Assembly: GCF_000312045.1 (NCBI RefSeq)
Contig: NZ_HE978635.1
Location: 498,674 to 562,673 of the forward strand
Direction of reading: 5' to 3'
From: Noviherbaspirillum massiliense JC206
GTDB lineage: Bacteria; Pseudomonadota; Gammaproteobacteria; Burkholderiales; Burkholderiaceae_D
DNA: 64,000 nucleotides
Shown: positions 1-64,000 of the stretch, piece by piece
How positions within the stretch are numbered: position 1 is the first letter of the stretch
How the letters are laid out: each line of letters begins with the position of its first letter
Translations under genes and position numbers: made by a program
Notes under the pieces: model-generated
What the model was told of the DNA's origin: nothing
Databases searched by the model: none
What the model saw: only the letters and a program-made list of their open reading frames with translations

Positions 1-1
1 T

Positions 2-2005
2 GCCGCCTCTTCAAAACCTGACAGCCAACGGAGCAGGGCAAGCGCAGACTCGATGATCATGTGGTTTCGCGATTATGCCGAGCGGCGCCTCAACTCTCGG
101 ATGATGGACGAGCGCCGGACCGTTCCACCTTATGTAGTCCTGGATCTCGGCAATCATGGATTCTTCGGGCTTCAAGTGCCAAGACGATTTGGCGGGTGCG
201 AGCTGACAACCACTGATTTGTTGCGCGTCCTGGAGCAGTTGGCAGGCGTGGATCTTACTCTCGCTCTGCTCGTCGGCATCCACAACGGTCTTGGCATACG
301 CCCGATACTAAAGTCTGCTAGCGAGACGATGAAGGAGCAAATCCTGCCAGGTCTTGCCGCGGGTCGGGAGCTTGCAGCTTTCGCGCTGACAGAGCCCGCT
401 GCCGGGTCAAATCCGCTTGCCATGAAAGCGAGCGCAGTCAGGGTGGCCGGCGGATGGCTGGTAAGCGCGGAAAAGCAATGGATTGGGCTCGGAGCATGGG
501 CAGGCATGCTGACGGTATTTGCGAAAGCCCAGGATTCGGAGGGAATGCCGCTGGGTACCGTTGCCTTGGCCGTCCCGGAGAATACGCCGGGGCTGTCGCA
601 AGGAACAGAGTCTCTTACCATGGGCGTGCGCGGAATTGTGCAGAACACGATTCATCTCAACAATGCCTTCGTCCCGGATAGTGCTTTGCTTGCCGAAGTG
701 GGTGAAGGAATGGCAGTCGCACAGGATGCCATGATGTTCAGCCGCCTTGGCATTGGCGCTGTCAGCGTTGGAGCAATGAAGCGATGTGCCCAGTTGATGA
801 TGCGCTATGCGATGAACCGTACGGTTTCTACCGGACTGCTGGCCAATAATCCAGTGACTCTGACGAGGCTGGACGAATTGGCTTCTGCGATTTATGCAAT
901 GGAGTCCCTCGTTCATGAGATCGCCGCACTAATAGACCGTGGAGAAGATGTTCCAGCCGAAGCGTACATCGCATGCAAGACTTCAGGCCCGGAGCTGCTG
1001 GGTGAAGCGGCTGACCGGCTCATTCAACTACTGGGCGGGCGTGGATATGTTGAATCAAATTTGGCCCCACAACTGCTGCGCGATGCCAGAGTGTTGAGAA
1101 TTTTTGAAGGACCTACTGAAACTCTTTGCATGCATCTTGGTGCCAGCGTGATGCGACAGAGCCACGCGGTAGTAGATTTTATGGCTACGACACTCAATTC
1201 GCTGGAGGCTGCGGATGCGCTTCGGCAGGCGATCGACGAGATTCGGACCAATGCGAACAAAGCGTCATTGCTGTTTCAGAGCGAAGCCGCTGCAGAGCAA
1301 TGGATCCAGTTCCAGGTTGGACAACTGGCCACTGCGGCGATCGTATTTGCTGCGACTAGAAAGCGGCATCAGGACGAGCACGGAGTACATGGCTCTTTGC
1401 AAGCGGTCTTGTGGGCGAAAAGACGTTTTTCGGATCTTCTGCAGAGTGCTGTCCGCTGGTACGCAGATGATCGGCCAATCCTTGCTTCGACTGGGCTGCT
1501 ACGCGTTGTTAAGCAATATCAGGCAGCGATCGGCGATGTGGAACAAAAAATGGCCGGGGAGGAGCACGGGGTGGACAGCTTGTTGCGCCGCGAGCCGGAT
1601 GCCTCGGCTGAGGATCCATTCAGATGGCACGCGGGCATTGCGAATGCTTCTTCCATTCAACCGGGAAATTCCATTGTTCAGGCATCAGACAGTCCGGAGA
1701 ACAAGTCGGCCGTGTTCGGCGGCGGCATGCATTCTGATACGGTGCAGGAACAATCAACAAAGCACATCATTCATGATTGCGTTCTCAAGTGGCTGTACGC
1801 CGAGAAAAGACGAAAGCTCGACAAGCTTGATTACGACATGCCATTCAGCCAGATGGGAATGGATTCCTTGGGGGCGGTAGCCCTGACCGTGGAAATAGAG
1901 CGACGAATTGGGCTAAGCCTCAATCCGGAAATTGTGTATGAGTATCAGACTATCAACGACTTGGCACCGTATATTGATGCCAGTAGATCAAGCGCAGCAA
2001 ATTGA
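2..2005 (+). CDS. Acyl-CoA dehydrogenase / acyl carrier protein fusion (5' end probably outside window)
   Basis: The reading frame is open from base 2; the first ATG is at 53, so the gene is probably cut by the left edge. Residues below count from the ATG at 53. Residues 1-370 form an acyl-CoA dehydrogenase: the FALTEPAAGSNP flavin/substrate segment, then LLGGRGYVES and RIFEGPTET, whose Glu matches the usual catalytic base. The C-terminal ~80 residues are a phosphopantetheine-binding carrier domain with GMDSLG (Ser about 605). The N-terminal wording (LNSR..DERR..PPYVVLDLG) is what I expect after an upstream fatty-acyl-AMP ligase module in FAAL-ACAD-ACP proteins. The likely role is desaturation of a carrier-bound acyl chain for a lipopeptide, polyketide or modified lipid. 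The ACAD and ACP domains are clear; the upstream ligase is inference. Confidence 0.85.
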   Translation, partial: AASSKPDSQRSRASADSMIMWFRDYAERRLNSRMMDERRTVPPYVVLDLGNHGFFGLQVPRRFGGCELTTTDLLRVLEQLAGVDLTLALLVGIHNGLGIRPILKSASETMKEQILPGLAAGRELAAFALTEPAAGSNPLAMKASAVRVAGGWLVSAEKQWIGLGAWAGMLTVFAKAQDSEGMPLGTVALAVPENTPGLSQGTESLTMGVRGIVQNTIHLNNAFVPDSALLAEVGEGMAVAQDAMMFSRLGIGAVSVGAMKRCAQLMMRYAMNRTVSTGLLANNPVTLTRLDELASAIYAMESLVHEIAALIDRGEDVPAEAYIACKTSGPELLGEAADRLIQLLGGRGYVESNLAPQLLRDARVLRIFEGPTETLCMHLGASVMRQSHAVVDFMATTLNSLEAADALRQAIDEIRTNANKASLLFQSEAAAEQWIQFQVGQLATAAIVFAATRKRHQDEHGVHGSLQAVLWAKRRFSDLLQSAVRWYADDRPILASTGLLRVVKQYQAAIGDVEQKMAGEEHGVDSLLRREPDASAEDPFRWHAGIANASSIQPGNSIVQASDSPENKSAVFGGGMHSDTVQEQSTKHIIHDCVLKWLYAEKRRKLDKLDYDMPFSQMGMDSLGAVALTVEIERRIGLSLNPEIVYEYQTINDLAPYIDASRSSAAN

Positions 2006-2117
2006 TCTATGTTCCAGTTTTCTTAGCCTTCTAGGCCGGTACTCTTGGCTCGGAATTGCAAGGCCGTCAGGGCCATAAACGCGGGACGAGGACCGAATTA
2101 CAAGAAAGTGAACACCT

Positions 2118-2534
2118 ATGAGCAAAAACGAAATCATGAGAGCATCACTTTGGATCGGTTCCATCTTCAATTTCGTGGCGAGTTTTATTCTGGCATTTCC
2201 CGAGTCCGCGCTGGGGAGGCTTGTTGAATTGCCCCCAGCAGTTCCATCGTTGTATTGCGCGCTTTCTAGTTTTTTGGTTGGACTATTTGGCGGTGCATAT
2301 GCCTGGCTCGCATGTCAGGAACAAATTGACCGGCCACTGGTTGCACTGTCGACTATCGGAAAGGCCAGCGTTTTCTGTATTGCCTTGGTGCTTTGGTTAT
2401 TGGGCAGCGCGTCGGTTCGCATCGTTTTTCTCGCCAGCGGCGAATTGATCCTTGCAGTCCTTTGGGCCTGGTGGATTTTCGAATCGGGCCAATCGGGCAC
2501 GCGAGCAAATATGGGCAGGCATGTGACACGTTAA
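2118..2534 (+). CDS. Hypothetical four-helix inner membrane protein
   Basis: This 138-residue protein has four hydrophobic segments (about residues 9-28, 45-65, 78-98 and 100-118) and little else, so it should sit in the inner membrane. I recognise no catalytic motif. It lies 112 bases downstream of the ACAD-ACP gene on the same strand and may be co-transcribed, although no strong ribosome site precedes the ATG (only a weak AAGAAAG). The size and topology resemble small DoxX-like or YccF-like uncharacterised membrane proteins, but I cannot assign a family. Confidence 0.6.
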   Translation: MSKNEIMRASLWIGSIFNFVASFILAFPESALGRLVELPPAVPSLYCALSSFLVGLFGGAYAWLACQEQIDRPLVALSTIGKASVFCIALVLWLLGSASVRIVFLASGELILAVLWAWWIFESGQSGTRANMGRHVTR

Positions 2535-2605
2535 ATAATCGCGCGGCCGCGCCGTCATATGCATGCCCTTCCTTCCACATCTACACGAACCCGGGACGAC
2601 GGGAC

Positions 2606-3223
2606 TCATCCGTAAATCTTGGAAGTATTATCCACGATAGTTTCGGCGGTGCTGAGGTAGCCTTCAACGGGATTGACGCTTTCTCCCGGCGGCCATTCAC
2701 GCTGCGACTTGGCCAATTCTGGCGCAATTTTCTCCAAAAGGTCGAGCGGGATCGACTCGGCGCAGGCTTCAACCACATGAAACTCTCCGGCAGCGGAATA
2801 CTGCAGCGCTCCCTTCTCCACTTCCTGCGCGAGCGAAGCGAAGCGGGATCGCGCCAGTTCCATCAAGGAGGCGCGCATCCGCGACGAGTACGGGTTGGAA
2901 AGGGCGGCTTCCGCCAGGTCCGAATGGTCTATCACGGGAAGGTCGGAACTGCCGGAACCACTTCTCACCATCCTGAAGGGATCAAAACCTGCCTGCAGCG
3001 CATGGCCCAGGAAGCGCTCATGAAATTCACTGTGCTGCACACCATCCAGGGCCAATGAGTGGAACGAGGGGCCGGTGCCTTCGTTATAGGCATGTGCACT
3101 GTTTCTGGCCAGTGCCTCAAGGGATGCCCAGTCAAAGCCGTCCGGGTCTTTTTCCCAGCGTTCTTGCAGATCCATGAACTCACCAATCAACCGGTTGATC
3201 TCATTAGGGTCTTGCTGACTCAT
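2606..3223 (-). CDS. Hypothetical soluble protein
   Basis: A 205-residue, acidic, apparently cytoplasmic protein without signal peptide or membrane segment. The start is well supported: a perfect AGGAGG lies a few bases upstream of the ATG at 3223. The sequence is mostly predicted helix (LIGEFMDLQERWEKDP near the N-terminus; LMELARSRFASLAQEVEKG near residue 130). I recognise no family or catalytic motif. It is transcribed convergently with the small membrane gene at 2118-2534 and divergently from the FNR-box gene at 3508. Function unknown. Confidence 0.65.
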   Translation of the reverse strand: MSQQDPNEINRLIGEFMDLQERWEKDPDGFDWASLEALARNSAHAYNEGTGPSFHSLALDGVQHSEFHERFLGHALQAGFDPFRMVRSGSGSSDLPVIDHSDLAEAALSNPYSSRMRASLMELARSRFASLAQEVEKGALQYSAAGEFHVVEACAESIPLDLLEKIAPELAKSQREWPPGESVNPVEGYLSTAETIVDNTSKIYG

Positions 3224-3427
3224 GAAAGCCTCCTAAACTGGGTTTGGCGCGTTTAGTGCAAAAACGTTCAGACCGTAATGTCCGGGGACTTGTTGCATGA
3301 AACGCAGCAGAACGATCGGTCCCTTTATTTTGGATAACTTTTTAGGGCGTTTTTGAGCCATTTTTCGCTTCCACCCCATGAAATCCCATATTCATGGTAT
3401 GGGCGGGGCAGGTTTTGTCGGGTCTAA

Positions 3428-3441
3428 TTGCTCAAAATCAA
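3428..3441 (+). promoter_or_regulatory. FNR/Dnr-like box upstream of small membrane protein gene
   Basis: TTGCTCAAAATCAA matches the FNR consensus TTGAT-N4-ATCAA at 9 of 10 positions. It lies 66 bases before the ATG at 3508. The same 14-mer occurs at 7173-7186, at nearly the same distance from the paralogous gene on the minus strand. A further conserved block just upstream of each box (CCCATAT..ATGG.ATGGGC) extends the similarity. Oxygen- or NO-responsive control is an inference from the consensus. Confidence 0.55.
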
Positions 3442-3507
3442 CAAAATTGCTGTAAGAAAAGATTAGGCAGCCAACAGCGATTCATACCTATTCAAGAGAA
3501 GAACATC

Positions 3508-3756
3508 ATGAACGCAGCAACACTTACCCAATATCGCAGCCCGGCACCCGCCCGGCGCATTGGCGTTGCCTGGAGCTTGTTGTGGCGCGGGCTTCTCGCC
3601 ACCTTCGCCTGCGCAGCCGGGGGTATTGTCGTCGGCGTGTTGCTGGGCTTCGTGGTGGCCTTTACCGAGCCAGTCCCTCATGCCGCCACATGGCACGAGG
3701 CACTTGTGCACTACTCCCGCCTCTTTTCCGAGTTGCTGACGGGGTTCGTCGTATGA
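3508..3756 (+). CDS. Small single-helix membrane protein (paralogue of the gene at 6855-7103)
   Basis: An 82-residue protein with one long hydrophobic stretch (about residues 28-52, GGIVVGVLLGFVVAF) and an Arg-Trp-rich entry (ARRIGVAWSLLWRG). The ATG at 3508 was chosen because AGAGAAG precedes it and because the paralogue then has exactly the same length. The two proteins align over all 82 residues without a gap, with 28 identities counted by hand. An FNR-like box lies 66 bases upstream. The stop codon overlaps the ATG of a 36-codon ORF (ATGA at 3753-3756). Function unknown; regulation by oxygen or nitrogen-oxide status is inferred. Confidence 0.65.
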   Translation: MNAATLTQYRSPAPARRIGVAWSLLWRGLLATFACAAGGIVVGVLLGFVVAFTEPVPHAATWHEALVHYSRLFSELLTGFVV

Positions 3757-3863
3757 CTGCGCTCTGGTGCTACCTCAAGCAATTCTTCGGACCTGCCTCG
3801 GCCGGCCTGGCTTGCAACTGCCCCCAGTGCCGCGGTTATCGAAAACGCTTCCAGGTCGGCTAG
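3753..3863 (+). CDS. Possible 36-residue CxC/CxxC microprotein
   Basis: This short ORF starts at the ATGA overlap with the preceding small membrane gene, an arrangement typical of translational coupling. The product would be a basic 36-mer with CNCPQC near its centre, which could bind a metal. No independent ribosome site is visible, and the minus-strand paralogue at 6855-7103 has no equivalent follow-on ORF. It may be chance; I list it because the overlap and the cysteine cluster are suggestive. Confidence 0.3.
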   Translation: MTALWCYLKQFFGPASAGLACNCPQCRGYRKRFQVG

Positions 3864-4052
3864 CCCCGCGTACAGCAATAAGTTGCTACTACACCCGTGC
3901 AGAATCGTAAGAGTCGGCGGCTTCTGACCGGCGCACCTGAAACACCGGTAACTCCGGCTCGGCCCCCTAAAAGAATTCAATGTCGTGCGCGTGCCGCTAG
4001 TGGGTCTGACGCACGCTGAAGCTAATTCCTACCTTTACTTGGGAGTCCGACC

Positions 4053-4703
4053 ATGTCACTGGAACTCATGAGTTCGCCGGCCGTGATTGCCGCTCTTGTC
4101 TTGGGGATCCTTGGCGCCATCCTGATGTTCTGGGGCCTTTTTGCGCTGCTGCGTTTCCGGCCACGATGGTCCATACGACGCATATTGGGCGGCATGCTGA
4201 TGCTGGGCATCGCTGTGCTTGGATGCACGATGGCGCTTGCCCTCCACGGTTATCAGGCACTGACGCGAGAGGAAGTTGCCGTGCGTCTGAGCGTGCGGCC
4301 GCTGGAAGCACAGCGGTTCGAGGCGAGGATGCGGTTTGCCGACGGGCGCGAGGCGGTGTATCAACTCGCCGGCGATGAGGTGTACGTCGATGCGCGCATT
4401 CTGAAGTGGCATCCTTACGCGAACATGCTCGGTCTGCATACCGTCTATGAGCTCGACCGCGTAGGCGGCCGCTACCATGCGATCGAGCAGGAGCGGGCGG
4501 CACAGCGCACCGTCTACCCGCTCGGGCAGGAAAAACTGGTGGACCTGTTCGGCCTGCGCCGGCGCCATGAGTTCTTGAAGCCGCTCGTCGATGCGCAATA
4601 CGGGTCGGCCACCTTCCTGCCGGTCAGCGGCCCCGCCGAGTTCGAAGTGCGCGTGTCGACGACGGGGCTGCTCATGCGCCAAGCCGAGAGTACCCCGATG
4701 TAA
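4053..4703 (+). CDS. Hypothetical membrane-anchored protein, two N-terminal helices
   Basis: A 216-residue protein with two transmembrane segments (about residues 10-33 and 43-65) followed by a ~150-residue soluble domain beginning at ALTREEVAVRL, probably periplasmic. Homologues in related genomes are often labelled cation/multidrug efflux pump, but nothing in this sequence resembles a transporter, so I leave the function open. A GGGAG ribosome site precedes the ATG. The stop at 4703 directly abuts the stop of the convergent glxR-like gene, leaving no room for a separate terminator. Confidence 0.65.
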   Translation: MSLELMSSPAVIAALVLGILGAILMFWGLFALLRFRPRWSIRRILGGMLMLGIAVLGCTMALALHGYQALTREEVAVRLSVRPLEAQRFEARMRFADGREAVYQLAGDEVYVDARILKWHPYANMLGLHTVYELDRVGGRYHAIEQERAAQRTVYPLGQEKLVDLFGLRRRHEFLKPLVDAQYGSATFLPVSGPAEFEVRVSTTGLLMRQAESTPM

Positions 4704-5594
4704 TCAGGCTTGCTTGTCGCCGATCTCGAAATTGGCGAGTTGCTCAAGCGCGCGCACCATGGCTGAATGGTCCCATGCCTTGCCTCCGTGGGCCGAACAG
4801 GCATTGAACAATTCCTGCGCCGTCGCGGTATTCGGCAGCGACACGCCGAGGGCACGGGCACTGCTGAGCGCGAGGTTCAGATCCTTCTGATGCAGTTCGA
4901 TACGGAAGCCCGGATCAAAGGTGCGCTTGATCATTCTCTCCCCATGCACTTCCAGGATCCGTGATGACGCGAATCCTCCCATCAGCGCTTGCCTGACCTT
5001 GGCAGGGTCAGCGCCCGCCTTGGCGGCAAACAGCAAAGCTTCAGCGACCGCCTCGATGTTGAGCGCAACGACAATCTGGTTGGCAACCTTGGCAGTTTGA
5101 CCGTCGCCATTGCCGCCGACCAGCGTGATGTTTTTGCCCATCAGATCGAACAAGGGCTTGACCTGGTCGAATGCTTCCTGAGGGCCACCGGCCATGATCG
5201 ACAGGGTGCCGTTCTTTGCGCCGACTTCGCCACCAGAGACGGGGGCATCGATATACTGACATCCCAGCTGGTTGATGCGTTTTGCAAATTCCTTCGTCGC
5301 AACCGGGGAAATCGAACTCATGTCCACCACGATCTTGCCGGCGCTCAGGCCCTGGGCCACACCGTTTTCGCCGAACAGCACGGTTTCCACATGTGGCGTA
5401 TCCGGCACCATGGTGATGATGATCTCCGATCGTTCTGCCACTTCCCGCGCATGGGTGCATGCGACGCCGCCTGCCGCGGTCAAGTTGGCTGGCACGCCGG
5501 ATCGGCTGAACAGGTAAAGCTCGTGGCCGCCCTTGATGAGTTGCCCGGCCATGGGATTGCCCATGATGCCGAGGCCGATGAATCCTACTTTCAT
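4704..5594 (-). CDS. glxR: 2-hydroxy-3-oxopropionate (tartronate semialdehyde) reductase
   Basis: A 296-residue member of the beta-hydroxyacid dehydrogenase family. The Rossmann NAD(P) motif GLGIMG lies at residues 7-12. The family signature DAPVSGGEVGAKNGTLSIM is near residue 120, and the catalytic-lysine segment GDGQTAKVANQ is near 170. The enzyme should reduce tartronate semialdehyde to D-glycerate in the glyoxylate-to-glycerate route. The usual partners gcl and hyi are not adjacent here. AGGAGGGG before the ATG supports the start. It lies 28 bases downstream of the flavin oxidoreductase gene on the same strand, so the two are probably one transcript. Other beta-hydroxyacid substrates (for example 3-hydroxyisobutyrate) cannot be excluded. 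Confidence 0.85.
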   Translation of the reverse strand: MKVGFIGLGIMGNPMAGQLIKGGHELYLFSRSGVPANLTAAGGVACTHAREVAERSEIIITMVPDTPHVETVLFGENGVAQGLSAGKIVVDMSSISPVATKEFAKRINQLGCQYIDAPVSGGEVGAKNGTLSIMAGGPQEAFDQVKPLFDLMGKNITLVGGNGDGQTAKVANQIVVALNIEAVAEALLFAAKAGADPAKVRQALMGGFASSRILEVHGERMIKRTFDPGFRIELHQKDLNLALSSARALGVSLPNTATAQELFNACSAHGGKAWDHSAMVRALEQLANFEIGDKQA

Positions 5595-5622
5595 GATGTA
5601 CCCCTCCTGCTATGTGTTGACG

Positions 5623-6624
5623 TTATTGTTGGCGCGTGAGCTGTTCATGCACCTGTGCTGCAATTTCATAGGAACGCAGGCGCGCCCTATGATCGAAAAT
5701 CTGCGACGTGATCATCAGCTCGTCGGCGCCGGTCTGGGCGATGAAGGCTTCCAATGACTTTCTGACCGTTTCCGGCGAACCGATGGCCGAGCACGACATG
5801 GTCTGATCCAGTATGCCGCGTTCAAGCGGCCCCAGCTGGCTTTCGTAGTCCTTGACCGGAGGCGGAAGCGGACCAGCCCTGCCGGTGCGCAGGTTCACGA
5901 AGGCTTGCTGCATCGAAGTTGCGAGAAAACGGGCTTCGTCGTCGGTATCCGCCGCGAATACATTAAAGCCGAGCATGACATACGGGCGGTCGAGCTGTTC
6001 GGAGGGACGGAACAGGCCGCGGTACAGGTCGATCGCCTGCATCAGCTGGGCCGGCGCGAAGTGCGAGGCGAAGGCATAGGGCAGGCCGAGTTGCGCCGCA
6101 AGCTGCGCGCCGAACAGGCTGGAACCCAGGATCCAGATCGGCACGTTCAGACCGTTACCGGGCACGGCGCGCACGGTCTGTCCAGGCTCGACCGGCCGGA
6201 AGTAATGCATCAGCTCGAGTACATCCCGGGGAAACTCATCGGGGTCGGACGCGAGAGTGCGCCGCAGGGCGCGCGCAGTGGCCTGATCGGATCCGGGGGC
6301 GCGACCGAGCCCAAGGTCGATGCGGCCCGGGAACAGGGATTCGAGGGTGCCGAACTGTTCCGCGATCACCAGTGGCGCGTGATTGGGAAGCATGATGCCG
6401 CCCGCGCCGACGCGTATGGTCGAGGTTCCTGCAGCGACATGGCCTATGACCACGGCAGTCGCGGCGCTGGCAATGCCGGGCATGCTGTGATGTTCCGCCA
6501 GCCAGAAACGCTGATATCCCCAGCGCTCGCAGTGCCGGGCGAGATCGAGCGTGTTGCGAAACGAGTGCGCCGCCGTGCTGCCTTGCGGGATCGGCGACAG
6601 GTCAAGGACGGAAAACGGAATCAT
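5623..6624 (-). CDS. Luciferase-like (LLM class) flavin-dependent oxidoreductase
   Basis: A 333-residue LLM-class protein, similar in length and wording to E. coli YhbW. The N-terminus reads [10 protein letters not shown], then [17 protein letters not shown] and [11 protein letters not shown], and [12 protein letters not shown] near residue 105; these are the family's FMN- and substrate-binding segments. The ATG at 6624 begins the conserved core. A longer reading frame to 6738 adds 38 residues that do not look like the family, so I rejected it. It is the first gene of a likely two-gene unit with glxR. Substrate unknown. Confidence 0.82.
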
Positions 6625-6854
6625 TGCAAGTCCAGGATTTGAAAATGGGAAACCGGCCTGGCTAGACAGGCCGGCGAGTACGAGGAGTGAGTTTAGCGAG
6701 ATCGGCCAAGTTTCGCTTGCGCCTCGCATTGCAGTCACCAGAGGGCGGTGATGGACCAGCCGAGAACTATTCCTATTGGAGACCGCTTGGCGATCCGCTT
6801 GAGATATTTCCTTGCTTCCGGCTTTGATATCTGGAAGTCGGGGAAATTGCGGAG

Positions 6855-7103
6855 TTACCAGAGCATGAGGGTCAGTACTTCACGCAGCATTTCCATGTAA
6901 TGCAGGCCTATTTCGCCCCATGAATTGAAGTTGGACGCCACGTCGTTCAAGGCGATCAGGCATCCCAGTGCGACGCCAACGATAACGCCGGCAATCGTCG
7001 TGCAACTAGCCGCCAGCAGCCAGCGCCAGAAGAATCCCCAAGCTGCGCCGACGCGCTGTGTCGACTCCATGCTGCCAGACTGCACCATTGCCGCCGCTTC
7101 CAT
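6855..7103 (-). CDS. Small single-helix membrane protein (paralogue of the gene at 3508-3756)
   Basis: An 82-residue protein with one transmembrane segment (about residues 28-52) that aligns end to end with the product of 3508-3756. Shared positions include RxGxAWxxxWRxLLA, GxxVGVxLG and HYxxxxxE. The frame is open to 7265, but the ATG at 7103 gives the same length as the paralogue and has a GGGGA ribosome site. The longer frame would translate the FNR-like box, which argues against it. It is transcribed divergently from the D-threonine-aldolase-like gene. Function unknown. Confidence 0.65.
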
Positions 7104-7172
7104 CTCTCCATCCCCAAAAAGCCGAAATGACGGCTTGTAGCAGGGCTGGCCGGCATTTCTTAAAAGAAAATA

Positions 7173-7186
7173 TTGATTTTGAGCAA
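7173..7186 (-). promoter_or_regulatory. FNR/Dnr-like box, second copy
   Basis: On the minus strand this reads TTGCTCAAAATCAA, identical to the box at 3428-3441. It lies 69 bases before the ATG of the paralogous gene (66 at the first locus). The preceding ~45 bases align without gaps to the other locus, including a CCCATAT..ATGGGATGGGC segment around 7207-7230. Conservation of a non-coding block next to two diverged paralogues argues that it is functional. Confidence 0.55.
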
Positions 7187-7385
7187 TTAAACCGCACAAT
7201 CCAGCTTCAGCCCATCCCATAGATATGGGAATTTGAGAGGGAGAAACCGAAAGTTGTAGCCGCACCGGAGACAGTTGATTTCTTCTTGACTGGACAATTC
7301 AAATTAGAGGGGCTCGCTGCCCAGCGCAGTTCCGGCATACAATCCGGTTCTTTTCCTGCACGCTTCTGTTCATTTTCCTCACCCT

Positions 7386-8501
7386 ATGAGTCCCTGGAAT
7401 CCAGCCCAGCCGGGCGATGCGCTTGAGGCGATCGAGACGCCCGCCCTCATCCTTGATCTCGACGTCTTTGAATCCAACTTGCAGCGCATGATGGATGCCC
7501 TACAGGGCCGGCAAGTGCGCCTGCGTCCCCATGCAAAAAGCCATAAATGCCCGGAGATCGCATTGCGTCAGATAGCACTCGGCGCGGTCGGCGTGTGCTG
7601 CCAGAAGGTCAGCGAAGCAGCAGTGTTCGTGGCAGCCGGCGTGAAGGACATCCTGATCACCAATGAAGTCGTAGGCGCAGGCAAGATCCGGCGCCTGTTG
7701 GAGCTTGCCGCCAAAGCCCGCATCGGGGTCCTAGTCGACCATCCGCAGCAGGTGCAGGCGCTGGCGGTGGCGGCGCAGGCCAGCGGCACGGGGCTGGATG
7801 TCTATATCGAGGTTGATGTCGGAGCGCGCCGCTGCGGCACTCTCCCGGGCGAGGAAGCAGTGCGCCTGGCGGAACTGATCACTGCCGCAGCACCGCTGCG
7901 CTTCGCCGGACTGCACTGCTACCACGGATCGGCCCAGCATTTTCGCGAGCCGCAGGAACGTGCGGATGCCATCCGCGGTGCCGCCGAGCTGGCGCGCATG
8001 ACCAAGCAGCAGATCGAAGCACGCGGTATTCCGGTCGGGATCATCACGGGCGCCGGGACCGGCACCTTCGTGCATGAACGCGATTCCGGCGTGTATGGCG
8101 AGCTGCAAGCCGGCTCCTACGCCTTCATGGATCGCGATTACGGTGACAACCGCTCGGGTACCGATGATGTGCGCTTCGACCATGCGCTGTTCGTGCTGAC
8201 CACCGTGATGAGCCGGCCGACGGCCGACCGGGCGGTGGTGGATGCCGGACTCAAGGCGTCGAGCGTCGATTCCGGCATGCCGTCGGTATGGCAGCGTCCC
8301 GACCTGAAGTATGTGAAGGCCTCGGACGAGCACGGGGTCATCACCACCGCCGATGCGGACTCCCTTGCGCTTGGAGACAGGCTGATGCTGGTGCCGGGGC
8401 ATTGCGATCCCACCGTCAACCTGTATGACACGCTGGTCTGCGTACGCGGCGGGAAGGTGGAAGCCCTGTGGCCGATCGCGGCGCGGGGAGCGCTGCTATA
8501 G
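7386..8501 (+). CDS. D-threonine aldolase / D-serine dehydratase-like PLP enzyme (DSD1 family)
   Basis: A 371-residue fold-type III PLP protein (alanine-racemase-like barrel). The N-terminus has IETPALILDLDVFESN, and RPHAKSHKC carries the PLP lysine (about residue 51). The C-terminal PGHCDPTVN supplies the His/Cys pair that binds the divalent metal in D-threonine aldolases and D-serine dehydratases. The expected reactions are retro-aldol cleavage or dehydration of D-3-hydroxy amino acids; the exact substrate cannot be read from sequence. No clear ribosome site precedes the ATG at 7386, and the closest upstream stretch is pyrimidine-rich. The gene stands alone, divergent from the FNR-box gene. 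Confidence 0.82.
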   Translation: MSPWNPAQPGDALEAIETPALILDLDVFESNLQRMMDALQGRQVRLRPHAKSHKCPEIALRQIALGAVGVCCQKVSEAAVFVAAGVKDILITNEVVGAGKIRRLLELAAKARIGVLVDHPQQVQALAVAAQASGTGLDVYIEVDVGARRCGTLPGEEAVRLAELITAAAPLRFAGLHCYHGSAQHFREPQERADAIRGAAELARMTKQQIEARGIPVGIITGAGTGTFVHERDSGVYGELQAGSYAFMDRDYGDNRSGTDDVRFDHALFVLTTVMSRPTADRAVVDAGLKASSVDSGMPSVWQRPDLKYVKASDEHGVITTADADSLALGDRLMLVPGHCDPTVNLYDTLVCVRGGKVEALWPIAARGALL

Positions 8502-8779
8502 TCAGCAGGCCATGGGCGGGACCAGCCGCTGCTTTCCCGCAGTTTGCGTAAAGCAGACAGCGCCTCCCCGAAAGTGGGAAAGACTGCCGCAAAACTGGCG
8601 GGGGCGCCCACAGACTCTCCTTGAGTTGGTATTATTTCCACAAAAAAACATCCGCGACTGCCGGTTGCATCGGTGGTGCCGCTACCGAGAACGCGGTAGC
8701 AAGGCCTGCCTCCGGGTACCGTGATTCGTCAGACTTGCGGTAGCTGGCAATCGCCAGTGTTGCAACAAGAGGGGGGAGC

Positions 8780-9172
8780 ATGAGCGCTGAAACCAGGTAT
8801 GTCTATTTTTCGCTCAGCGGCCGGCAGATACAGCTGCTGCTCGCTGCGCTGCTGCGCAGCCTGTCGAAGATTTCGGCCTTGGGCGACACCGCGAATGATC
8901 TTCAGCGAGCGCAGGCCCTGGAACTGGAAGCGGTGCACCGGGTGCTCGAAAACCTGGGGAATACCGAGAAGAACTCGGTAAAGGTGATCCTGTCCGAGGA
9001 TCAGTTCAGCATCGTCAGCATCTCAGTGAAAACCACGTTGTTGAGCCTGGCTCCCAATCATGCGCTCAAGCAGGAATACGAGGAATTGATGGCCGCACTG
9101 GAAGCACGTCGCCCCAGTCGCCGCTCTCCGGCGCGCGATGAAGCGGTGGCCAGCGGCCTGGCCAAGCTGTGA
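8780..9172 (+). CDS. Hypothetical protein
   Basis: A 130-residue soluble protein with a strong GGGGGGAG ribosome site immediately before the ATG. It appears as two parts: an N-terminal helical region (QIQLLLAALLRSLSKI, residues 17-32) and a C-terminal part ending in a basic, disordered tail (ARRPSRRSPARDE). I recognise no family. It stands between the PLP enzyme and convergent minus-strand genes and probably has its own promoter in the 278-base gap upstream. That gap also holds a short hairpin (GCTACCG/CGGTAGC, near 8680-8700). Confidence 0.6.
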   Translation: MSAETRYVYFSLSGRQIQLLLAALLRSLSKISALGDTANDLQRAQALELEAVHRVLENLGNTEKNSVKVILSEDQFSIVSISVKTTLLSLAPNHALKQEYEELMAALEARRPSRRSPARDEAVASGLAKL

Positions 9173-9239
9173 GAGCGGCAAGCTTCCCTGTCTTTCGCGC
9201 ACTCATGCTCGCCCTGCGCCGACATGCGGAATGAAACGG

Positions 9240-9500
9240 TCAAGACCGCGCCTTGTTCGCCACTTCCTCGATCTTTTCCCCGACCTTCTGCAGTGCTTCG
9301 CCCGTCTTTTCCCCCGCTTTCCTCAGGGCTTCGCCGGTCTTTTCCATTGCCTTGTTGATGCCCCGGCCTGCGCTTGCAGCGGCCCTGTCGATATGTTCAC
9401 CGGCAGTTTGCGCCGGTCCGGCATCCGCCTGGGCCGAGGCCAGGCTTGCGGCAAGGGCGAGTACAGTCAATGCATGAAGAAAAATGCGTGGATTCGTCAT
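9240..9500 (-). CDS. Small exported protein with amphipathic KTGEAL repeats
   Basis: An 86-residue protein with a classic signal peptide (cleavage probably after ASAQADA, about residue 27). It is followed by 11-residue helical repeats: MEKTGEALRKAGEKT, then GEALQKVGEKIEEVA. The repeat pattern is that of amphipathic apolipoprotein- or LEA-like helices, so it may coat membranes or act as a periplasmic stress protein. It is the last gene of a minus-strand run (YihY, small hypothetical, MdtD-like, this gene) but is separated from mdtD by 110 bases. The role is inferred only from the repeat character. Confidence 0.6.
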   Translation of the reverse strand: MTNPRIFLHALTVLALAASLASAQADAGPAQTAGEHIDRAAASAGRGINKAMEKTGEALRKAGEKTGEALQKVGEKIEEVANKARS

Positions 9501-9610
9501 GCCTGCTCCAGTATTCCATGCTTGGTCCGCCGCAATATAGCATCGTGCCGGAGCCGGCTTCGGGACTCTTAAAAAAAGTTACATCGCGTAACGGCCAAGC
9601 GAAAGAAGTG

Positions 9611-11032
9611 CTAGGCGATTTCGGTTTCGACTTCCTGCTTCTCCGGTTTTTCCGGAGTTTTGATATCCGGCGAGAGCTGCCAGAAAATCCAGGCGGTAGC
9701 GGCGGTGATGAATCCCATGCAGACAAAGCTGGCATGGAAGGCTGGCAGAGACTGGTTCGCATGGTCATGGCCGAACAGTCCGGAAAAGGTCGCCAGCAGG
9801 GCGCCCGCTGTCGCCACGCCAAGGCTCATCGACAGCATCATCACCATCGACAGCAGGCCATTGCCGCTGCTGGCATGCGCGCCTTCCAGGTCTTTCAGGG
9901 TCAGCGTATTCATCGCAGTAAATTGCAGGGAATTGACGGCACCGAAGAAAGCCAGCTGGAGCAGGCGCAGCCAGGATGGCTGCGCAGGCGATATCAGCGC
10001 GAAGCTCGCGATCGTCAGGCCGGCCAGTACCGTGTTGAGGATCAGAACTTTGCGGTAGCCGGCGCGCTTGATCAACGGCGTGCCGATGCGCTTGATCAGG
10101 ATGCCGGCGATGGCAACCGGGATCATCATCATGCCTGCCTCCAGCGGCGTGTAGCCGAGGGTCAGTTGCAGCAGGAGCGGAATCAGGAACGGCATGCTGC
10201 CGCTGCCGATGCGTGCAAACAGATTGCCGAGGACGCCGACAGTGAAGGTTTCAATCTTGAACAATTCCAGGGGAAAGAGGGGATCGGGCCGGCGCGCGGC
10301 GCGCAGCCAGTATGCCGCCAGGCAGAGCAGGCCGAAGATCAGCAGGATCAGCACGGTGGCGCCGCGCATCGCGAACTCGGACAAGCTATCCAGGGAAAGC
10401 GAAATCGTGATCATGCTGAGAGCAAGCAGCAGATAACCGCCAATGTCGAAGCGCGCCGCCAGCGGCGCCCGGCTGTCCGGCATGTAGGCGATTGTGGCCA
10501 GGCAGCCGATGATTCCAACGGGAAGATTGATCAGGAATATCCAGTGCCATGATGCAAATTGCACCAGCCAGCCGCCCAGGGTCGGACCAACGAGAGGGCC
10601 GATCAGGCCGGGAATGGTGACAAGACTCATCGCGTGCAGGAATTTCTCGCGCGGGAAGGCGCGCAAAACCGCGAGCCGCCCCACCGGCAACAGCATCGCA
10701 CCACCGATTCCCTGGACCACGCGCGAGGCGGCCAGGAAAGTCAGGTTGGGCGAGTAGGCGCACAGTAGCGAGCCGAAGGTAAACAGGATGAGCGCGGACA
10801 GGAATACCCGGCGCGTACCGAAGCGATCGGCCAGCCAACCGGAGGCGGGAATCAGCATGGCCATTGCCAGCGAATAGGCGATGACCACCGACTGCATGCG
10901 CAGCGGGCTTTCACCAAGGCTTTGTGCCATCGCCGGCAAGGCAGTGTTGACGATGGTCGCGTCCAGCGTCTGCATGAAAAAGCCGACGGCTGCGATCCAG
11001 AGCAGCATGTTGGGCGATTTTTCTGCTTTCAT
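9611..11032 (-). CDS. mdtD: DHA2-family MFS multidrug transporter (MdtD-like)
   Basis: A 473-residue protein with about 14 hydrophobic segments, the size and topology of the DHA2 drug:H+ antiporter family. Motif C-like GPLVGPTLGG lies after TM5. LDATIVNTALPAMAQSLG, near residue 24, is the family's characteristic TM1 segment (D1 motif). GWLADRFGTRRVF is the loop 2-3 motif A. It should export hydrophobic compounds from the cytoplasm using the proton gradient. The nearest homologue known to me is E. coli MdtD. No membrane-fusion partner is adjacent. The substrate is unknown. Confidence 0.85.
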   Translation of the reverse strand: MKAEKSPNMLLWIAAVGFFMQTLDATIVNTALPAMAQSLGESPLRMQSVVIAYSLAMAMLIPASGWLADRFGTRRVFLSALILFTFGSLLCAYSPNLTFLAASRVVQGIGGAMLLPVGRLAVLRAFPREKFLHAMSLVTIPGLIGPLVGPTLGGWLVQFASWHWIFLINLPVGIIGCLATIAYMPDSRAPLAARFDIGGYLLLALSMITISLSLDSLSEFAMRGATVLILLIFGLLCLAAYWLRAARRPDPLFPLELFKIETFTVGVLGNLFARIGSGSMPFLIPLLLQLTLGYTPLEAGMMMIPVAIAGILIKRIGTPLIKRAGYRKVLILNTVLAGLTIASFALISPAQPSWLRLLQLAFFGAVNSLQFTAMNTLTLKDLEGAHASSGNGLLSMVMMLSMSLGVATAGALLATFSGLFGHDHANQSLPAFHASFVCMGFITAATAWIFWQLSPDIKTPEKPEKQEVETEIA

Positions 11033-11107
11033 CGGCCGGTCCGGTCCTCTCCTCTGCTGCTCCGGCCAGCGGCCCGAATGGATCCAGGCAGTTGACTATT
11101 CATGCTG

Positions 11108-11344
11108 CTACTGATGAAACCGGTTTCGACCGCCATCTCCGCAGACTGCCCGCATTTTCCTTTCGATAGCCGTCCGCAACTCGCCGAAGGTAATTCGGCC
11201 ATCGGCGGCAATGCCTAGGTCCCTGGCTTGCTGGCGCAAGGGATCGTCAGGCGGCACGACATTGATTTCGAGGTCTTCCGTTACTTCCAACAGCGACTGC
11301 ACATCCTTGAGCAGCTGTTCGATTGCGCGAGGGTCCGTCGCCAT
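11108..11344 (-). CDS. Small hypothetical acidic protein
   Basis: A 78-residue protein, helical in its N-terminal third (AIEQLLKDVQSLLEV) with a C-terminal segment that resembles a recognition helix (GRITFGELRTAIERKM). A GAGGA ribosome site precedes the ATG. It begins 24 bases after the end of the YihY-type gene and 75 bases before mdtD on the same strand, so it is likely part of that transcript. I recognise no family. Confidence 0.55.
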   Translation of the reverse strand: MATDPRAIEQLLKDVQSLLEVTEDLEINVVPPDDPLRQQARDLGIAADGRITFGELRTAIERKMRAVCGDGGRNRFHQ

Positions 11345-11368
11345 ATCCTGTTCCTCGTTGACCTGGAT

Positions 11369-12529
11369 TCAGCCCGCCCGGGAAGGAAGGCTGTTGCCTG
11401 CGCCCGCTCCGGCAATCTGTTTGTGCTGCCGGGGCTGCTGCTTGCTTTCCGTACTCTGTGCGCGGCTGCCGATTTCGACGGCATACTCATGGGTGAACAG
11501 GGCGCCATAAAAGAAGATCTGCGCCGAGTAATAGATCCAGGTAATGAGAATCACCACTGAGCCAGCCGCACCGTAGGAAGAACTGATGTCGCTGTGAGCG
11601 ACATACATGCCGATCAGGAATTTGCCGACCGTAAACAGCACCGCGGTAAGCAGCGCACCGACGAGTACGTCCTTCCATGCGATTTTCGCGGCAGGCATGT
11701 ATTTGAAGATCACCGCGAACAGCGCGGTCACGATCAGGAAGGAAATCGTATCGGAAATGGCGAGCGAGATGATCTTGAACGCCGAATCTGACGCGACGTC
11801 GCCCCACAAATTGCCGAGGGCGGCCAGTGCAGTGCTCACGGCCAGCGAGGCTAGCAGCATCAGCACGAGCACCAGGATGAGGCCGAAGGACAGGAAGCGC
11901 TCGCGCAGGAGATTCCACAATCCCGATTTGCCTGTTGGCGGCACTTCCCACAGTTCATCCAGGCTGTCCTTCAGTTCCGAAAATGCAGTGGTCGCGCTCA
12001 CCAGCACCAGCACCGCCGATACCATGCCTGCAATCATGCCGCCGTTTTCATGACGCGACCCCGCCAGAATGGTCTTGATGGCTTCCGCTCCCTGCGCGCC
12101 CATCAGACCTGACATCTGCTCCACCAGCAACTGCCGCACCGTGTTTTCCCCGAAGAACACGCCCGCCAGCGTGACGACCAGCACCAGCATGGGCGCGAGC
12201 GAAAACAAGGTGTACAGGGCAAATGCCGCGCCCTTGCTGGCCGCACGGCGCGCAGACCAGGCCTTGGCGGCCGCGATCACGATATGCAGCAGCGCCTTCG
12301 GATAGGATGACTGCCGCGTCGCCGGCGCCGCCTTGGGGGTGTCGGTAGGCTGCGCGCTTTCAGTTGGCGCAGCTTGGAGTGGCGGCGCAATTGGAACATC
12401 GGCGAGAGAGTGGGAGCTATTCCGGTGCGATTTCCGACTTCGCAGTTGCCAGAGTGAGAAGGCCGCAGCGGCGATCTTTGCCAGATTCAGAAACAGTTCC
12501 CTTTTTTCCAGGCGATGGATGCTTGTCAT
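11369..12529 (-). CDS. YihY/BrkB-family inner membrane protein
   Basis: A 386-residue YihY (BrkB, once called RNase BN) family protein. The conserved core starts at GAAFALYTLFSLAPMLVLV (about residue 100). It has six hydrophobic segments and the SELKDSLDELWEVP signature near residue 195. The ~80 residues before the core are proline/alanine-rich and variable. The start at 12529 has GGGAG eight bases upstream; an in-frame ATG at 12580 lacks one. The family's function is unsettled, and transport or envelope roles have been proposed. It heads the minus-strand run towards mdtD. Confidence 0.8.
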   Translation of the reverse strand: MTSIHRLEKRELFLNLAKIAAAAFSLWQLRSRKSHRNSSHSLADVPIAPPLQAAPTESAQPTDTPKAAPATRQSSYPKALLHIVIAAAKAWSARRAASKGAAFALYTLFSLAPMLVLVVTLAGVFFGENTVRQLLVEQMSGLMGAQGAEAIKTILAGSRHENGGMIAGMVSAVLVLVSATTAFSELKDSLDELWEVPPTGKSGLWNLLRERFLSFGLILVLVLMLLASLAVSTALAALGNLWGDVASDSAFKIISLAISDTISFLIVTALFAVIFKYMPAAKIAWKDVLVGALLTAVLFTVGKFLIGMYVAHSDISSSYGAAGSVVILITWIYYSAQIFFYGALFTHEYAVEIGSRAQSTESKQQPRQHKQIAGAGAGNSLPSRAG

Positions 12530-12808
12530 GAGTGCTTCTCCCGAAAAGGACGGCACATCTGAAAGTGGATTTTCCTGCATGCTCTTTTATCCATACGAGT
12601 GGACAGGCCGCGGATTTGTTCCTGAGCATGTGATGCCTGCCTGTCAATGAAATCCGCAGCAGCATCAGGAAATTGTTGCCACAAAGGCTAGCAAAACATG
12701 CTGCATGTGCTCGATGGGATTTCGTTGGCATGCAAATTCTCTGCACGCTTGTGGCGGGAGTCTTACAATGTGTTGTTTACCGTCACAATTGGAATAGGGA
12801 AAGCAGTA

Positions 12809-14101
12809 ATGAGTATGCAGCACAGCGGCGCAGGAAAAGGCAATTCAGCCGCTACAGTATTGTTTGCCAGCTTGATCGGTACCACCATCGAGTTCTTTGA
12901 TTTCTACATCTACGCCACCGCCGCAGTCCTGGTTTTTCCCAAGCTGTTTTTCCCATCCTCCGACCCGACCGCAGCCACGCTGCAGTCGCTCGCGACTTTT
13001 GCGATCGCATTCTTTGCAAGGCCGGTGGGTTCGGCGGTGTTCGGCCATTACGGCGACCGCATCGGACGCAAGGTCACGCTGGTCGCCGCCTTGCTGACGA
13101 TGGGGATTTCGACCGTGGTCATCGGCTTGCTGCCAACTTATTCAACGATTGGAACGGTGGCGCCTCTGCTGCTGGCGCTGTGCCGGTTCGGTCAGGGCCT
13201 CGGCCTGGGCGGCGAATGGGGAGGGGCAGTGCTGCTTGCCACCGAAAACGCGCCGCCGGGAAAGCGGGCCTGGTATGGCATGTTTCCGCAACTCGGCGCT
13301 CCGATCGGCTTCTTCCTCTCCGGCGGCATTTTCCTTCTCCTGAGCGAAACGCTCAGCGATGCGCAGTTCTTCAGCTTCGGCTGGCGCATCCCTTTCCTTG
13401 CCAGCGCGCTGCTGGTGCTCATGGGCTTGTACGTGCGTCTGAAGATCACGGAAACGCCGGTGTTCCAGAAAGTGCTGGACAAGAACGAGCGCGTCGAAGT
13501 GCCGGTGCTGGCAGTGTTCCGCGACCATGGCCGGATGCTGGTGCTCGGTACCGTGATCGCCGTTGCAACCTTCGTGCTGTTCTATCTGATGACGGTGTTC
13601 GCGCTCAGCTGGGGCACCAGCGCGCTGGGTTACTCGCGCCGTGAGTTCCTGCTGCTGCAACTGTTTGCGGTAGTGTTCTTCGCACTGACGATTCCGCTGT
13701 CGGCCGTGCTTGCGGACCGCTACGGCCGCCGATTCGCCATGATCCTGGTCTCGGCCGGGATTGTCCTGTTCGGCTTGCTGATGCCCGTCATGTTCAAGTC
13801 CGGGAATGCGCTGGAAGTCACCTTGTTCATGTCGCTCGGCCTGGGCTTGATGGGAATGACTTACGGTCCCCTGGGTACCCTGCTGTCGGAATTGTTCCCG
13901 GCAGAAGTGCGCTACACCGGCTCCTCGGTGACCTTCAATTTCGCAGGCATCATCGGCGCTTCGCTGGCGCCGTACATCGCCACCTGGCTGGCGTCGAACT
14001 ATGGCCTCAAGTATGTCGGCTTTTATCTGTCGATCGCAGCCGTGTTGACCCTGATCGCCTTGCTGTTTACGAGGAAAACCCGGGCGCACAGTTTCGCGTG
14101 A
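12809..14101 (+). CDS. MFS transporter, metabolite:H+ symporter (MHS) family
   Basis: A 430-residue, 12-helix transporter. Family marks are IGTTIEFFDFYIYATAAVL in TM1, GDRIGRKVTL in the loop 2-3 motif, and GLGLGGEWGGAVLLATENAP, the MHS signature shared with ShiA, ProP and KgtP. The expected substrate is a small organic acid or compatible solute taken up with protons. The frame is open to 12698, but AGGGA precedes the ATG at 12809, and the extra 37 residues do not resemble the family. A strong hairpin (14122-14150) follows the stop. Confidence 0.82.
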   Translation: MSMQHSGAGKGNSAATVLFASLIGTTIEFFDFYIYATAAVLVFPKLFFPSSDPTAATLQSLATFAIAFFARPVGSAVFGHYGDRIGRKVTLVAALLTMGISTVVIGLLPTYSTIGTVAPLLLALCRFGQGLGLGGEWGGAVLLATENAPPGKRAWYGMFPQLGAPIGFFLSGGIFLLLSETLSDAQFFSFGWRIPFLASALLVLMGLYVRLKITETPVFQKVLDKNERVEVPVLAVFRDHGRMLVLGTVIAVATFVLFYLMTVFALSWGTSALGYSRREFLLLQLFAVVFFALTIPLSAVLADRYGRRFAMILVSAGIVLFGLLMPVMFKSGNALEVTLFMSLGLGLMGMTYGPLGTLLSELFPAEVRYTGSSVTFNFAGIIGASLAPYIATWLASNYGLKYVGFYLSIAAVLTLIALLFTRKTRAHSFA

Positions 14102-14121
14102 CAACCGCTGTCCGCTTGCTG

Positions 14122-14150
14122 ACCGCGCAAGGTCCTCGGCCTTGCGCGGT
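14122..14150 (+). terminator. Hairpin downstream of the MHS transporter
   Basis: Perfect 11-base stem (ACCGCGCAAGG/CCTTGCGCGGT) with a 7-base loop, 20 bases after the stop at 14101. There is no T-run after it, so it may be a processing or bidirectional stem and not a classical intrinsic terminator. Its position between two same-strand genes fits transcript separation. Confidence 0.55.
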
Positions 14151-14224
14151 TAAGCGATGCGATTAGCAATGCGGCACGTTTGGCGCTACCATCGGATCCT
14201 TGCCAAGCTTGCAAAAGGATCTGC

Positions 14225-14917
14225 ATGGATGCCGACTACGTCATCATTACCGTTCACCTGCTCGGGGCATTGATCGCCGGTGGAGTCATCGGCCTCGAAC
14301 GCAGCTATCACGGCCGCCCTGCCGGCTTCCGCACGCATACCCTGGTCAGTCTCGCATCCAGCCTGCTGATGCTGGTAATGCTTTATCAGTGGAAATGGCT
14401 GCCGGGCGTTCCGGCGGATACGATTCGTACCGACCCGACGCGGATGGCGCAGGGGATCATGACCGGCATCGGTTTTCTCGGCGCCGGCGTCATCTTCAAG
14501 GAAGGCTTGAGCGTGCGCGGCCTGACCACGGCGGCGTCGATCTGGATGACGGCGGCAATCGGCATCCTGATCGGCATCGGCTTTTATTTCCCCGCGATCC
14601 TCGCGACTCTGCTGACGCTTGGCGTGCTGTCGGTATTCCGCTGGCTCGAGGCGCGCATCCCTTCCCATACCTACGCCCACCATTCCATCCGCTTCGACCG
14701 CGAAAACGTCATGCCGGAGCAAGACGTCAGGGCGCTGCTGGCCAGCTACGGCTTCACCGTCGCCAACATGAGCTATCGACTCACCGACGATGGCCTGTCA
14801 TTCGAATACCGGATGGTGCTGCAGACTTCCGACGTAAAGAACACGTCGAGGCTTGCCGCCGACCTGCGCGGCATGAAGCAGGTGCGCTGCTTCCAGATTT
14901 CGCCTACCGGTGATTAG
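14225..14917 (+). CDS. MgtC/SapB family inner membrane protein
   Basis: A 230-residue protein. The MgtC signature occupies the N-terminal ~130 residues: GVIGLERSYHGRPAGFRTHTLV, then GIMTGIGFLGAGVIFKEG, then GLTTAASIWMTAAIGILIGIG, with four to five helices. A soluble C-terminal domain of about 85 residues follows, probably ACT-like, starting near residue 150. In Salmonella, MgtC acts in low-Mg2+ and intramacrophage survival; in free-living bacteria the role is less clear. The ATG at 14225 has an AAAGGA site. It stands alone, and its 3' end faces the convergent SbcC-like gene 9 bases away. Confidence 0.8.
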   Translation: MDADYVIITVHLLGALIAGGVIGLERSYHGRPAGFRTHTLVSLASSLLMLVMLYQWKWLPGVPADTIRTDPTRMAQGIMTGIGFLGAGVIFKEGLSVRGLTTAASIWMTAAIGILIGIGFYFPAILATLLTLGVLSVFRWLEARIPSHTYAHHSIRFDRENVMPEQDVRALLASYGFTVANMSYRLTDDGLSFEYRMVLQTSDVKNTSRLAADLRGMKQVRCFQISPTGD

Positions 14918-14926
14918 ATAGAAAAT

Positions 14927-17560
14927 TTACGCCGCGACCCGCATCGACTGTATGCTCCGCGGGACGACGCCGAGATCGTTCCATGCCTCGGGATGGCAGG
15001 TGAATACCAGGATCTGGTGGCGTTCCTGCGCATCGAGCAGGGCGCGCTTGATCCGGTCGCGCCGAGCGGCATCCGTATGCACCACCGCATCGTCCAGCAG
15101 AAGCAGGGTCGGCACTTGGGCTTCCCGCAGCAGGTCCGCATAGGCGAGGCGGCACAGGATGCCGAGCTGCTCTTGGGTACCGAAGCTCAGTTGCCCGAGC
15201 TGCGCTTCCCAGCCGTTGCGCCTGAAGCCTGCCGGCGACAGCTTGTCGTCGAGTGAAAGACCGGCCTGGGGAAACAGCTTCCTGCAGTAATGCTCCAGGC
15301 GCGACAGCAGCGGCGCCTGCAGACGCTGCACCATCCGGTCGCGCTCTTCCACCAGCAGGTCGGCGAGCAGGGCGAGCGCATCGGCGCGCAGCGCCAGCTC
15401 CTGCTGGCGCCGGCCCAGTTGTTCGAGCGCGGCTTCCGCTTCTGCCAGGCGCTCGCCGAGGCCGGATGCACCCACCTGTTCCAGGCGGGCACCAAGCGCG
15501 ATCAGTTCGCCCTTCTGCCTGTCATGCGCTTCCCTTTGCAACCGGGCAGACCGGGCAAAACGTTCCGCATCGCCTTCATCGACTTCGGTTGCCAATTCTT
15601 CGAGCCGCCTCTTTGCGGCTTCGATCTCGCTCGCGCGCATGCCGGCCGTCGCCAGCGCATCGGCCAGCTCATCCTGGTCTTGCCGCCTCCGCGCCTGCCA
15701 GTCGGTTGCCCCTAGCAGCCTGCGCTTGGCCTCGAGCTGCTCAAAGAGGGAGGAAGTTCTTGCTTCCAGACTGGAGCGCATGCCGATCAATTCGCGGTGC
15801 CGCTGCTCGCATGCCGCGTGGCGCGCAGTGGCTTGCGCGAGCCGCTCCTTCGCTTCCTGCAGGGGCAATGCATGCGCGACGTCCGGCATCGCCGCCAGCA
15901 CGTCCTGCGTCTGCTGCAGGCCGGCCCGAGCTGCGTCGCGCGCGCTTTCGAGCGCATCGATGCCCTTGGGCGCATGAAATTGCAATTGCCGGTTCAGGCT
16001 GTCGAGTTCCCGCTCCAGGCCTTGGTGCGCGAGGAAGCGGCCTTCGGCATCGGCAAGCGTCGATACCCTCAGGGCCAGGAACAGGGCTGCCTGCTCCGCC
16101 TTGCGTTCGCCATGCTGGGCAGACAGGCTCGACAGGTTCGATGCGCCGGGAATGATGGTGACTTCGCCGACGCCCGGAATTTGCAGAACCGCTTTCCCTT
16201 CCAGCAGCTTGTGGCCGCTGCCCTGAAGGATGGCATCGTCCAGGCGCAACGCCTTGCCGTCCGCCAGCCGGTATTCGATGCGAGTGCCGGCGGCATCCAT
16301 CTTCGCCTGCAGGGACGAGAGTTCCGTTTCCAGCGCACGCAGCCGGCGCAGCTTCGCTTCATCGATCCTTGTCTTGCCCGCTTCGGTCTGGACCGACTTG
16401 ATCTGCACTCGAATGGCTTGCGCTTCCCTGAGGCTGTGTCCCAGGCGGTCGAGTTCTTCCTGCTGCCATTGCGCCTTCGCCTGCAAGTCCTTCGCCTGTT
16501 CCGCCGTCTGCGCCAGTTGCAGCTGCTGCCGCGCCTGTTCCACTGCGGCAGCGAAATCGCCCATCGTCCGCAGCTGTTGATCCAGTTCGCCAGCCGCTTC
16601 ATCGGCCGCCTTGCGCGCCTTCGCATGCTCGGCTTCCAAAGTTGCAAACGCTTCGAGGTCCCGGTTCGCATCCAGCTCCCGTTCCCGCAGCAGGCGTATT
16701 TTTTCCCTGCCCGCATTCTGCAGGCTTTCCAGCTGATCGAGCGCGCGCTTGGCGATGCGCAATTCCTCGACCTTGCTGCGCGCATCGGCCGCCTTCTTCT
16801 CCAGCGCTTCCCATGGCTTTTGCCGCGCGACCTGATCGTACTCGGCCTGCAGGCTGGCAAGCCGGTCCACGTCTTCCTCGAACTGTCCCTGCTGGCGGCG
16901 CAACTGCTGCGCCTGTTCGCGTGCCTGGGCGAGCTCGGCTTCGACGGCGGCGAGTTCGCCGGTGGGCTTGCGGATCTTTTCCGTCACGAGCGAATGCAAT
17001 TCCCGATTCACTGCGGCGATCAGCACATCCTCGCCGCTTTCGATCTTCGCCCCCGACAACTGGTTAAGCGCTTCGCGCAGGTAGATCGCCGCATGGGTAA
17101 CGGGCCCGTCGACATCCTGTGCCTGGCCCTGGGTCACCCACAACAGGCCGGGAATGCCGCCATGTTCCGGCGACGCCGAACCGCGTCCCGGGCGCGAGAA
17201 GCGCAGCAGGGCGGCCAATGCTTCTTCCGCTTCTTCGCCTTCCAGCCGGTGGCGGCCATCGTGTATCAGCTCGCAGCGGGCTTTGGTGACGAAGCTCTTG
17301 CGCAGCAGGTAATGCTGCTCGCCGGTGGTGAATTCCACTTCAATGCGCGGTTGTCCGGACGACGCCTGCCACGGCACCAGGTGCTTGAGCGTGCTCGAGC
17401 GGTGTTTTTCGAGGAAGACCGTGCGTACCGCGGTGGCGATGCTGGTCTTGCCGGATTCGTTCGGGCCAGTGAAGATGTTCAGGCCGGGGCTGAGCTCGTC
17501 GATCAGGACCTGGCCGGCGAACTGCTTGAAGTCTTCGATCAGGATGCGCTTGAGTTTCAT
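14927..17560 (-). CDS. SbcC/YhaN-like AAA ATPase without zinc hook
   Basis: An 877-residue SMC/Rad50-type protein. The N-terminus has the Walker A motif GPNESGKTS (residues ~33-41) after DFKQFAGQ. Long coiled-coil arms rich in Gln, Arg, Glu and Ala fill residues ~190-450 and ~510-780. The C-terminal head has LSFGTQEQLG as the ABC signature and LLLLDDAVVHTD as Walker B. I find no CxxC at the apex, so the Rad50 zinc hook is missing, as in Bacillus YhaN. It is also shorter than E. coli SbcC (~1048 residues). It overlaps the nuclease gene by four bases (ATGA) and should act with it in processing of DNA ends or hairpins. Confidence 0.85.
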   Translation of the reverse strand: MKLKRILIEDFKQFAGQVLIDELSPGLNIFTGPNESGKTSIATAVRTVFLEKHRSSTLKHLVPWQASSGQPRIEVEFTTGEQHYLLRKSFVTKARCELIHDGRHRLEGEEAEEALAALLRFSRPGRGSASPEHGGIPGLLWVTQGQAQDVDGPVTHAAIYLREALNQLSGAKIESGEDVLIAAVNRELHSLVTEKIRKPTGELAAVEAELAQAREQAQQLRRQQGQFEEDVDRLASLQAEYDQVARQKPWEALEKKAADARSKVEELRIAKRALDQLESLQNAGREKIRLLRERELDANRDLEAFATLEAEHAKARKAADEAAGELDQQLRTMGDFAAAVEQARQQLQLAQTAEQAKDLQAKAQWQQEELDRLGHSLREAQAIRVQIKSVQTEAGKTRIDEAKLRRLRALETELSSLQAKMDAAGTRIEYRLADGKALRLDDAILQGSGHKLLEGKAVLQIPGVGEVTIIPGASNLSSLSAQHGERKAEQAALFLALRVSTLADAEGRFLAHQGLERELDSLNRQLQFHAPKGIDALESARDAARAGLQQTQDVLAAMPDVAHALPLQEAKERLAQATARHAACEQRHRELIGMRSSLEARTSSLFEQLEAKRRLLGATDWQARRRQDQDELADALATAGMRASEIEAAKRRLEELATEVDEGDAERFARSARLQREAHDRQKGELIALGARLEQVGASGLGERLAEAEAALEQLGRRQQELALRADALALLADLLVEERDRMVQRLQAPLLSRLEHYCRKLFPQAGLSLDDKLSPAGFRRNGWEAQLGQLSFGTQEQLGILCRLAYADLLREAQVPTLLLLDDAVVHTDAARRDRIKRALLDAQERHQILVFTCHPEAWNDLGVVPRSIQSMRVAA

Positions 17561-18675
17561 GGCTTGTTTCCCAGATCGCGGTGGATGCGCGACAGCAGCA
17601 GCAGGGCTTCCGCCGCGGTTTTGCCCCTGGCCGCATCATCCTGCAGCGCCCGCAGGCGCTCGACCACATTTGCGAGGTAGCCACCCTGCGCGCCAAGTTC
17701 CGCCAGGTCCTGCGGCGTCGGCATCAGGCGTATTCCGGTCAGGTCGGCGCGCAACGCGCGGGCGCGGGCCTGAGCGTCGGCGATCGCCGCTTCCAGGCGG
17801 GAAGACGCGGCCAGGTCGAGCGCGCCGCGCACGGTCAGCTGCACCACATCCCGGGTCCCGAGGTCCGCAAGCCTGGCCGTCAGCATCTCGACATCGGACG
17901 CGACCGCGAGCGTCTCATCCCAGCGCTGCCAGTCATACCGGCCGATACGGTGCTCGGACACTTGAGGCAGTGCACGCGGCTCTTCGATTTTCACTTCCAG
18001 CACCATGCCGGAACGGTTTTCGCGGAAGCGGTCGGTCTCCGGCGTGCCGGAATACCAGGTGCGCTCGTTGATCTGGTAGAGGCCGTGCCAGTCGCCTAGT
18101 GCAAGGTAATCAAGCGAGGCGCGCTGCGCCCGCTCCGCTGCAATCGGATTGCCGCCGTCAATGCCTTCCGGCAGCCTTTCCAGCACACTGCCATGCGACA
18201 GTCCGATGCGCACATGGCCCTCTGCCGTAACAGCGCGGTCAAAGAATTCGGTCACGTCATCAAAGGTGCGGCGCTGCGTCAGTGGTGCGGCGAGAATGGA
18301 AAAGCCTTCGTCGAAGGACAGCAGTTGCGGTGCAAGCAGGAGTTTTACGTTGCCAGGAATGCAGTTGAGGCGGAGAGCACGCGTCCATACGCTTTCCGGC
18401 AGCGCCGCATCATGATTGCCGGGAATCATGATCCAGTGCCCGCGAAAACCGGCCAGCGAGGCGAACAGGCGCCGGACCACACGGTCGGTCACCGTCTGCT
18501 GGTCGAACACGTCGCCCGCCACCAGGACCGCCTGCACGCCCAATTGGCTTGCCAGGCGCGCAATGTTTTCCACCGCCTCGAACCGGGCCTCCGCAAGCAG
18601 TGCGGCTTCTTCCGGGCCAAACTGGCCGAATCGCGTGCCTATCTGCCAGTCTGCGGTGTGGAGAAAATGGACCAA
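17557..18675 (-). CDS. SbcD/YhaO-like metallophosphoesterase DNA nuclease
   Basis: A 372-residue calcineurin-type phosphoesterase. The metal motifs are in order: HTADWQIG (Asp/His, residues 6-13), AGDVFD (~54), PGNHD (~85), LSHGS (~160) and LGDWHG (~195). A C-terminal ~120-residue domain probably docks the ATPase. It should be the Mn2+-dependent nuclease subunit of an Mre11/SbcD-like complex whose ATPase is the overlapping downstream gene. The start matches the family N-terminus. The closest organisation known to me is Bacillus yhaO-yhaN. Confidence 0.87.
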   Translation of the reverse strand: MVHFLHTADWQIGTRFGQFGPEEAALLAEARFEAVENIARLASQLGVQAVLVAGDVFDQQTVTDRVVRRLFASLAGFRGHWIMIPGNHDAALPESVWTRALRLNCIPGNVKLLLAPQLLSFDEGFSILAAPLTQRRTFDDVTEFFDRAVTAEGHVRIGLSHGSVLERLPEGIDGGNPIAAERAQRASLDYLALGDWHGLYQINERTWYSGTPETDRFRENRSGMVLEVKIEEPRALPQVSEHRIGRYDWQRWDETLAVASDVEMLTARLADLGTRDVVQLTVRGALDLAASSRLEAAIADAQARARALRADLTGIRLMPTPQDLAELGAQGGYLANVVERLRALQDDAARGKTAAEALLLLSRIHRDLGNKP

Positions 18676-18957
18676 GCTGCACTCCTCTGTTTCTGATCAC
18701 CCGAATATATCAAATCGGGGAGGGCTTGCGAATTGGGCACAGATGAGCTTTAACGTAACCCGACCTTGGCGATTTTTGTTTAATGGAGGGATCGCCGGTA
18801 GAGGGATCGAAAGCCTGGGAAGCGCGGTCATGTAATTCTTCATTGCAGCGTCTTTTACCGCAATCCCTCTTACCATGCCGCTACTGTCACGGGAGTCCGT
18901 GTCATTGGTTAGCGATATATGCATTTATGGTGGGAGGCGTTTATGCAGCGTCCCCTA

Positions 18958-18973
18958 TATCGATATGTCGATA
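18958..18973. promoter_or_regulatory. Inverted repeat TATCGA-N4-TCGATA
   Basis: Perfect six-base arms with a four-base spacer, about 190 bases upstream of tpsB. The size fits a dimeric regulator half-site pair, but no regulator is identified. Confidence 0.4.
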
Positions 18974-19028
18974 AGTGCTGACCTTTCCCGCCTCATCTGC
19001 ACAAGCACCTATCAACCGCTCTCTCATG

Positions 19029-19049
19029 TTTATGGGATAGCGCCATAAA
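19029..19049. promoter_or_regulatory. Inverted repeat TTTATGG-N7-CCATAAA
   Basis: Perfect seven-base arms and a seven-base spacer, about 113 bases upstream of tpsB. It could be an operator or a short stem. It is one of three symmetric sites clustered in this leader. Confidence 0.4.
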
Positions 19050-19071
19050 GATGACTTGGATACGCTTCACC

Positions 19072-19087
19072 CATTTTTGCAAAAATG
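19072..19087. promoter_or_regulatory. 16-base perfect palindrome CATTTTTGCAAAAATG
   Basis: A gapless palindrome 75 bases upstream of the tpsB ATG, in an AT-rich stretch where a promoter would be expected. It is a plausible operator for the tpsB-tpsA operon; the regulator is unknown. Confidence 0.45.
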
Positions 19088-19161
19088 CAAATGAAATAGG
19101 GCGGACGTCTGCGCACTCTTGAACAGGGCATATGCAACGACCGCTAAATTCTGCGTAAGAC

Positions 19162-21003
19162 ATGGTTCATCTGACGATCAAGCCTGCAAAGAAAAAATTG
19201 TCTGTACCCGGCGCAAATACCGGTCGGTCGAACACTCGGACTGTTGGGCCAGTGTCGACCGCTGCTCCATCCAGCATGTGTTCGTCAATTGCACTGGTAT
19301 TTGCTTCAATCGCCATGCCAAATGCGGCCGTGGCGCAGACCGCGCCACCTGGTCCATCATCGGTACAGGCGATTGAAGAAGGCCTGCGCCGGGAAGAAGC
19401 CCGAATGAAGGAATTGCAGCAACAGGTGCAACCCAAATCCGATGTGCTGCAAGCAACACCCCAAGTCGCCGCGCCGATGGCACTTCCAATCGAGACGCCG
19501 TGCTTTCCCATTGAGGAAGTCCAGTTCACCGGCAACCATGTCGGACGGTTTCGTTGGCTGCAGACTACCGTGCAGCCTTACCTGGGACATTGCGTCGGAG
19601 TCGTCGGCATACGCCAGATCGCCGCAGCATTGGATGCCACCCTGATCAATTGGGGATATGCCACGACCCGGGTCTCGCTACCGCAGCAGAATCTCAAGTC
19701 CGGTGTCCTGACCTTTCATCTGCACGTAGGTCGGGTAGCCGAGGTGCGCATGGTGAAGGCCGATGATCCGAAAACATCCGACGATGCATGGGGAACCTGG
19801 TGGAATGCGTTCCCCACCGGCCGCAAAGACATTCTGAATGTGCGTGACCTGGAACAGGGCGTGGAACAGATGAAGCGGGTACCAAGCCAGACGGTCGCCA
19901 CCGAGCTGGAACCGGGAACGGATCCGGATACGAGCATCGTGAAAATCCTGCGCAAGCCGGGCAGCTTATCCGACCGTGTACGCGGAGGCATCACGCTGGA
20001 CAATTCAGGCAACGAGGTATTGGGAGCGACCCAATTGTCGACCTATCTGTCTCTCGACAACGTGCTGGGTATCAGCGACATTTTTTCGATCTCGGCCAAT
20101 ACCAATGCTGAGCATCCCGACAGCGACCACCGCAGTCAAAGTGCCGCATTCAATTACAGCATCCCCTGGGGGTACAACACCTTCACGCTCAACAAAACCA
20201 ACAGCCGCTACGCACAGGTGGTGCAGGGAACGACCACACGCTTTCTTTCCAGCGGCACGAGTCAGTCCGCCCAATTTCGCTGGGATCGCGTAATGCTGCG
20301 CACCAGCGCTGCCAAGACAGGCGTGTATGCGGCTGTTGTCACCCGGCGCGCCAAGAGCTTTCTGGATGATGTGGAACTGATCGTGCAGCGGCGGCGCACA
20401 ACCAGTCTGGAAACCGGCGTCGCCTACAAGCAGTTGATTGGGCAAGGTAGTGTGGATTTCGAGATCGGCTATCGGCGCGGCATGCCGTGGCAAGATGCCC
20501 AGGAGGATTTTCCGACAGCCGCGACCGGCGGGCTGACGACACGCCCCACCATCTGGGGGCTATCCGCCGCCTACAGCCAACCGTTCAACATCGGGAAAAC
20601 CCCTGCGCAATACACCGCAGTCCTGCGCGGACAACATACTCGTGACACGACATTGACGATCGACCAGATCGCAATCGGCAACCGCTTCAGCGTGCGCGGT
20701 TTTGATGAAAACAGCCTGCTGCTTGCCGAGAGCGGCTACTTCTTGCGCAACGACTGGCTCGTGCCCGTCAAGCTGGTGACTGAGTTTGACGCCGCTGCCT
20801 ATGTCGGGATCGATATCGGCCGGGTTTGGGGAGCAAGTGCGGGCAATCTGGTTGGTACCAAGCTCGCCGGCGCCGCTGCTGGAGTGCGCGGCAAGTGGAA
20901 GCAGCTCCAGTTCGACTTTTCTGCCGGCACGCCCTTATACAAGCCGGAAGGCTTCCGAACCAAGTATTGGAATCCCTATCTGTCTGCAACCTACGCATTT
21001 TGA
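19162..21003 (+). CDS. TpsB outer-membrane transporter (FhaC/ShlB/CdiB family)
   Basis: A 613-residue two-partner secretion pore. An extended N-terminal region ends in a signal peptide (IALVFASIAMPNAAVAQ, cleavage about residue 58). A linker helix rich in Glu/Gln (EEGLRREEARMKELQQQ) follows, then POTRA domains (FPIEEVQFTGNH at ~115 onward). A 16-strand beta-barrel carries the VRGF motif (VRGFDEN, about residue 513) and ends in Phe, the outer-membrane insertion signal. The N-terminus before the signal is unusually long, so translation may start further in, for example at the Met near residue 39. It lies just upstream of tpsA and should export it. Confidence 0.9.
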   Translation: MVHLTIKPAKKKLSVPGANTGRSNTRTVGPVSTAAPSSMCSSIALVFASIAMPNAAVAQTAPPGPSSVQAIEEGLRREEARMKELQQQVQPKSDVLQATPQVAAPMALPIETPCFPIEEVQFTGNHVGRFRWLQTTVQPYLGHCVGVVGIRQIAAALDATLINWGYATTRVSLPQQNLKSGVLTFHLHVGRVAEVRMVKADDPKTSDDAWGTWWNAFPTGRKDILNVRDLEQGVEQMKRVPSQTVATELEPGTDPDTSIVKILRKPGSLSDRVRGGITLDNSGNEVLGATQLSTYLSLDNVLGISDIFSISANTNAEHPDSDHRSQSAAFNYSIPWGYNTFTLNKTNSRYAQVVQGTTTRFLSSGTSQSAQFRWDRVMLRTSAAKTGVYAAVVTRRAKSFLDDVELIVQRRRTTSLETGVAYKQLIGQGSVDFEIGYRRGMPWQDAQEDFPTAATGGLTTRPTIWGLSAAYSQPFNIGKTPAQYTAVLRGQHTRDTTLTIDQIAIGNRFSVRGFDENSLLLAESGYFLRNDWLVPVKLVTEFDAAAYVGIDIGRVWGASAGNLVGTKLAGAAAGVRGKWKQLQFDFSAGTPLYKPEGFRTKYWNPYLSATYAF

Positions 21004-21044
21004 CGATGATCCTGAAACAAGGCATGGGATCGGAAAGGCCCGAT

Positions 21045-24000
21045 ATGAACTGGCAACGGCACCTTCTCTGGACAAACGGCACTGTTGAGTCTACGTATGT
21101 GCCTGTAAGCACGCGAGCCTGGGTCAGGCAAGTCGCCCGGGCGATCGCGATGCTGATGCTGGCCCAGAGCACGCTGCCGGCTTTCTCGCAATCGACGGCG
21201 CCGGTCGTGCCCAATGCAAATGCGCCGGCCGGGCAGCGGCCGATCATGGATGCAGCGTCCAACGGCGTGCCGATCGTGCATATTGCACCGCCAAGCGCGG
21301 CAGGCGTATCACGCAATGAATATACGCAGTTCAATGTCAACCCGAACGGGCTGATCCTTAACAACAGCACGGTCAACACCCAGACCCAGCTGGGCGGATG
21401 GGTTACGAGCAATCTGCAGCTTGGGCCGGTGCCAGCTCGCATCATTCTCAATGAAGTCGTCAGCACCAATCCCTCGCAATTGCGCGGCACGATGGAAGTG
21501 GCGGGGCAACGCGCGGACATCGTGCTTGCCAACCCGAACGGCATCACCTGCGACGGCTGTGGATTTCTTAACACCGGCCGTGCCAGCCTTTCCACCGGCC
21601 GAGCACAATTCGGCGGCGATGGTTCGATACAAAGCTTCGACGTGCGCCAGGGACAGCTCACCGTCGGCAGTAACGGACTCAGTGCCACCAATGCCGAGCA
21701 GCTTGATCTCATTGCGCGCGGTTTGGTGATCGAAGGCGAGATCTGGGCAAAGAACCTTAACGCCATCACCGGTGCCAACCGGGTGCTTTACGGCTCCTTA
21801 CAGGCAAGCGCACAAAGCGGCACGGGTGCCGTGCCCGGCTTCGCCATCGACATCAAGAATCTGGGCGGCATGTATGCCAATCAGATCTACCTGGTGGCAA
21901 CCGAAAAGGGCCTGGGCGTCAACAGCGCCGGCCGAACCGCTGCCCTGCAAGGGAATCTTGTGCTGTCTGTCAATGGGGATCTCAGCCTGAGAGACAGCTA
22001 TGCGAAAAAGAATGTTCACATTGACAGTTCCGGGAATATCCAGCTTTCTGGCCAGACCCAGGCCGAAGGCGCTGGGGCCATAAATGCCAGCGGCGATCTC
22101 AGCAATCAAGGCACTGTCGACGTACAAAGTCAGCTTGTGATTAAGGCGGCCGCAATCAGAAATATCGGCACCGTCGCCCAGCGCAATGCCGATGGAGCAT
22201 CGCTTAAGACAGCCGGTGCGATTAACAATAGCGGCGCGATCTATAGTGGCGGCACGCTGGTGGCTACCGGCCGTTCGCTGAAAAATGATGCTGGCAAAAT
22301 CACTGCCGCCCTCGATCTGCAGCTGACAAATCAAGGACTGTCAAACGACCAGGGCTTGCTGCAATCAGGACGAGACGCCAGCATCAATACGCAGGGACAA
22401 GTCCTCGTCAACACCAACAGCGGCACAACCGGCGGCATACTCGCCGGTGGCACACTGAATCTGGCAGCAGGCAGTTTGGATAATAGGGCTGGATTCATTG
22501 CCAGTAACGGTAGCCAGGTGTTGAGTGTGACGGCCGATATCGACAACGGTCAGGAAGGAAAGATCCTGGGGAATTCGGACAGCACGATCACGGCAACCAG
22601 AATCTTGAACAGCGCCGGCCTGATCAGCTCGCTCGGCAAAGCGAAGCTTACTGCCGACACACTGGAGAATCGGAGCGGGCAGCTTAGTGCCGGCAACGAC
22701 AGTCAGCTGCAACTGGCAATGTTCGACAATACCAGCGGTGTGCTCACCTCCACGAAAAATCTCGACCTCGCCGCAAACAGCCTTGTCAATGACAGCGGAA
22801 AGCTAATTGGCGATGAGTCGGTGACGATCCAGACCAGCAGCCAGGCGCCTGGAGGCACGATTGCCTCGGCCAATAATGTGACGCTCACTGTCAATGGCGA
22901 CTACAGCAATGCCGGTCTCCTGTCGGCGCAAAAGAATCTGACCGTTAATGCGAGCAACATCCACAACAGCGGGACGCTCACTGCCGGCCAGGCACTTACT
23001 GCCAATACCGGCAATCTTGCCAACTCCGGCGAGATCAGCGCCAACAATCTGCTGCTGAATCTGACCGGGACGCTATCGAATGCCGGTGCCGGGTTGATCG
23101 ACGGCGGCGACACGCGTATTGACGCGGCGACTACCAACAACACCGGCCGCATTTATGGTGACAGGCTGCGCATTGCCGGCGGCACGCTCAACAATAGCCG
23201 CAATGGCGCGATCGCCGCACGCGATACCTTGCTGATCAGCGTGCAGAATTTGAACAATACAGAGGGTGGCCTGATTTACAGTAGCGGTGACATCGAGATG
23301 GCCGGCAGCTTCGATAGCGCAGGCCAGCCGCAGGGAGCGATGCAAAACCTGATAAACGCATCAAGCACTATCGAAGCCGGGCGCAACCTGAGCATTTCCG
23401 CGGTTAGCATCGTGAATCGCAATGACCATTTGACGACTCGGACGGTAGTGGATGGCTCATGGTCCGAAGACAAGATCGAGCCGCGCAGCTCGGGAACCCG
23501 CTATTCGATCGAACATTGCTGGGGCATCGGAGGCGGGCAGGACAACAATTCCTGCATCGTGCATCCCGACCGATATGGCCAACGCAGCACGATACTTCCG
23601 GCACGTTCGGAGAGCTGCGACATTGATGGCAATTGCGCCATGGTACCCAATTACAGTTGGGATTCCCCGGTGTTTGCCCAGTTCCAGATTGCTCCGGTCG
23701 GTCCGCCGCCAGCACAACCCCCTTCCTGCGGGATCTTCGTGCTAGGCGCGGCATGCAGTCAATGGCAATCTGAACTGGTCGCGTGGGATGCGCAATACCA
23801 GAACACCTTGAATCAGCTCACGCCCCGGATTGATGCGTACAATGCTCAGGTCAATGAAGACAATCGGACAGTTAACTTTGAGGATTACACCTGGTACAGG
23901 GTCATCCGCACCGACAGTCACACTCAAGTAGCTAGCAGTGCGCCGGGCCAGATACTCGCCGGTGCCAAGATCATGCTGACTGGCGCCGGCATCGGCAGCA

Positions 24001-27000
24001 CGGTCATCAATAGCGACAGTCATATCGTGGCCGGTGGCGTACTGGAAGTGAACGGCTCGTCGGTATCCAACCAGGCAACCAAAGGTGAAATTCGCTCGGA
24101 CTACAATGCCACGCGAGAGGACACCGAGGTCGTGTCCTGCGGAACATTCGGTAACAAGCATTGCCGTAAATGGTATGGACAAAGCCCGTACCCTATACAG
24201 GCAAAGGTGGATAAGTCTCAGGACCTGCCGACGATACGCTATGACCAATATGCCGGCAACGCGACATCGGGACGGGTGCTGACAGGTGCTGCCGCCAGCG
24301 CCGATAACAGTACGGCGCCCGTAATTATGCCCTCCGCTGGCAGCAGTCGGGACTTGCCACTGCTTGGCCCGACAAGCCGCCTGTTTGCCTTGCATGCCGA
24401 GCCTGCAGCCCTCTATCTGGTAGAAACCGATCCGCGCTTTACCAATTACCGTACTTTCCTTAGCTCCGACTATTTCCTGAATGCGCTCAATCGCGATCCG
24501 TCGCATCAGATCAAACGCTATGGCGACGGCTTCGCCGAACAGCAGCTCGTCAATGACCAAATTCTCGCCTTGACTGGGCGGCGCTACTTGAGCGGCTATG
24601 CCAGCACGGAAGATGAATACAAGGCGCTGATGAATGCCGGCGTCGCCTTCGCCAGGCAATATCGGCTTACGCCCGGAGTGGCATTGACGGCTGAGCAGAT
24701 CGCTCTTCTGAGTACCGATATTGTCTGGCTGGTCACGCGCACAGTCGCCTTACCCGATGGCTCGAACCAGGACGTGCTCGTACCTCAGGTCTATCTGCGC
24801 CGCCCGACCAGCATAGATCTAATGCCAAACGGGGCGCTGATAGCGGCCAACAATGTCCGCATCACCACCGCAGGCGATCTAGTCAACAAAGGCACGATCG
24901 CCGGCGACAGCGTCACTATCGAGGCCGACAACGATCTGGTCAACCAGCAAGGCCATATCGGCGGTCATGACATCTGGATGCACGCTAGTAATGACCTGAA
25001 GAACCTGTCCGGCGTCATCGGCGGCACTGGTGCGAATTCGCTAGTTAACCTGCTTGCGGGAAGGGACATGCTGCTGCAAACCCAGACCGTGCAGACGGCT
25101 AGCAAGGATGGCAACAGCACCCGCACCAACGTGCAACGCGTGGCTACCATACAGGGTGGCGATGTGCAGCTGGAAGCCGGACGCGATCTTGCCATTGCGG
25201 GCGCTATTGTGAATGCGAAGCAGAACCTGATAGCAACGGCTAGCGAGATCAAGGTGACGGCCGTGGCCGGGGGACAGCGGATCGAGGCCCAGGGCATAAG
25301 TGGCCGCAGTATCCGCGAGGATGCTGACAAAACCGAAGGCGGCCAGGTGCCTGCCTCGCGTACCGCCTACTCTAGAGAAGAGCAAATCGCCAACCAGTTG
25401 GCAACGCTCAATTCCGGCAACAACGTGGTGCTCGCCGCCACCGGCAACGTCGGTATTCAGGGTGCGAATATTGCCGCCGGCCAGGCCGGATCGGGTGAGG
25501 TGCAGATCCAGGGGCAGAGCGTCATCATTGAATCGACCAAGGACCGTTCAGCGACCGACACACAGTTCATCGGTGCCAAGAGTTACACGCGGGGGGCGCG
25601 TGATGATGAAACCTTGGTTGGCGGCTCCATCACGGCCGCCGACAATGTCGCGATCCGCGCAACCGGCGCGCCTGCTATCCGGGTTTATAACAATGATGGC
25701 AGCCATGCCGGTGATGACAACGGCGGTCCGGCTGTAGGGAATGTTGGTGGCGACATTGCGCTCACGGGAGTGGCAATCGCCGCGCAAAAGGGGCAAGTAG
25801 CGCTGACCGCCAACAACGACATCGTGGTTCAGAACGGCACGGCACGCCATCTGACCATCGATGAGAGCTACAGCAAGAGCGGCAATATGCTGCGCACCAC
25901 GGCAACCACGAGGTCAGACTACGTCGATGCCATGCAAGTGCAAGGCAGCAGCGTCAGCGGCAATACCTTCGTGGCGCAGGCGATCCATGATCTGACCGTG
26001 CAAGGAAGCTCCGTGGCTGGCGACGGCGATGTGACGCTGGCAGCAGGTAACAACGCATCCATTATTGCGGCCATCGGTACCCGCACAGAAAGCCACTACA
26101 CCAAGGTCAAGGAAGACGGTTTCCTGAGCGGTGGTGGGTTCGGCATCACCTATGGTGAGCGGATCACCACGACGGATCAGAACCAGCGAGCAACGACCCA
26201 GAGCGGCCAGTCGCGCAGCCTCGTTGGCTCCAATGGCGGCAACCTCAATGTGCAGTCTGGGGCCGCGGTGAAGGTCAGCGGCAGCGACATCGTCGCCGCA
26301 CAGGATGTCGATATCACTGGCAAGAGCGTCACGATCGATCCGGGACGCGACACTACAGACGGCAAGCTGACGTATCGGATGCAACAGGATGGCCTGACGC
26401 TAGCGGTCGGCGGGACCGTCGTAAACGCTATCCAGACCATGCAGGCGATGGACGACGCGGCCGGCAACACCGGCAACTCGCGCGTGAAGGCACTGGCCGC
26501 CGCCACGGCGGCGATGGCTGCTGCCAATGCGGCCAAGGACGTTGCAACGAATGGCGTGAGTGTCAGCATTAGTCTGACAGTTGGTCATTCGGAAACTGAG
26601 CAGACCCGTACTCACTCTGCTAGCAACGCTGTCGGTAGCACGGTCGTGGCCGGCAACGACCTTAACATTCGCGCCACGGGCGACGGTAAGGCAAGCAACA
26701 TCCATGTGATCGGCAGCGACCTCTCCGCTAATAACAATGTCAATCTCGTTGCCGAACATGAGGTCAACTTTCTGGCGGCGCAGGACCTGGAGTCGCAGCA
26801 CAGCAAAAGCAAGAGCATGAGTGCGGCCGCTGGGGTCGCCATCTCGGCCAGCACCAATGGAGGCATTGCCCTAGGCGTGACCGGCAGCGTTGGCATGGGA
26901 CGCAGCCAGGAAGATGGCGAAGGCGTCACCCAGCGCAACACGCATGTGACAGCCGGCAACCAGTTAGCGATCAGGAGTGGCGGCGCTACCAACATCAAAG

Positions 27001-28634
27001 GTGGCGTGGTGAGCGGAAAAGAAGTCCATGCCGACATCGGCGGCGACCTGAACATCGAAAGCCAGCAGGATACGGCACAGTTTGACAGCATGAGCCAGAG
27101 CGCCAGCGTGAGCGCGACGGTAGGCTATGGTGCCAGCGTCAGCGCCAGCTACAGTCAGAGCAAGATCCGCAACGATTATGCCAGCGTGCAGGAGCAAAGC
27201 GGCATCCAGGCTGGCGATGGAGGCTTTGATATTGTGGTCAAGGGCAATACCGACCTGAAGGGCGGCATCGTCAGCAGCAGCCAGACGGCAATCGAAAACA
27301 ACAAGAACCGTCTGACTACGGGTACGCTGACAGTCAGTGATATTCAGAATTATTCCAACGCTAGCGCCGATACGGTGGGAATCAGTGCCAGTGCCAGCAT
27401 CTCAGGCGGTAATGATAAGGAAGGTGGCCGAGAAAAAGGCCCGGGTAAAACCAATCTGATCAATGCCGGGAGTGGGCCGAATGTCACGGATGGAAAATAC
27501 GAAGCCGGCAAGACCATATTGGGCAATCTGCTTAACAATGGCGCCGAATCAGGATCATCGTCCGGCATAACCCGCAGCGCGATCGGCACCGGAACAATCA
27601 CCATCACAAATGCTGCGGAACAGTGGAATGCTTCAGAAAGGGACGCTGCGGATGTGATCGCATCGATTCGCCGCGAAACCGCGGGTACGAACGAAACGGT
27701 AAAGAAACTGAATGTGCAGCAAATGGCCACTGATGCGCAGATTCGGCAGGCATTCAATCAGGCAGTTTTTCAGGAGGCAGCCAAATTTACCGATGAGTCA
27801 TACCGCAAGATGTTTCTTGAAAAGGCTAAGGTGTACGAGATTTTGAAGGATGGAAATGGAAAACCTCTTTTGAATGATGACGGTACGCCCTTGATGCGGG
27901 AACTTTCGAACGCCGAAAAGCGCAACCTGAAGGCCGGGTCGGATGGCGTTGTTCACATCGCCAATAACGGCATTTTCAACGACGGCGATGCAGCATCAAA
28001 ATACGCCAATCAGCATAGCTCGGTCCAGGGAGCTCAGTATCTCATTCACTTCCCGGAGGCGGACAACATGATTTCCGAGCTTTTGATTGCTGGCTATCAG
28101 AAGTTTTTGGAAAATGACCTGTTGGGATTGGCGAATGCGACCGCGGAGACTAAAAGAATGATGCTCGAATATGGCCAGACGGGACTGCATATTGACGGTC
28201 ACAGTCGCGGCGCGCTAACGACCGGCAATGCGCTGGAATCACTTAACCGACAACCGGACGCACAGGGAATCTTGAGCGGTACAACAATCAATTTCTATGG
28301 TCCTGCCTACAATGCAGAAAAGGCAGATGCCATCCTGAGCAACCTGCAGAATCGCGAAGCGGTTAGTGTCCTCGCGCAAAAGAACGGGATGGTCCTGCAA
28401 ATGCAGAATCACCAGGCGGATCCCGTAGGGAGGCTATTCTTCATTGGTAACAATCCGAGTACGGGAGGTACGATTCCTGAGGGGAGCAACGTAGCTAAGG
28501 AAGCTATCAATGCATTGGGAGGGGAGTTTACAGTTCATAACTGCTACGGAAATGGAGATGCACGATGCCAAAAGTTCTGGCAGACGTATCCTGATTCAGT
28601 GCCCCAACTAAAGCCCGTAAAGAACTATCCATAA
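21045..28634 (+). CDS. Giant TpsA exoprotein, filamentous-hemagglutinin/CdiA-like, with predicted alpha/beta-hydrolase C-terminus
   Basis: About 2529 residues from the ATG at 21045 (GGAAAGG upstream; the ATG at 21006 is an alternative). Order: extended signal region (residues 1-50); TPS domain with NVNPNGLILNNS (~98) and ANPNGITCDGCG (~162); beta-helical FHA-1 repeats to ~790; a cysteine/proline-rich non-repeat block (~815-1050); the conserved YLVETDPRFTNYRTFL segment (~1120-1260); FHA-2 repeats to ~2120; a pretoxin-like ITRSAIGTGTITIT segment (~2180). The variable C-terminus has GHSRG (Ser2387), an Asp in QADPVG (2459) and a His in TVHNCYG (2498), arranged like a lipase triad. It is exported by the adjacent TpsB. 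Base composition becomes AT-richer in the last kilobase. The toxin role is inferred. Confidence 0.88.
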   Translation: MNWQRHLLWTNGTVESTYVPVSTRAWVRQVARAIAMLMLAQSTLPAFSQSTAPVVPNANAPAGQRPIMDAASNGVPIVHIAPPSAAGVSRNEYTQFNVNPNGLILNNSTVNTQTQLGGWVTSNLQLGPVPARIILNEVVSTNPSQLRGTMEVAGQRADIVLANPNGITCDGCGFLNTGRASLSTGRAQFGGDGSIQSFDVRQGQLTVGSNGLSATNAEQLDLIARGLVIEGEIWAKNLNAITGANRVLYGSLQASAQSGTGAVPGFAIDIKNLGGMYANQIYLVATEKGLGVNSAGRTAALQGNLVLSVNGDLSLRDSYAKKNVHIDSSGNIQLSGQTQAEGAGAINASGDLSNQGTVDVQSQLVIKAAAIRNIGTVAQRNADGASLKTAGAINNSGAIYSGGTLVATGRSLKNDAGKITAALDLQLTNQGLSNDQGLLQSGRDASINTQGQVLVNTNSGTTGGILAGGTLNLAAGSLDNRAGFIASNGSQVLSVTADIDNGQEGKILGNSDSTITATRILNSAGLISSLGKAKLTADTLENRSGQLSAGNDSQLQLAMFDNTSGVLTSTKNLDLAANSLVNDSGKLIGDESVTIQTSSQAPGGTIASANNVTLTVNGDYSNAGLLSAQKNLTVNASNIHNSGTLTAGQALTANTGNLANSGEISANNLLLNLTGTLSNAGAGLIDGGDTRIDAATTNNTGRIYGDRLRIAGGTLNNSRNGAIAARDTLLISVQNLNNTEGGLIYSSGDIEMAGSFDSAGQPQGAMQNLINASSTIEAGRNLSISAVSIVNRNDHLTTRTVVDGSWSEDKIEPRSSGTRYSIEHCWGIGGGQDNNSCIVHPDRYGQRSTILPARSESCDIDGNCAMVPNYSWDSPVFAQFQIAPVGPPPAQPPSCGIFVLGAACSQWQSELVAWDAQYQNTLNQLTPRIDAYNAQVNEDNRTVNFEDYTWYRVIRTDSHTQVASSAPGQILAGAKIMLTGAGIGSTVINSDSHIVAGGVLEVNGSSVSNQATKGEIRSDYNATREDTEVVSCGTFGNKHCRKWYGQSPYPIQAKVDKSQDLPTIRYDQYAGNATSGRVLTGAAASADNSTAPVIMPSAGSSRDLPLLGPTSRLFALHAEPAALYLVETDPRFTNYRTFLSSDYFLNALNRDPSHQIKRYGDGFAEQQLVNDQILALTGRRYLSGYASTEDEYKALMNAGVAFARQYRLTPGVALTAEQIALLSTDIVWLVTRTVALPDGSNQDVLVPQVYLRRPTSIDLMPNGALIAANNVRITTAGDLVNKGTIAGDSVTIEADNDLVNQQGHIGGHDIWMHASNDLKNLSGVIGGTGANSLVNLLAGRDMLLQTQTVQTASKDGNSTRTNVQRVATIQGGDVQLEAGRDLAIAGAIVNAKQNLIATASEIKVTAVAGGQRIEAQGISGRSIREDADKTEGGQVPASRTAYSREEQIANQLATLNSGNNVVLAATGNVGIQGANIAAGQAGSGEVQIQGQSVIIESTKDRSATDTQFIGAKSYTRGARDDETLVGGSITAADNVAIRATGAPAIRVYNNDGSHAGDDNGGPAVGNVGGDIALTGVAIAAQKGQVALTANNDIVVQNGTARHLTIDESYSKSGNMLRTTATTRSDYVDAMQVQGSSVSGNTFVAQAIHDLTVQGSSVAGDGDVTLAAGNNASIIAAIGTRTESHYTKVKEDGFLSGGGFGITYGERITTTDQNQRATTQSGQSRSLVGSNGGNLNVQSGAAVKVSGSDIVAAQDVDITGKSVTIDPGRDTTDGKLTYRMQQDGLTLAVGGTVVNAIQTMQAMDDAAGNTGNSRVKALAAATAAMAAANAAKDVATNGVSVSISLTVGHSETEQTRTHSASNAVGSTVVAGNDLNIRATGDGKASNIHVIGSDLSANNNVNLVAEHEVNFLAAQDLESQHSKSKSMSAAAGVAISASTNGGIALGVTGSVGMGRSQEDGEGVTQRNTHVTAGNQLAIRSGGATNIKGGVVSGKEVHADIGGDLNIESQQDTAQFDSMSQSASVSATVGYGASVSASYSQSKIRNDYASVQEQSGIQAGDGGFDIVVKGNTDLKGGIVSSSQTAIENNKNRLTTGTLTVSDIQNYSNASADTVGISASASISGGNDKEGGREKGPGKTNLINAGSGPNVTDGKYEAGKTILGNLLNNGAESGSSSGITRSAIGTGTITITNAAEQWNASERDAADVIASIRRETAGTNETVKKLNVQQMATDAQIRQAFNQAVFQEAAKFTDESYRKMFLEKAKVYEILKDGNGKPLLNDDGTPLMRELSNAEKRNLKAGSDGVVHIANNGIFNDGDAASKYANQHSSVQGAQYLIHFPEADNMISELLIAGYQKFLENDLLGLANATAETKRMMLEYGQTGLHIDGHSRGALTTGNALESLNRQPDAQGILSGTTINFYGPAYNAEKADAILSNLQNREAVSVLAQKNGMVLQMQNHQADPVGRLFFIGNNPSTGGTIPEGSNVAKEAINALGGEFTVHNCYGNGDARCQKFWQTYPDSVPQLKPVKNYP

Positions 28635-28657
28635 ATTTAGTCGGTATAAGAAAGAGC

Positions 28658-28987
28658 ATGCTAAAAAGAACCCTTCTTTTGATTTTTATAGCGTTTGAAT
28701 TGAATGCATGCATTATAAAACCGCTTCAACCTACACCAGCGACATTCACATTATGGAAAAAAAAGGACGGATCAATTGGCGAAGTAAAGTCTTCGCTTTT
28801 GGCTTGTGGCTTCAATAGTCCATACACGACGTTTGGAATGACCGAAAATGCTTATGCAGAAGCAGAGCTTTGCATGCTGGACAGGGGTTTTGTAAACACT
28901 TCAAGGGATGGAATTTTATGTAATCAGATTGAATACAAAAAGCGCTTGCCGGCTTGTCAGGTAAGGGAGGAAGCTCAACGCAAGTGA
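28658..28987 (+). CDS. Small lipoprotein, immunity candidate for the TpsA C-terminus
   Basis: A 109-residue protein with a lipoprotein signal ending in the lipobox LNAC (Cys about residue 18). The mature part has four more cysteines (ACGF, LCML, LCNQ, PACQ) and a WKKKDGS start that I associate with small lipoproteins near secreted toxins. The gene follows tpsA by 23 bases with an AAGAAAGAG site and is clearly AT-richer than the chromosome around it. Lipid-anchored periplasmic proteins are the usual immunity factors for lipase effectors. The position supports that role here; sequence alone does not prove it. Confidence 0.65.
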   Translation: MLKRTLLLIFIAFELNACIIKPLQPTPATFTLWKKKDGSIGEVKSSLLACGFNSPYTTFGMTENAYAEAELCMLDRGFVNTSRDGILCNQIEYKKRLPACQVREEAQRK

Positions 28988-29056
28988 CGAATTGCAAAGA
29001 CACCGAGCAGGGAAATTTGTTAGCGAATTAGGTTTAATTAAATTTTAAAAAAATCG

Positions 29057-29650
29057 ATGAAGTCACTTATCGCAACTCTTGTTCTGATTACGCTCTCTGG
29101 TTGTGCTAACCGAATCTTCGATGTAAAAGGTGAGCCAAAATATGACCCTAGCATAAACGCGAGGATGCGGGTCAGGGGGAATATGACGCTGCATTTTGGA
29201 AATGCATGCGAATTGGCGACATGGACTCCTGTCGGAAATATCACGCGGGTTGTTAGCGATGCCAAAACGCTCTTCGTTCCTGCAACAGGATTTTTGTACC
29301 AAAACAAAACGCTTGGCATGCCCGTAGCGAGCGAGGGAAGCGCGACATCGTCCTTCCACGAGATTGTCCTACCCACCGGCAAGCCGCTTGCCCTGTCTGC
29401 GATCTTCAATCAGGGAAGCCTCAGGTGCGGTCCGGTCTCAGGAAAATTCTGGCCGCAAGCCGGGCATGACTATGAAGCGGACTTTTATATCAACAACGAC
29501 CGTAAATGCTTGCTGGAAGTCGAAGAGTTGATTGCGGCGAACGGAAGGATTACCAGATCTTCTGTTCCTCTCGTTCCGCTGGAGACCGCTTCTACCAGTT
29601 CGCCAAATCCAAAATGCGAATTCGCGTCGGGTCAGATGCCAGGCAATTGA
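29057..29650 (+). CDS. Lipoprotein of unknown function, second immunity candidate
   Basis: A 197-residue protein with a signal peptide and lipobox LSGC (Cys about residue 15). The mature domain is rich in beta-strand character and contains five cysteines (FGNACEL, LRCGP, RKCLLE and one near the C-terminus). It follows the smaller lipoprotein gene on the same strand after an AT-rich 69-base gap that lacks a good ribosome site. It belongs to the same low-GC block as the tpsA 3' end, which suggests they moved together. It may bind the effector, modify the envelope or be a passenger. No family recognised. Confidence 0.6.
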   Translation: MKSLIATLVLITLSGCANRIFDVKGEPKYDPSINARMRVRGNMTLHFGNACELATWTPVGNITRVVSDAKTLFVPATGFLYQNKTLGMPVASEGSATSSFHEIVLPTGKPLALSAIFNQGSLRCGPVSGKFWPQAGHDYEADFYINNDRKCLLEVEELIAANGRITRSSVPLVPLETASTSSPNPKCEFASGQMPGN

Positions 29651-29812
29651 GGTTCTATCGCAGCCCGGTATATCTTGGTGCTTTCAAAGATAGTGAGGAA
29701 GCGATAATGCCTGCTGTGAAATGATTGCCCTGACCGTATAGTCACTATTTACAGGTTCGCGACTATCTCCCCACAACACAAAATGAAATGCAGGGGACTG
29801 CCTCCCGCACCG

Positions 29813-30868
29813 TTAATTCACTTGCAACCGCGCCTCCGTCACACCGCTCAACCCAAACACAAAATCCTTCCCCATCAACCTCGCCGGCGTCCAGGTGCCG
29901 CATTCCTTGCGTCCCTCCAGAAAGCTGCGAACGATGGAAAGAGCGCCGTCGACGGTCAGGGCATAGCCGCTCGGGGTGGTGAAGCGCACTGTTGCCGTCT
30001 TGCCCGATGCGTTGCGCGCTTCGCCCCAGATATAAGTGCGCAGCTTTTCCATCGCTGTCTGGTCCGGGCCCTTCACCTTCTTTTCGATCTGGCGGCTGAG
30101 CGCTCCCTTGATCAGCCGGGAACGCAGGAGCGGGCGCATCAGGTTGGCTACCTTGGCCGCGCGAATCGCTGCGGGCGCGGCTGGGATATAGGTGGTGATG
30201 TCGGGGATGCCGGTGGTGTAAAACGCGGAAGATACGTCACCCCAGGGAATCGACATGGCCAGTCTCTCACCCTTGCCGAAATCGATGCGGCGCACCGCAT
30301 AGGCAAAGGGCACGCGCAGCATCTCGCCGCGGCGCCGGACCCAGCCGCCGTCTCCGAGGCCTTCGACCGCGGTCTTGGCGGTGCCCGGGGATAGTTCATT
30401 GCCGGCCTGGAAGCCGAGCGACAGTTCGGTCGCATCCGGCAGCGTTTCCTTGAGGAGCAGGGCGGCACAATCGGTCGGCACCACGTCGAAGCCGACGCCC
30501 GGGCAGATCACGATGCCGGCGGCCCGCGCGCGTTCGTCGAGCCGCTGCGCGGCTTCGAACACGGCGATCTCGCCGGTGATGTCGAAGTAATGCGCACCGG
30601 CTTCGAGGCAGGCTTCCATCATCGGTGCCGCGGTACGGATGAATGGGCCGGCGCAGTTGAGGACCACATCGATGCCGCGCAAGTCGTGTTCGGCTTCGGA
30701 ATCGAAGCCGAGGTCGAAGATCCGCGATTCCAGCTGCAGCTCCTCGGCTAAGGGAAGAATGGCCGTGGGATTGCGACCGGCGAGTACGGGCGCGAGGCCC
30801 AGGTGTACTGCCTGTCGTGCGATCAGGCGCCCGGTATAGCCGTTCGCGCCGTAGATGAGCCACTTCAT
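29813..30868 (-). CDS. Saccharopine dehydrogenase-like NADP-binding reductase
   Basis: A 351-residue protein with an N-terminal Rossmann fold (YGANGYTGRLIA, residues 6-17; VLAGRNP at ~31; NCAGPF at ~71) of the Sacchrp_dh_NADP type. The C-terminal domain resembles the trans-acting enoyl-reductase/short saccharopine-dehydrogenase-like proteins and not lysine-pathway enzymes. The substrate is unknown; a lipid or polyketide intermediate is possible. A GGAGGGA site precedes the ATG. The gene is divergent from the CueR-type promoter and convergent with the lipoprotein at 29057-29650. Confidence 0.75.
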   Translation of the reverse strand: MKWLIYGANGYTGRLIARQAVHLGLAPVLAGRNPTAILPLAEELQLESRIFDLGFDSEAEHDLRGIDVVLNCAGPFIRTAAPMMEACLEAGAHYFDITGEIAVFEAAQRLDERARAAGIVICPGVGFDVVPTDCAALLLKETLPDATELSLGFQAGNELSPGTAKTAVEGLGDGGWVRRRGEMLRVPFAYAVRRIDFGKGERLAMSIPWGDVSSAFYTTGIPDITTYIPAAPAAIRAAKVANLMRPLLRSRLIKGALSRQIEKKVKGPDQTAMEKLRTYIWGEARNASGKTATVRFTTPSGYALTVDGALSIVRSFLEGRKECGTWTPARLMGKDFVFGLSGVTEARLQVN

Positions 30869-30931
30869 TCTTGTCCCTCCTGTTGTTGTGAGCCTGTGGT
30901 TGCCGTAAAGCCAGCCAGTCGATATTTTCGC

Positions 30932-30962
30932 TTGACCTTGCCATTGCGGGAAGGTCTACAGT
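30932..30962 (+). promoter_or_regulatory. CueR/MerR-type copper-responsive promoter
   Basis: A -35 box TTGACC (30932-30937) and a -10 box TACAGT (30957-30962) are separated by 19 bases, the over-long spacer that MerR-family activators need. The spacer holds the CueR-like palindrome ACCTTGCC-N5-GGGAAGGT, with one mismatch. It drives the copper-chaperone gene. No cueR gene is visible nearby, so the activator must be encoded elsewhere. Confidence 0.8.
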
Positions 30963-30994
30963 GAGGCTACCTCATCTTGTTCAAGGAGAAAACC

Positions 30995-31195
30995 ATGCTT
31001 GAGTTCCAGGTGGAAGACATGACTTGCGGCCACTGCGTCAGCACGATCACCAAGGCGATCAAGGGCGCCGATGCGAATGCCTCAGTCGAAGTCGATCTCG
31101 CGAAGCATCTCGTGCGGGTCGAAGGCAGCGCAGGCGGCGAGGAAATCGCCGACGCGATCCGGGAAGCCGGCTACACGCCGGTGCCCAGCAAGTAA
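30995..31195 (+). CDS. copZ: Heavy-metal-associated domain protein, CopZ-like copper chaperone
   Basis: A 66-residue ferredoxin-like HMA protein. The metal site MTCGHC lies at residues 9-14 of a MLEFQVEDMTCGHCVSTI start, and the C-terminus has AIREAGYTP, the usual ending of the fold. It should bind Cu(I) in the cytoplasm and hand it to an exporting ATPase, which is not in this window. The ATG at 30995 has AAGGAG seven bases upstream; an upstream in-frame TTG is unlikely. The CueR-type promoter directly before it fits copper induction. The DUF3703 gene follows on the same strand. Confidence 0.88.
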   Translation: MLEFQVEDMTCGHCVSTITKAIKGADANASVEVDLAKHLVRVEGSAGGEEIADAIREAGYTPVPSK

Positions 31196-31201
31196 AAGCT
31201 G

Positions 31202-31225
31202 CCCGGCAGGCAGGCGTCTGCCGGG
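31202..31225 (+). terminator. Intercistronic hairpin between copZ and the DUF3703 gene
   Basis: Eight-base perfect stem (CCCGGCAG/CTGCCGGG) with an eight-base loop, six bases after the copZ stop, followed by GGG and no T-run. It may stabilise the copZ message or partly attenuate read-through into the next gene. Confidence 0.4.
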
Positions 31226-31254
31226 GGGATTATCCGAAGGAGGCAAGTATTCCC

Positions 31255-31617
31255 ATGAGTACGTTCGGAAAACGCATTCGTCCGCACGTCACGGCTGAAA
31301 TCTCCCGGGCGGATCGGGCCGAGCGCGAGGGTTATGCCGGCCGCGCGTTCCTGCATCTCGAGCGGGCGCATGTATTGGGGCAGGCGTCGACCCGCGAACA
31401 TGTGCGCGTGCATTGGCGCATGCTGGTGTGGGGCTGGAGGCGGCGCGACATGCGGGAAGTCGCGGGCCAGTTGCTGCGGCTGGTCGGGGCCGCCACCAAG
31501 ACGGCGATCGGCTTCATCCCGTCTGGCAATACGGGCGGGGCCAACATCAGCCCGGTCAAGCGCCTGCCGGTTCCCGCCGATCTTGTCGCCATCATTCAAG
31601 CTGCAAAGCAGCGATAA
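31255..31617 (+). CDS. DUF3703 family protein
   Basis: A 120-residue basic protein with the DUF3703 pattern: an N-terminal helical part (AEREGYAGRAFLHLERAHVLGQ), a central HVRVHWRMLVWGWRRRD, and a C-terminal GFIPSGNTGGANISPVKRLPVP. AAGGAGG precedes the ATG at 31255. The family has no firm function but commonly sits with metal-resistance genes, which matches its place 59 bases after the copper chaperone. Co-transcription from the CueR-type promoter is likely. It is probably cytoplasmic, with no signal peptide. Confidence 0.75.
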   Translation: MSTFGKRIRPHVTAEISRADRAEREGYAGRAFLHLERAHVLGQASTREHVRVHWRMLVWGWRRRDMREVAGQLLRLVGAATKTAIGFIPSGNTGGANISPVKRLPVPADLVAIIQAAKQR

Positions 31618-32035
31618 AACTTTTCGCCATGCTGCCGCTGGTCGCAGGACCGGCCAGGGCGGCCCCGCATGTCGCAAGGCCCGGATGGGCCAAATCCCAC
31701 GCACTATTAAACAGTCGCACCGAGCAGTTTTCCAATTTGAACCGGCACCCGATCAGGAAGGGCAGCCAAGTGGAGAAATCGTTCAGGCAATTGCCGCAGC
31801 CACGGCAAGGCCGTCACGCATGTAAGCAATTGTTACCGCAGTTACTTTTTTGTAGTATATTTCCCAAATGCAATTTTTTAAGAAGCAATGAAGATTTCTT
31901 GATCAGGTGCTGGCAGTACCCCGTGTTTTGTCCTTGCCAGTCGGTTGATGAAAAAGCCTGTCCTGCCGGCAAAAGCCGACCGGACCATGAGCCCGGCAGT
32001 CTGCCATGCGAAAAGACCAGAGGTTGAACGAGACA
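31618..32035 (+). other. Intergenic region upstream of the GGDEF-EAL gene
   Basis: About 418 bases with no supported gene. The middle part (31830-31900) is AT-rich, with TTTTTTGTAGTATAT-like sequence where a promoter would fit. I see no riboswitch-like or repeated structure. Confidence 0.5.
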
Positions 32036-35000
32036 ATGGATACCCGCCGCACGCCTACTCATGAATCGGCTTCGGTCCGGCAGGCCCTGCGCGAGCTCGC
32101 CGACTCGGCACAGATGCTGGTCTGGATGACGGATGCGAACGACAATTGCCTGCGCCTGAACGAGAGCCAGCCGGAACTATTCGCAAGTGGAGTGCAGCTA
32201 AATACTTCCGCCTGGCTGGAATACGTGCATCCGGATGACCGCGAGCGCATCATCGCCGTCCGGGACGAAGCCCGGTTGCAGTGCAAGGAATACCAACTCG
32301 AATATCGCATCGTCAGAAGCGATGGTTCCATCCGCTGGATGATGGGGGCAGCCGCGCCGCGCGTGGCGCCCGGCGGTGAATTCCTTGGCTACAACGGCAC
32401 GACGCACGACGTGACCGACCGGCATGAAGCCCTGGAACGCCTCGCCAAGAGCGAGGCCGGCCATCGCCTACTGGCCGAGAACAGTTCCGATCTGCTGAGC
32501 CACCATGCCCCGGATGGTTCCTTCATTTATGCCTCGCCGTCCTTCGAACGCGTGCTCGGCTACACGCCTTCCGAAATGCTCGGCACGAATATCTACGAAC
32601 ATGTCCATCCGGACGATGCGCAGGTCATCCAGGAGGAATGGCGCACGCAGATCTGTTCAGGCTCTGACAGCGGCCTGATCGAATTCCGCTTGCGGCACAA
32701 GAAGGGGCACTACATCTGGGTGGGCAGCAAGGGCCGGAGGCTGGTTGACCCGACCACCGGCAAAATTGTCGGCATGGTCTCGATCTCGCGCGACACCACC
32801 TTCGAACGCGAAGCCAAGGAAGAGCTGCGAAGGCGTGAGGAGCGGTTTCGCAGCCTGACCAACCTGTCGTCAGACTGGTATTGGGAAACCGATGACGACG
32901 ACCGCTTCGTCTTCATTTCCGATGGTGTGCAGCGCCTGTTCGGCATGTCGCCGCTTTCCATCCTTGGCAAGACGCGGCTCGAACTGATCAGCGACCCGGA
33001 CCAGTCGGCGCTGCTTGACTGTGCCGACAAGATCGCCCGGCGCGAGCCGTTCAAGGATGTTACCTACCGCTTCAGGATGGGCAACGAGGGTGTCGACTTC
33101 CATAACCTGATTTCCGGCGAACCGGTCTTCAGGGATGGCGTCTTCATCGGATACCGGGGTGTGGGCCGCAACATCACCAAAGAGAAGGCGATCGCCGACG
33201 AATTGGCCAGGCTTGCCGCGGAAAACAAGGCCCTGATCGAAAATTCGCTCGACATCATGGTGCTCGGTGACCATGAGGGCCGTATCCTGCGCATCAACGA
33301 AGCCGCCAGGACCATACTCGGCTACGAGCCGGAGGAGCTGCTTGGCAAGCGCTACCGGCAGTTCGTCGCACGCGATGAACTGGAGAAAACCCGGGCAATC
33401 GAGGAACGGGTCCGGGCGGGCACCAACATCGTGTATGACTTCGAAAGCCGCTGGTTTCACAAGGATGGCCGCATCGTGCACCTGTCATGGGCGCTGCGCT
33501 GGTCGGACGACAAGAAGCTGTTGTATGCAACCGGGCGCGACATTTCCGAGAGTTACCGCACCCGCATCGAGCTGAAGAAGTCCAAGGACAGGCTCCACGC
33601 CGTGCTGGAAAGCATAGGCGACGCGTTTTTCGCGGTCGACCGCGACTGGCGACTGACTTATGCCAACCGCAAGACTATGGAATTTGCCGGCCTGGCCGAC
33701 GATGTGATCGGCAGGACGGTGTGGGAGGCATTGCCGCAAATTGTCTCGCCTGCGCTGTGCCCGCATTACCGCAAGGCGATGAATGAGCGCCGGGAAACCT
33801 TCTTTGAAGCCTATTGCGAACCGGCGCGTGCCTGGCTGGAAATCCGTGTCTATCCCAATGAAGACGGCTTGTCGGTGTTCTTCCATGACATCACCGAACG
33901 CAAGCAGGCCGAAGCCCGGCTCGAGCAGCTGGCGACGCACGATACCCTGACCGGCCTGCCGAACCGTGCCCGTCTCAATGAGCGCTTGCAGCAGATGCTG
34001 GATTTTACGCCGCGCGATGAATCGGTCGCGGTAATGTTCATTGATCTCGACCGCTTCAAGGAAGTCAACGACTCGCTGGGGCACGAAGCCGGCGACCAGC
34101 TGCTGTGCGCGATCGCGTCCCGCCTCAAGGATGGCATGCGCCCGAGCGACATCGTGGCCCGGCTCGGAGGCGACGAATTCGTGGTGGCCGCGCATTGCGC
34201 CGAGGGCCCGGATTCCGCAGCCAGGATTGCGGAAAAGCTGCTGGCCACGCTGGCCGAGCCGGTGCAAGTCGGCGGCCATGAAGTCTTTGTCGGCGCCTCG
34301 ATCGGCATCAGCATGTTTCCCCAGGACGGGCAGACGCGGGAATTGCTGTTCCAGAATGCGGACACCGCCATGTATCGCGCCAAGGCGAGCGGACGCAAGG
34401 CCTATCGCTTCTTCGAAGAAGAAATGAGTGTCAAGGCCAAGACGCGGATGACGCTGGAACACTCGTTGCGGCGCGCGCTTGAACGGCGCGAATTCGAGCT
34501 GCATTACCAGCCGCGCGTCAACCTGAAAACGATGGAAGTGGTCGGGATGGAAGCCCTGATCCGCTGGAACCATCCGCAGCTGGGCCGGGTACCGCCTCTG
34601 GAATTCATCCCGATCGCCGAGGAGAGCGGCCTGATCGAGCCGATCGGCAAATGGGTGCTGGAAGAAGCCTGCGCCCAGGCCCGGCGCCTGATGGACAAGC
34701 TGGACCGGAATCTCTGCGTGTCGGTCAACCTGTCGGCGCACCAGTTGAAGTGCAGCGAGCTGGTGCAGCAGGTGGCGGATGCGCTGCAGCAGTCCGGCCT
34801 GCCGCCCCATCTGCTGGAACTCGAACTGACGGAAACTGCGCTCGTCGAAGATATAGATGTCTCCGTCGGCGTGCTCAAGAAGCTCAGGGACCTCGGTATC
34901 CTGCTCGCCATCGATGACTTCGGTACCGGCTATTCCGGGCTTGCCTATCTGCGCCGCTTTCCCCTCACTACCCTGAAGCTGGACCGCTCCTTCGTCAACC

Positions 35001-35233
35001 ACCAGGATGAAGAGATCAGCAATTTCAGTTTCATCAAAGCCTTCGTCAATCTCGCCCGGGCCCTCAAGCTATCGGTGGTGGCGGAAGGCGTCGAGGGCGG
35101 TGAAACCCTGGAGTTCCTGAAGGAAGCGGCCTGCGACGAAGCGCAAGGCTATTTCCTGGCCCAGCCGTTGCCGATCGAGACGTTCGAAAGCTTCCTGTCA
35201 CGCGTGCCCGACACGGCAGGCAGTACGGCCTGA
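32036..35233 (+). CDS. Multi-PAS diguanylate cyclase/phosphodiesterase (GGDEF-EAL)
   Basis: About 1065 residues with no membrane segment, so probably a cytoplasmic sensor. Five PAS/PAC units run in tandem to residue ~620 (HPDDRERII, HPDDAQVI and DITERKQAE are typical words). The GGDEF domain has an intact RLGGDEF (~residue 708) and an upstream RPSD inhibitory site exactly five residues before GGDEF. The EAL domain has MEALIRW, ELTETALVED, IDDFGTGYSGLAYL and VAEGVE. Both c-di-GMP synthesis and breakdown look possible. The ATG at 32036 is preferred; an in-frame ATG at 32006 has no better ribosome site. The sensed ligand is unknown. Confidence 0.9.
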   Translation: MDTRRTPTHESASVRQALRELADSAQMLVWMTDANDNCLRLNESQPELFASGVQLNTSAWLEYVHPDDRERIIAVRDEARLQCKEYQLEYRIVRSDGSIRWMMGAAAPRVAPGGEFLGYNGTTHDVTDRHEALERLAKSEAGHRLLAENSSDLLSHHAPDGSFIYASPSFERVLGYTPSEMLGTNIYEHVHPDDAQVIQEEWRTQICSGSDSGLIEFRLRHKKGHYIWVGSKGRRLVDPTTGKIVGMVSISRDTTFEREAKEELRRREERFRSLTNLSSDWYWETDDDDRFVFISDGVQRLFGMSPLSILGKTRLELISDPDQSALLDCADKIARREPFKDVTYRFRMGNEGVDFHNLISGEPVFRDGVFIGYRGVGRNITKEKAIADELARLAAENKALIENSLDIMVLGDHEGRILRINEAARTILGYEPEELLGKRYRQFVARDELEKTRAIEERVRAGTNIVYDFESRWFHKDGRIVHLSWALRWSDDKKLLYATGRDISESYRTRIELKKSKDRLHAVLESIGDAFFAVDRDWRLTYANRKTMEFAGLADDVIGRTVWEALPQIVSPALCPHYRKAMNERRETFFEAYCEPARAWLEIRVYPNEDGLSVFFHDITERKQAEARLEQLATHDTLTGLPNRARLNERLQQMLDFTPRDESVAVMFIDLDRFKEVNDSLGHEAGDQLLCAIASRLKDGMRPSDIVARLGGDEFVVAAHCAEGPDSAARIAEKLLATLAEPVQVGGHEVFVGASIGISMFPQDGQTRELLFQNADTAMYRAKASGRKAYRFFEEEMSVKAKTRMTLEHSLRRALERREFELHYQPRVNLKTMEVVGMEALIRWNHPQLGRVPPLEFIPIAEESGLIEPIGKWVLEEACAQARRLMDKLDRNLCVSVNLSAHQLKCSELVQQVADALQQSGLPPHLLELELTETALVEDIDVSVGVLKKLRDLGILLAIDDFGTGYSGLAYLRRFPLTTLKLDRSFVNHQDEEISNFSFIKAFVNLARALKLSVVAEGVEGGETLEFLKEAACDEAQGYFLAQPLPIETFESFLSRVPDTAGSTA

Positions 35234-35689
35234 ATGGGGCGGCGCCCTGGGCACGGAAGCTTTCCGTCGCACCGGCTTCCTGAAGGCAGAGGTCGCATCT
35301 ACACCACCTTTTTCGATGCAGATCAGAAAGAGGTCCAGCACGCGCTCGCTCTCAATGGTGCCACTTGCAAGATACTGACGAGAAACCGGCTCATGCGGCA
35401 AATGCATGACGAGCGCCGGCAAAGCTTGCATGGGCACGCTGCCGGAATGGCGCAGCTGCCCGCTTGACGTTCAAACCGTCTCATCCCTACACTGGCCGTC
35501 CCGCAGCGGGAAGCCGCCTACTTGTCGACTGGCATGTCTGTGGTTCCGGGAAGAGAACGAGCCATAAGGAAGACGACGTGCAAATCGGCTTGCCGGCTGA
35601 GCGATCCTGCGAACTCTCTTGTCCGGGTCGCGGCCTTCGTTGACTGTGTTCCCAAGGTGCACCGCCACCGCAACCCCAGGAGGAAATCC
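35234..35689 (+). other. Intergenic region upstream of the enol-lactonase gene
   Basis: About 456 bases. Short open frames exist on both strands but none has a ribosome site or recognisable family. The last 20 bases carry the AGGAGG site of the next gene. No clear operator seen. Confidence 0.45.
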
Positions 35690-36481
35690 ATGCCAATCTT
35701 CGAAGGCGCCGACGTGCGCCTGCATTACGAAATCGACGGGCCGGAAGACAAGCCCTGGCTCGTTCTGTCCAATTCGCTCGGCACCACGCTCGACATGTGG
35801 ACGCCGCAGATGCCCGCGCTCGCGCAGCACTTTCACTTGCTGCGCTACGACACGCGCGGTCATGGTGCATCCTCCGTGCCGCCCGGGCCCTACAGCATCG
35901 ATCAGCTTGGCAGGGATGTCATCGCGCTGATGGATGGCCTCGGTATCGCGCGCGCCCATTTCTGCGGCCTGTCCATGGGAGGCATGACGGGGATCTGGCT
36001 TGGCATCCATCAGGCGGCACGCATCGATCGCCTGGCGCTATGCAATACTGCGGCCCGCATCGGCACGCCGGAAGTATGGAATGCGCGCATCGACAAGGTC
36101 AGGTCCGAAGGCATGGCTGCCATCGTTCCCGCGGTGCTCGAGCGCTGGTTCACGCCGGGCTTTGCGGCCCGCACTGCAGAGCAAGTGGAACAGGTACGGG
36201 CCATGCTGCTGACTACCGATCCTGCCGGGTATGCCGCCAACTGCGCAGTGGTGCGCGACATGGACCAACGCGATGCCCTCGGCGTGATCAAGGCGCCGGT
36301 CCTGGTCATCACCGGCACGCACGACACATCGACTCCGCCTGCGGAGGGCAAATGGATTGCGGACCGGGTGGCGGGCGCGCGCCATGCGGAACTGGATGCC
36401 GCCCATCTGTCGAACTGGGAACAGCCGGAGCAGTTCACGCGTACACTCTTGGATTTTCTTTCCGGAGCGGCAAGCGGATGA
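35690..36481 (+). CDS. pcaD: 3-oxoadipate enol-lactonase-like alpha/beta hydrolase
   Basis: A 263-residue alpha/beta hydrolase. The nucleophile elbow is CGLSMGG (Ser about 99), the acid is in TGTHDTSTPP (Asp about 211) and the histidine is in AAHLSNWEQPE (about 240). LLRYDTRGHGASSVPPGPY (about 52) and the overall length match PcaD, which hydrolyses 3-oxoadipate enol-lactone in the beta-ketoadipate pathway for protocatechuate and catechol. The ATG at 35690 has AGGAGG. No other pca gene is nearby; instead an ABC transporter operon follows. A related esterase with another lactone as substrate is possible. Confidence 0.78.
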   Translation: MPIFEGADVRLHYEIDGPEDKPWLVLSNSLGTTLDMWTPQMPALAQHFHLLRYDTRGHGASSVPPGPYSIDQLGRDVIALMDGLGIARAHFCGLSMGGMTGIWLGIHQAARIDRLALCNTAARIGTPEVWNARIDKVRSEGMAAIVPAVLERWFTPGFAARTAEQVEQVRAMLLTTDPAGYAANCAVVRDMDQRDALGVIKAPVLVITGTHDTSTPPAEGKWIADRVAGARHAELDAAHLSNWEQPEQFTRTLLDFLSGAASG

Positions 36482-36599
36482 ACGCGAACGCCATGCTCGA
36501 GGAAGTTCGGGTGCATGTAGCGGGCAAGGGCCATGAAGGTAGTCAGATAAGGTGCCAGCGCCGCATCCTTGACTAGAACAAGCTTGCAAGAGGAGAACC

Positions 36600-36635
36600 A
36601 TGCAGTATTTCGCGCCCGGGAGGACGCCATGCTAG
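36600..36635 (+). CDS. Possible 11-codon leader overlapping the livH start
   Basis: An ORF of 11 codons (MQYFAPGRTPC) with an excellent AGGAG site. It ends at TAG 36633-36635, four bases beyond the first base of the livH ATG at 36629. It may couple livH translation or be the remnant 5' end of a lost gene. No regulatory logic is evident. Confidence 0.3.
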   Translation: MQYFAPGRTPC

Positions 36636-37495
36636 GCAATTTCATCGGCGTTCTGTTCGACGGGATCGCTTATGGCAGCCTGCTGTTCCTGATCAGCGTC
36701 GGCCTCTCTGTCACAATGGGCCTCATGAATTTCATCAACCTGGCCCATGGTGCGTTCGCCATGTTCGGCGGTTATGTCTGCACGAGCCTGATGAGTCGCG
36801 CCGGAATGCCCTTCCTGCTGACGCTGCCGGCTGCGTTCGTCGCGGGCGCTGTTGCCGGGCTGGTGCTGGAGCGAACCCTGTATCGCCGGCTTTACCGCGC
36901 CAGCCACCTCGACCAGGTATTGTTCTCGATCGGCCTGGTGTTCGTGGCGATGGCGGGCGCAACCTACATCTGGGGACCGCAGCAGCAGCCAGTCATGCTG
37001 CCGGAATACCTGCGCGGCCGCGTCATGCTGCTGGGACAGGAAGTCGGGACATACCGGCTGTTCATGCTCGCCGTGGTGATGGCGATTACGCTCCTGCTCG
37101 GACATTTGCTGGAACGCACACGTTTCGGCGCGCAGCTGCGTGCGGCGGTCGACAACCGCGCTGCGGCCGCCGGCCTGGGCATCAACGTTGAGCGGGTATT
37201 CAGCCTGAGCTTCGCGCTCGGTTCCGGGCTGGCCGGGCTCGGTGGGGCGCTGGGCGTCGATGTGCTCGGCCTCGATCCGACGTTCGCCATCAAGTACATG
37301 GTGTATTTTCTGCTCGTGGTCGCAGTCGGTGGTGCCGGCACGATCCGCGGGCCGCTCTTTGCCGCGCTCATCCTCGGGGTGTTCGATGTCGCCGGCAAAT
37401 ACTATGTGCCAGATGCCGGCGCATTCGTGATCTATGCAATGATGGTCCTGCTGCTCTTGCTCTTCCCCGCCGGCATACTTGGAAGGCGTTCATGA
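36629..37495 (+). CDS. livH: Branched-chain amino acid-type ABC transporter permease (LivH)
   Basis: A 288-residue integral membrane permease with about eight helices. Family marks are GLMNFINLAHGAFAMFGGYV near residue 35, RAAVDNRAAAAGLGINVERV (the cytoplasmic coupling EAA-like loop) near 175, and GAGTIRGPLFAALILG near 235. GGGAGGA precedes the ATG at 36629. It overlaps livM by four bases (ATGA). With livM, livG and livF it forms a HAAT-family importer. Given the enol-lactonase gene upstream, aromatic or dicarboxylic acids are as likely as Leu/Ile/Val for substrate. Confidence 0.87.
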   Translation: MLGNFIGVLFDGIAYGSLLFLISVGLSVTMGLMNFINLAHGAFAMFGGYVCTSLMSRAGMPFLLTLPAAFVAGAVAGLVLERTLYRRLYRASHLDQVLFSIGLVFVAMAGATYIWGPQQQPVMLPEYLRGRVMLLGQEVGTYRLFMLAVVMAITLLLGHLLERTRFGAQLRAAVDNRAAAAGLGINVERVFSLSFALGSGLAGLGGALGVDVLGLDPTFAIKYMVYFLLVVAVGGAGTIRGPLFAALILGVFDVAGKYYVPDAGAFVIYAMMVLLLLLFPAGILGRRS

Positions 37496-38532
37496 ATCCG
37501 AAGGATATCTTCAGCCCCGGTGCTGGCATGCGGGCCGACACGCCTGCGGCCACGGAAACACTGCAGCTCCCCCATGACCGCTGGCGTCTGCCGGAAATCC
37601 TGTTCTGGCTGCTTCCCGTCGCCGCTTTTTTCCTGTTCCCGGAACACCTGATGGTCGGCAGCCAGGTCATGATCACCGGCCTGTTTGCCGTGTCGCTCGA
37701 CCTGATCCTCGGCTATGCAGGCATCGTGTCGCTCGGCCATGCCGCTTTCTTCGGCATCGGTGCCTACAGTGCCGGCTTGCTTGCCGCGCATGGCTGGGGC
37801 GAGCCCGTCAGTGGCTTGCTGGTTGGTGCTGCAATTGCCGGGCTTGCAGGTTTCCTTGCGGCCTTTCTTGTAGTGCGCGGCCAGGACCTGACGCGCCTGA
37901 TGGTCACGCTCGGACTTGGACTGATGATCTTCGAAGTCGCCAACAAGGCGGCCTCCATTACCGGCGGCATCGACGGCTTGTCGGGCGTGGCAATGGACAA
38001 GCTGTTCGGTTACTTCGAATTCGACCTATACGGAAAGACCGCTTATGTCTACAGCCTGCTTGTGCTATTCCTCGTCGTCGTCCTGTTGCGCCGCCTGGTC
38101 AATTCGCCGTTTGGCTTGAGCCTGGTCGGCATCCGCGAAGGCGCTCGCCGCATGCCGGCACTTGGAGCCGACGTGAACAAGCGGCTTGCCATCGTCTTTA
38201 CCATTGGTGCATCGATTGCCGGGCTGGCAGGGGCGCTTCTGGCCCAGACCACCCAATTCGTCGGTCTCGATACGCTCGGTTTTTCGCGTTCGGCGGAAGT
38301 ATTGATCATGCTGGTCCTTGGCGGCACCGGGCGACTGTACGGTGCGCTGGTCGGCGCGGCGGTATTCATGCTCGCCCAGGATTACATTGCCGGACTTAAC
38401 CCGGTGTACTGGCAGTTCTGGCTCGGTCTCCTGCTGATTGTCATCGTCTTGTTCGCACGCGGCGGCATCCTCGGCGGCGTGCAACGCCTGCACACCCTGC
38501 TGCTTGCGAGGGCAGGGGAGGCGAAGCGATGA
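37492..38532 (+). CDS. livM: Branched-chain amino acid-type ABC transporter permease (LivM)
   Basis: A 346-residue second permease of the importer. The core has GLFAVSLDLILGYAGIVSLGHAAFFGIGAYSAG near residue 60, the LivM hallmark, and GIREGARRMPALGADVNKRL near 210 as the coupling loop. GGTGRLYGALVGAAVF lies near 280. The N-terminal ~30 residues are hydrophilic and variable. Its start overlaps livH and its stop overlaps livG by four bases each, which indicates tight translational coupling. Confidence 0.87.
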   Translation: MNPKDIFSPGAGMRADTPAATETLQLPHDRWRLPEILFWLLPVAAFFLFPEHLMVGSQVMITGLFAVSLDLILGYAGIVSLGHAAFFGIGAYSAGLLAAHGWGEPVSGLLVGAAIAGLAGFLAAFLVVRGQDLTRLMVTLGLGLMIFEVANKAASITGGIDGLSGVAMDKLFGYFEFDLYGKTAYVYSLLVLFLVVVLLRRLVNSPFGLSLVGIREGARRMPALGADVNKRLAIVFTIGASIAGLAGALLAQTTQFVGLDTLGFSRSAEVLIMLVLGGTGRLYGALVGAAVFMLAQDYIAGLNPVYWQFWLGLLLIVIVLFARGGILGGVQRLHTLLLARAGEAKR

Positions 38533-39281
38533 ATGCCTTGCTGCGTACCGAAGGCCTGATGAAGCGTTGGGGCGGCTTTGCCGCAAACAGCGATATCAGC
38601 ATTTCTCTCGCGCCGGGCGCGCGGCATGCGCTGATCGGCCCGAACGGCGCCGGCAAGACCACTTTCATCAACCTGCTGACGGGCGTGCTTGCACCGACGT
38701 CCGGCAAGGTGTTTTTTAACGGCGAGGACATTACCGGCCTGCCGCAGCATGTGCGGGTCAAACGCGGCATGAGCCGCACCTTTCAGATCAACACCCTGTT
38801 TTCCGGCTTGACGGTGCTCGAGTCGGTGATCCTGGCCATCGTCGAGCGGGAAGGCATGCACAGGCTCTGGTACCGGACGGTTGCGCAACAGCATGCGGCT
38901 GCGGATGAAGCGATGTCCCTGCTTGCCATGCTCCGGCTGGAGCGGGAGCTGAATACCGTCGTTCGCAATCTGGCGTACGGCAAGCAGCGCCTGATCGAAA
39001 TTGCACTCGCGCTCGCCGGGCGGCCGAAGCTCCTGCTGCTCGATGAGCCGGCAGCCGGCATTCCATCTGCCGAAAGCGGCGAATTGTTCGAGACCATTGC
39101 ACGCTTGCCGCGCGAGGTCGGCATCCTGTTCATTGAGCATGACATGGACCTGGTATTCCGTTTTGCCGAGCGCATCACCGTGCTGGCAGGCGGCAGGGTG
39201 ATGGCGGAAGGCAGCCCCGACGACATCGCCGCCGATCCGCGGGTGAGGGAAGTCTACCTGGGAGAAAGCGCGCATGGCTGA
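38529..39281 (+). CDS. livG: ABC transporter ATP-binding protein (LivG)
   Basis: A 250-residue ABC ATPase. Walker A is GPNGAGKTT (~37), and Walker B is LLLLDEPAAGI (~165). The C-terminus has EHDMDLVFRFAERITVL, typical of LivG. The signature loop reads LAYGKQRLIEIA in place of LSGGQ, which is normal for this subfamily. RVKRGMSRTFQ near residue 75 is another LivG mark. It overlaps livM by four bases and livF by eight. It energises the importer from the cytoplasmic side. Confidence 0.88.
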   Translation: MNALLRTEGLMKRWGGFAANSDISISLAPGARHALIGPNGAGKTTFINLLTGVLAPTSGKVFFNGEDITGLPQHVRVKRGMSRTFQINTLFSGLTVLESVILAIVEREGMHRLWYRTVAQQHAAADEAMSLLAMLRLERELNTVVRNLAYGKQRLIEIALALAGRPKLLLLDEPAAGIPSAESGELFETIARLPREVGILFIEHDMDLVFRFAERITVLAGGRVMAEGSPDDIAADPRVREVYLGESAHG

Positions 39282-39975
39282 GCTGCTTGCATTGGACAGC
39301 GTCAGTGCCGGTTATGGCGACGCAGTCATACTTGAAGATATCTCCTTCAGCATGCAGGAAGGCGACAGCCTGGCGCTCCTCGGGCGCAACGGGGTCGGCA
39401 AGACCAGTCTGCTCGCAACGCTCATGGGATTCACGCGCCTGCACCGTGGCAGCATCCGCTGGCGCGGTGCCGAGATCGCCCGCATGCCGACCCACAGGCG
39501 GGTGCATGCCGGCCTTGGCTGGGTGCCGCAGGAGCGCTGGATTTATCCATCGCTTACTGTCGAGGAGCACTTGACGGCAGTGGCGCGTCCGGGTGAATGG
39601 ACCGTCCCCATGGTCTACCAGCTGTTTCCGCAGTTGCGGGAACGGCGCACCAACATGGGCAACCAGTTGTCGGGCGGCGAACAGCAAATGCTTGCCATTG
39701 CCCGCGCGCTGATGGTCAATCCCAGGCTGCTGCTATTGGATGAACCGATGGAGGGGCTGGCGCCGGTCATCGTGCAGGAACTGACGCGCGTGATCCGGTT
39801 GCTGGTGGCCGAGCGTGGCATGTCGGTGATCGTGGTGGAGCAGCATGCGCGGCTCGCGCTGGCGCTGACCCGGCGCGCGATCGTGCTCGACCGGGGACGC
39901 ATCGTGCATGCATCGGACAGCGCCAGCCTGCTGCAGGACGCGCAAGCGCTGAGCAGGCTCGTTGCGGTCGCTTGA
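39274..39975 (+). CDS. livF: ABC transporter ATP-binding protein (LivF)
   Basis: A 233-residue ABC ATPase, the second NBD of the importer. Walker A is GRNGVGKTS, the signature is LSGGEQQML, and Walker B is LLLLDEPMEGLAP. LGWVPQERWIYPSLTVEEHL is the LivF-type Q-loop region. Its start lies inside the 3' end of livG (8-base overlap). The operon ends here, without its periplasmic binding protein, which is encoded convergently just downstream. Confidence 0.88.
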   Translation: MAELLALDSVSAGYGDAVILEDISFSMQEGDSLALLGRNGVGKTSLLATLMGFTRLHRGSIRWRGAEIARMPTHRRVHAGLGWVPQERWIYPSLTVEEHLTAVARPGEWTVPMVYQLFPQLRERRTNMGNQLSGGEQQMLAIARALMVNPRLLLLDEPMEGLAPVIVQELTRVIRLLVAERGMSVIVVEQHARLALALTRRAIVLDRGRIVHASDSASLLQDAQALSRLVAVA

Positions 39976-40003
39976 ACGCCGTGTCTGCGGCGAAGGGCTG
40001 AAA

Positions 40004-40017
40004 GCGGGATTGCCCGC
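40004..40017. terminator. Small bidirectional hairpin between livF and the binding-protein gene
   Basis: GCGGG-attg-CCCGC lies in the 47-base gap between two convergent stops. The stem is only five bases, so this is a weak candidate for shared termination. Confidence 0.3.
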
Positions 40018-40022
40018 CTGTC

Positions 40023-41195
40023 CTATTTCCCCGGGTCTTTCACGTTGGCGAACTTGTCGAATTCCACGTTGTACAGCTCGCGTCCGACTTTCTCCACCTT
40101 GCGCACGTACACCGTCTGCACGATGTCGCGGGTAACCGGGTCGATCGTGATCGGGCCGCGCGGGCTGATGAGCTTCAGTCCCTTCAGCACGGCCATCGCC
40201 TTGTCGCCGTCGATTTTTCCATCGAGCTGGCGCGCCACCTGATAGATGGCAGCCATGCCGTCATAGGCGGCAACCGCCATGAAGTTCGGGCGGCCCGCTT
40301 CCGGATTGGCGGCCGCATAGGTTTTCAGGAATGCCTTGTTCTCCGGCGAATCGTGGGCGGCCGAATAGTGGGACGTGGTGATCGCGCCGAGCGCGGGGTC
40401 GCCCATCGCATTCAATACATGGTCGTCGGTCAGGTCGCCGGTGCCGATCACCCTGATGCCGGCTTCGGCGAGACCCCGTTCCCGGTAAGCCTTCATGAAG
40501 CCGATGCTCTGTTCGCCCGCCGGCACGAATACGAACACCGCATCCGGCTTCGCATCCCGGATGCGCTGGATGTAGGGCGCGAATTCGGGATTGCGCAGCG
40601 GCACGCGGATCGATTCGACCAGCTGCCCGCCGCCGGCAGTAAAGCTGGACTTGAACGCGGCTTCGGCATCGATGCCCGGGCCGTAATCCGCGACCAGGCT
40701 CACCACTTTCTTCATGCCGTTTTTCGCCGCCCAGCTGCCCATCGGCTGGGATGTCTGCGGCAGCGTCATCGAAACGCGTGCGATGTAGTTCGACTTGGCC
40801 GTGATTACCGAGGTCGCCGCATTCATGATGATCATCGGTTTTTTCGCCTGCTCGGCAATCGGTGCCGCGGCCAGCGCTTCCGGCGTGAGGCCGAAGCCAG
40901 CCAGGAAGTCCACCTTGTCACGCACCACCAGTTCCTGCGCGAGCCGCTTGGCGACTTCCGGCGCCGGCCCGGTGGTATCCCGGGCGATGATCACGATCTT
41001 CTTGCCTGCAACGATGTCGCCGTGCTGCTGCATGTACGTTCTGATTCCGGCCTGCATCTGCCTGCCGTAATCGGCGAAGGGGCCGGAGAAAGAGGCGATG
41101 AGGCCGACCTTGATGACATCCTGGGCATGCGCCGCAGGTACAAGGCCGAGCGGGCTGCACAGGGCAAGAACGGCCAGCATCTTCTTGAAATGCAT
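40023..41195 (-). CDS. ABC transporter substrate-binding protein (LivK type)
   Basis: A 390-residue periplasmic binding protein of the type I (Leu/Ile/Val-like) fold. The signal peptide ends at AAHA before QDVIKVGLIASFSGPFADYG, the typical mature start of this family. GKKIVIIARDTTG and PDAVFVFVPAGEQSIGF are also characteristic. AGGAGA precedes the ATG. It is convergent with the livHMGF operon but almost certainly supplies its substrate. Homologues of this subgroup are often annotated for aromatic acids (benzoate/coumarate type), which would match the pcaD-like gene; that link is inference. Confidence 0.85.
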   Translation of the reverse strand: MHFKKMLAVLALCSPLGLVPAAHAQDVIKVGLIASFSGPFADYGRQMQAGIRTYMQQHGDIVAGKKIVIIARDTTGPAPEVAKRLAQELVVRDKVDFLAGFGLTPEALAAAPIAEQAKKPMIIMNAATSVITAKSNYIARVSMTLPQTSQPMGSWAAKNGMKKVVSLVADYGPGIDAEAAFKSSFTAGGGQLVESIRVPLRNPEFAPYIQRIRDAKPDAVFVFVPAGEQSIGFMKAYRERGLAEAGIRVIGTGDLTDDHVLNAMGDPALGAITTSHYSAAHDSPENKAFLKTYAAANPEAGRPNFMAVAAYDGMAAIYQVARQLDGKIDGDKAMAVLKGLKLISPRGPITIDPVTRDIVQTVYVRKVEKVGRELYNVEFDKFANVKDPGK

Positions 41196-41272
41196 GAGGG
41201 TCTCCTGGGGGAATCGTGATGATCGGGAAGGGCGGAGATGATAACGGATTGCCCTCGGGCGGCGCTACCCGT

Positions 41273-41635
41273 TCAGATCGGGTCCGGCGCCCACCGGCAA
41301 TCCGTGCCTTCTATCCGGTAGCTGCTGATCAGGTTGTTCTCGTTGACGTCCCAGTACACCGTGCAATCCTCATTCTTCATCCGGTACACGAAGATCCTGT
41401 GTCCGCCGTCCTTCGCGAGGATCCTGGCAGGTTCGCCGTTATGCCATCTCCATTGGTTGATCGGCGCCCCGACCCAGGACGCAATGTCGCTTTCGAAGGA
41501 ATGCCGGGATACACAGCCCGCCACGAGGAAAGGCCACAATGCAAGGATCGCCGCGCGCCCCAGCACAGCTCTTGCGCTGTCACCGAGCCGGGAAAAGTTT
41601 TTCGTCACGGTCATCAAAAAATCGAGTGATCGCAT
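41273..41635 (-). CDS. Small lipoprotein, hypothetical
   Basis: A 120-residue protein with a lipobox LVAGC at about residues 37-41. The ~36-residue leader is long, so the true start may be the Met at residue 8 (41614). The mature part has a WVGAPINQWRWHNGEPARI segment and ends in CRWAPDPI, with two later cysteines. This resembles small outer-membrane lipoproteins of unknown role found next to GNAT genes. It follows the GNAT gene on the same strand by 12 bases, so the two may share a transcript. Confidence 0.6.
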   Translation of the reverse strand: MRSLDFLMTVTKNFSRLGDSARAVLGRAAILALWPFLVAGCVSRHSFESDIASWVGAPINQWRWHNGEPARILAKDGGHRIFVYRMKNEDCTVYWDVNENNLISSYRIEGTDCRWAPDPI

Positions 41636-41647
41636 ATCTGCAGGTAC

Positions 41648-42121
41648 TTACACGGCAAAGGAGCCTGTTTCAGTGAGTTCAGTGAGGGTTTTCATGAAAT
41701 ATTTGGGAGACTCTTCATAACCCTGGCGTGCATAAAACCGGTGCGCACCGGTACGCCTGGAATGACAGTGCAATTCGATACGGTCGCAATGCCGCGCCCT
41801 GGCTTCCGATTCCGCCCGCCGTTCCAGTTGCGCGCCGATGCCGCGTCCCCGCGCAGTTTCAGACACGCAGAAATAACTGATGCGGCAAAAGTCGCCGGGC
41901 AGGGCCAGTTGCGGAATGAAATGCAGGGAAATCAATCCGAGTATCCGTTCCCCTTCTGTCGCCACCAGCAGGAGCGCATCGGGATGCGCCGCCTGTTGCG
42001 CGATCTTCTGCGCAATGAAGGCTTCCGTGCCGGGATAGCCGAGCTCGGCCAGCAGTTGCGCAAGCGCGCCTGCATCCGACGCCGTGGCTGGTCTGATCCG
42101 GGTACCTGAGTCCGTTTTCAT
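41648..42121 (-). CDS. GNAT family N-acetyltransferase
   Basis: A 157-residue Gcn5-related acetyltransferase. The N-terminus IRPATASDAGALAQLLAELGYPG is typical. Motif A with the acetyl-CoA P-loop is ETARGRGIGAQL (~residue 92), and the C-terminal HRFYARQGYEE (~130) is motif B. The acceptor is unknown; a free amino acid, aminoglycoside or peptide N-terminus are all possible. It precedes the small lipoprotein gene on the minus strand. The 427-base gap upstream separates it from the divergent aldehyde dehydrogenase. Confidence 0.82.
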   Translation of the reverse strand: MKTDSGTRIRPATASDAGALAQLLAELGYPGTEAFIAQKIAQQAAHPDALLLVATEGERILGLISLHFIPQLALPGDFCRISYFCVSETARGRGIGAQLERRAESEARARHCDRIELHCHSRRTGAHRFYARQGYEESPKYFMKTLTELTETGSFAV

Positions 42122-42548
42122 GAGCGATAAGACTTATTCTGTCGTGGAAAATTTTCGCATGTCTTGCCGACTTCCGAGTATGGCATGAAGGCGGGCCGCT
42201 CCGGGTGGCTTTGGTCAGAAGCCATCGCCGCATATTCCACCCGGAAAGATTTAACTTTTGGCCGCGGCTTTGCCCCCGATTCCCGAGCCCGGCGCCGGCT
42301 TGGGCAATTTGCGCAAGCTTTCTGCACCCGATGCTGGACATTTGTCCAAATGCTCCTTACCATTGGTTTCGCAACATAAGACATGGTCATTGCCGCGCCG
42401 GCGCTCGCCGGGCAAAAGCGGCATTGACAGCAACGGCAGAGACCCAGTACAAGGGTCGGCCCGGGCAGCAGAGTGCAAGCGGCGGAGGAGATGAGTCGGG
42501 CGCATTCGGCTTTGTTTGATCGATGCTGGCTTCTTTGAGGGGTAAAAA
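42122..42548 (+). other. Divergent intergenic region before the aldehyde dehydrogenase operon
   Basis: About 427 bases without a supported gene. It contains the palindrome TGGACA-TT-TGTCCA at 42335-42348, listed separately. GAGGGG lies just before the next gene's ATG. Confidence 0.5.
42335..42348. promoter_or_regulatory. Palindrome TGGACA-TT-TGTCCA, possible operator
   Basis: Perfect six-base arms around TT, about 200 bases before the aldehyde dehydrogenase ATG. The size and symmetry fit a TetR-family site, and a TetR gene lies beyond the operon (46351). No second copy was found near that gene. Confidence 0.35.
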
Positions 42549-43976
42549 ATGAATGCATTTGCGATGCCGAAACCCGCGTTTGACGATCGACTGGAGCTTG
42601 CGTTCGCATCCATGCGCGCGGCCCACGGCAAGGACCTGACGCCGGGCTGGGAAGTCAGGGCCGGCCGGCTGCGCCGCCTGCGCTCGATGGTGCTGGCGCA
42701 CCGCATGGAAATCGCTGCGGCCGTCAGCCGCGATTTCTCCCACCGGCCGCAGGAGGAGACCGAACTGCTCGAAGTCTTCCCATCCCTGCAAGCCATCGAC
42801 GATGCGCTTCGCCACGGCCGGAAATGGATGAAGCCGCGCCGGCGCCGTACCGGACTGTGGTTCAAGCCCGCGCGCTCCATGCTCATTCCCCAGCCGCTCG
42901 GCGTGGTCGGCATCATCGTTCCCTGGAACTATCCGCTGTACCTCGCCGTCGGGCCGCTCTCAGCCGCGCTTGCCGCCGGCAACCGGGCCATGCTCAAGCT
43001 GTCCGAATTCACGCCGGAATTCGCAGCACTGTTCGAACGACTGATCGCCCGGCACTTCGACCCGGCCGAGATCAAGGTGATCAACGGCGACGCCTCCGTG
43101 GCAAGCGCCTTCAGCGCACTGCCGTTCGATCACCTGCTGTTCACGGGTTCGACCCGCATCGGGCGGGAAGTCATGCGTACCGCAAGCCAGAACCTGACAC
43201 CGGTCACGCTGGAACTCGGCGGCAAATCGCCGGCCATCATCGGGCCGGAAGCCGACTTCGAAAACGCCGTGACCTGCATCCTGCGCGGCAAGCTGTTCAA
43301 TGCCGGCCAGACCTGCATTGCGCCGGACTACGTGCTGCTGCCGGAAGGCTCGGAAGAACGCTTCATCCGCACCGCGCGCGAGGTCTTCGCCAAACTCTAT
43401 CCTGCCGAGCGGCAGTACAGGGATTACGCCAGCATCATCACCGAGCGGCACCGCGAGCGCCTGCTGTCCCTGGTCGATGAAGCCAAGCGCATGGGCGCGG
43501 CCGCGCATCCGCTTGCGGATGAAACCGCGCCCAAGACGGGCCGCCAGATGATGCCCGTGCTGGTCACCGGCGCGAGCGAGCAGGCGAAGCTGATGCAGGA
43601 AGAAATCTTCGGACCGGTTCTGCCGCTGAAGACTTACCGCTCGATCGAGGAAGCCATGGCTTACGTCAATGCCCATCCGCATCCGCTCGCGCTCTATGTC
43701 TTCGAAAGGAATGACAAGAGCATCGAGCGCGTGCTGGCGCAGACGAACGCAGGCGGCGTGACGGTGAACGACACGCTGCTGCATATCGCCCAGGATGAGC
43801 TGCCCTTTGGCGGCGTCGGCGAAAGCGGCATGGGTGCCTATCACGGCGAGCACGGATTCAACACCTTCACCAAACTCAAGCCGGTCGTCTATCAGTCGCG
43901 CCTGAACGGCATGTGGCTGGTGCAGCCGCCGTACGGCAGCCGCTTCAGGAAGATGATGAGCATCATGATCCGGTAA
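42549..43976 (+). CDS. calB: Coniferyl aldehyde dehydrogenase-like aldehyde dehydrogenase
   Basis: A 475-residue NAD(P)+ aldehyde dehydrogenase. The cofactor-fold segment is VPWNYPLYLAVGPLSAALAAGN (~125), the general-base glutamate is in LELGGKSP (~220) and the catalytic cysteine is in NAGQTCIAPDYV (~256). The GQTCIAPDY form and the short hydrophobic C-terminus are those of coniferyl-aldehyde and related fatty/aryl aldehyde dehydrogenases. GAGGGG precedes the ATG. It heads a three-gene operon with a Tat-exported small protein and a GMC oxidoreductase, which together would oxidise an alcohol to the acid. The natural substrate is uncertain. Confidence 0.8.
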   Translation: MNAFAMPKPAFDDRLELAFASMRAAHGKDLTPGWEVRAGRLRRLRSMVLAHRMEIAAAVSRDFSHRPQEETELLEVFPSLQAIDDALRHGRKWMKPRRRRTGLWFKPARSMLIPQPLGVVGIIVPWNYPLYLAVGPLSAALAAGNRAMLKLSEFTPEFAALFERLIARHFDPAEIKVINGDASVASAFSALPFDHLLFTGSTRIGREVMRTASQNLTPVTLELGGKSPAIIGPEADFENAVTCILRGKLFNAGQTCIAPDYVLLPEGSEERFIRTAREVFAKLYPAERQYRDYASIITERHRERLLSLVDEAKRMGAAAHPLADETAPKTGRQMMPVLVTGASEQAKLMQEEIFGPVLPLKTYRSIEEAMAYVNAHPHPLALYVFERNDKSIERVLAQTNAGGVTVNDTLLHIAQDELPFGGVGESGMGAYHGEHGFNTFTKLKPVVYQSRLNGMWLVQPPYGSRFRKMMSIMIR

Positions 43977-44053
43977 GGCTTGCGGCATATGAGCGCCATG
44001 CCGCGACGCACTGCCGCGGCGGCGGGGTCGATTAGAACAATATTGGGAGACAT

Positions 44054-44572
44054 ATGGCAAACACGCTTTCTCGCCGCAGCTTCCTGAAAGCCGGCATCGT
44101 CGGCGCGCTCGCGCTGGCAACGGCGGGCGGCATCTACCGCATGACGCGGCAACCTGCGACGCTGACGCCTTACACCCTCGATGGCGATGCCCGTACCGCG
44201 CTCGGCGCCATCGCATCCGTCATGCTCGACGGCGCGCTGCGTCCGGGCACGAGCGACATCCAGGCCGCGGTGCAGCGCACGCAGGATGCCATCCACGGCT
44301 TGCCGTTGAATATCCAGAAGGAAGTGCAGGATCTGTTCGCATTGCTCACGCTCGGTCCCACCCGCCGCTTCCTGGTCGGCCTGCCGGACGACTGGGCGCA
44401 GGCGAAGCGGGAGGACATCGCCGCCTTCCTGCAGAACTGGCGCACGCATCGCCTGCAGCTGCTGCAGGCGGCCTACCAGGCCCTGCATGAACTGGTGGCA
44501 GGCCCCTGGTATGCGGATGAATCGACTTGGGCATCCATCGGTTATCCCGGCCCGATCAAGGAACTGAGCTGA
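44054..44572 (+). CDS. Tat-exported small subunit-like protein
   Basis: A 172-residue protein with a twin-arginine leader (SRRSFLKAG followed by a hydrophobic stretch ALALATAGGI). The rest is helical. It resembles the small gamma-type subunits exported with FAD oxidoreductases (gluconate-2-dehydrogenase subunit 3-like). GGGAG precedes the ATG. It lies 8 bases before the GMC gene, so the pair is probably co-translated and the two proteins may pair, with the Tat signal carrying both across the membrane. The GMC protein itself has no signal peptide. Confidence 0.72.
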   Translation: MANTLSRRSFLKAGIVGALALATAGGIYRMTRQPATLTPYTLDGDARTALGAIASVMLDGALRPGTSDIQAAVQRTQDAIHGLPLNIQKEVQDLFALLTLGPTRRFLVGLPDDWAQAKREDIAAFLQNWRTHRLQLLQAAYQALHELVAGPWYADESTWASIGYPGPIKELS

Positions 44573-44580
44573 GGCAGATC

Positions 44581-46227
44581 ATGACGACAAAAAATTCGAA
44601 CAGCCCCATACCCGATCCGATCCAGGAAGGCCTTGCCTCCGGCTGGAAAGTCATCGATGCCTCGACCCTGAGCGACAACCGTGATGTCGAGGCCGACGTT
44701 GCCGTCATCGGCACCGGCGCCGGAGGCGGCGTGACCGCCGAAATGCTGGCGCTGGCCGGCCTGAAGGTCGTGATGATCGAGGAAGGGCCCCTGAAGTCAT
44801 CGAAGGATTTCAAGATGCGCGAAGCGCAGGCCTATCCGGCGCTGTACCAGGAATCCGCCGCGCGCAAGACCAAGGACAAGGCCATCAACATCATGCAGGG
44901 GCGCAGCGTGGGCGGCTCGACCACGGTCAACTGGACCTCGAGCTTTCGCACACCGGAAGATACCCTGAACTACTGGGGCAGGAACTTCGGCCTGAAGGAC
45001 TATTCGCCGCAGACGCTGGCGCCGTGGTTCGCGATGATGGAGCGGCGGCTGAACGTCGGCCCGTGGGCAGTGCCGCCGAATGAAAACAATGACCTGCTGC
45101 GGCGCGGCGCGGCGAAGCTTGGCATCCCGACCGCAGTGATCCCGCGCAATGTGGTCGGCTGCTGGAACCTCGGCTATTGCGGCATGGGCTGTCCCACCAA
45201 TGCGAAGCAATCCATGCTGGTGACGACCATTCCGTCGGCGCTCTCGCATGGCGCCATGCTGTTTACCCGCGCGCGTGCCGAGAAGCTCAACTTCAAGGGC
45301 GACCGGGTCGAGAGCCTGTCCTGCCTGGCGCTGGATGACAGCGGTCTGAAGCCCTCCGGCAAGACCGTCACCGTGCGCGCCCGGCATTACGTGGTCGCCG
45401 GCGGCGCGATCAATTCGCCGGGCTTGCTGCTGCGCTCGAAAGCGCCCGATCCGCAAGGATTGCTTGGCAAGCGTACCTTCCTGCATCCGGTCGTGATCTC
45501 ATCGGGGCTGTTCGAGCAGCAGGTGAACGGTTATGCCGGCGCGCCTCAATCCATTTATTCCGATCACTTCCTGCACACCCAGCCGGTCGACGGCCCGATC
45601 GGCTACAAGCTCGAAGTGCCGCCCCTGCATCCCTTGCTGTTCGCTTCCACCATGGTCGGCTTCGGCACGCGCCATACCGAGATGATGCAGCAGTTTGCCC
45701 ACACGCATACTCTCATCGCATTGCTGCGCGACGGCTTCCATCCAGAATCGGTTGGCGGTACAGTGCAGTTGCGCGACGATGGTTCGCCCGTGCTCGATTA
45801 TCCGATCACGGACTATATCTGGGACGGGGCGAAGCGCGCCCTGCTGTCGATGGCAGAGATCCAGTTCGCCTCCGGTGCCAAGAGCGTCTATCCGGTCCAT
45901 GAATTGTCCGAAGGTTACACCAGCTGGAACGCCGCCAAGAAAGCAATCGAGGAATTCCCGTACAAGCCTTTCCTGGCGCACGTGGTGTCGGCCCACGTCA
46001 TGGGCGGCTGCACCATGTCGGACGACGTGAAGCAGGGCGTGGTGTCGTCCAGCGGGCGCTATCACGGCGTCGCCAACCTGTCGGTGCATGACGGCTCGCT
46101 GTTCCCGACCTCGATCGGCGCCAACCCGCAACTGTCGATCTATGGCATGACAGCGCGGCTTGCGAGCGGGCTCGCACAGCAGCTGACGGGCAAGCCGGCG
46201 CCGGTATTGCAGCGCAGCGCGGCTTGA
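44581..46227 (+). CDS. GMC family FAD oxidoreductase (alcohol dehydrogenase/oxidase type)
   Basis: A 548-residue GMC protein. The FAD fold is VAVIGTGAGGGVTAEMLA (~40). GRSVGGSTTVNWTSSFRTPE lies near 105, and the family signature VVAGGAINSPGLLLRS near 275. The active-site pair is His in AHVMGGCTM (~475) and Asn in GANPQLSIYG (~514). GYCGMGCPTNAKQSM is the long-chain-alcohol-oxidase-like cysteine cluster. GAGG precedes the ATG. The expected reaction is oxidation of an alcohol to the aldehyde that the operon's dehydrogenase takes to the acid. Export would depend on the Tat partner. Substrate unknown. Confidence 0.83.
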   Translation: MTTKNSNSPIPDPIQEGLASGWKVIDASTLSDNRDVEADVAVIGTGAGGGVTAEMLALAGLKVVMIEEGPLKSSKDFKMREAQAYPALYQESAARKTKDKAINIMQGRSVGGSTTVNWTSSFRTPEDTLNYWGRNFGLKDYSPQTLAPWFAMMERRLNVGPWAVPPNENNDLLRRGAAKLGIPTAVIPRNVVGCWNLGYCGMGCPTNAKQSMLVTTIPSALSHGAMLFTRARAEKLNFKGDRVESLSCLALDDSGLKPSGKTVTVRARHYVVAGGAINSPGLLLRSKAPDPQGLLGKRTFLHPVVISSGLFEQQVNGYAGAPQSIYSDHFLHTQPVDGPIGYKLEVPPLHPLLFASTMVGFGTRHTEMMQQFAHTHTLIALLRDGFHPESVGGTVQLRDDGSPVLDYPITDYIWDGAKRALLSMAEIQFASGAKSVYPVHELSEGYTSWNAAKKAIEEFPYKPFLAHVVSAHVMGGCTMSDDVKQGVVSSSGRYHGVANLSVHDGSLFPTSIGANPQLSIYGMTARLASGLAQQLTGKPAPVLQRSAA

Positions 46228-46235
46228 CGAGGCGT

Positions 46236-46261
46236 TCCTGCCGCGCGCAATGCCGGCAGGA
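46236..46261 (+). terminator. Hairpin after the GMC gene
   Basis: Perfect eight-base stem (TCCTGCCG/CGGCAGGA) with a 10-base loop, nine bases after the stop. No T-run follows. Confidence 0.35.
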
Positions 46262-46350
46262 CCGTCAGGTCAGGTCTCTTCCTGCGTGTGAGCCAGGGAC
46301 GCAGCGGGTACAATGACGGCCTCCCATCGCACTTAAAGAATGCCGCAAGA

Positions 46351-47004
46351 ATGGAATTGAAGGAAAAGGGCAAGGCTGGCACCCGTCGCCCGCCTCGCAG
46401 CACCAAGCCGAACGGGAAACCGGACGCGCAAAGCGACAAAAAGCGCGAGCTCGCCCTGCATATGCTGTCAGCGCTTGCCGACCTCGGGTTTGCACAGCTG
46501 AACCTGCGCGAAGTGGCGGCGCGCTCGGGCGCGTCCCTCGGCAGCATCCACTATTACTTCAAGGACAAGAACGACCTCCTGATCTACGGCTTACAGCTGT
46601 ACAAGGACGGTTTCATCGGTTCGCTGGACACGCTCATCGATTCGGCCGCCACCCTCGATGGCCTGGCCGCCATGGGCACGGATGCGATCGCCAATGTGAT
46701 CGAGGACGACGGCCACCTCCACCGGCTCTGGTTCGACGTGCGCACGCAGGCGCTGTTCGATCCGGCATTCCGCCCCATCGTGAAGGAGATCGAAGGCCGG
46801 CTGATCGGGGTGGCGGAACGATTCCTGGCACGGGTACGCGCGCTGGGCGCGAAAAAGTCGCCCTCCGATGCCCTGAGCCTGTACCTGACGATCGATGCCC
46901 TGGTGCGCTACTTCCTCCAGCAGCATCTGGCCGGCGATACGCAAGCCATCGGCGAGCTGCGGCGCCAGCTGATCGAGATTTTCCATCGCCTGGTCAAGGC
47001 CTAG
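46351..47004 (+). CDS. TetR family transcriptional regulator
   Basis: A 217-residue repressor-type protein. After a basic, low-complexity tail (to ~30), the DNA-binding domain has LADLGFAQLNLREVAARSGASLGSIHYYFKDKNDLL, the TetR helix-turn-helix. The C-terminal ~130 residues form the ligand domain. An alternative GTG start at 46288 would add 21 residues. It stands between the GMC operon and the acyl-CoA operon, same strand as both, so either could be its target. An acyl-CoA or fatty-acid ligand is a reasonable guess. Confidence 0.8.
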   Translation: MELKEKGKAGTRRPPRSTKPNGKPDAQSDKKRELALHMLSALADLGFAQLNLREVAARSGASLGSIHYYFKDKNDLLIYGLQLYKDGFIGSLDTLIDSAATLDGLAAMGTDAIANVIEDDGHLHRLWFDVRTQALFDPAFRPIVKEIEGRLIGVAERFLARVRALGAKKSPSDALSLYLTIDALVRYFLQQHLAGDTQAIGELRRQLIEIFHRLVKA

Positions 47005-47114
47005 CCCCGTCCTTAAGGTCATAAACTGGATTTATGGCCGGCATCAAAAACGATCAATTCACCACGGCTGTCCGGTTTGGCTAGACTTGGCTGTCTTTCA
47101 CTCCGGAGCAGGCC

Positions 47115-48350
47115 ATGGACTTCGAACCAAGCGCGAAATCGGCGGAATACCTGAAGCGGGTAAAAACCTTCATCCAGGACGAAATCACGCCGGTCGAGGC
47201 GGACTTCTGGGCCGGCATCCGCGCTGCCAACAATGGCTCGGACTGGAAGCGCTGGAGCGTCCCGCCCATGCTGGAAACCCTGAAGGCCAAGGCGAAGGCT
47301 GCCGGCCTGTGGAACCTGTTCCTGCCCGATGAAAAGCTGGGCGCGGGCCTGAGCACGCTCGACTATGCGCCGATTGCGGAGGAGACCGGGCGCAGCCTGC
47401 TGGCGCCGACCGTCTTCAACTGCAATGCGCCGGACAGCGGCAACATGGAAGTGCTCTGGAAATACGGCTCGGACGAGCAGAAGGCGCAATGGCTGACGCC
47501 GCTCCTGAACGGTGAAATCCGCTCCGCCTTCTGCATGACGGAGCCGGATGTCGCTTCGTCCGATGCCACCAACATGCGGGCCACCGCCGTGGTCGAGAAT
47601 GACCAGATCATCCTCAGCGGCAAGAAATGGTGGTCGAGCGGCATCGGCGACCCGCACACGAAAATCCTCATCGTCATGGCGCACACGCCCGATTTTTCCA
47701 AGGGCCCGCACCAGCAGCATTCGATGGTGCTGGTGCCGATCGACACGCCTGGCGTGACTATCACCCGCATGCTGCCGGTGTTTGGCGCCTACGACGAACC
47801 GCATGGCCATGGCGAAGTGCATTTCAAGAATGTGCGCCTGCCGCTGTCGAACTTCATTGCCGGCGCGGGACGTGGTTTCGAAATTGCCCAGGGCCGGCTC
47901 GGTCCCGGGCGCATCCATCATGCGATGCGCTGCATCGGCGCCGCTGAAGCCGCCTTGGACCTGATGGTCCACCGCGGCATGAAGCGGGTCGCCTTCGGCA
48001 AGCCGGTCATGATGCTGGACGGGAACCGGGAGCGGCTCGCTGAAGCACGCATGGCGATCGACCAGGCGCGGCTGCTGACGCTGTATGCCGCGTGGAAGAT
48101 CGACAAGGTGGGCGCGAAGGCGGCGATGACCGAGATTTCCGCGATCAAGGTGGTTGCGCCGAATGTACTGCAGCGCGTTACCGACATGGCGATCCAGATC
48201 CATGGCGGCGCCGGCGTGTCCGACGATACGCCCTTGCCGGCCTTCTTCATCCAGGGCCGCTCAATCCGTATCGCCGACGGGCCGGACGAGGTGCACAAGG
48301 CGGTGATCGCCAAGATCGAGCTTGAAAAGCGCGGGTACAAGAAGCGCTGA
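47115..48350 (+). CDS. Acyl-CoA dehydrogenase, ACAD10/11-like
   Basis: A 411-residue ACAD. FCMTEPDVASSDATNMRATA (~140) and KWWSSGIGDPHTKI are the flavin and substrate segments; HGGAGVSDDTPL (~355) and RIADGPDEVHK (~385) are C-terminal marks. The RIADGPDEV form places Asp where most ACADs have Glu. Human ACAD10/11 and their bacterial relatives share this subgroup, in which an APH-like kinase domain is fused to, or encoded beside, the ACAD; here it is the next gene. Together they may act on 4-hydroxyacyl-CoA by phosphorylation and elimination. It is the first gene of a five-gene operon. Confidence 0.85.
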   Translation: MDFEPSAKSAEYLKRVKTFIQDEITPVEADFWAGIRAANNGSDWKRWSVPPMLETLKAKAKAAGLWNLFLPDEKLGAGLSTLDYAPIAEETGRSLLAPTVFNCNAPDSGNMEVLWKYGSDEQKAQWLTPLLNGEIRSAFCMTEPDVASSDATNMRATAVVENDQIILSGKKWWSSGIGDPHTKILIVMAHTPDFSKGPHQQHSMVLVPIDTPGVTITRMLPVFGAYDEPHGHGEVHFKNVRLPLSNFIAGAGRGFEIAQGRLGPGRIHHAMRCIGAAEAALDLMVHRGMKRVAFGKPVMMLDGNRERLAEARMAIDQARLLTLYAAWKIDKVGAKAAMTEISAIKVVAPNVLQRVTDMAIQIHGGAGVSDDTPLPAFFIQGRSIRIADGPDEVHKAVIAKIELEKRGYKKR

Positions 48351-48380
48351 GCGGCGCGACATTTTTGTGATCGAAGAACG

Positions 48381-49454
48381 ATGAATAAAACCAGCTTGAT
48401 TGATCAGGCCAGGGCGGTGCGCCAGGGCGAAGAACTCGATGCGCGGGCCGTGACGGAATGGCTGCGCTCGACCGGAGTGGAACTGATCGGGGAACCGCAG
48501 GTAACGCAATTCTCGGGCGGCGCCTCGAACTGGACCTACCGCCTCAAGTATGACAACCGTGACCTGATCCTGCGGCGCCCGCCGATGGGGACCAAGGCCA
48601 AGTCGGCGCACGACATGGTGCGCGAGTACAAGGTTCAGCATGCGATCAAGCCGGTCTATCCGGTGGTGCCGGCCATGGTCGGGCTGTGCATCGATCATGC
48701 CGTGATCGGCGACGATTTTTACGTGATGGACCGCATCGAAGGCATCATTCCACGGCGCCACCTGCCGCGCGGGCTGGAGATGACGGAAGCGGACGTGCGC
48801 CGGCTGTGCCTGAATGTGCTCGACAAGCTGGTCGAACTGCACCAGGTCGATTACCGTGCGGCCGGGTTGCAGGATCTCGGCAAGGGTGCGGGCTACGCAC
48901 GCCGCCAGGTCGAAGGCCGGTCGGCCCGCTACCTGAAGGCGAAGACCTGGAACGTCTCGGATTTCAGCTATGTCCGCAACTGGCTGCAGGAGCGCATCCC
49001 GGAAGATGTGAAGACCTGCCTGATCCACAACGACTGGCGCTTCGATAACGTGGTGCTGGCCCCGGACGATCCCACGCGCGTCATCGGTGTGCTCGACTGG
49101 GAAATGGCGACGCTCGGCGATCCGCTGATGGAACTGGGAAGCATGCTGGCATACTGGGTCGAGGCAGGCGACGGCTTCCTGATGAAATCCACGCAGCGCC
49201 AGCCCACCACCCTGAAAGGCATGCTCAGCCGCAGGCAGGTGGTCGACTATTACCGGGAACGCAGCGGCCTGAAGGCGGACAACTGGATCTTTTACGAAGT
49301 GTTCGGCTTGTTCCGCCTCGCCGTCATCGCGCAGCAGATCTACTATCGCTACCACCACAAGCAGACCGCCAATCCCGCCTTCAAGCACTACTGGGTGATG
49401 GTCAACTACTGTGCCTGGCGCTGCCGCCAGCTGATCAGGCAGCACGGCCGCTGA
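48381..49454 (+). CDS. APH-family phosphotransferase (ACAD10/11 kinase-domain-like)
   Basis: A 357-residue aminoglycoside-phosphotransferase-fold protein. QFSGGASNWTYRLKYDNRDLILRR (~47) is the nucleotide-binding N-lobe with the catalytic Lys region replaced by RR. The catalytic loop is LIHNDWRFDNVV (~215), and VLDWEMATLGDPLMELG (~238) is the metal-binding DxE-type motif. Such proteins sit in bacteria beside ACADs and, in mammals, in the same chain as ACAD10/11. The likely role is phosphorylation of a hydroxyacyl-CoA. It lies 30 bases after the ACAD gene. Antibiotic resistance is an unlikely alternative. Confidence 0.83.
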   Translation: MNKTSLIDQARAVRQGEELDARAVTEWLRSTGVELIGEPQVTQFSGGASNWTYRLKYDNRDLILRRPPMGTKAKSAHDMVREYKVQHAIKPVYPVVPAMVGLCIDHAVIGDDFYVMDRIEGIIPRRHLPRGLEMTEADVRRLCLNVLDKLVELHQVDYRAAGLQDLGKGAGYARRQVEGRSARYLKAKTWNVSDFSYVRNWLQERIPEDVKTCLIHNDWRFDNVVLAPDDPTRVIGVLDWEMATLGDPLMELGSMLAYWVEAGDGFLMKSTQRQPTTLKGMLSRRQVVDYYRERSGLKADNWIFYEVFGLFRLAVIAQQIYYRYHHKQTANPAFKHYWVMVNYCAWRCRQLIRQHGR

Positions 49455-49496
49455 ACCGCAGCAGCGGCTGAAACTTTTTAACCTATCGGTAAATAA

Positions 49497-50246
49497 ATGC
49501 TCAGAAAAAATATCCTGATCACCGGCGCAAGCTCCGGTCTCGGCGAGGGAATGGCACGCGAATTCGCGGCGAAGGGACGCAACCTGGCGCTATGCGCAAG
49601 GAGAACCGAGCGCCTGCTCGCCCTCAAGGCGGAACTGGAAGGCAAGCATCCGGGCATCCGGGTGCTGGTCAAGCCGCTCGACGTGAATGATGCGGACGCG
49701 GTATTCAAAACCTTCCGCCAATTCGCTGACGAGCTCGGCAGTCTTGACCGCGTAATCGTGAACGCAGGTGTCGCCACGGGTCGAAGAGTCGGCACCGGGA
49801 ATTTCGAAGCCAATGCCCGGACGGCGCAAACCAACTTCCTCGCCGCACTGGCGCAATGCGAAGCGGCGGTCGAAATCTTCCGCAAGCAGGGGCAGGGTCA
49901 CCTGGTAGCGATCTCTTCGATGAGCGCGCTGCGCGGCTTGCCCAAGCATCTCACCGTCTACGCGGCGACCAAGGCTGGTCTGGCGACGCTGGCTGAAGGC
50001 ATCCGCGCCGAACTGCTTGCCACGCCGATCAAGGTATCGACAATCTACCCCGGCTACATCCGGACCGAACTCAATGCCGGTGCAAAGAAGCTGCCCTTCG
50101 AAGTCGACGCGCGCACCGGCAGCGCGGCACTGGCCAAGGCGATCGAGCGCGAGCCGGCCAAGGCTTACGTGCCGTCCTGGCCATGGATGTTGGTCGGCGG
50201 CCTGCTGCGAGTGATGCCGCTGTCGCTGGTCGCGAAGTTTGCATAA
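49497..50246 (+). CDS. Short-chain dehydrogenase/reductase
   Basis: A 249-residue classical SDR. The cofactor motif is TGASSGLGEGMA (~8), NAG (~86) is the adenine-loop motif, and the catalytic set is Ser in AISSMSAL (~137) with YAATKAG (Tyr/Lys ~150-154). It should use NAD(P) for a keto/hydroxy conversion in the operon's acyl-CoA chain. The C-terminal LVGGLLRVMPLSLVAKFA could be a membrane-contacting helix. No strong ribosome site before the ATG at 49497. Spacing to the previous gene is 42 bases. Confidence 0.8.
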   Translation: MLRKNILITGASSGLGEGMAREFAAKGRNLALCARRTERLLALKAELEGKHPGIRVLVKPLDVNDADAVFKTFRQFADELGSLDRVIVNAGVATGRRVGTGNFEANARTAQTNFLAALAQCEAAVEIFRKQGQGHLVAISSMSALRGLPKHLTVYAATKAGLATLAEGIRAELLATPIKVSTIYPGYIRTELNAGAKKLPFEVDARTGSAALAKAIEREPAKAYVPSWPWMLVGGLLRVMPLSLVAKFA

Positions 50247-50289
50247 CCGAGTTTGCACACGGCACTGCAATTGAATGGGGAATGAATCG

Positions 50290-51129
50290 ATGACTACACG
50301 CATTTTCGTTACCGGAGGTGCTTCCGGGCTGGGCCGCGAAATCGCCCTGCGCTGGGCCCGCACCGGCGCCCGGGTTTGCATCGGCGACCTCAACGACGAG
50401 CGCGGGCAGGGCGTGGCAGCGGAGATCGCGAAGATGGGTGGAAGCGCCCTGTACCGGCGCTGCGATGTCACCAAAACCGAAGACCTGCAAGCCGTGGCCG
50501 ACCTGCTGCAGCGGGAGTGGGGCGGCGTCGACATCGTCGTCAACAATGCGGGCGTGGCGACGGCCGGCGAGCTGAGCGGCGAAACCATCGAGCAATGGCA
50601 ATGGATCCTGAACATCAACTTGCTCGGCGTGGTCCGGGGATGCCAGGTATTCGCGCCGCTGTTCAAGGCGCAGGGATCGGGCCGGTTCGTGAACATCGCT
50701 TCCATGGCAGGCCTGGTCCATCCGCCCGCCATGGGCAGCTACAACGCCAGCAAGGCGGCCGTGGTCGCCTTGTCCGAAACCCTGCACCTCGAACTGGCGC
50801 ACGACGGCATCGGCGTCACCGTGGTCTGCCCCTCGTTCTTCCGCACCAACCTGAACGAATCCCTGCGCAGCAGCGACCCGAACGCTGCTGTCGTGATGGA
50901 AAAGCTGTTCCGCAAGGCGCGCATCACTGCGCCGGAGATTGCCGACCGCATTTTCGACGCCGTCCGCGCCAACCGCTTCCTGGTGCTGCCGCATGCGGAT
51001 GACCGCAAGGCTTATCTGATGAAGTGCTATGCGCCGGTGCGCACCTACCTGAACATCATGGCCAAGATGACGCGCGGCTTCCGCTCGTCGCGTGCCAGGA
51101 CAGCGCGGACAGCCGAGCCGGCCCGCTGA
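50290..51129 (+). CDS. Short-chain dehydrogenase/reductase
   Basis: A 279-residue SDR with a TGGASGLGREIALR cofactor motif (~7), NNAGVAT (~85) and the SMAGLVHPPAMGSYNASKAAV active-site segment (Ser ~138, Tyr/Lys ~151-155). A C-terminal basic tail (RGFRSSRARTARTAEP) follows. GGGGAA lies eight bases before the ATG at 50290; an in-frame ATG at 50275 is less likely. It is a second oxidoreductase of the ACAD/APH operon and could take a hydroxy group to the ketone or the reverse. Substrate unknown. Confidence 0.8.
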   Translation: MTTRIFVTGGASGLGREIALRWARTGARVCIGDLNDERGQGVAAEIAKMGGSALYRRCDVTKTEDLQAVADLLQREWGGVDIVVNNAGVATAGELSGETIEQWQWILNINLLGVVRGCQVFAPLFKAQGSGRFVNIASMAGLVHPPAMGSYNASKAAVVALSETLHLELAHDGIGVTVVCPSFFRTNLNESLRSSDPNAAVVMEKLFRKARITAPEIADRIFDAVRANRFLVLPHADDRKAYLMKCYAPVRTYLNIMAKMTRGFRSSRARTARTAEPAR

Positions 51130-51150
51130 GGCGGGAAGGGCGATCCATCC

Positions 51151-51666
51151 ATGGAAACCGAAATGAACGATTCCGTCCGCCGCAAAAGCCTGCTGGCATC
51201 CATCCAGGCGCGCCTGTCGCCGCTGCCGAGGCCCCTCCAATACCGAATCCTGAGTTTTCTGTTTGGCCGCTTCAGTCCTTACTTCCGGACCAACCGGATG
51301 CGGATTGCCGACATGGCGAAGGATGAAATAACAATCGCCGTGCCCAATCACCGCGCATTGCGCAACCATGTGCGTGGCATTCATGCGGCAGCCATCAATC
51401 TCGCATGCGAATATGCATCGGGACTTCTGCTCGGCCAGTATGCGGATGCCGACAAGGTGGTGGTGGTAAAAACCATGCACCTCGAAATCCACAAGCCGAT
51501 CACCGGTGCTGTCCGGGCAACAGCCAGGCATGACGGCAAGGAACTGGCGGATATGCTGGCGCAGGACAAGGGGAGCGTGCGGATTCCTGTCACGGTGGTC
51601 GACTCAACCGGCGCGACGCCGGTGAGCGGCTACATGGACATCGCGTGGTTCAAGCGGCGCAGATAA
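51151..51666 (+). CDS. DUF4442 hotdog-fold thioesterase-like protein
   Basis: A 171-residue protein of the DUF4442 hotdog group. The RALRNHVRGIHAAAINLACEYASGLL segment (~65-92) is the core helix region with HxxAA, and VKTMHLEIHKPITGAVRATA (~108) is the central strands. Hotdog proteins of this kind hydrolyse or bind acyl-CoA. It is the last gene of the operon, 21 bases after the second SDR, and probably releases or edits its acyl intermediates. The first Met at 51151 or the one at residue 5 could be used. Confidence 0.72.
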   Translation: METEMNDSVRRKSLLASIQARLSPLPRPLQYRILSFLFGRFSPYFRTNRMRIADMAKDEITIAVPNHRALRNHVRGIHAAAINLACEYASGLLLGQYADADKVVVVKTMHLEIHKPITGAVRATARHDGKELADMLAQDKGSVRIPVTVVDSTGATPVSGYMDIAWFKRRR

Positions 51667-51669
51667 GCT

Positions 51670-52593
51670 TCACTGCAGCTGGCCTGCAGCCTGCCTGCTG
51701 ATCGAGGCGATGAGTTCCCTGAACCAGCTCTGCGCCGGGTCATTGTCCCGGGATTCATGCCAGTACATTTCGATGCGCATCGCTTTCAGCCGGATCGGCA
51801 GCGGCCGCACCACCACCGGCAATACCCGCGACAGGCGCTGCGCGTAAAAGCCGGGCACTGTCAGCAGCCAGTCGCTGCTTGCCGCGACTTCGGCGGCGGC
51901 AAAATAATGCTGGCACACCAGGCCGATGTCACGCGTCTTGCCATCCTCCCTCAGCAATGCATCCAGCGCTTCGCTCCCGCTTTCCTGTGACACCGCGACG
52001 TGCCGCGCACTCAGGTAGTCGCGCCGCTGCAGCGGATCCGACGCCAGCGGATGCCTGTCTGACATGACGACGACCAGGGAGTCGTCGCAGAGATAGGCGC
52101 TGCGGACCCGCGCCATCGCCTGCAGCCGCCGGTCGACCACGAGATCGACCGCGCCGGAATTCAACTGCCTTTCCACTTCGCTGCGCACCACCGGGCGGCT
52201 GAGGACCTTCGCCCGCGGCGCTTCCTCTGCAAGCCGGGCAACCAGCAGGGGAAAGGCAATCGATTCGAGCACGTCGCGGAAACCGACGGTGAACACGAGG
52301 TCGAGGCCGGCGGGATCGAATGCTTCCTCCATCGACACCGCCGCCTGCAAGCCATTCAGGTGCAGCTGAATCTTCGGCATGATCGCGCGCGTCCTGTGGG
52401 TGGCGACCATCCTGTTTCCCTGGCGAACGAACAAGGGATCGCCCAGGAGTTCCCGCAGCCGGTTGAGGGAATGGGTAATGGCCGGCTGCGTCAGGTGCAG
52501 GGCACGCGCCGCCCCAGTGATCCCGCCATGGGTATAGATGGCGTCCAGGATCTTGAGCAGGTTGAAATCGAGTCGCACATCCCGTTGACTCAT
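51670..52593 (-). CDS. LysR-type transcriptional regulator
   Basis: A 307-residue LTTR. The N-terminal winged helix reads DFNLLKILDAIYTHGGITGAARALHLTQPAITHSLNRLRELLGDPLFVR (about residues 8-57). The co-inducer domain follows to the C-terminus. The frame is open to 52668; the ATG at 52593 has a GGA site and starts directly before the DNA-binding domain. It is convergent with the ACAD operon (three bases between stops) and divergent from glgX. Its target could be either; LTTRs commonly regulate a divergent promoter, but glgX is metabolically unrelated. Confidence 0.82.
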   Translation of the reverse strand: MSQRDVRLDFNLLKILDAIYTHGGITGAARALHLTQPAITHSLNRLRELLGDPLFVRQGNRMVATHRTRAIMPKIQLHLNGLQAAVSMEEAFDPAGLDLVFTVGFRDVLESIAFPLLVARLAEEAPRAKVLSRPVVRSEVERQLNSGAVDLVVDRRLQAMARVRSAYLCDDSLVVVMSDRHPLASDPLQRRDYLSARHVAVSQESGSEALDALLREDGKTRDIGLVCQHYFAAAEVAASSDWLLTVPGFYAQRLSRVLPVVVRPLPIRLKAMRIEMYWHESRDNDPAQSWFRELIASISRQAAGQLQ

Positions 52594-53058
52594 GTCGGGT
52601 TCCAGGTTCTCAGGTCGGATGAAAATCGGTTTGCGTACGGAACAGGCGCGTCCCGCAAGGGGCGGCACAAGCGCCTCCTAAGGCAGGCGCATGGCGATTG
52701 CCGAAGCGAAACAATTTTAAGCGCTTGTCTTCGCAAATGCCCGTTCTTTTTTACATGCTGCATGTACAAATTACGGGAGCGAAAGCTTTTATGGACGATG
52801 CACAGAACGCGTTCGCTGGCGCCTATGTCTCCGCAATACCGGTCGCATAAAGCCCTTTTCGGCTCCCATGTGCGGAAGTAGAAAAAAATGCATCGCTGCG
52901 CACGGTTCCTGCTTGTTGGGATTCAAGAATTGATTTAATGAAAGGAAAACTATGCCGCAACAGCCCGGCGCATCAGCGCCTGCGCCAGCGTGAAAGCCAG
53001 CATGAACAGTCGCCATCGCATCGTCCCATTCAGCCGTCCCAGGTTCCAGGAGTAATCC
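52594..53058 (+). other. Intergenic region between the LysR gene and glgX
   Basis: About 465 bases, AT-richer than its flanks. It holds the inverted repeat TACATG-N3-CATGTA (52752-52766) and a 13-codon ORF at 52952-52993 with an AAAGGAAA site. I cannot tell whether that ORF is a leader peptide or chance. AGGAG precedes glgX. Confidence 0.5.
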
Positions 53059-55170
53059 ATGTTCTTCCAAATCCCTGACCGCCTGATGCGCGGCAGGCCG
53101 TATCCGCTCGGCGCCACTTACGATGGCTCGGGCACGAACTTCGCCGTGTTTTCGGCGAATGCTGAAAAAATCGAGCTATGCATTTTCGACCAGGCCGGGC
53201 GCCGCCAGCTGGCCTGCCTGCCGCTGCCGGACTGCACCGACGAAGTCTGGCATGGCTACCTGCCCGAAGCCGGCCCCGGCTTGCTTTACGGCTATCGGGC
53301 CTACGGGCCCTACGATCCGCAGCGCGGCTTCCGCTTCAATCACCACAAGCTGCTGCTCGATCCGTATGCGCGCCAATTGTCAGGCCCCCTGCGCTGGACT
53401 GATGCCCTGTTCGGATACCGGATCGGATCCGCGCGCGCCGATCTGAGCTTCGACCGGCGCGACAGCGCGCCCGCCATGCCCAAAGCCGTGGTGGTCGAGG
53501 ATGCCTTCAACTGGGGCGACGACCGCCGGCCTCGGACCCCCTGGGAAAAGACCGTGATCTATGAAGCGCATGTGCGCGGCATTTCCATGCTGCGCGACGA
53601 CTTGCGCCCGGACATGCGCGGCACTTTCACCGCGCTGGCCAATCCGCGCTTCATCGAACACCTGCACAAGCTGGGCGTGACCGCCATCGAACTGATGCCG
53701 GTGTATGCCTTCATGCAGGAAAACTACCTGCTGCAGAAGGGCTTGCGCAATTACTGGGGCTACAGCCCGCTGTCCTTCTTCGCGCCCGAACCATCCTATC
53801 TGTCGCAGGGTGGCCTGAACGACATGCGGCTGGCGGTGCGGCGCCTGCATGCGGCCGGCATCGAAGTCATCCTCGACGTGGTCTATAACCATACCGGCAG
53901 CGGCAACGAGATGGGACCGACCATCTGCTTCCGCGGCCTCGACAACCCAAGCTATTTCCGCCTGGTGCCGGGCAACGAGCGCTATTACATCAACGAGACC
54001 GGGTGCGGCAACACGCTCAACGTCTCGCATCCTCGCGTGCTGCAAATGGTGCTCGATTCCCTGCGCTACTGGGCTGAGTCCTTCCACGTCGACGGTTTCC
54101 GCTTCGACCTCGGCGCGACTCTTGGCCGCGAAGGCACCGGCTTCGACCCGGGTTCGGGCTTCTTCGACGCGATCCTGCAGGACCCGGTCCTGTCGCAGCT
54201 CAAGCTCATTTCCGAACCCTGGGACATCGGGCCCGGCGGCTACCAGCTCGGCAATCATCCGCCGCGCTTCGCGGAATGGAACGACAAGTTCCGCGACGGC
54301 GTGCGCCGCTTCTGGCGCGGCGATTCCGGCCAGCGCGGCGACTTCGCCGCGCGCCTGTCGGGCTCGGCCGAACTGTTCAACCGGCGCCGCCGCAAGCCCT
54401 GGGCCTCCGTCAACTTCGTCGCCTCGCATGACGGATTTACCCTGCACGACCTCGTCAGCTATACGCACAAGCACAATGAAGCCAACGGCGAAAACAACAA
54501 CGACGGCCATTCCGAGAACTACAGCGCCAACTGGGGCACGGAAGGACCGACCGACGATCCGGCGGTACGCGAGGTGCGCGAGCGGGTGAAGCGCGCCATG
54601 CTCGCCACGCTCCTGTTTTCGCAGGGCACGCCGATGCTGCTGGCCGGCGATGAATTCGGGCGCACGCAAGGGGGCAACAACAATGCCTATTGCCAGGACA
54701 ACGAGATTTCATGGGTGAACTGGAACATGGCGCAGGAGCCCGCGGGACAGGCGCTGATCGACTATGTCGGGCGGCTCACCGCAATTCGCCACGAGTTCGA
54801 AGCGCTGCAGTCGTACCGCTTCCTCCACGGAGAGGAACTGGCACCGGGCATACGCGACATTGCCTGGTTCGACGAACGCGGCGAACAGCTCTCGTCCGAG
54901 GCCTGGCAGAATCCGGAAGCGCGCGCGCTGGCGGTGCAGCGCGCCAGCGTCAATGGCAACGGGAAGATCGATGTCGTCCTGATGCTGGTCAACGCTGCTG
55001 CCGATCCGATCACCTTCCGTTTTCCGCCGCCGCGGGACGAGTGGTATCTGCTGCTCGACAGCGCAGAGCAGCAAACCGTGGTCCGAAAGATCGCGGAACC
55101 GGAAGCGACGGTGCAGGGACATGGCGTAGTGGTGCTGGCGAATCGGGTACCGGCGAAATTGGCCGCATAA
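53059..55170 (+). CDS. glgX: Glycogen debranching enzyme (isoamylase type)
   Basis: A 703-residue GH13 isoamylase-family enzyme. An N-terminal CBM48 begins GRPYPLGATYDGSGTNFAVFSANAE (~12). Catalytic motifs are VVYNHTGSG (~280), the nucleophile Asp in GFRFDLGATLG (~350), the acid Glu in LISEPWDIGPGGYQLG (~385) and ASHDGFTLHD (~455). GDEFGRTQGGNNNAYCQDN is near 535. It should hydrolyse alpha-1,6 branches of phosphorylase-limit glycogen. AGGAG lies before the ATG. It is alone, with no glg gene beside it. Confidence 0.92.
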   Translation: MFFQIPDRLMRGRPYPLGATYDGSGTNFAVFSANAEKIELCIFDQAGRRQLACLPLPDCTDEVWHGYLPEAGPGLLYGYRAYGPYDPQRGFRFNHHKLLLDPYARQLSGPLRWTDALFGYRIGSARADLSFDRRDSAPAMPKAVVVEDAFNWGDDRRPRTPWEKTVIYEAHVRGISMLRDDLRPDMRGTFTALANPRFIEHLHKLGVTAIELMPVYAFMQENYLLQKGLRNYWGYSPLSFFAPEPSYLSQGGLNDMRLAVRRLHAAGIEVILDVVYNHTGSGNEMGPTICFRGLDNPSYFRLVPGNERYYINETGCGNTLNVSHPRVLQMVLDSLRYWAESFHVDGFRFDLGATLGREGTGFDPGSGFFDAILQDPVLSQLKLISEPWDIGPGGYQLGNHPPRFAEWNDKFRDGVRRFWRGDSGQRGDFAARLSGSAELFNRRRRKPWASVNFVASHDGFTLHDLVSYTHKHNEANGENNNDGHSENYSANWGTEGPTDDPAVREVRERVKRAMLATLLFSQGTPMLLAGDEFGRTQGGNNNAYCQDNEISWVNWNMAQEPAGQALIDYVGRLTAIRHEFEALQSYRFLHGEELAPGIRDIAWFDERGEQLSSEAWQNPEARALAVQRASVNGNGKIDVVLMLVNAAADPITFRFPPPRDEWYLLLDSAEQQTVVRKIAEPEATVQGHGVVVLANRVPAKLAA

Positions 55171-55228
55171 CAAGTCAGCGACGACGCGACGCGACGACCT
55201 AAAGCAGCTTCCATAAGCCTGAAGGACT

Positions 55229-55286
55229 GAAGTAGGGTGCGCCATGTGCACCGGAATTGCATGGTGCGCGTGGCGCACCCTACTTC
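55229..55286. repeat. Long inverted repeat GAAGTAGGGTGCGCCA ... TGGCGCACCCTACTTC
   Basis: Perfect 16-base arms at 55229-55244 and 55271-55286, separated by 26 bases that themselves contain complementary words (GTGCACC/GGTGCGC). The GTAGGGTGCGCC word is typical of dispersed intergenic palindromic repeats in proteobacteria. It could also terminate glgX transcription. Confidence 0.6.
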
Positions 55287-55382
55287 CCCTTCGCAAATCG
55301 AAATCTGCTCTAGGATTTTGAGTGAGGCGCCGGGCGCAGTCATTTCCTGCCCGCGCAGCGTGGTCTTGCTACCCCAGGACGC

Positions 55383-55676
55383 TTAAGGCACGAGATGGCC
55401 GCGTATGAGCGCGGCCTGCTCCTGAAGTGTCGGAAATGACGTGCGCCTGCCGAACAGGCCGGTGAGGTGTAACACCATGCGTAAAAAGAAGCCCGCGTTA
55501 TCCCGGCCGCTGCGCGGGATCAGATGGAAGTGCACATGCGGGACGTGCTGGTTCGCTGCCTTGCCGTCATTCAGCAGGAAGTGGGTGCCACCGACGCCGA
55601 ACCCGGCCTTTCGTTGCGAGGTCACGATGCGGTTGCAAATGTCGAACAGGTGATGTCGCACGGCTTCTGCTAGCAT
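55383..55676 (-). pseudogene. Truncated HIT family protein
   Basis: A 97-residue frame that holds only the second half of a HIT domain: LLNDGKAANQ, then VPHVHFHLIPR with the HxHxHxx active site. A C-terminal tail of ~45 residues follows. The N-terminal strands and the usual nucleotide-binding start of HIT proteins are absent, and no in-frame continuation exists upstream of 55676. I therefore treat it as a 5'-truncated remnant, although a short protein could still be made. It lies back to back with a complete HIT gene at 55762. Confidence 0.6.
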
Positions 55677-55761
55677 CTGCCTTAAATGCTAGGCGCTTCG
55701 GCATGCAGGCGCCTTGTCTTTCCATTTGACAATCAGGCTATTCATTTCGATGGTACGACTT

Positions 55762-56193
55762 ATGAAATATGATTCCCAGAATGTATTTGCCAGAATTTTA
55801 CGCGGCGAGATCCCATCCGTCAGAGTGTACGAAGACGACGCAACCGTCGTGATTATGGACGCTATGCCGCAGTCTGAAGGGCATGTCCTTGTCATTCCAA
55901 GGGAGCCGGCTGTCGAAATATTCGAGCTCTCTGAAGAGAGCGCCGCGGCATGCATTCGCACGGTTAAAAGAGTGGCGGCGGCGGTAAAGGCTGCGCTGAA
56001 TGCGCCAGGCATCATGATTGCCCAGCTCAATGGAAGTGCAGCGGGGCAAACTGTGCCCCATGTTCATTTTCATATTATCCCAAGGCATCAGGCGGAGCCG
56101 CTTAGGCCACACGCCGCCGTTCCCGCAGATCTCGACAGGCTACGCGAAATTGCAGCCCGGATTGTCGCGGCCTTGCCTGCTAGATCAGATTAA
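55762..56193 (+). CDS. HIT family nucleotide hydrolase/transferase
   Basis: A 143-residue HIT protein. The N-terminus SQNVFARILRGEIPSVRVYEDDATVVIMDAMPQSEGHVLVIPR is the standard HIT start. The active site is QTVPHVHFHIIPR (~95) with the nucleophile histidine in the middle. HIT enzymes hydrolyse or transfer nucleoside phosphoramidates and dinucleotides. In-frame ATGs at 55750 and 55762 are both possible; 55762 matches the family start. It is divergent from the truncated HIT copy. Confidence 0.83.
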   Translation: MKYDSQNVFARILRGEIPSVRVYEDDATVVIMDAMPQSEGHVLVIPREPAVEIFELSEESAAACIRTVKRVAAAVKAALNAPGIMIAQLNGSAAGQTVPHVHFHIIPRHQAEPLRPHAAVPADLDRLREIAARIVAALPARSD

Positions 56194-56496
56194 ATTTCTA
56201 ACGCGCCAATACCAAATCACCGTTTGAGTGTCCGCTTCTGGCCGATACCAGTCTCTGGCGATCTCCAGCTTTCGGCCAGAAGCGGACATCGTTTCAATGT
56301 GATGTGATAGCATTCAAGCGTCGAAAAAGACGGGCCGGTATGGTTAGTCCGGCCGTTCCCTCGGGAATTCTGCGTTGGCATCAGCCCAACCCCACGACCT
56401 TCACCTGACTCAACGGGCTCAGGATGGTGGTCGTGTGCCCATTCCACAGCGATCCCGTTTGGTGATGTTCACTTCCTTTCATCTGTGGAGAACGTC
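56194..56496 (+). other. Intergenic region upstream of the VOC gene, holding a long inverted repeat
   Basis: About 303 bases. The left part carries the 17-base inverted repeat described separately. The right part has the GGAG site of the VOC gene. No gene is supported. Confidence 0.5.
56229..56288. repeat. REP-like inverted repeat, TGTCCGCTTCTGGCCGA arms
   Basis: Perfect 17-base arms at 56229-56245 and 56272-56288 with a 26-base loop. The TGTCCGCTT word recurs in the repeats after the VOC gene, so the two sides share a repeat family. Confidence 0.65.
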
Positions 56497-56916
56497 ATGC
56501 AAGCTAGAATTTCTGTTCTTACCCTCGGCGTACAAGACCTCGAACGCTCCGTCAGGTTCTACCGTGACGGGCTTGGCTTGGCTACGGAAGGTATTATTGG
56601 TACTGAATTCGAGAACGGCGCGGTCGCCTTTTTTAATCTGTCCGGTGGACTCAAACTCGCCTTGTGGCCGACGAAAAGTATTGCCGCCGATACTGGACTA
56701 CAGATTCAGGACGGATATGTGCGATCAACCATCGGCCACAACGTGTTTTCCAAGGATGAGGTCGATACAGTTCTAGAAGAAGCGCGAAAAGCCGGTGCCC
56801 AGATTGTCAAGCCAGCGGCAGAGACGTTTTACGGAGGGTATGCGGCCTATTTCGCCGATCCGGACGGGCATCTGTGGGAGATCGTGTTCAATCCGCAAAT
56901 GCTTCCAATGCTCTAG
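56497..56916 (+). CDS. VOC (glyoxalase/bleomycin resistance-like) family protein
   Basis: A 139-residue vicinal-oxygen-chelate fold protein. LTLGVQDLERSVRFYRDGLGL (residues 8-28) is the first babbab unit. GGYAAYFADPDGHLWEIVFNP (~112) is the second, with the metal-ligand Glu in HLWEI. The ATG at 56497 has GGAG eight bases upstream. Members act as glyoxalases, dioxygenases or drug-binding proteins; I cannot choose. The gene is flanked on both sides by TGTCCGCTT inverted repeats, which hints at mobility or at shared insertion history. Confidence 0.8.
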   Translation: MQARISVLTLGVQDLERSVRFYRDGLGLATEGIIGTEFENGAVAFFNLSGGLKLALWPTKSIAADTGLQIQDGYVRSTIGHNVFSKDEVDTVLEEARKAGAQIVKPAAETFYGGYAAYFADPDGHLWEIVFNPQMLPML

Positions 56917-57257
56917 TAGCTCGGCTGCTGGCTAGGACATCCCGTGTTCGCTTCGAAGCGGATGTGATCAGTTCGTCCATGTCCGCTTCGGGTCGCAAGC
57001 GGACGTATTTTCGGCACCTGTTATTTATTGCCTCGGGTCTTCATCGACACTCATGCCTGCGAAAAAACGCTCACATCCAGCGTCGACGCGTACCCGTAGA
57101 CTCACCGATGCTCTCCAGTCATGACGTCCGCGATATCAAATGCTTACACCTTCTTCGCTGTACCATCCAAGGTGAGCAGACAAACAATGCTGAAAAGCGG
57201 AGAGTAAGAGTGCGGGCCATCCCAAGTTTTGTAATCCCGTCAGATCACTGGCAGCTT
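56917..57257 (+). other. Intergenic region after the VOC gene
   Basis: About 341 bases between the VOC stop and the end of the convergent methyltransferase gene. The left part carries the 56949-57004 repeats; the rest shows short open frames only. Confidence 0.45.
56949..57004. repeat. Paired palindromes with the CCGCTTC word
   Basis: A gapless 12-base palindrome CGCTTCGAAGCG (56949-56960) is followed by a stem GTCCGCTT-N8-AAGCGGAC (56981-57004). They share the word with the 56229 repeat and lie just after the VOC gene. Confidence 0.55.
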
Positions 57258-58121
57258 TCATGCATCAGAACACTCAGCCTGCATGGCCTGAGCAAACGTT
57301 TGGGCCCCCGCAATCGCTTCGAACTCCGCACGATTCTTACCGCATGCAGTCTTTAGCCTGTCAGCGAGATCGCGGAATGAGAATCCGTGATGTAGGTCGA
57401 GCTGGGCCGCTCGTTTTCGAAGCGATAAGTGAAACCTCGCCGCGTCTACATTTCTTCCCGAGAAGACGATGCGGTTGAAGCTGCTGCTGGCGTCGCACCA
57501 CCATAAATTGCCGTGGAAAACACCATATAGCCGCTTCATCATGGGTAAAAGATCAGCCGTATCTCCCCAAAGGTTCGATACGAGAACACCGTTCTGTTCA
57601 AGTACGTCATGGCACCGCCGGTAGAAAGCCTCGCTGCTGAGCGTGGGGGCGAGCCCGTCCGCCGTAAAGCCGTCATGCAGGATGACGTCGACTTGGTCGT
57701 TCATGGCAGACAGATAGTCTATCGCATCAGCCTGAACTACCTGAAACCGGTCGTTATTGTCGGGAACGCAGAACGTGCTGCGCAGCGCAATGACATCGGT
57801 ATCCAGTTCGATAACCGTGATGCGAGTCGCGGGCAGCCCGCGGTAGCAATATTTTGCTAGCGAACCCCCGCCCAGGCCAATCATGAGGATGTGCTGCGGG
57901 GCCGGATTAAACAGCAAGAATCCCATCATGGCCTGGGTATAACTGAGCAGCAGGTCGTCGGGGGCCGAAATCCGCATCGCACTTTGAATGTATTTTTCAT
58001 CAAAGTGCAAGGTGCGCATGTCGCCATGGTCAAACGCGAAAGGCTTGCCCCCGCTGTTGTTCAGTGCGTCGGCAAAATGCGGGGGAAGGGTGATGGCATC
58101 ATCGCGTTGCGAATTTTTCAT
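57258..58121 (-). CDS. Spermidine synthase-like methyltransferase-fold protein
   Basis: A 287-residue class I SAM-fold protein related to polyamine aminopropyltransferases. LMIGLGGGSLAKYC (~80) is the cofactor loop, VIELDTDVIALRS (~102) the ribose-binding acid, and VVQADAIDYLSA (~126) the adenine site. In place of the polyamine-synthase Asp pair it has VILHDGFTADGLAP (~147). That makes true spermidine synthesis doubtful. It lies 75 bases after the YjdM gene on the minus strand and may share its transcript. Substrate unknown. Confidence 0.72.
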   Translation of the reverse strand: MKNSQRDDAITLPPHFADALNNSGGKPFAFDHGDMRTLHFDEKYIQSAMRISAPDDLLLSYTQAMMGFLLFNPAPQHILMIGLGGGSLAKYCYRGLPATRITVIELDTDVIALRSTFCVPDNNDRFQVVQADAIDYLSAMNDQVDVILHDGFTADGLAPTLSSEAFYRRCHDVLEQNGVLVSNLWGDTADLLPMMKRLYGVFHGNLWWCDASSSFNRIVFSGRNVDAARFHLSLRKRAAQLDLHHGFSFRDLADRLKTACGKNRAEFEAIAGAQTFAQAMQAECSDA

Positions 58122-58196
58122 GTAGAACTACTTGATTTCATACCGTGCGAATAGTGCATACGTGCCTGCACCCGCAAGGCGCAGCATGCACCCTCG

Positions 58197-58538
58197 TCAT
58201 ACCTTTTTGACAAACTCCGATTTCAGACTCATGGCGCCGAAGCCATCGATCTTGCAGTCGATATTGTGATCACTGTCGACCAGTCGGATATTCTTGACCT
58301 TGGTGCCCATCTTGATGACGCCTGCCGACCCCTTCAGTTTCAAGTCCTTGATGACCGTAACCGTATCACCATCTTTCAACACATTGCCGGCCGAGTCGCG
58401 ATAGACCGTTTCGCTATCTGCGGGCGCCGTAGCGGCTTGCGCTGACCATTCATGGGCGCATTCCGGGCAAGTATAGTTGCCGCCATCATCATAGGTAAAT
58501 TCGGAATTGCACTTTGGGCAAGCGGGTAATGTATTCAT
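58197..58538 (-). CDS. yjdM: PhnA/YjdM-type zinc-ribbon protein
   Basis: A 113-residue protein. An N-terminal zinc ribbon has CPKC (~8) and CPEC (~25), followed by a Lys/Val-rich beta domain ([26 protein letters not shown]) that ends in [16 protein letters not shown], the family signature. E. coli YjdM was once linked to phosphonate use (PhnA), but that is not established. The ATG at 58538 begins the conserved sequence; the frame is open further upstream without family resemblance. Cytoplasmic. Confidence 0.85.
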
Positions 58539-58905
58539 GGCGTGTTCTTCAGTCTCGGGCGATGCCTGCAAAAGGGCGCAAGTATACCGCGCGGGCGGGC
58601 GCCAACCATTTCGGCATTCGTGGATTTGAATCTGTGAGGCAGTACACCGGATAGCTGCAGGCATGCAAAGGGACACGCTCAGCGACTTAGTGTTGGTCGA
58701 GGACAGGAGTCAAGCTGGTCGAAATTTTTCGCACGGCGCACGCAGCAATCTGTCTTATCCAGCCCCCCTGTTCCGGCGGCGGCGGCAGCAGCTGCCTTTT
58801 CCGCAAAACAAATGCAAGCGGGCAAGCCACGCCCCCAGAACCAAGCGATCCAGGCCGTGTCAATAAGGCACTGGTCGGAAGCGCCGACCCATCCAAGGGA
58901 ACATC
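58539..58905 (+). other. Intergenic region upstream of the gene at 58906
   Basis: About 367 bases. It has a GC-rich CCGGCGGCGGCGG run near 58776 and otherwise nothing I can assign. It serves as the divergent control region of yjdM and the hypothetical gene. Confidence 0.4.
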
Positions 58906-59622
58906 ATGAACACCAATCTCGAGCCCGCTCTGCAATCCATCGACCAGGCTGCCGTGGCAGATGCGCTTGCGTCCGCTTTGACGGCTGTCATTTCCAACGC
59001 TTCCGCACCGGAATCGAGCCTTGCGGGCTTGCGCAAGGAAAGAAACGACTCGGTCCCGCCAGAGAAAATGGCTGCCGTAGCTGCCTTGCAGGCGTATGGG
59101 GCCGAATGCGCCGCAGATGTACTGACTGCGGGGCTGGAACAGGATGCGAGCGAACGTGCCGCGCGCCTGCGTGAAGGGCTGGAGGCGGATGCGGGAAGTG
59201 AGACTCTTTCGCTATTACGAACAAACGTCGATGCCGGTTCCACGTTCAAGTCCAGGCTGGCCCTGCGGATCGCATCGAGATGCGCGGAAATGATCGCAGC
59301 TGAAATAGAACGCGACAAGCAAGGGCATTTCACCATCCTCAATGAGCAAGACGCAGCGATATTCGAGTCGAGACGCGAAGCGCACCGCAAGCTGCGCGCC
59401 GAGGTAGCGCGCGACTTTCTCGCATCACTGCCGAGCCGATACCCTTCCTTTGGCGCAGCCTTGTTCGCTGACATCAGGCGACATGTAGAACGAGAGGTCG
59501 CGGAGCAACACAAGCGGCCCGATATACATGAGGCCGTGGCGTCGTTGTTCGACACGGCTATGCGCTGCATGCCAGAGACAATGCGCGACGCAGTGAAGCG
59601 CGCGCAGCAATCGGCGCAATAA
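58906..59622 (+). CDS. Hypothetical helical protein
   Basis: A 238-residue, almost entirely helical, charged protein with no signal or membrane segment. Helices are evident at LQSIDQAAVADALASALTAVI (~9-29), ERAARLREGLEADAG and FESRREAHRKLRAEVARDFLA (~155-175). AAGGGA precedes the ATG. I recognise no family or motif. It is followed by a tandem 13-base repeat and a GC hairpin. Function unknown. Confidence 0.6.
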   Translation: MNTNLEPALQSIDQAAVADALASALTAVISNASAPESSLAGLRKERNDSVPPEKMAAVAALQAYGAECAADVLTAGLEQDASERAARLREGLEADAGSETLSLLRTNVDAGSTFKSRLALRIASRCAEMIAAEIERDKQGHFTILNEQDAAIFESRREAHRKLRAEVARDFLASLPSRYPSFGAALFADIRRHVEREVAEQHKRPDIHEAVASLFDTAMRCMPETMRDAVKRAQQSAQ

Positions 59623-59625
59623 GCG

Positions 59626-59651
59626 CTACAGCTAACCTCTACAGCTAACCT
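59626..59651 (+). repeat. Tandem repeat CTACAGCTAACCT x2
   Basis: Two exact 13-base copies in direct tandem, starting four bases after the stop of the preceding gene. Likely a slippage duplication. Confidence 0.6.
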
Positions 59652-59701
59652 CTACTGCCCCTGCATGCCAGGACCACCGCATACGGCGGTCCTTGATCCG
59701 T

Positions 59702-59717
59702 GGCCGCATGTGCGGCC
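59702..59717 (+). terminator. GC-rich stem GGCCGCA-TG-TGCGGCC
   Basis: Perfect seven-base stem with a two-base loop, about 80 bases after the hypothetical gene's stop. It has no T-run; a termination role is only suggested. Confidence 0.35.
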
Positions 59718-59924
59718 CGCCTTCTTGCCCGCAAATGCGCGAACACCCTGCAGGGCCATCCTCGTGTTCAATGTCGGCTGAGAATCGGATGGCTCGCTGA
59801 ACGTGCATAAACGTCCACACGGCAAATTGCCAATGCAACAATTCCCGATCCTGTCGCTGCACACCATCCATATAGATGGGAACCAGATGGTAAATGGATG
59901 GTCTCACTCGGCAAGGAGGCGACC

Positions 59925-60350
59925 ATGGGACGCGAAACCAGTACTCAAGACAATCGGACAAGAATGGGTGAATCGGAAAAAATCACCATCAATCTTGGCC
60001 CGATTGACCTGGGCCAGATCGACTTGCTGGTGCAGGAGGGCTTTTATTCCAATCGCACCGATCTGATTCGCACGGCTATCCGGAACCAGTTGCAGTCGCA
60101 CGGCGATGTGATCAAGCAAACGGTCGCTCGCAAGAGTCTGGTTCTCGGTTTGCAACATTTCACCCGTGCCGATCTGGAGGCGGTGCGGGACGCAGGACAG
60201 AAGCTTCAGATACAGGTGTTGGGGCTGGCCAGCATTGGCGCGGATGTCACGCCCGAACTGGCACTGGCCGCCATCGACTCTGTCACCGTGCTGGGTGCCT
60301 TGCATGCCAGCGCAGCCGTCAAGGCCGCCCTGGCCGGACGGATACATTAA
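59925..60350 (+). CDS. Ribbon-helix-helix (CopG-type) transcriptional regulator
   Basis: A 141-residue protein. The N-terminal RHH domain reads EKITINLGPIDLGQIDLLVQEGFYSNRTDLIRTAIRNQLQ (~16-55), with the beta-strand and two helices of MetJ/CopG proteins. A ~75-residue C-terminal domain of unknown fold follows. GGAGG precedes the ATG at 59925. It lies 19 bases before the PHB-depolymerase-type esterase gene, an arrangement also seen elsewhere in Burkholderiales. It probably represses the pair, perhaps through the ATCCATATAGATGG palindrome just upstream. Confidence 0.78.
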   Translation: MGRETSTQDNRTRMGESEKITINLGPIDLGQIDLLVQEGFYSNRTDLIRTAIRNQLQSHGDVIKQTVARKSLVLGLQHFTRADLEAVRDAGQKLQIQVLGLASIGADVTPELALAAIDSVTVLGALHASAAVKAALAGRIH

Positions 60351-60369
60351 CTACACGCGAAAGAATGTT

Positions 60370-61602
60370 ATGAAAATCGATGAAGGCTTTCTCGCGCAAA
60401 TGCGCGAAGCTACCCAGATCCTGCAAAACGAGGGCCCAATGGCCGCGACTGCCGCAATTCAGCGTGCGCTGCACAGAGCGAATGCAACGGACAAAACGGC
60501 CGCGCAACCAGACTGGGATCGGCTCCGGCCGAAGGCGCCGGAACTACGCGACATCAATCAAGCGCATGCACGCGCTGTTGATCCGAGTGCGCAACCGCAA
60601 GACGACATGCTCAATCGCCTGAGCAGATTCCCGGGCAAGTGGGCAGGCGCGATGGCCAGGCAAGCATTTGAGGATGTCGAAGTCAAGGAAGCCGTCACCC
60701 CGGCGGGCAAGGGCCGCTTCCTGTCCGGATCGTGCACCAACCACGCCGGCACGCGCGACTACAAGCTGTACATCCCCAGCGGTTACACCGGTCAGGCGCT
60801 GCCCTTGGTCGTCATGCTGCACGGCTGCACGCAGAACCCGGACGATTTCGCCGCCGGCACCAATATGAATGCAGCTGCGGAAGACAATAATTGCTTCGTC
60901 GTGTATCCGGCCCAGGCCAGGGCCGCAAACGGATCGAACTGCTGGAACTGGTTCAACACCAGCGATCAGCGCCGTGATCATGGCGAGCCTGCAATCATTG
61001 CCGATATCACGCGCGCCATCATCCGCGAGTACGCGGTCGACACTAATCGCATCTATGTCGCGGGCTTGTCTGCAGGCGGCGCCATGGCGGCCGTGCTGGG
61101 CGCAAGCTACCCGGACTTGTATGCTGCGATCGGCATCCATTCTGGCCTGCCGTACGGCGTCGCACACGACGTGCCATCTGCTTTTGCCGCGATGAAGAAT
61201 GGCAGGATCAAGACGTCGGCACGCAAGACAGGGGGCAAGGTGGTGACGCCGTTCGGGCACACCATGCCGGTCATCGTTTTCCACGGCGACCGCGATACCA
61301 CCGTGGATCCGGCCAACGGGGACCTGGCATTGGCGCAATGCGTCCCGCTGCTTGATGCCGGTTCCGGCTTGGATACGGGCGTCAAGGTGGAGCAAGGCGC
61401 AGTCCCGCATGGCCGGACCTATACGAGAACGGTTCTGCATGATGTGCAAGGCAAAGCCATTGCGGAAAAATGGATCGTGCACGGCGCCGGGCATGCGTGG
61501 GCCGGCGGCAGCAGCAAGGGTTCTTACACGGATCCCAAAGGGCCGGACGCTACGCGCGAGATGCTCCGTTTCTTCTATACGCATGGACGGAATGGGGGCT
61601 AG
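60370..61602 (+). CDS. PHB depolymerase family esterase
   Basis: A 410-residue alpha/beta hydrolase of the PHB-depolymerase/LpqC family. VVMLHGCTQNPDDFAAGTNMN (~158) is the oxyanion region, and the nucleophile is in AGLSAGGAMAAVLGASYPD (Ser ~238). The acid is in FHGDRDTTVDP (~305), and the His is in GAGHAWAGG (~376). No signal peptide is visible: the first ~110 residues are hydrophilic. The enzyme should therefore be cytoplasmic unless exported by another route. It may cleave short polyhydroxyalkanoates or feruloyl/acetyl esters. Co-transcribed with the RHH regulator. Confidence 0.83.
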   Translation: MKIDEGFLAQMREATQILQNEGPMAATAAIQRALHRANATDKTAAQPDWDRLRPKAPELRDINQAHARAVDPSAQPQDDMLNRLSRFPGKWAGAMARQAFEDVEVKEAVTPAGKGRFLSGSCTNHAGTRDYKLYIPSGYTGQALPLVVMLHGCTQNPDDFAAGTNMNAAAEDNNCFVVYPAQARAANGSNCWNWFNTSDQRRDHGEPAIIADITRAIIREYAVDTNRIYVAGLSAGGAMAAVLGASYPDLYAAIGIHSGLPYGVAHDVPSAFAAMKNGRIKTSARKTGGKVVTPFGHTMPVIVFHGDRDTTVDPANGDLALAQCVPLLDAGSGLDTGVKVEQGAVPHGRTYTRTVLHDVQGKAIAEKWIVHGAGHAWAGGSSKGSYTDPKGPDATREMLRFFYTHGRNGG

Positions 61603-61695
61603 TGTCCAGCCGGTGCCGGACTACAGAAGCGGGGGGCGGCAGTGCCTCCGCAATCTGGCAAGCTGGATAGCAGCCGGCTTGGGGTGACACGCCAT

Positions 61696-62151
61696 ATGCG
61701 CGTCATCATTGCATTGCTGGCCGCGTTGTTCCTGTTCGGCTGCAAGACCGGGCCTGCTCCGGATGCCTCGAAAGCCGAAGTCGCGGCAGCCACTCGACAG
61801 TGGGTTGAGGGTATGACCCGTCACGACATCGATAGCGTTGTGGCGCTTTATGACCCGGAAGCGGTGTTGTGGGGGACTCGCTCGCCCACGCTTCGCGATA
61901 ATCCGGCCAAGGTTCGAGAGTACTTCAACATATTGCGCACGGTGCCGCCAACGTATAAGGTGGATCTCGGGGAGCAGCGTATTCGCGTCTATGGCCCTAT
62001 CGCAATTAACACCGGGACATACACTTTTTCGGAAGTACGCGACGGCAAAGAAATTGTTCGTCCCGCTCGATTCAGTTTCGTCTACCGCCATGTAAACGGA
62101 CGGTGGCTGATCGTTGATCATCATTCTTCAGCCATGCCCGCACCGACGTAA
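61696..62151 (+). CDS. SnoaL/DUF4440-like lipoprotein
   Basis: A 151-residue protein with a lipoprotein signal (ALLAALFLFGC, lipobox LFGC, Cys about 16). The mature domain is a nuclear-transport-factor-2-like cone: RQWVEGMTRHDIDSVVALYDPEAVLWGT (~35-62), and FSFVYRHVNGRWLIVDHHSS near the end, matching DUF4440/SnoaL and CaMKII-association types. The ATG at 61696 has a GGGGTGAC upstream. Binding of a small hydrophobic ligand in the periplasm is likely; catalysis is uncertain. It lies 93 bases after the esterase gene. Confidence 0.75.
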   Translation: MRVIIALLAALFLFGCKTGPAPDASKAEVAAATRQWVEGMTRHDIDSVVALYDPEAVLWGTRSPTLRDNPAKVREYFNILRTVPPTYKVDLGEQRIRVYGPIAINTGTYTFSEVRDGKEIVRPARFSFVYRHVNGRWLIVDHHSSAMPAPT

Positions 62152-62448
62152 TGGATTTCGCAAGGTCGGCGGCATGCGAATTGGGGCTGCTTCAATTTTC
62201 CTTAGCTTCCGCGCCTGCTCATTGACGCGCTAAATAAAGCGGTCATTTTCGCGAAACTTCTAAGCCCGCTCCGGATCGGGAGCAGACGGTCGTCAATGAC
62301 GGCATCCGATCGATTTTTGGCTGGTCGGCCTTCATTCTCAAATGGCTCTTTTACCTGGATCGTCGTACTCGACAGTGCAAGATCTATTGCTAGCCCCATA
62401 TCGTTCTTGGTTCTACCAAGAGAAACCGCGACAGGTGCATTGCGGCGT

Positions 62449-63465
62449 TTATTCAATGACGTGGTTAGCGGTTTCCAAAAGGTCCGAAGGAATAGCTATT
62501 CCCAATTCCCGAGCGGTCCTTGGGTTGATAGCTAGCTCACGGCGAGAAACGACCTCAAGCGGCGTGTCAGCTGGGTTGGCACCTTTCGATATTTTATCGA
62601 TGATGGGCGGCAGCCGAGGGAAGTCAGTGGTGAAGGGAGTGCCATAACTTACCAGGCAACCAGAATCGGATGCACCACCCCAAAACATTGTTGGTAAACG
62701 CTGCTTCAAAGCGAATTCCGCAATGCGCTTGCGGGCCGCAATGGTGGCGGGTACTTCCAGCACGACCAGCGCCTGTGCGTCCTCGGTGGCCATGGCCTTG
62801 AAAGTATTTTCCAGATCAGGGTTCGGGCCGCGCACTTTCGGCACTTGAGACGAGAGACCGGCGGAGCGAGCGGCGGCTACAATGGCCCGTTCTATGGGGG
62901 CGAGGCCGCTGGCATCAGCGCCGGGAATGTCAGAGTCGCTCAAAATCGCAACGCGCGCTAGTTTTGGTAAAAGCGCTTTCAGCATGTCTAACTGCCGCCT
63001 GGCGAGCTCAGGGTCGTTGTTCGTTGCCCCGGTAATGTTTCTTCCAGGGCGCTCCAACGTTTTCGCAACTCCTATCGCTAGCGGGTCGGCAACGAGAGCA
63101 GCTGCGACCGGGACTGTCGTTGTCGCCTTTCGCGCAGCGTTCGTTGATGGGCCCCCAAAGGTGGAAATGGCATCAACGCCCTTGGCTACCAGTTCGGAAG
63201 CAAAGCCAGGCAGACGTTCAAGTCGTCCTTCCGGAAAAGGCGCTTCATAGATTATGTTGGTTCCCTCAACATAGCCAAGTTGCGCCATGCCTTTGCGAAG
63301 CCCATCGAATGCCGGATTGGGTTTCCCATCTATGGTAGCGCCGCCATTCATAAGGACGCCGACTCGGTAAACCCTGCCAGTTTGCTGCGCATTTGGTGTT
63401 TCTGGGAAGATTACCAAACCTGCGATAAGGGCTGCCACGCCCGCGAGAATAGTACGCCGGTCCAT
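62449..63465 (-). CDS. ABC transporter substrate-binding protein (PF04392-type)
   Basis: A 338-residue periplasmic binding protein. After a signal peptide (ILAGVAALIAGLVIF, cleavage near ETPNAQ) comes YRVGVLMNGG, then FDGLRKGMAQLGYVEGTNIIYEAPFPEGRLERLP, the ABC_sub_bind signature. MFWGGASDSGCLVSYGTPFTTDFPRLPPIIDKISKGANPADTPLE is the C-terminal mark. GGAAGGAAA precedes the ATG at 63465. No permease or ATPase gene is adjacent, so it is an orphan receptor here. Ligand unknown. Confidence 0.83.
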   Translation of the reverse strand: MDRRTILAGVAALIAGLVIFPETPNAQQTGRVYRVGVLMNGGATIDGKPNPAFDGLRKGMAQLGYVEGTNIIYEAPFPEGRLERLPGFASELVAKGVDAISTFGGPSTNAARKATTTVPVAAALVADPLAIGVAKTLERPGRNITGATNNDPELARRQLDMLKALLPKLARVAILSDSDIPGADASGLAPIERAIVAAARSAGLSSQVPKVRGPNPDLENTFKAMATEDAQALVVLEVPATIAARKRIAEFALKQRLPTMFWGGASDSGCLVSYGTPFTTDFPRLPPIIDKISKGANPADTPLEVVSRRELAINPRTARELGIAIPSDLLETANHVIE

Positions 63466-63650
63466 GGTATTTCCTTCCGAATAAAACGGCTGCAATGCTG
63501 AAGCGATAAAGCCATCTTAGGTCTCTGGAGGCTTATCGCCTTTATTGTTCGATGTGCTTCCTTAATACATATCAAGCTACGTATTTTTTCTCTGGATCTG
63601 TAAATAAGGCAGCAACAATAAACGGCAGCTTCAATAGCAGAATGATTTCT

Positions 63651-63971
63651 TCAACTGGATTGAGTTGAGCGAAAACCTGTCAATGAGCCACGCGTCCTTT
63701 CCTGAACACTTCCATTTCTCTTGCAATGTTCTCCAATTACGACTTCTGCGAAATCGATGTCCTGCACATTCTTTAGCGTGCCGCCGAGATTGAACAGAAA
63801 AACAATGCTGCTATCGCTGTAGCGTCGCACAAGGGAAAGTACGCCTTCGGTCGCGCCGAGCAGTTCTATGCTGCCCATGTGCAGCTCCGGCCGCATGTTG
63901 CGCAAGGTGATCCGTTTTCGCGCGAACTGTAGTATCGACTCCGGCTGCGCTTCCTGCAGCACGGCGTTCAT
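63651..63971 (-). pseudogene. C-terminal fragment of a GH13 alpha-glucosidase (edge of window)
   Basis: The 106-residue frame resembles only the last domain of a family-13 alpha-glucosidase: EAQPESILQFARKRITLRNMRPELHMGSIELL, then GVLSLVRRY and IVFLFNLGG. The catalytic domain is missing. In the same frame an in-frame TGA lies at 63984-63986, just before the ATG, so an intact upstream part is not possible in this frame. A frameshift or truncation is likely; the rest may lie past the window. Confidence 0.5.
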
Positions 63972-64000
63972 GCCGAGGTGTGCTCAATCACCGACAGCCG

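What the first reader, a model, noticed from the sequence alone, without database searches (positions are those of the whole stretch)
27590..29650. TpsA with lipase-like C-terminus followed by two lipoprotein genes: probable contact-dependent effector-immunity module
The last ~350 residues of TpsA carry GHSRG (Ser2387), an Asp in QADPVG (2459) and a His in TVHNCYG (2498), the order and spacing of an alpha/beta-hydrolase triad. Most known CdiA toxins are nucleases or pore formers, so a lipase/esterase-type tip is less well described. The two genes directly after it encode lipid-anchored periplasmic proteins, as expected if the target is a membrane lipid and immunity acts outside the cytoplasm. 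The effector assignment is inference from motif and context.
Basis: partly seen in the sequence, partly recalled or inferred. Interest (0 to 1): 0.85.

Follow-up and report, generated by a model that had tools for sequence, protein, structure and literature searches.

The report
Lipase-tipped contact toxin with lipoprotein immunity
A giant bacterial surface protein ends in what looks like a fat-splitting enzyme and is followed by genes for membrane-anchored proteins that probably protect the owner, so it is probably a weapon against neighbouring bacteria; its action is predicted, not yet shown.

The parts
19162..21003 (+). tpsB (FhaC/ShlB-type outer-membrane transporter, 613 aa)
   Evidence: Pfam ShlB E 1.6e-90, POTRA_2 9.8e-19, POTRA_3 1e-14
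21045..28634 (+). tpsA, 2529 aa: signal region, TPS domain, haemagglutinin repeats, FHA-2-type region, pre-toxin module, hydrolase tail. The open frame begins upstream at 20826
   Evidence: Pfam TPS E 3.7e-49, Fil_haemagg_2 3.5e-43, Fil_haemagg 4.8e-05; numbering; no VENN or LYN motif
27564..27749 (+). pre-toxin module (GITRSAIGTGTITIT...), shared by TpsA-like frames with quite different tails
   Evidence: profile A5 found in 20 of 300 genomes of the order; different tails behind it
27948..28634 (+). cutinase/phospholipase-A1-like alpha/beta-hydrolase tail (residues 2302-2529)
28203..28205 (+). Ser2387, predicted nucleophile (GHSRG)
   Evidence: 61 of 61 rows; the profile places HSRG on the GYSQG of cutinase 4psc, E 0.0091
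28419..28421 (+). Asp2459, predicted catalytic acid (ADPVG)
   Evidence: 61 of 61 rows
28536..28538 (+). His2498, predicted catalytic base (VHNCYG); followed by Cys2500 and Cys2508, the only cysteines of the tail
   Evidence: 61 of 61 rows; cysteine pair both present in 56, both absent in 5, never one alone
28658..28987 (+). type-1 lipoprotein, 109 aa: probable cognate immunity protein
   Evidence: same family in 51 of 60 adjacent proteins; lipobox Cys and four body cysteines conserved or nearly so in 24 aligned members; phrog_21928 E 2.3e-7
29057..29650 (+). second lipoprotein, 197 aa: recurrent module partner, second immunity or accessory protein
   Evidence: family found in 17 of 64 loci, but also after other tails (L108, L109) and away from any TpsA (L112, L113)

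Best explanation
This is a two-partner-secreted (CDI-like) polymorphic effector whose toxin is a lipolytic serine hydrolase, together with lipoprotein immunity. Shown by sequence and prediction: a TpsB/TpsA pair, a swappable tail, an alpha/beta-hydrolase fold with an invariant Ser-Asp-His set, a co-varying cysteine pair, and a lipoprotein gene that goes with this tail. Inferred: on contact the FHA-2 region passes the tail into the target's periplasm. There it folds, forms its disulfide and hydrolyses acyl esters of membrane phospholipids without having to enter the cytoplasm. The producer, which by the published CDI model holds the C-terminal half in its own periplasm before firing, is protected by the first lipoprotein (28658-28987), probably on the inner face of the outer membrane. 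The second lipoprotein is a back-up immunity or an accessory protein.
Against: No activity, toxicity or immunity has been measured. Foldseek gives no PDB match at E <= 0.001 (best 1.1e-3) and low whole-model TM-scores. The fold does not fix the substrate, and Zhang et al. 2012 saw no specific lipase relationship for Tox-ABhydrolase-2. Triad geometry was not measured. L042 and L050 have no adjacent lipoprotein gene, and L076 has only what looks like a broken frame. No VENN motif or pre-toxin Pfam model was found. The second lipoprotein is not specific to this tail. The 64 loci are not independent: several come from the same genome and many from Bartonella or Pseudomonas.
Confidence: 0.75

Rival explanations
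1. Same effector-immunity module, but the substrate is not a membrane phospholipid: for example an acyl or acetyl ester on LPS, a lipoprotein or peptidoglycan. The lipoprotein is still the immunity protein.
For: Profile hits include acetyl xylan esterase and the best structural matches are cutinases, which act on non-phospholipid esters; the fold does not define the substrate; Zhang et al. left the substrate of Tox-ABhydrolase-2 open.
Against: The longest structural alignments are to PLA1 and pancreatic lipase-type enzymes. Immunity by periplasm-facing lipoproteins is a known pattern for phospholipase effectors.
Confidence: 0.17
2. The tail is a surface or extracellular esterase for adhesion, nutrition or a eukaryotic host, and the lipoproteins are folding or display helpers rather than immunity proteins.
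For: Lipases and esterases are known in type Va and Vd passengers (PMC6555100, passages), and some lipases need dedicated membrane-bound foldases (recalled). BcpO is an accessory lipoprotein of Burkholderia CDI (PMC9086364 and PMC7662968, passages). Relatives occur in host-associated Bartonella and Pasteurellaceae.
Against: Different lipoprotein families, not linked by the profile searches, fill the same position. Runs of lipoprotein genes, and tail genes with little or no TpsA body, occur. The same pre-toxin carries other tails that lack a lipoprotein neighbour in 16 of 17 loci. Relatives also occur in environmental Pseudomonas, Collimonas and Sulfuricurvum.
Confidence: 0.1
3. A decaying or inactive tail kept only as a scaffold.
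For: L013/L082 carries NQSRS in place of GHSRG, and some relatives are frame-broken or orphan pieces (L053; L003).
Against: The window's reading frame is intact and carries all the invariant residues.
Confidence: 0.03

Closest known systems
Tox-ABhydrolase-2 (Zhang et al. 2012, PMC3482391; predicted polymorphic-toxin domain)
   Same: Motif string NG, [DE], [KR], HSxG, D, H; association with T5SS and FilH repeats; mostly proteobacteria (section 33 and table passages). All six motifs match conserved columns of A4.
   Different: The paper lists Imm-SUKH as immunity and reports no specific lipase relationship. Here the neighbours are lipoproteins without a SUKH match, and the predicted structure aligns with cutinase and PLA1.
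Tox-ABhydrolase-3 (same paper)
   Same: GHSxG, found on FilH and RHS proteins, predicted lipase
   Different: Listed with Imm66 and Imm69 and with T2SS/T6SS/T7SS/Tc delivery, not T5SS; no Pfam immunity family matched the window's lipoproteins
T6SS Tle phospholipase effectors with Tli lipoprotein immunity (Tle1/Tli1, Tle3/Tli3)
   Same: Lipase effector (alpha/beta-hydrolase fold for Tle3), periplasmic action, outer-membrane lipoprotein immunity (PMC9860674, passages)
   Different: Delivered by T6SS; here the enzyme is fused to a TpsA next to its TpsB
T7SS TslA/TilA lipase toxin and immunity lipoprotein
   Same: Phospholipase A toxin neutralised by a lipoprotein of variable copy number (PMC10730906, passages)
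   Different: Gram-positive T7SS, reverse domain order, DUF576 immunity
CdiBAI contact-dependent growth inhibition; meningococcal TpsA/TpsC/IORF
   Same: TpsB/TpsA, FHA-2, swappable C-terminus, immunity gene directly downstream, orphan cassettes (PMC9086364, PMC3848433, PMC11630599, passages)
   Different: The letters 'lipase' do not occur in the main text of these three papers; the window's TpsA has no VENN motif

Membership tests
alpha/beta-hydrolase, lipase/cutinase-like | Nucleophile elbow G-x-S-x-G between a strand and a helix | tested here: met
   GHSRG; strand 207-212 then helix 214-227 around Ser213 of the model; Ser in 61 of 61 rows, second Gly in 59 of 61. The first Gly is replaced in some relatives (SHSRG, AHSRG, EHSRG; NQSRS in L082)
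alpha/beta-hydrolase, lipase/cutinase-like | Triad in the order Ser, Asp, His, conserved | tested here: met
   All three invariant in 61 rows and 32 clusters
alpha/beta-hydrolase, lipase/cutinase-like | Fold | tested here: met
alpha/beta-hydrolase, lipase/cutinase-like | Triad residues close in space; hydrolysis of lipids | not testable with these tools
   The tool gives no coordinates; no assay possible
Two-partner secretion (type Vb) | TPS domain and adjacent TpsB | tested here: met
CDI / polymorphic TpsA toxin | Variable C-terminal tails behind a conserved body and pre-toxin | tested here: met
   Same-genus genome G774 is 50% identical across the FHA-2/pre-toxin query and then has a different tail; 17 other-tailed loci
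CDI / polymorphic TpsA toxin | Immunity gene directly downstream of the tail | tested here: met
   Position only: lipoprotein-like gene in 54 of 64 by the first rule, 57 of 64 by the control's rule; protection not tested
CDI / polymorphic TpsA toxin | VENN (or LYN-type) pre-toxin motif of CdiA/BcpA (LYN type recalled) | tested here: not met
   No VENN or LYN in the 2529 aa; no pre-toxin Pfam model at E <= 1
CDI / polymorphic TpsA toxin | Contact-dependent growth inhibition | not testable with these tools
   Needs co-culture
Tox-ABhydrolase-2 | Motifs NG, [DE], [KR], HSxG, D, H | tested here: met
   N134 (60 of 61), G135, E171, K179 (59 of 61), H212 (59), S213, G215 (59), D285, H324 of A4 against the table passage. 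NG and E lie in the scan's own patterns, but were already near-invariant in 10 rows found by other searches
Tox-ABhydrolase-2 | Sequence homology to the 2012 family | not testable with these tools
   I had no alignment of that family; no Pfam or NCBIfam model credibly matches the tails
Tox-ABhydrolase-2 | SUKH immunity | tested here: not met
   No Pfam match for the window lipoproteins or for 24 of the 51 type-1 members
T6SS Tle effector | T6SS delivery (VgrG, PAAR or Hcp link) | tested here: not met
   The protein carries TPS and haemagglutinin domains and sits beside a TpsB; no T6SS domain

The most novel reading that the evidence does not exclude
A widespread, so far undescribed class of contact-dependent inhibition in which the toxin never enters the cytoplasm: a disulfide-bonded phospholipase carried on TpsA acts in the periplasm, and immunity is an outer-membrane lipoprotein that also guards the producer against its own toxin stowed in its periplasm. 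Type V secretion would then be the third secretion route, after T6SS and T7SS, to arrive at a lipase toxin with lipoprotein immunity.
Probability: 0.6. Interest if true: 0.75.

Novelty: new variant of a known kind. Interest (0 to 1): 0.62.

Why it matters
In the review passages I saw, characterised CDI toxins are mainly nucleases and ionophores that must reach or cross the inner membrane. A lipolytic, periplasm-acting tip with lipoprotein immunity would extend CDI to membrane lipids and remove the need for the inner-membrane entry step. It would also give a function to a domain predicted in 2012. It yields directly testable toxin-immunity pairs in Pseudomonas, Collimonas, Herbaspirillum and other genera, and lipoprotein families without a Pfam match.

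Tried and rejected
Tried and led nowhere: Pfam, NCBIfam, PADLOC and PHROG scans of the tail and Pfam and NCBIfam scans of 61 tails gave no credible family, only scattered weak hits. phmmer of the tail against PDB sequences gave one weak, unrelated hit; the 61-row profile gave only borderline esterase hits. The tail has no match in the plasmid collection. Two Rahnella plasmids hold weak, longer relatives of lipoprotein 1 with no TpsA annotated nearby (the plasmid annotation is incomplete). Type-1 lipoproteins gave no match in the phage collection for two members or in viral contigs for three members. PDB sequence searches with the type-1 profile and with lipoprotein 2 gave chance hits only. The Rfam scan of 18500-30000 was empty. 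The promoter/terminator scan was at chance level. A first AF2 model from 10 sequences had pLDDT 69.6 and was replaced. The viral fold library gave one match at E <= 0.001, a DUF676 protein; several further rows are named esterases, lipases or alpha/beta-hydrolases.

Considered and rejected: that both lipoproteins are equally specific (family 2 also follows other tails and stands alone); that the S/D/H hits are chance (invariant in 61 rows); that lipoprotein neighbours are usual for TpsAs with this pre-toxin (1 of 17).

Rows dropped: A4 uses the window, 56 of the 64 loci and 4 loci of the genome search (L010, L014, L017, L018). Left out by a length rule: L047, L051, L053, L058, L060, L070, L072, L080. 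Seven of these eight show Ser, Asp and His motifs (L070 as HSCG); L053 is frame-broken and its second open frame shows them. The control used 17 of the 29 places; the other 12 were the window, two known hydrolase-tail loci, contig ends, short or broken frames, or second hits. The first lipoprotein rule and the control's rule differ slightly; applies the control's rule to the 64 loci.
Full report
What is there. The window holds a two-partner secretion locus: tpsB (19162-21003) and tpsA (21045-28634, 2529 aa), with TPS domain, haemagglutinin repeats and an FHA-2-type region. It is followed after 24 bases by a 109-aa lipoprotein gene (28658-28987) and then by a 197-aa lipoprotein gene (29057-29650). 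G+C falls from 0.58-0.60 in the rest of tpsA to 0.51 in the pre-toxin, 0.50 in the tail, 0.41 in lipoprotein 1 and 0.51 in lipoprotein 2 (window 0.60), as expected for an exchanged cassette.

Relatives of the tail. The tail is sparse but widespread. It was found in 5 of 399 genomes of the order (two of these match only the pre-toxin and one only an end piece), 6 of 369 of the class and 3 of 100 near relatives, own genome counted each time. None of the 14 other genomes of its genus has it. A pattern scan of one genome for each of 84,980 species, with a three-row alignment, matched 153 stretches; 66 encode relatives at 64 loci: Pseudomonas, Collimonas, Herbaspirillum, Variovorax, Bartonella, Pasteurellaceae, and Neisseria, Sulfuricurvum and Desulfobulbus/Desulfocapsa MAGs among others. 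Several loci share a genome. The window's tail is 65-67% identical to five of them: three Pseudomonas (L019-L021), Collimonas (L022) and Herbaspirillum (L023).

Conservation. In 61 aligned tails (window, 56 of the 64 loci, 4 others) the invariant columns are G135, A143, E171, S213, R214, A247, D285 and H324; the proposed catalytic residues are S213, D285 and H324. They are also invariant in 32 representatives at 70% identity. The scan patterns cover the NGI and ELL..GY stretches, not the triad. The more distant tails of G025 and G072, outside A4, read AHSGG, so Arg214 is not universal. The tail's only two cysteines, 2500 and 2508, correspond to columns 326 and 334. They are both present in 56 rows, both absent in 5 and never single (Fisher p 1.7e-7, relatedness not corrected). 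All-or-none behaviour points to a disulfide, hence to an oxidising compartment.

The neighbour gene. By a fixed rule (lipobox-like Cys behind a hydrophobic stretch, start within 60 bases of the tail stop) 54 of 64 loci have an adjacent lipoprotein gene, 25 of them at -4. In 5 of the other 10 (L037, L038, L039, L043, L052) a secreted homologue sits at +12 to +17 that this rule missed. L053 is frame-broken, with the lipoprotein after its second piece. L031 ends at the contig end. L076 looks frame-broken. L042 and L050 have none. Of the 60 adjacent proteins (54 + 5 + the window's), 51 fall into one family seeded by the window's lipoprotein 1. Seven fall into a second family of about 300 aa (L075, L077-L082), and 2 (L071, L073) into neither. 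The six of those seven that are in A4 have the least similar tails, 19-26% identical to the window's; no tree was built. In 24 aligned members of family 1 the lipobox Cys and four body cysteines are conserved or nearly so. 23 of 64 loci hold two or more family-1 genes in the fetched DNA, and G665 has a run of such genes with an orphan tail piece among them.

Control. The pre-toxin module occurs in 20 of 300 genomes of the order, at 29 places. Seventeen of these places, chosen for having another tail and DNA downstream, were fetched. By a slightly laxer rule 16 of the 17 have no lipoprotein-like gene within 60 bases of the stop; where a gene is near, it lacks a lipobox, and two are membrane proteins by eye (L144, L158). 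The single exception, L156, has a tail with AHSLG and a lipoprotein at -4. The same rule gives 57 of 64 for the hydrolase tails (Fisher p 1.1e-10, relatedness not corrected). A TpsA of the same genus (G774), 50% identical over the FHA-2/pre-toxin query, switches to another tail and to a neighbour without signal. So the lipoprotein goes with the hydrolase tail, not with the TpsA body.

Second lipoprotein. Its family starts 67-1076 bases after the tail stop (open frame as called; L027 has a further copy at 2314) in 17 of 64 loci. These are Variovorax L076 and 16 of the 17 Pseudomonas/Collimonas/Herbaspirillum loci; the 17th, L031, ends too early. It also follows family-2-like lipoproteins (by eye) after hydrolase tails or tail pieces in G025, G072 and G206. 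Against a strictly cognate role, it also lies downstream of TpsAs with other tails (G788, two loci) and away from any TpsA (G235, two loci). Accessory lipoproteins (BcpO) are known in Burkholderia CDI (PMC9086364 and PMC7662968, passages).

Mechanism. The best reading is a contact-delivered lipolytic effector. In the published CDI model the C-terminal half of CdiA waits in the producer's periplasm and is later released in the target's periplasm (PMC11630599, passages). A lipase would thus meet membrane lipids in both cells. That would explain why immunity is a periplasm-facing lipoprotein, why the cysteines pair, and why no strongly hydrophobic entry segment is seen (highest 19-residue hydropathy 0.63). 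The same design is established for Tle3/Tli3 (PMC9860674, passages) and TslA/TilA (PMC10730906, passages). Shown here: anatomy, conservation, predicted fold, linkage. Inferred: delivery, substrate, toxicity, immunity.

What is known. Zhang et al. 2012 (PMC3482391; section 33 read, other passages seen) predicted three alpha/beta-hydrolase toxin families. Tox-ABhydrolase-2 has the motif string NG, [DE], [KR], HSxG, D, H on T5SS/FilH proteins, which fits the conserved columns here. They listed SUKH immunity and saw no specific link to lipases. Tox-ABhydrolase-3 is GHSxG with Imm66/Imm69. The letters 'lipase' do not occur in the main text of the CDI reviews PMC9086364 and PMC7662968, the TPS review PMC5422565, the Acinetobacter CDI paper PMC6336857, the CDI ionophore paper PMC11630599 or the meningococcal TpsA paper PMC3848433 (of these I saw passages or counts only). 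The type V review PMC6555100 places lipases and esterases in types Va and Vd (passages). Searches listed no paper that, by title and start of abstract, is about a lipase-tipped CdiA/TpsA with lipoprotein immunity. Most of these lists were cut short, and the library is open-access only, so this absence is weak.

Verdict. It is a new variant of a known kind (CDI/polymorphic toxin). The enzyme class was predicted in 2012.

Noticed in passing
28658-28987 and relatives: phrog_21928 (unknown function) matches 17 of 24 type-1 lipoproteins, best E 3.3e-67, though phage and viral-contig searches with single members found nothing; prophage-borne immunity is possible.
   Followed up: partly
   Followed up: no
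L114 (G665), L034, L041, L043: A small lipoprotein (GCLTMSG or ACVTMSG start) recurs beside the hydrolase/immunity modules in unrelated genomes.
   Followed up: no
L019-L021 (Pseudomonas): The adjacent lipoprotein (208-211 aa) holds what look like two tandem copies of the type-1 domain.
   Followed up: no
14927-18675, minus strand: A pair that looks like an SbcC/SbcD- or YhaN/YhaO-like ATPase and nuclease lies upstream of tpsB (read from sequence and recalled, not searched).
   Followed up: no
Bartonella loci L047, L051, L053, L058, L060, L070: Hydrolase-tail frames with under 120 residues before the tail, and repeated lipoprotein genes in many Bartonella loci, suggest orphan toxin-immunity arrays.
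   Followed up: partly
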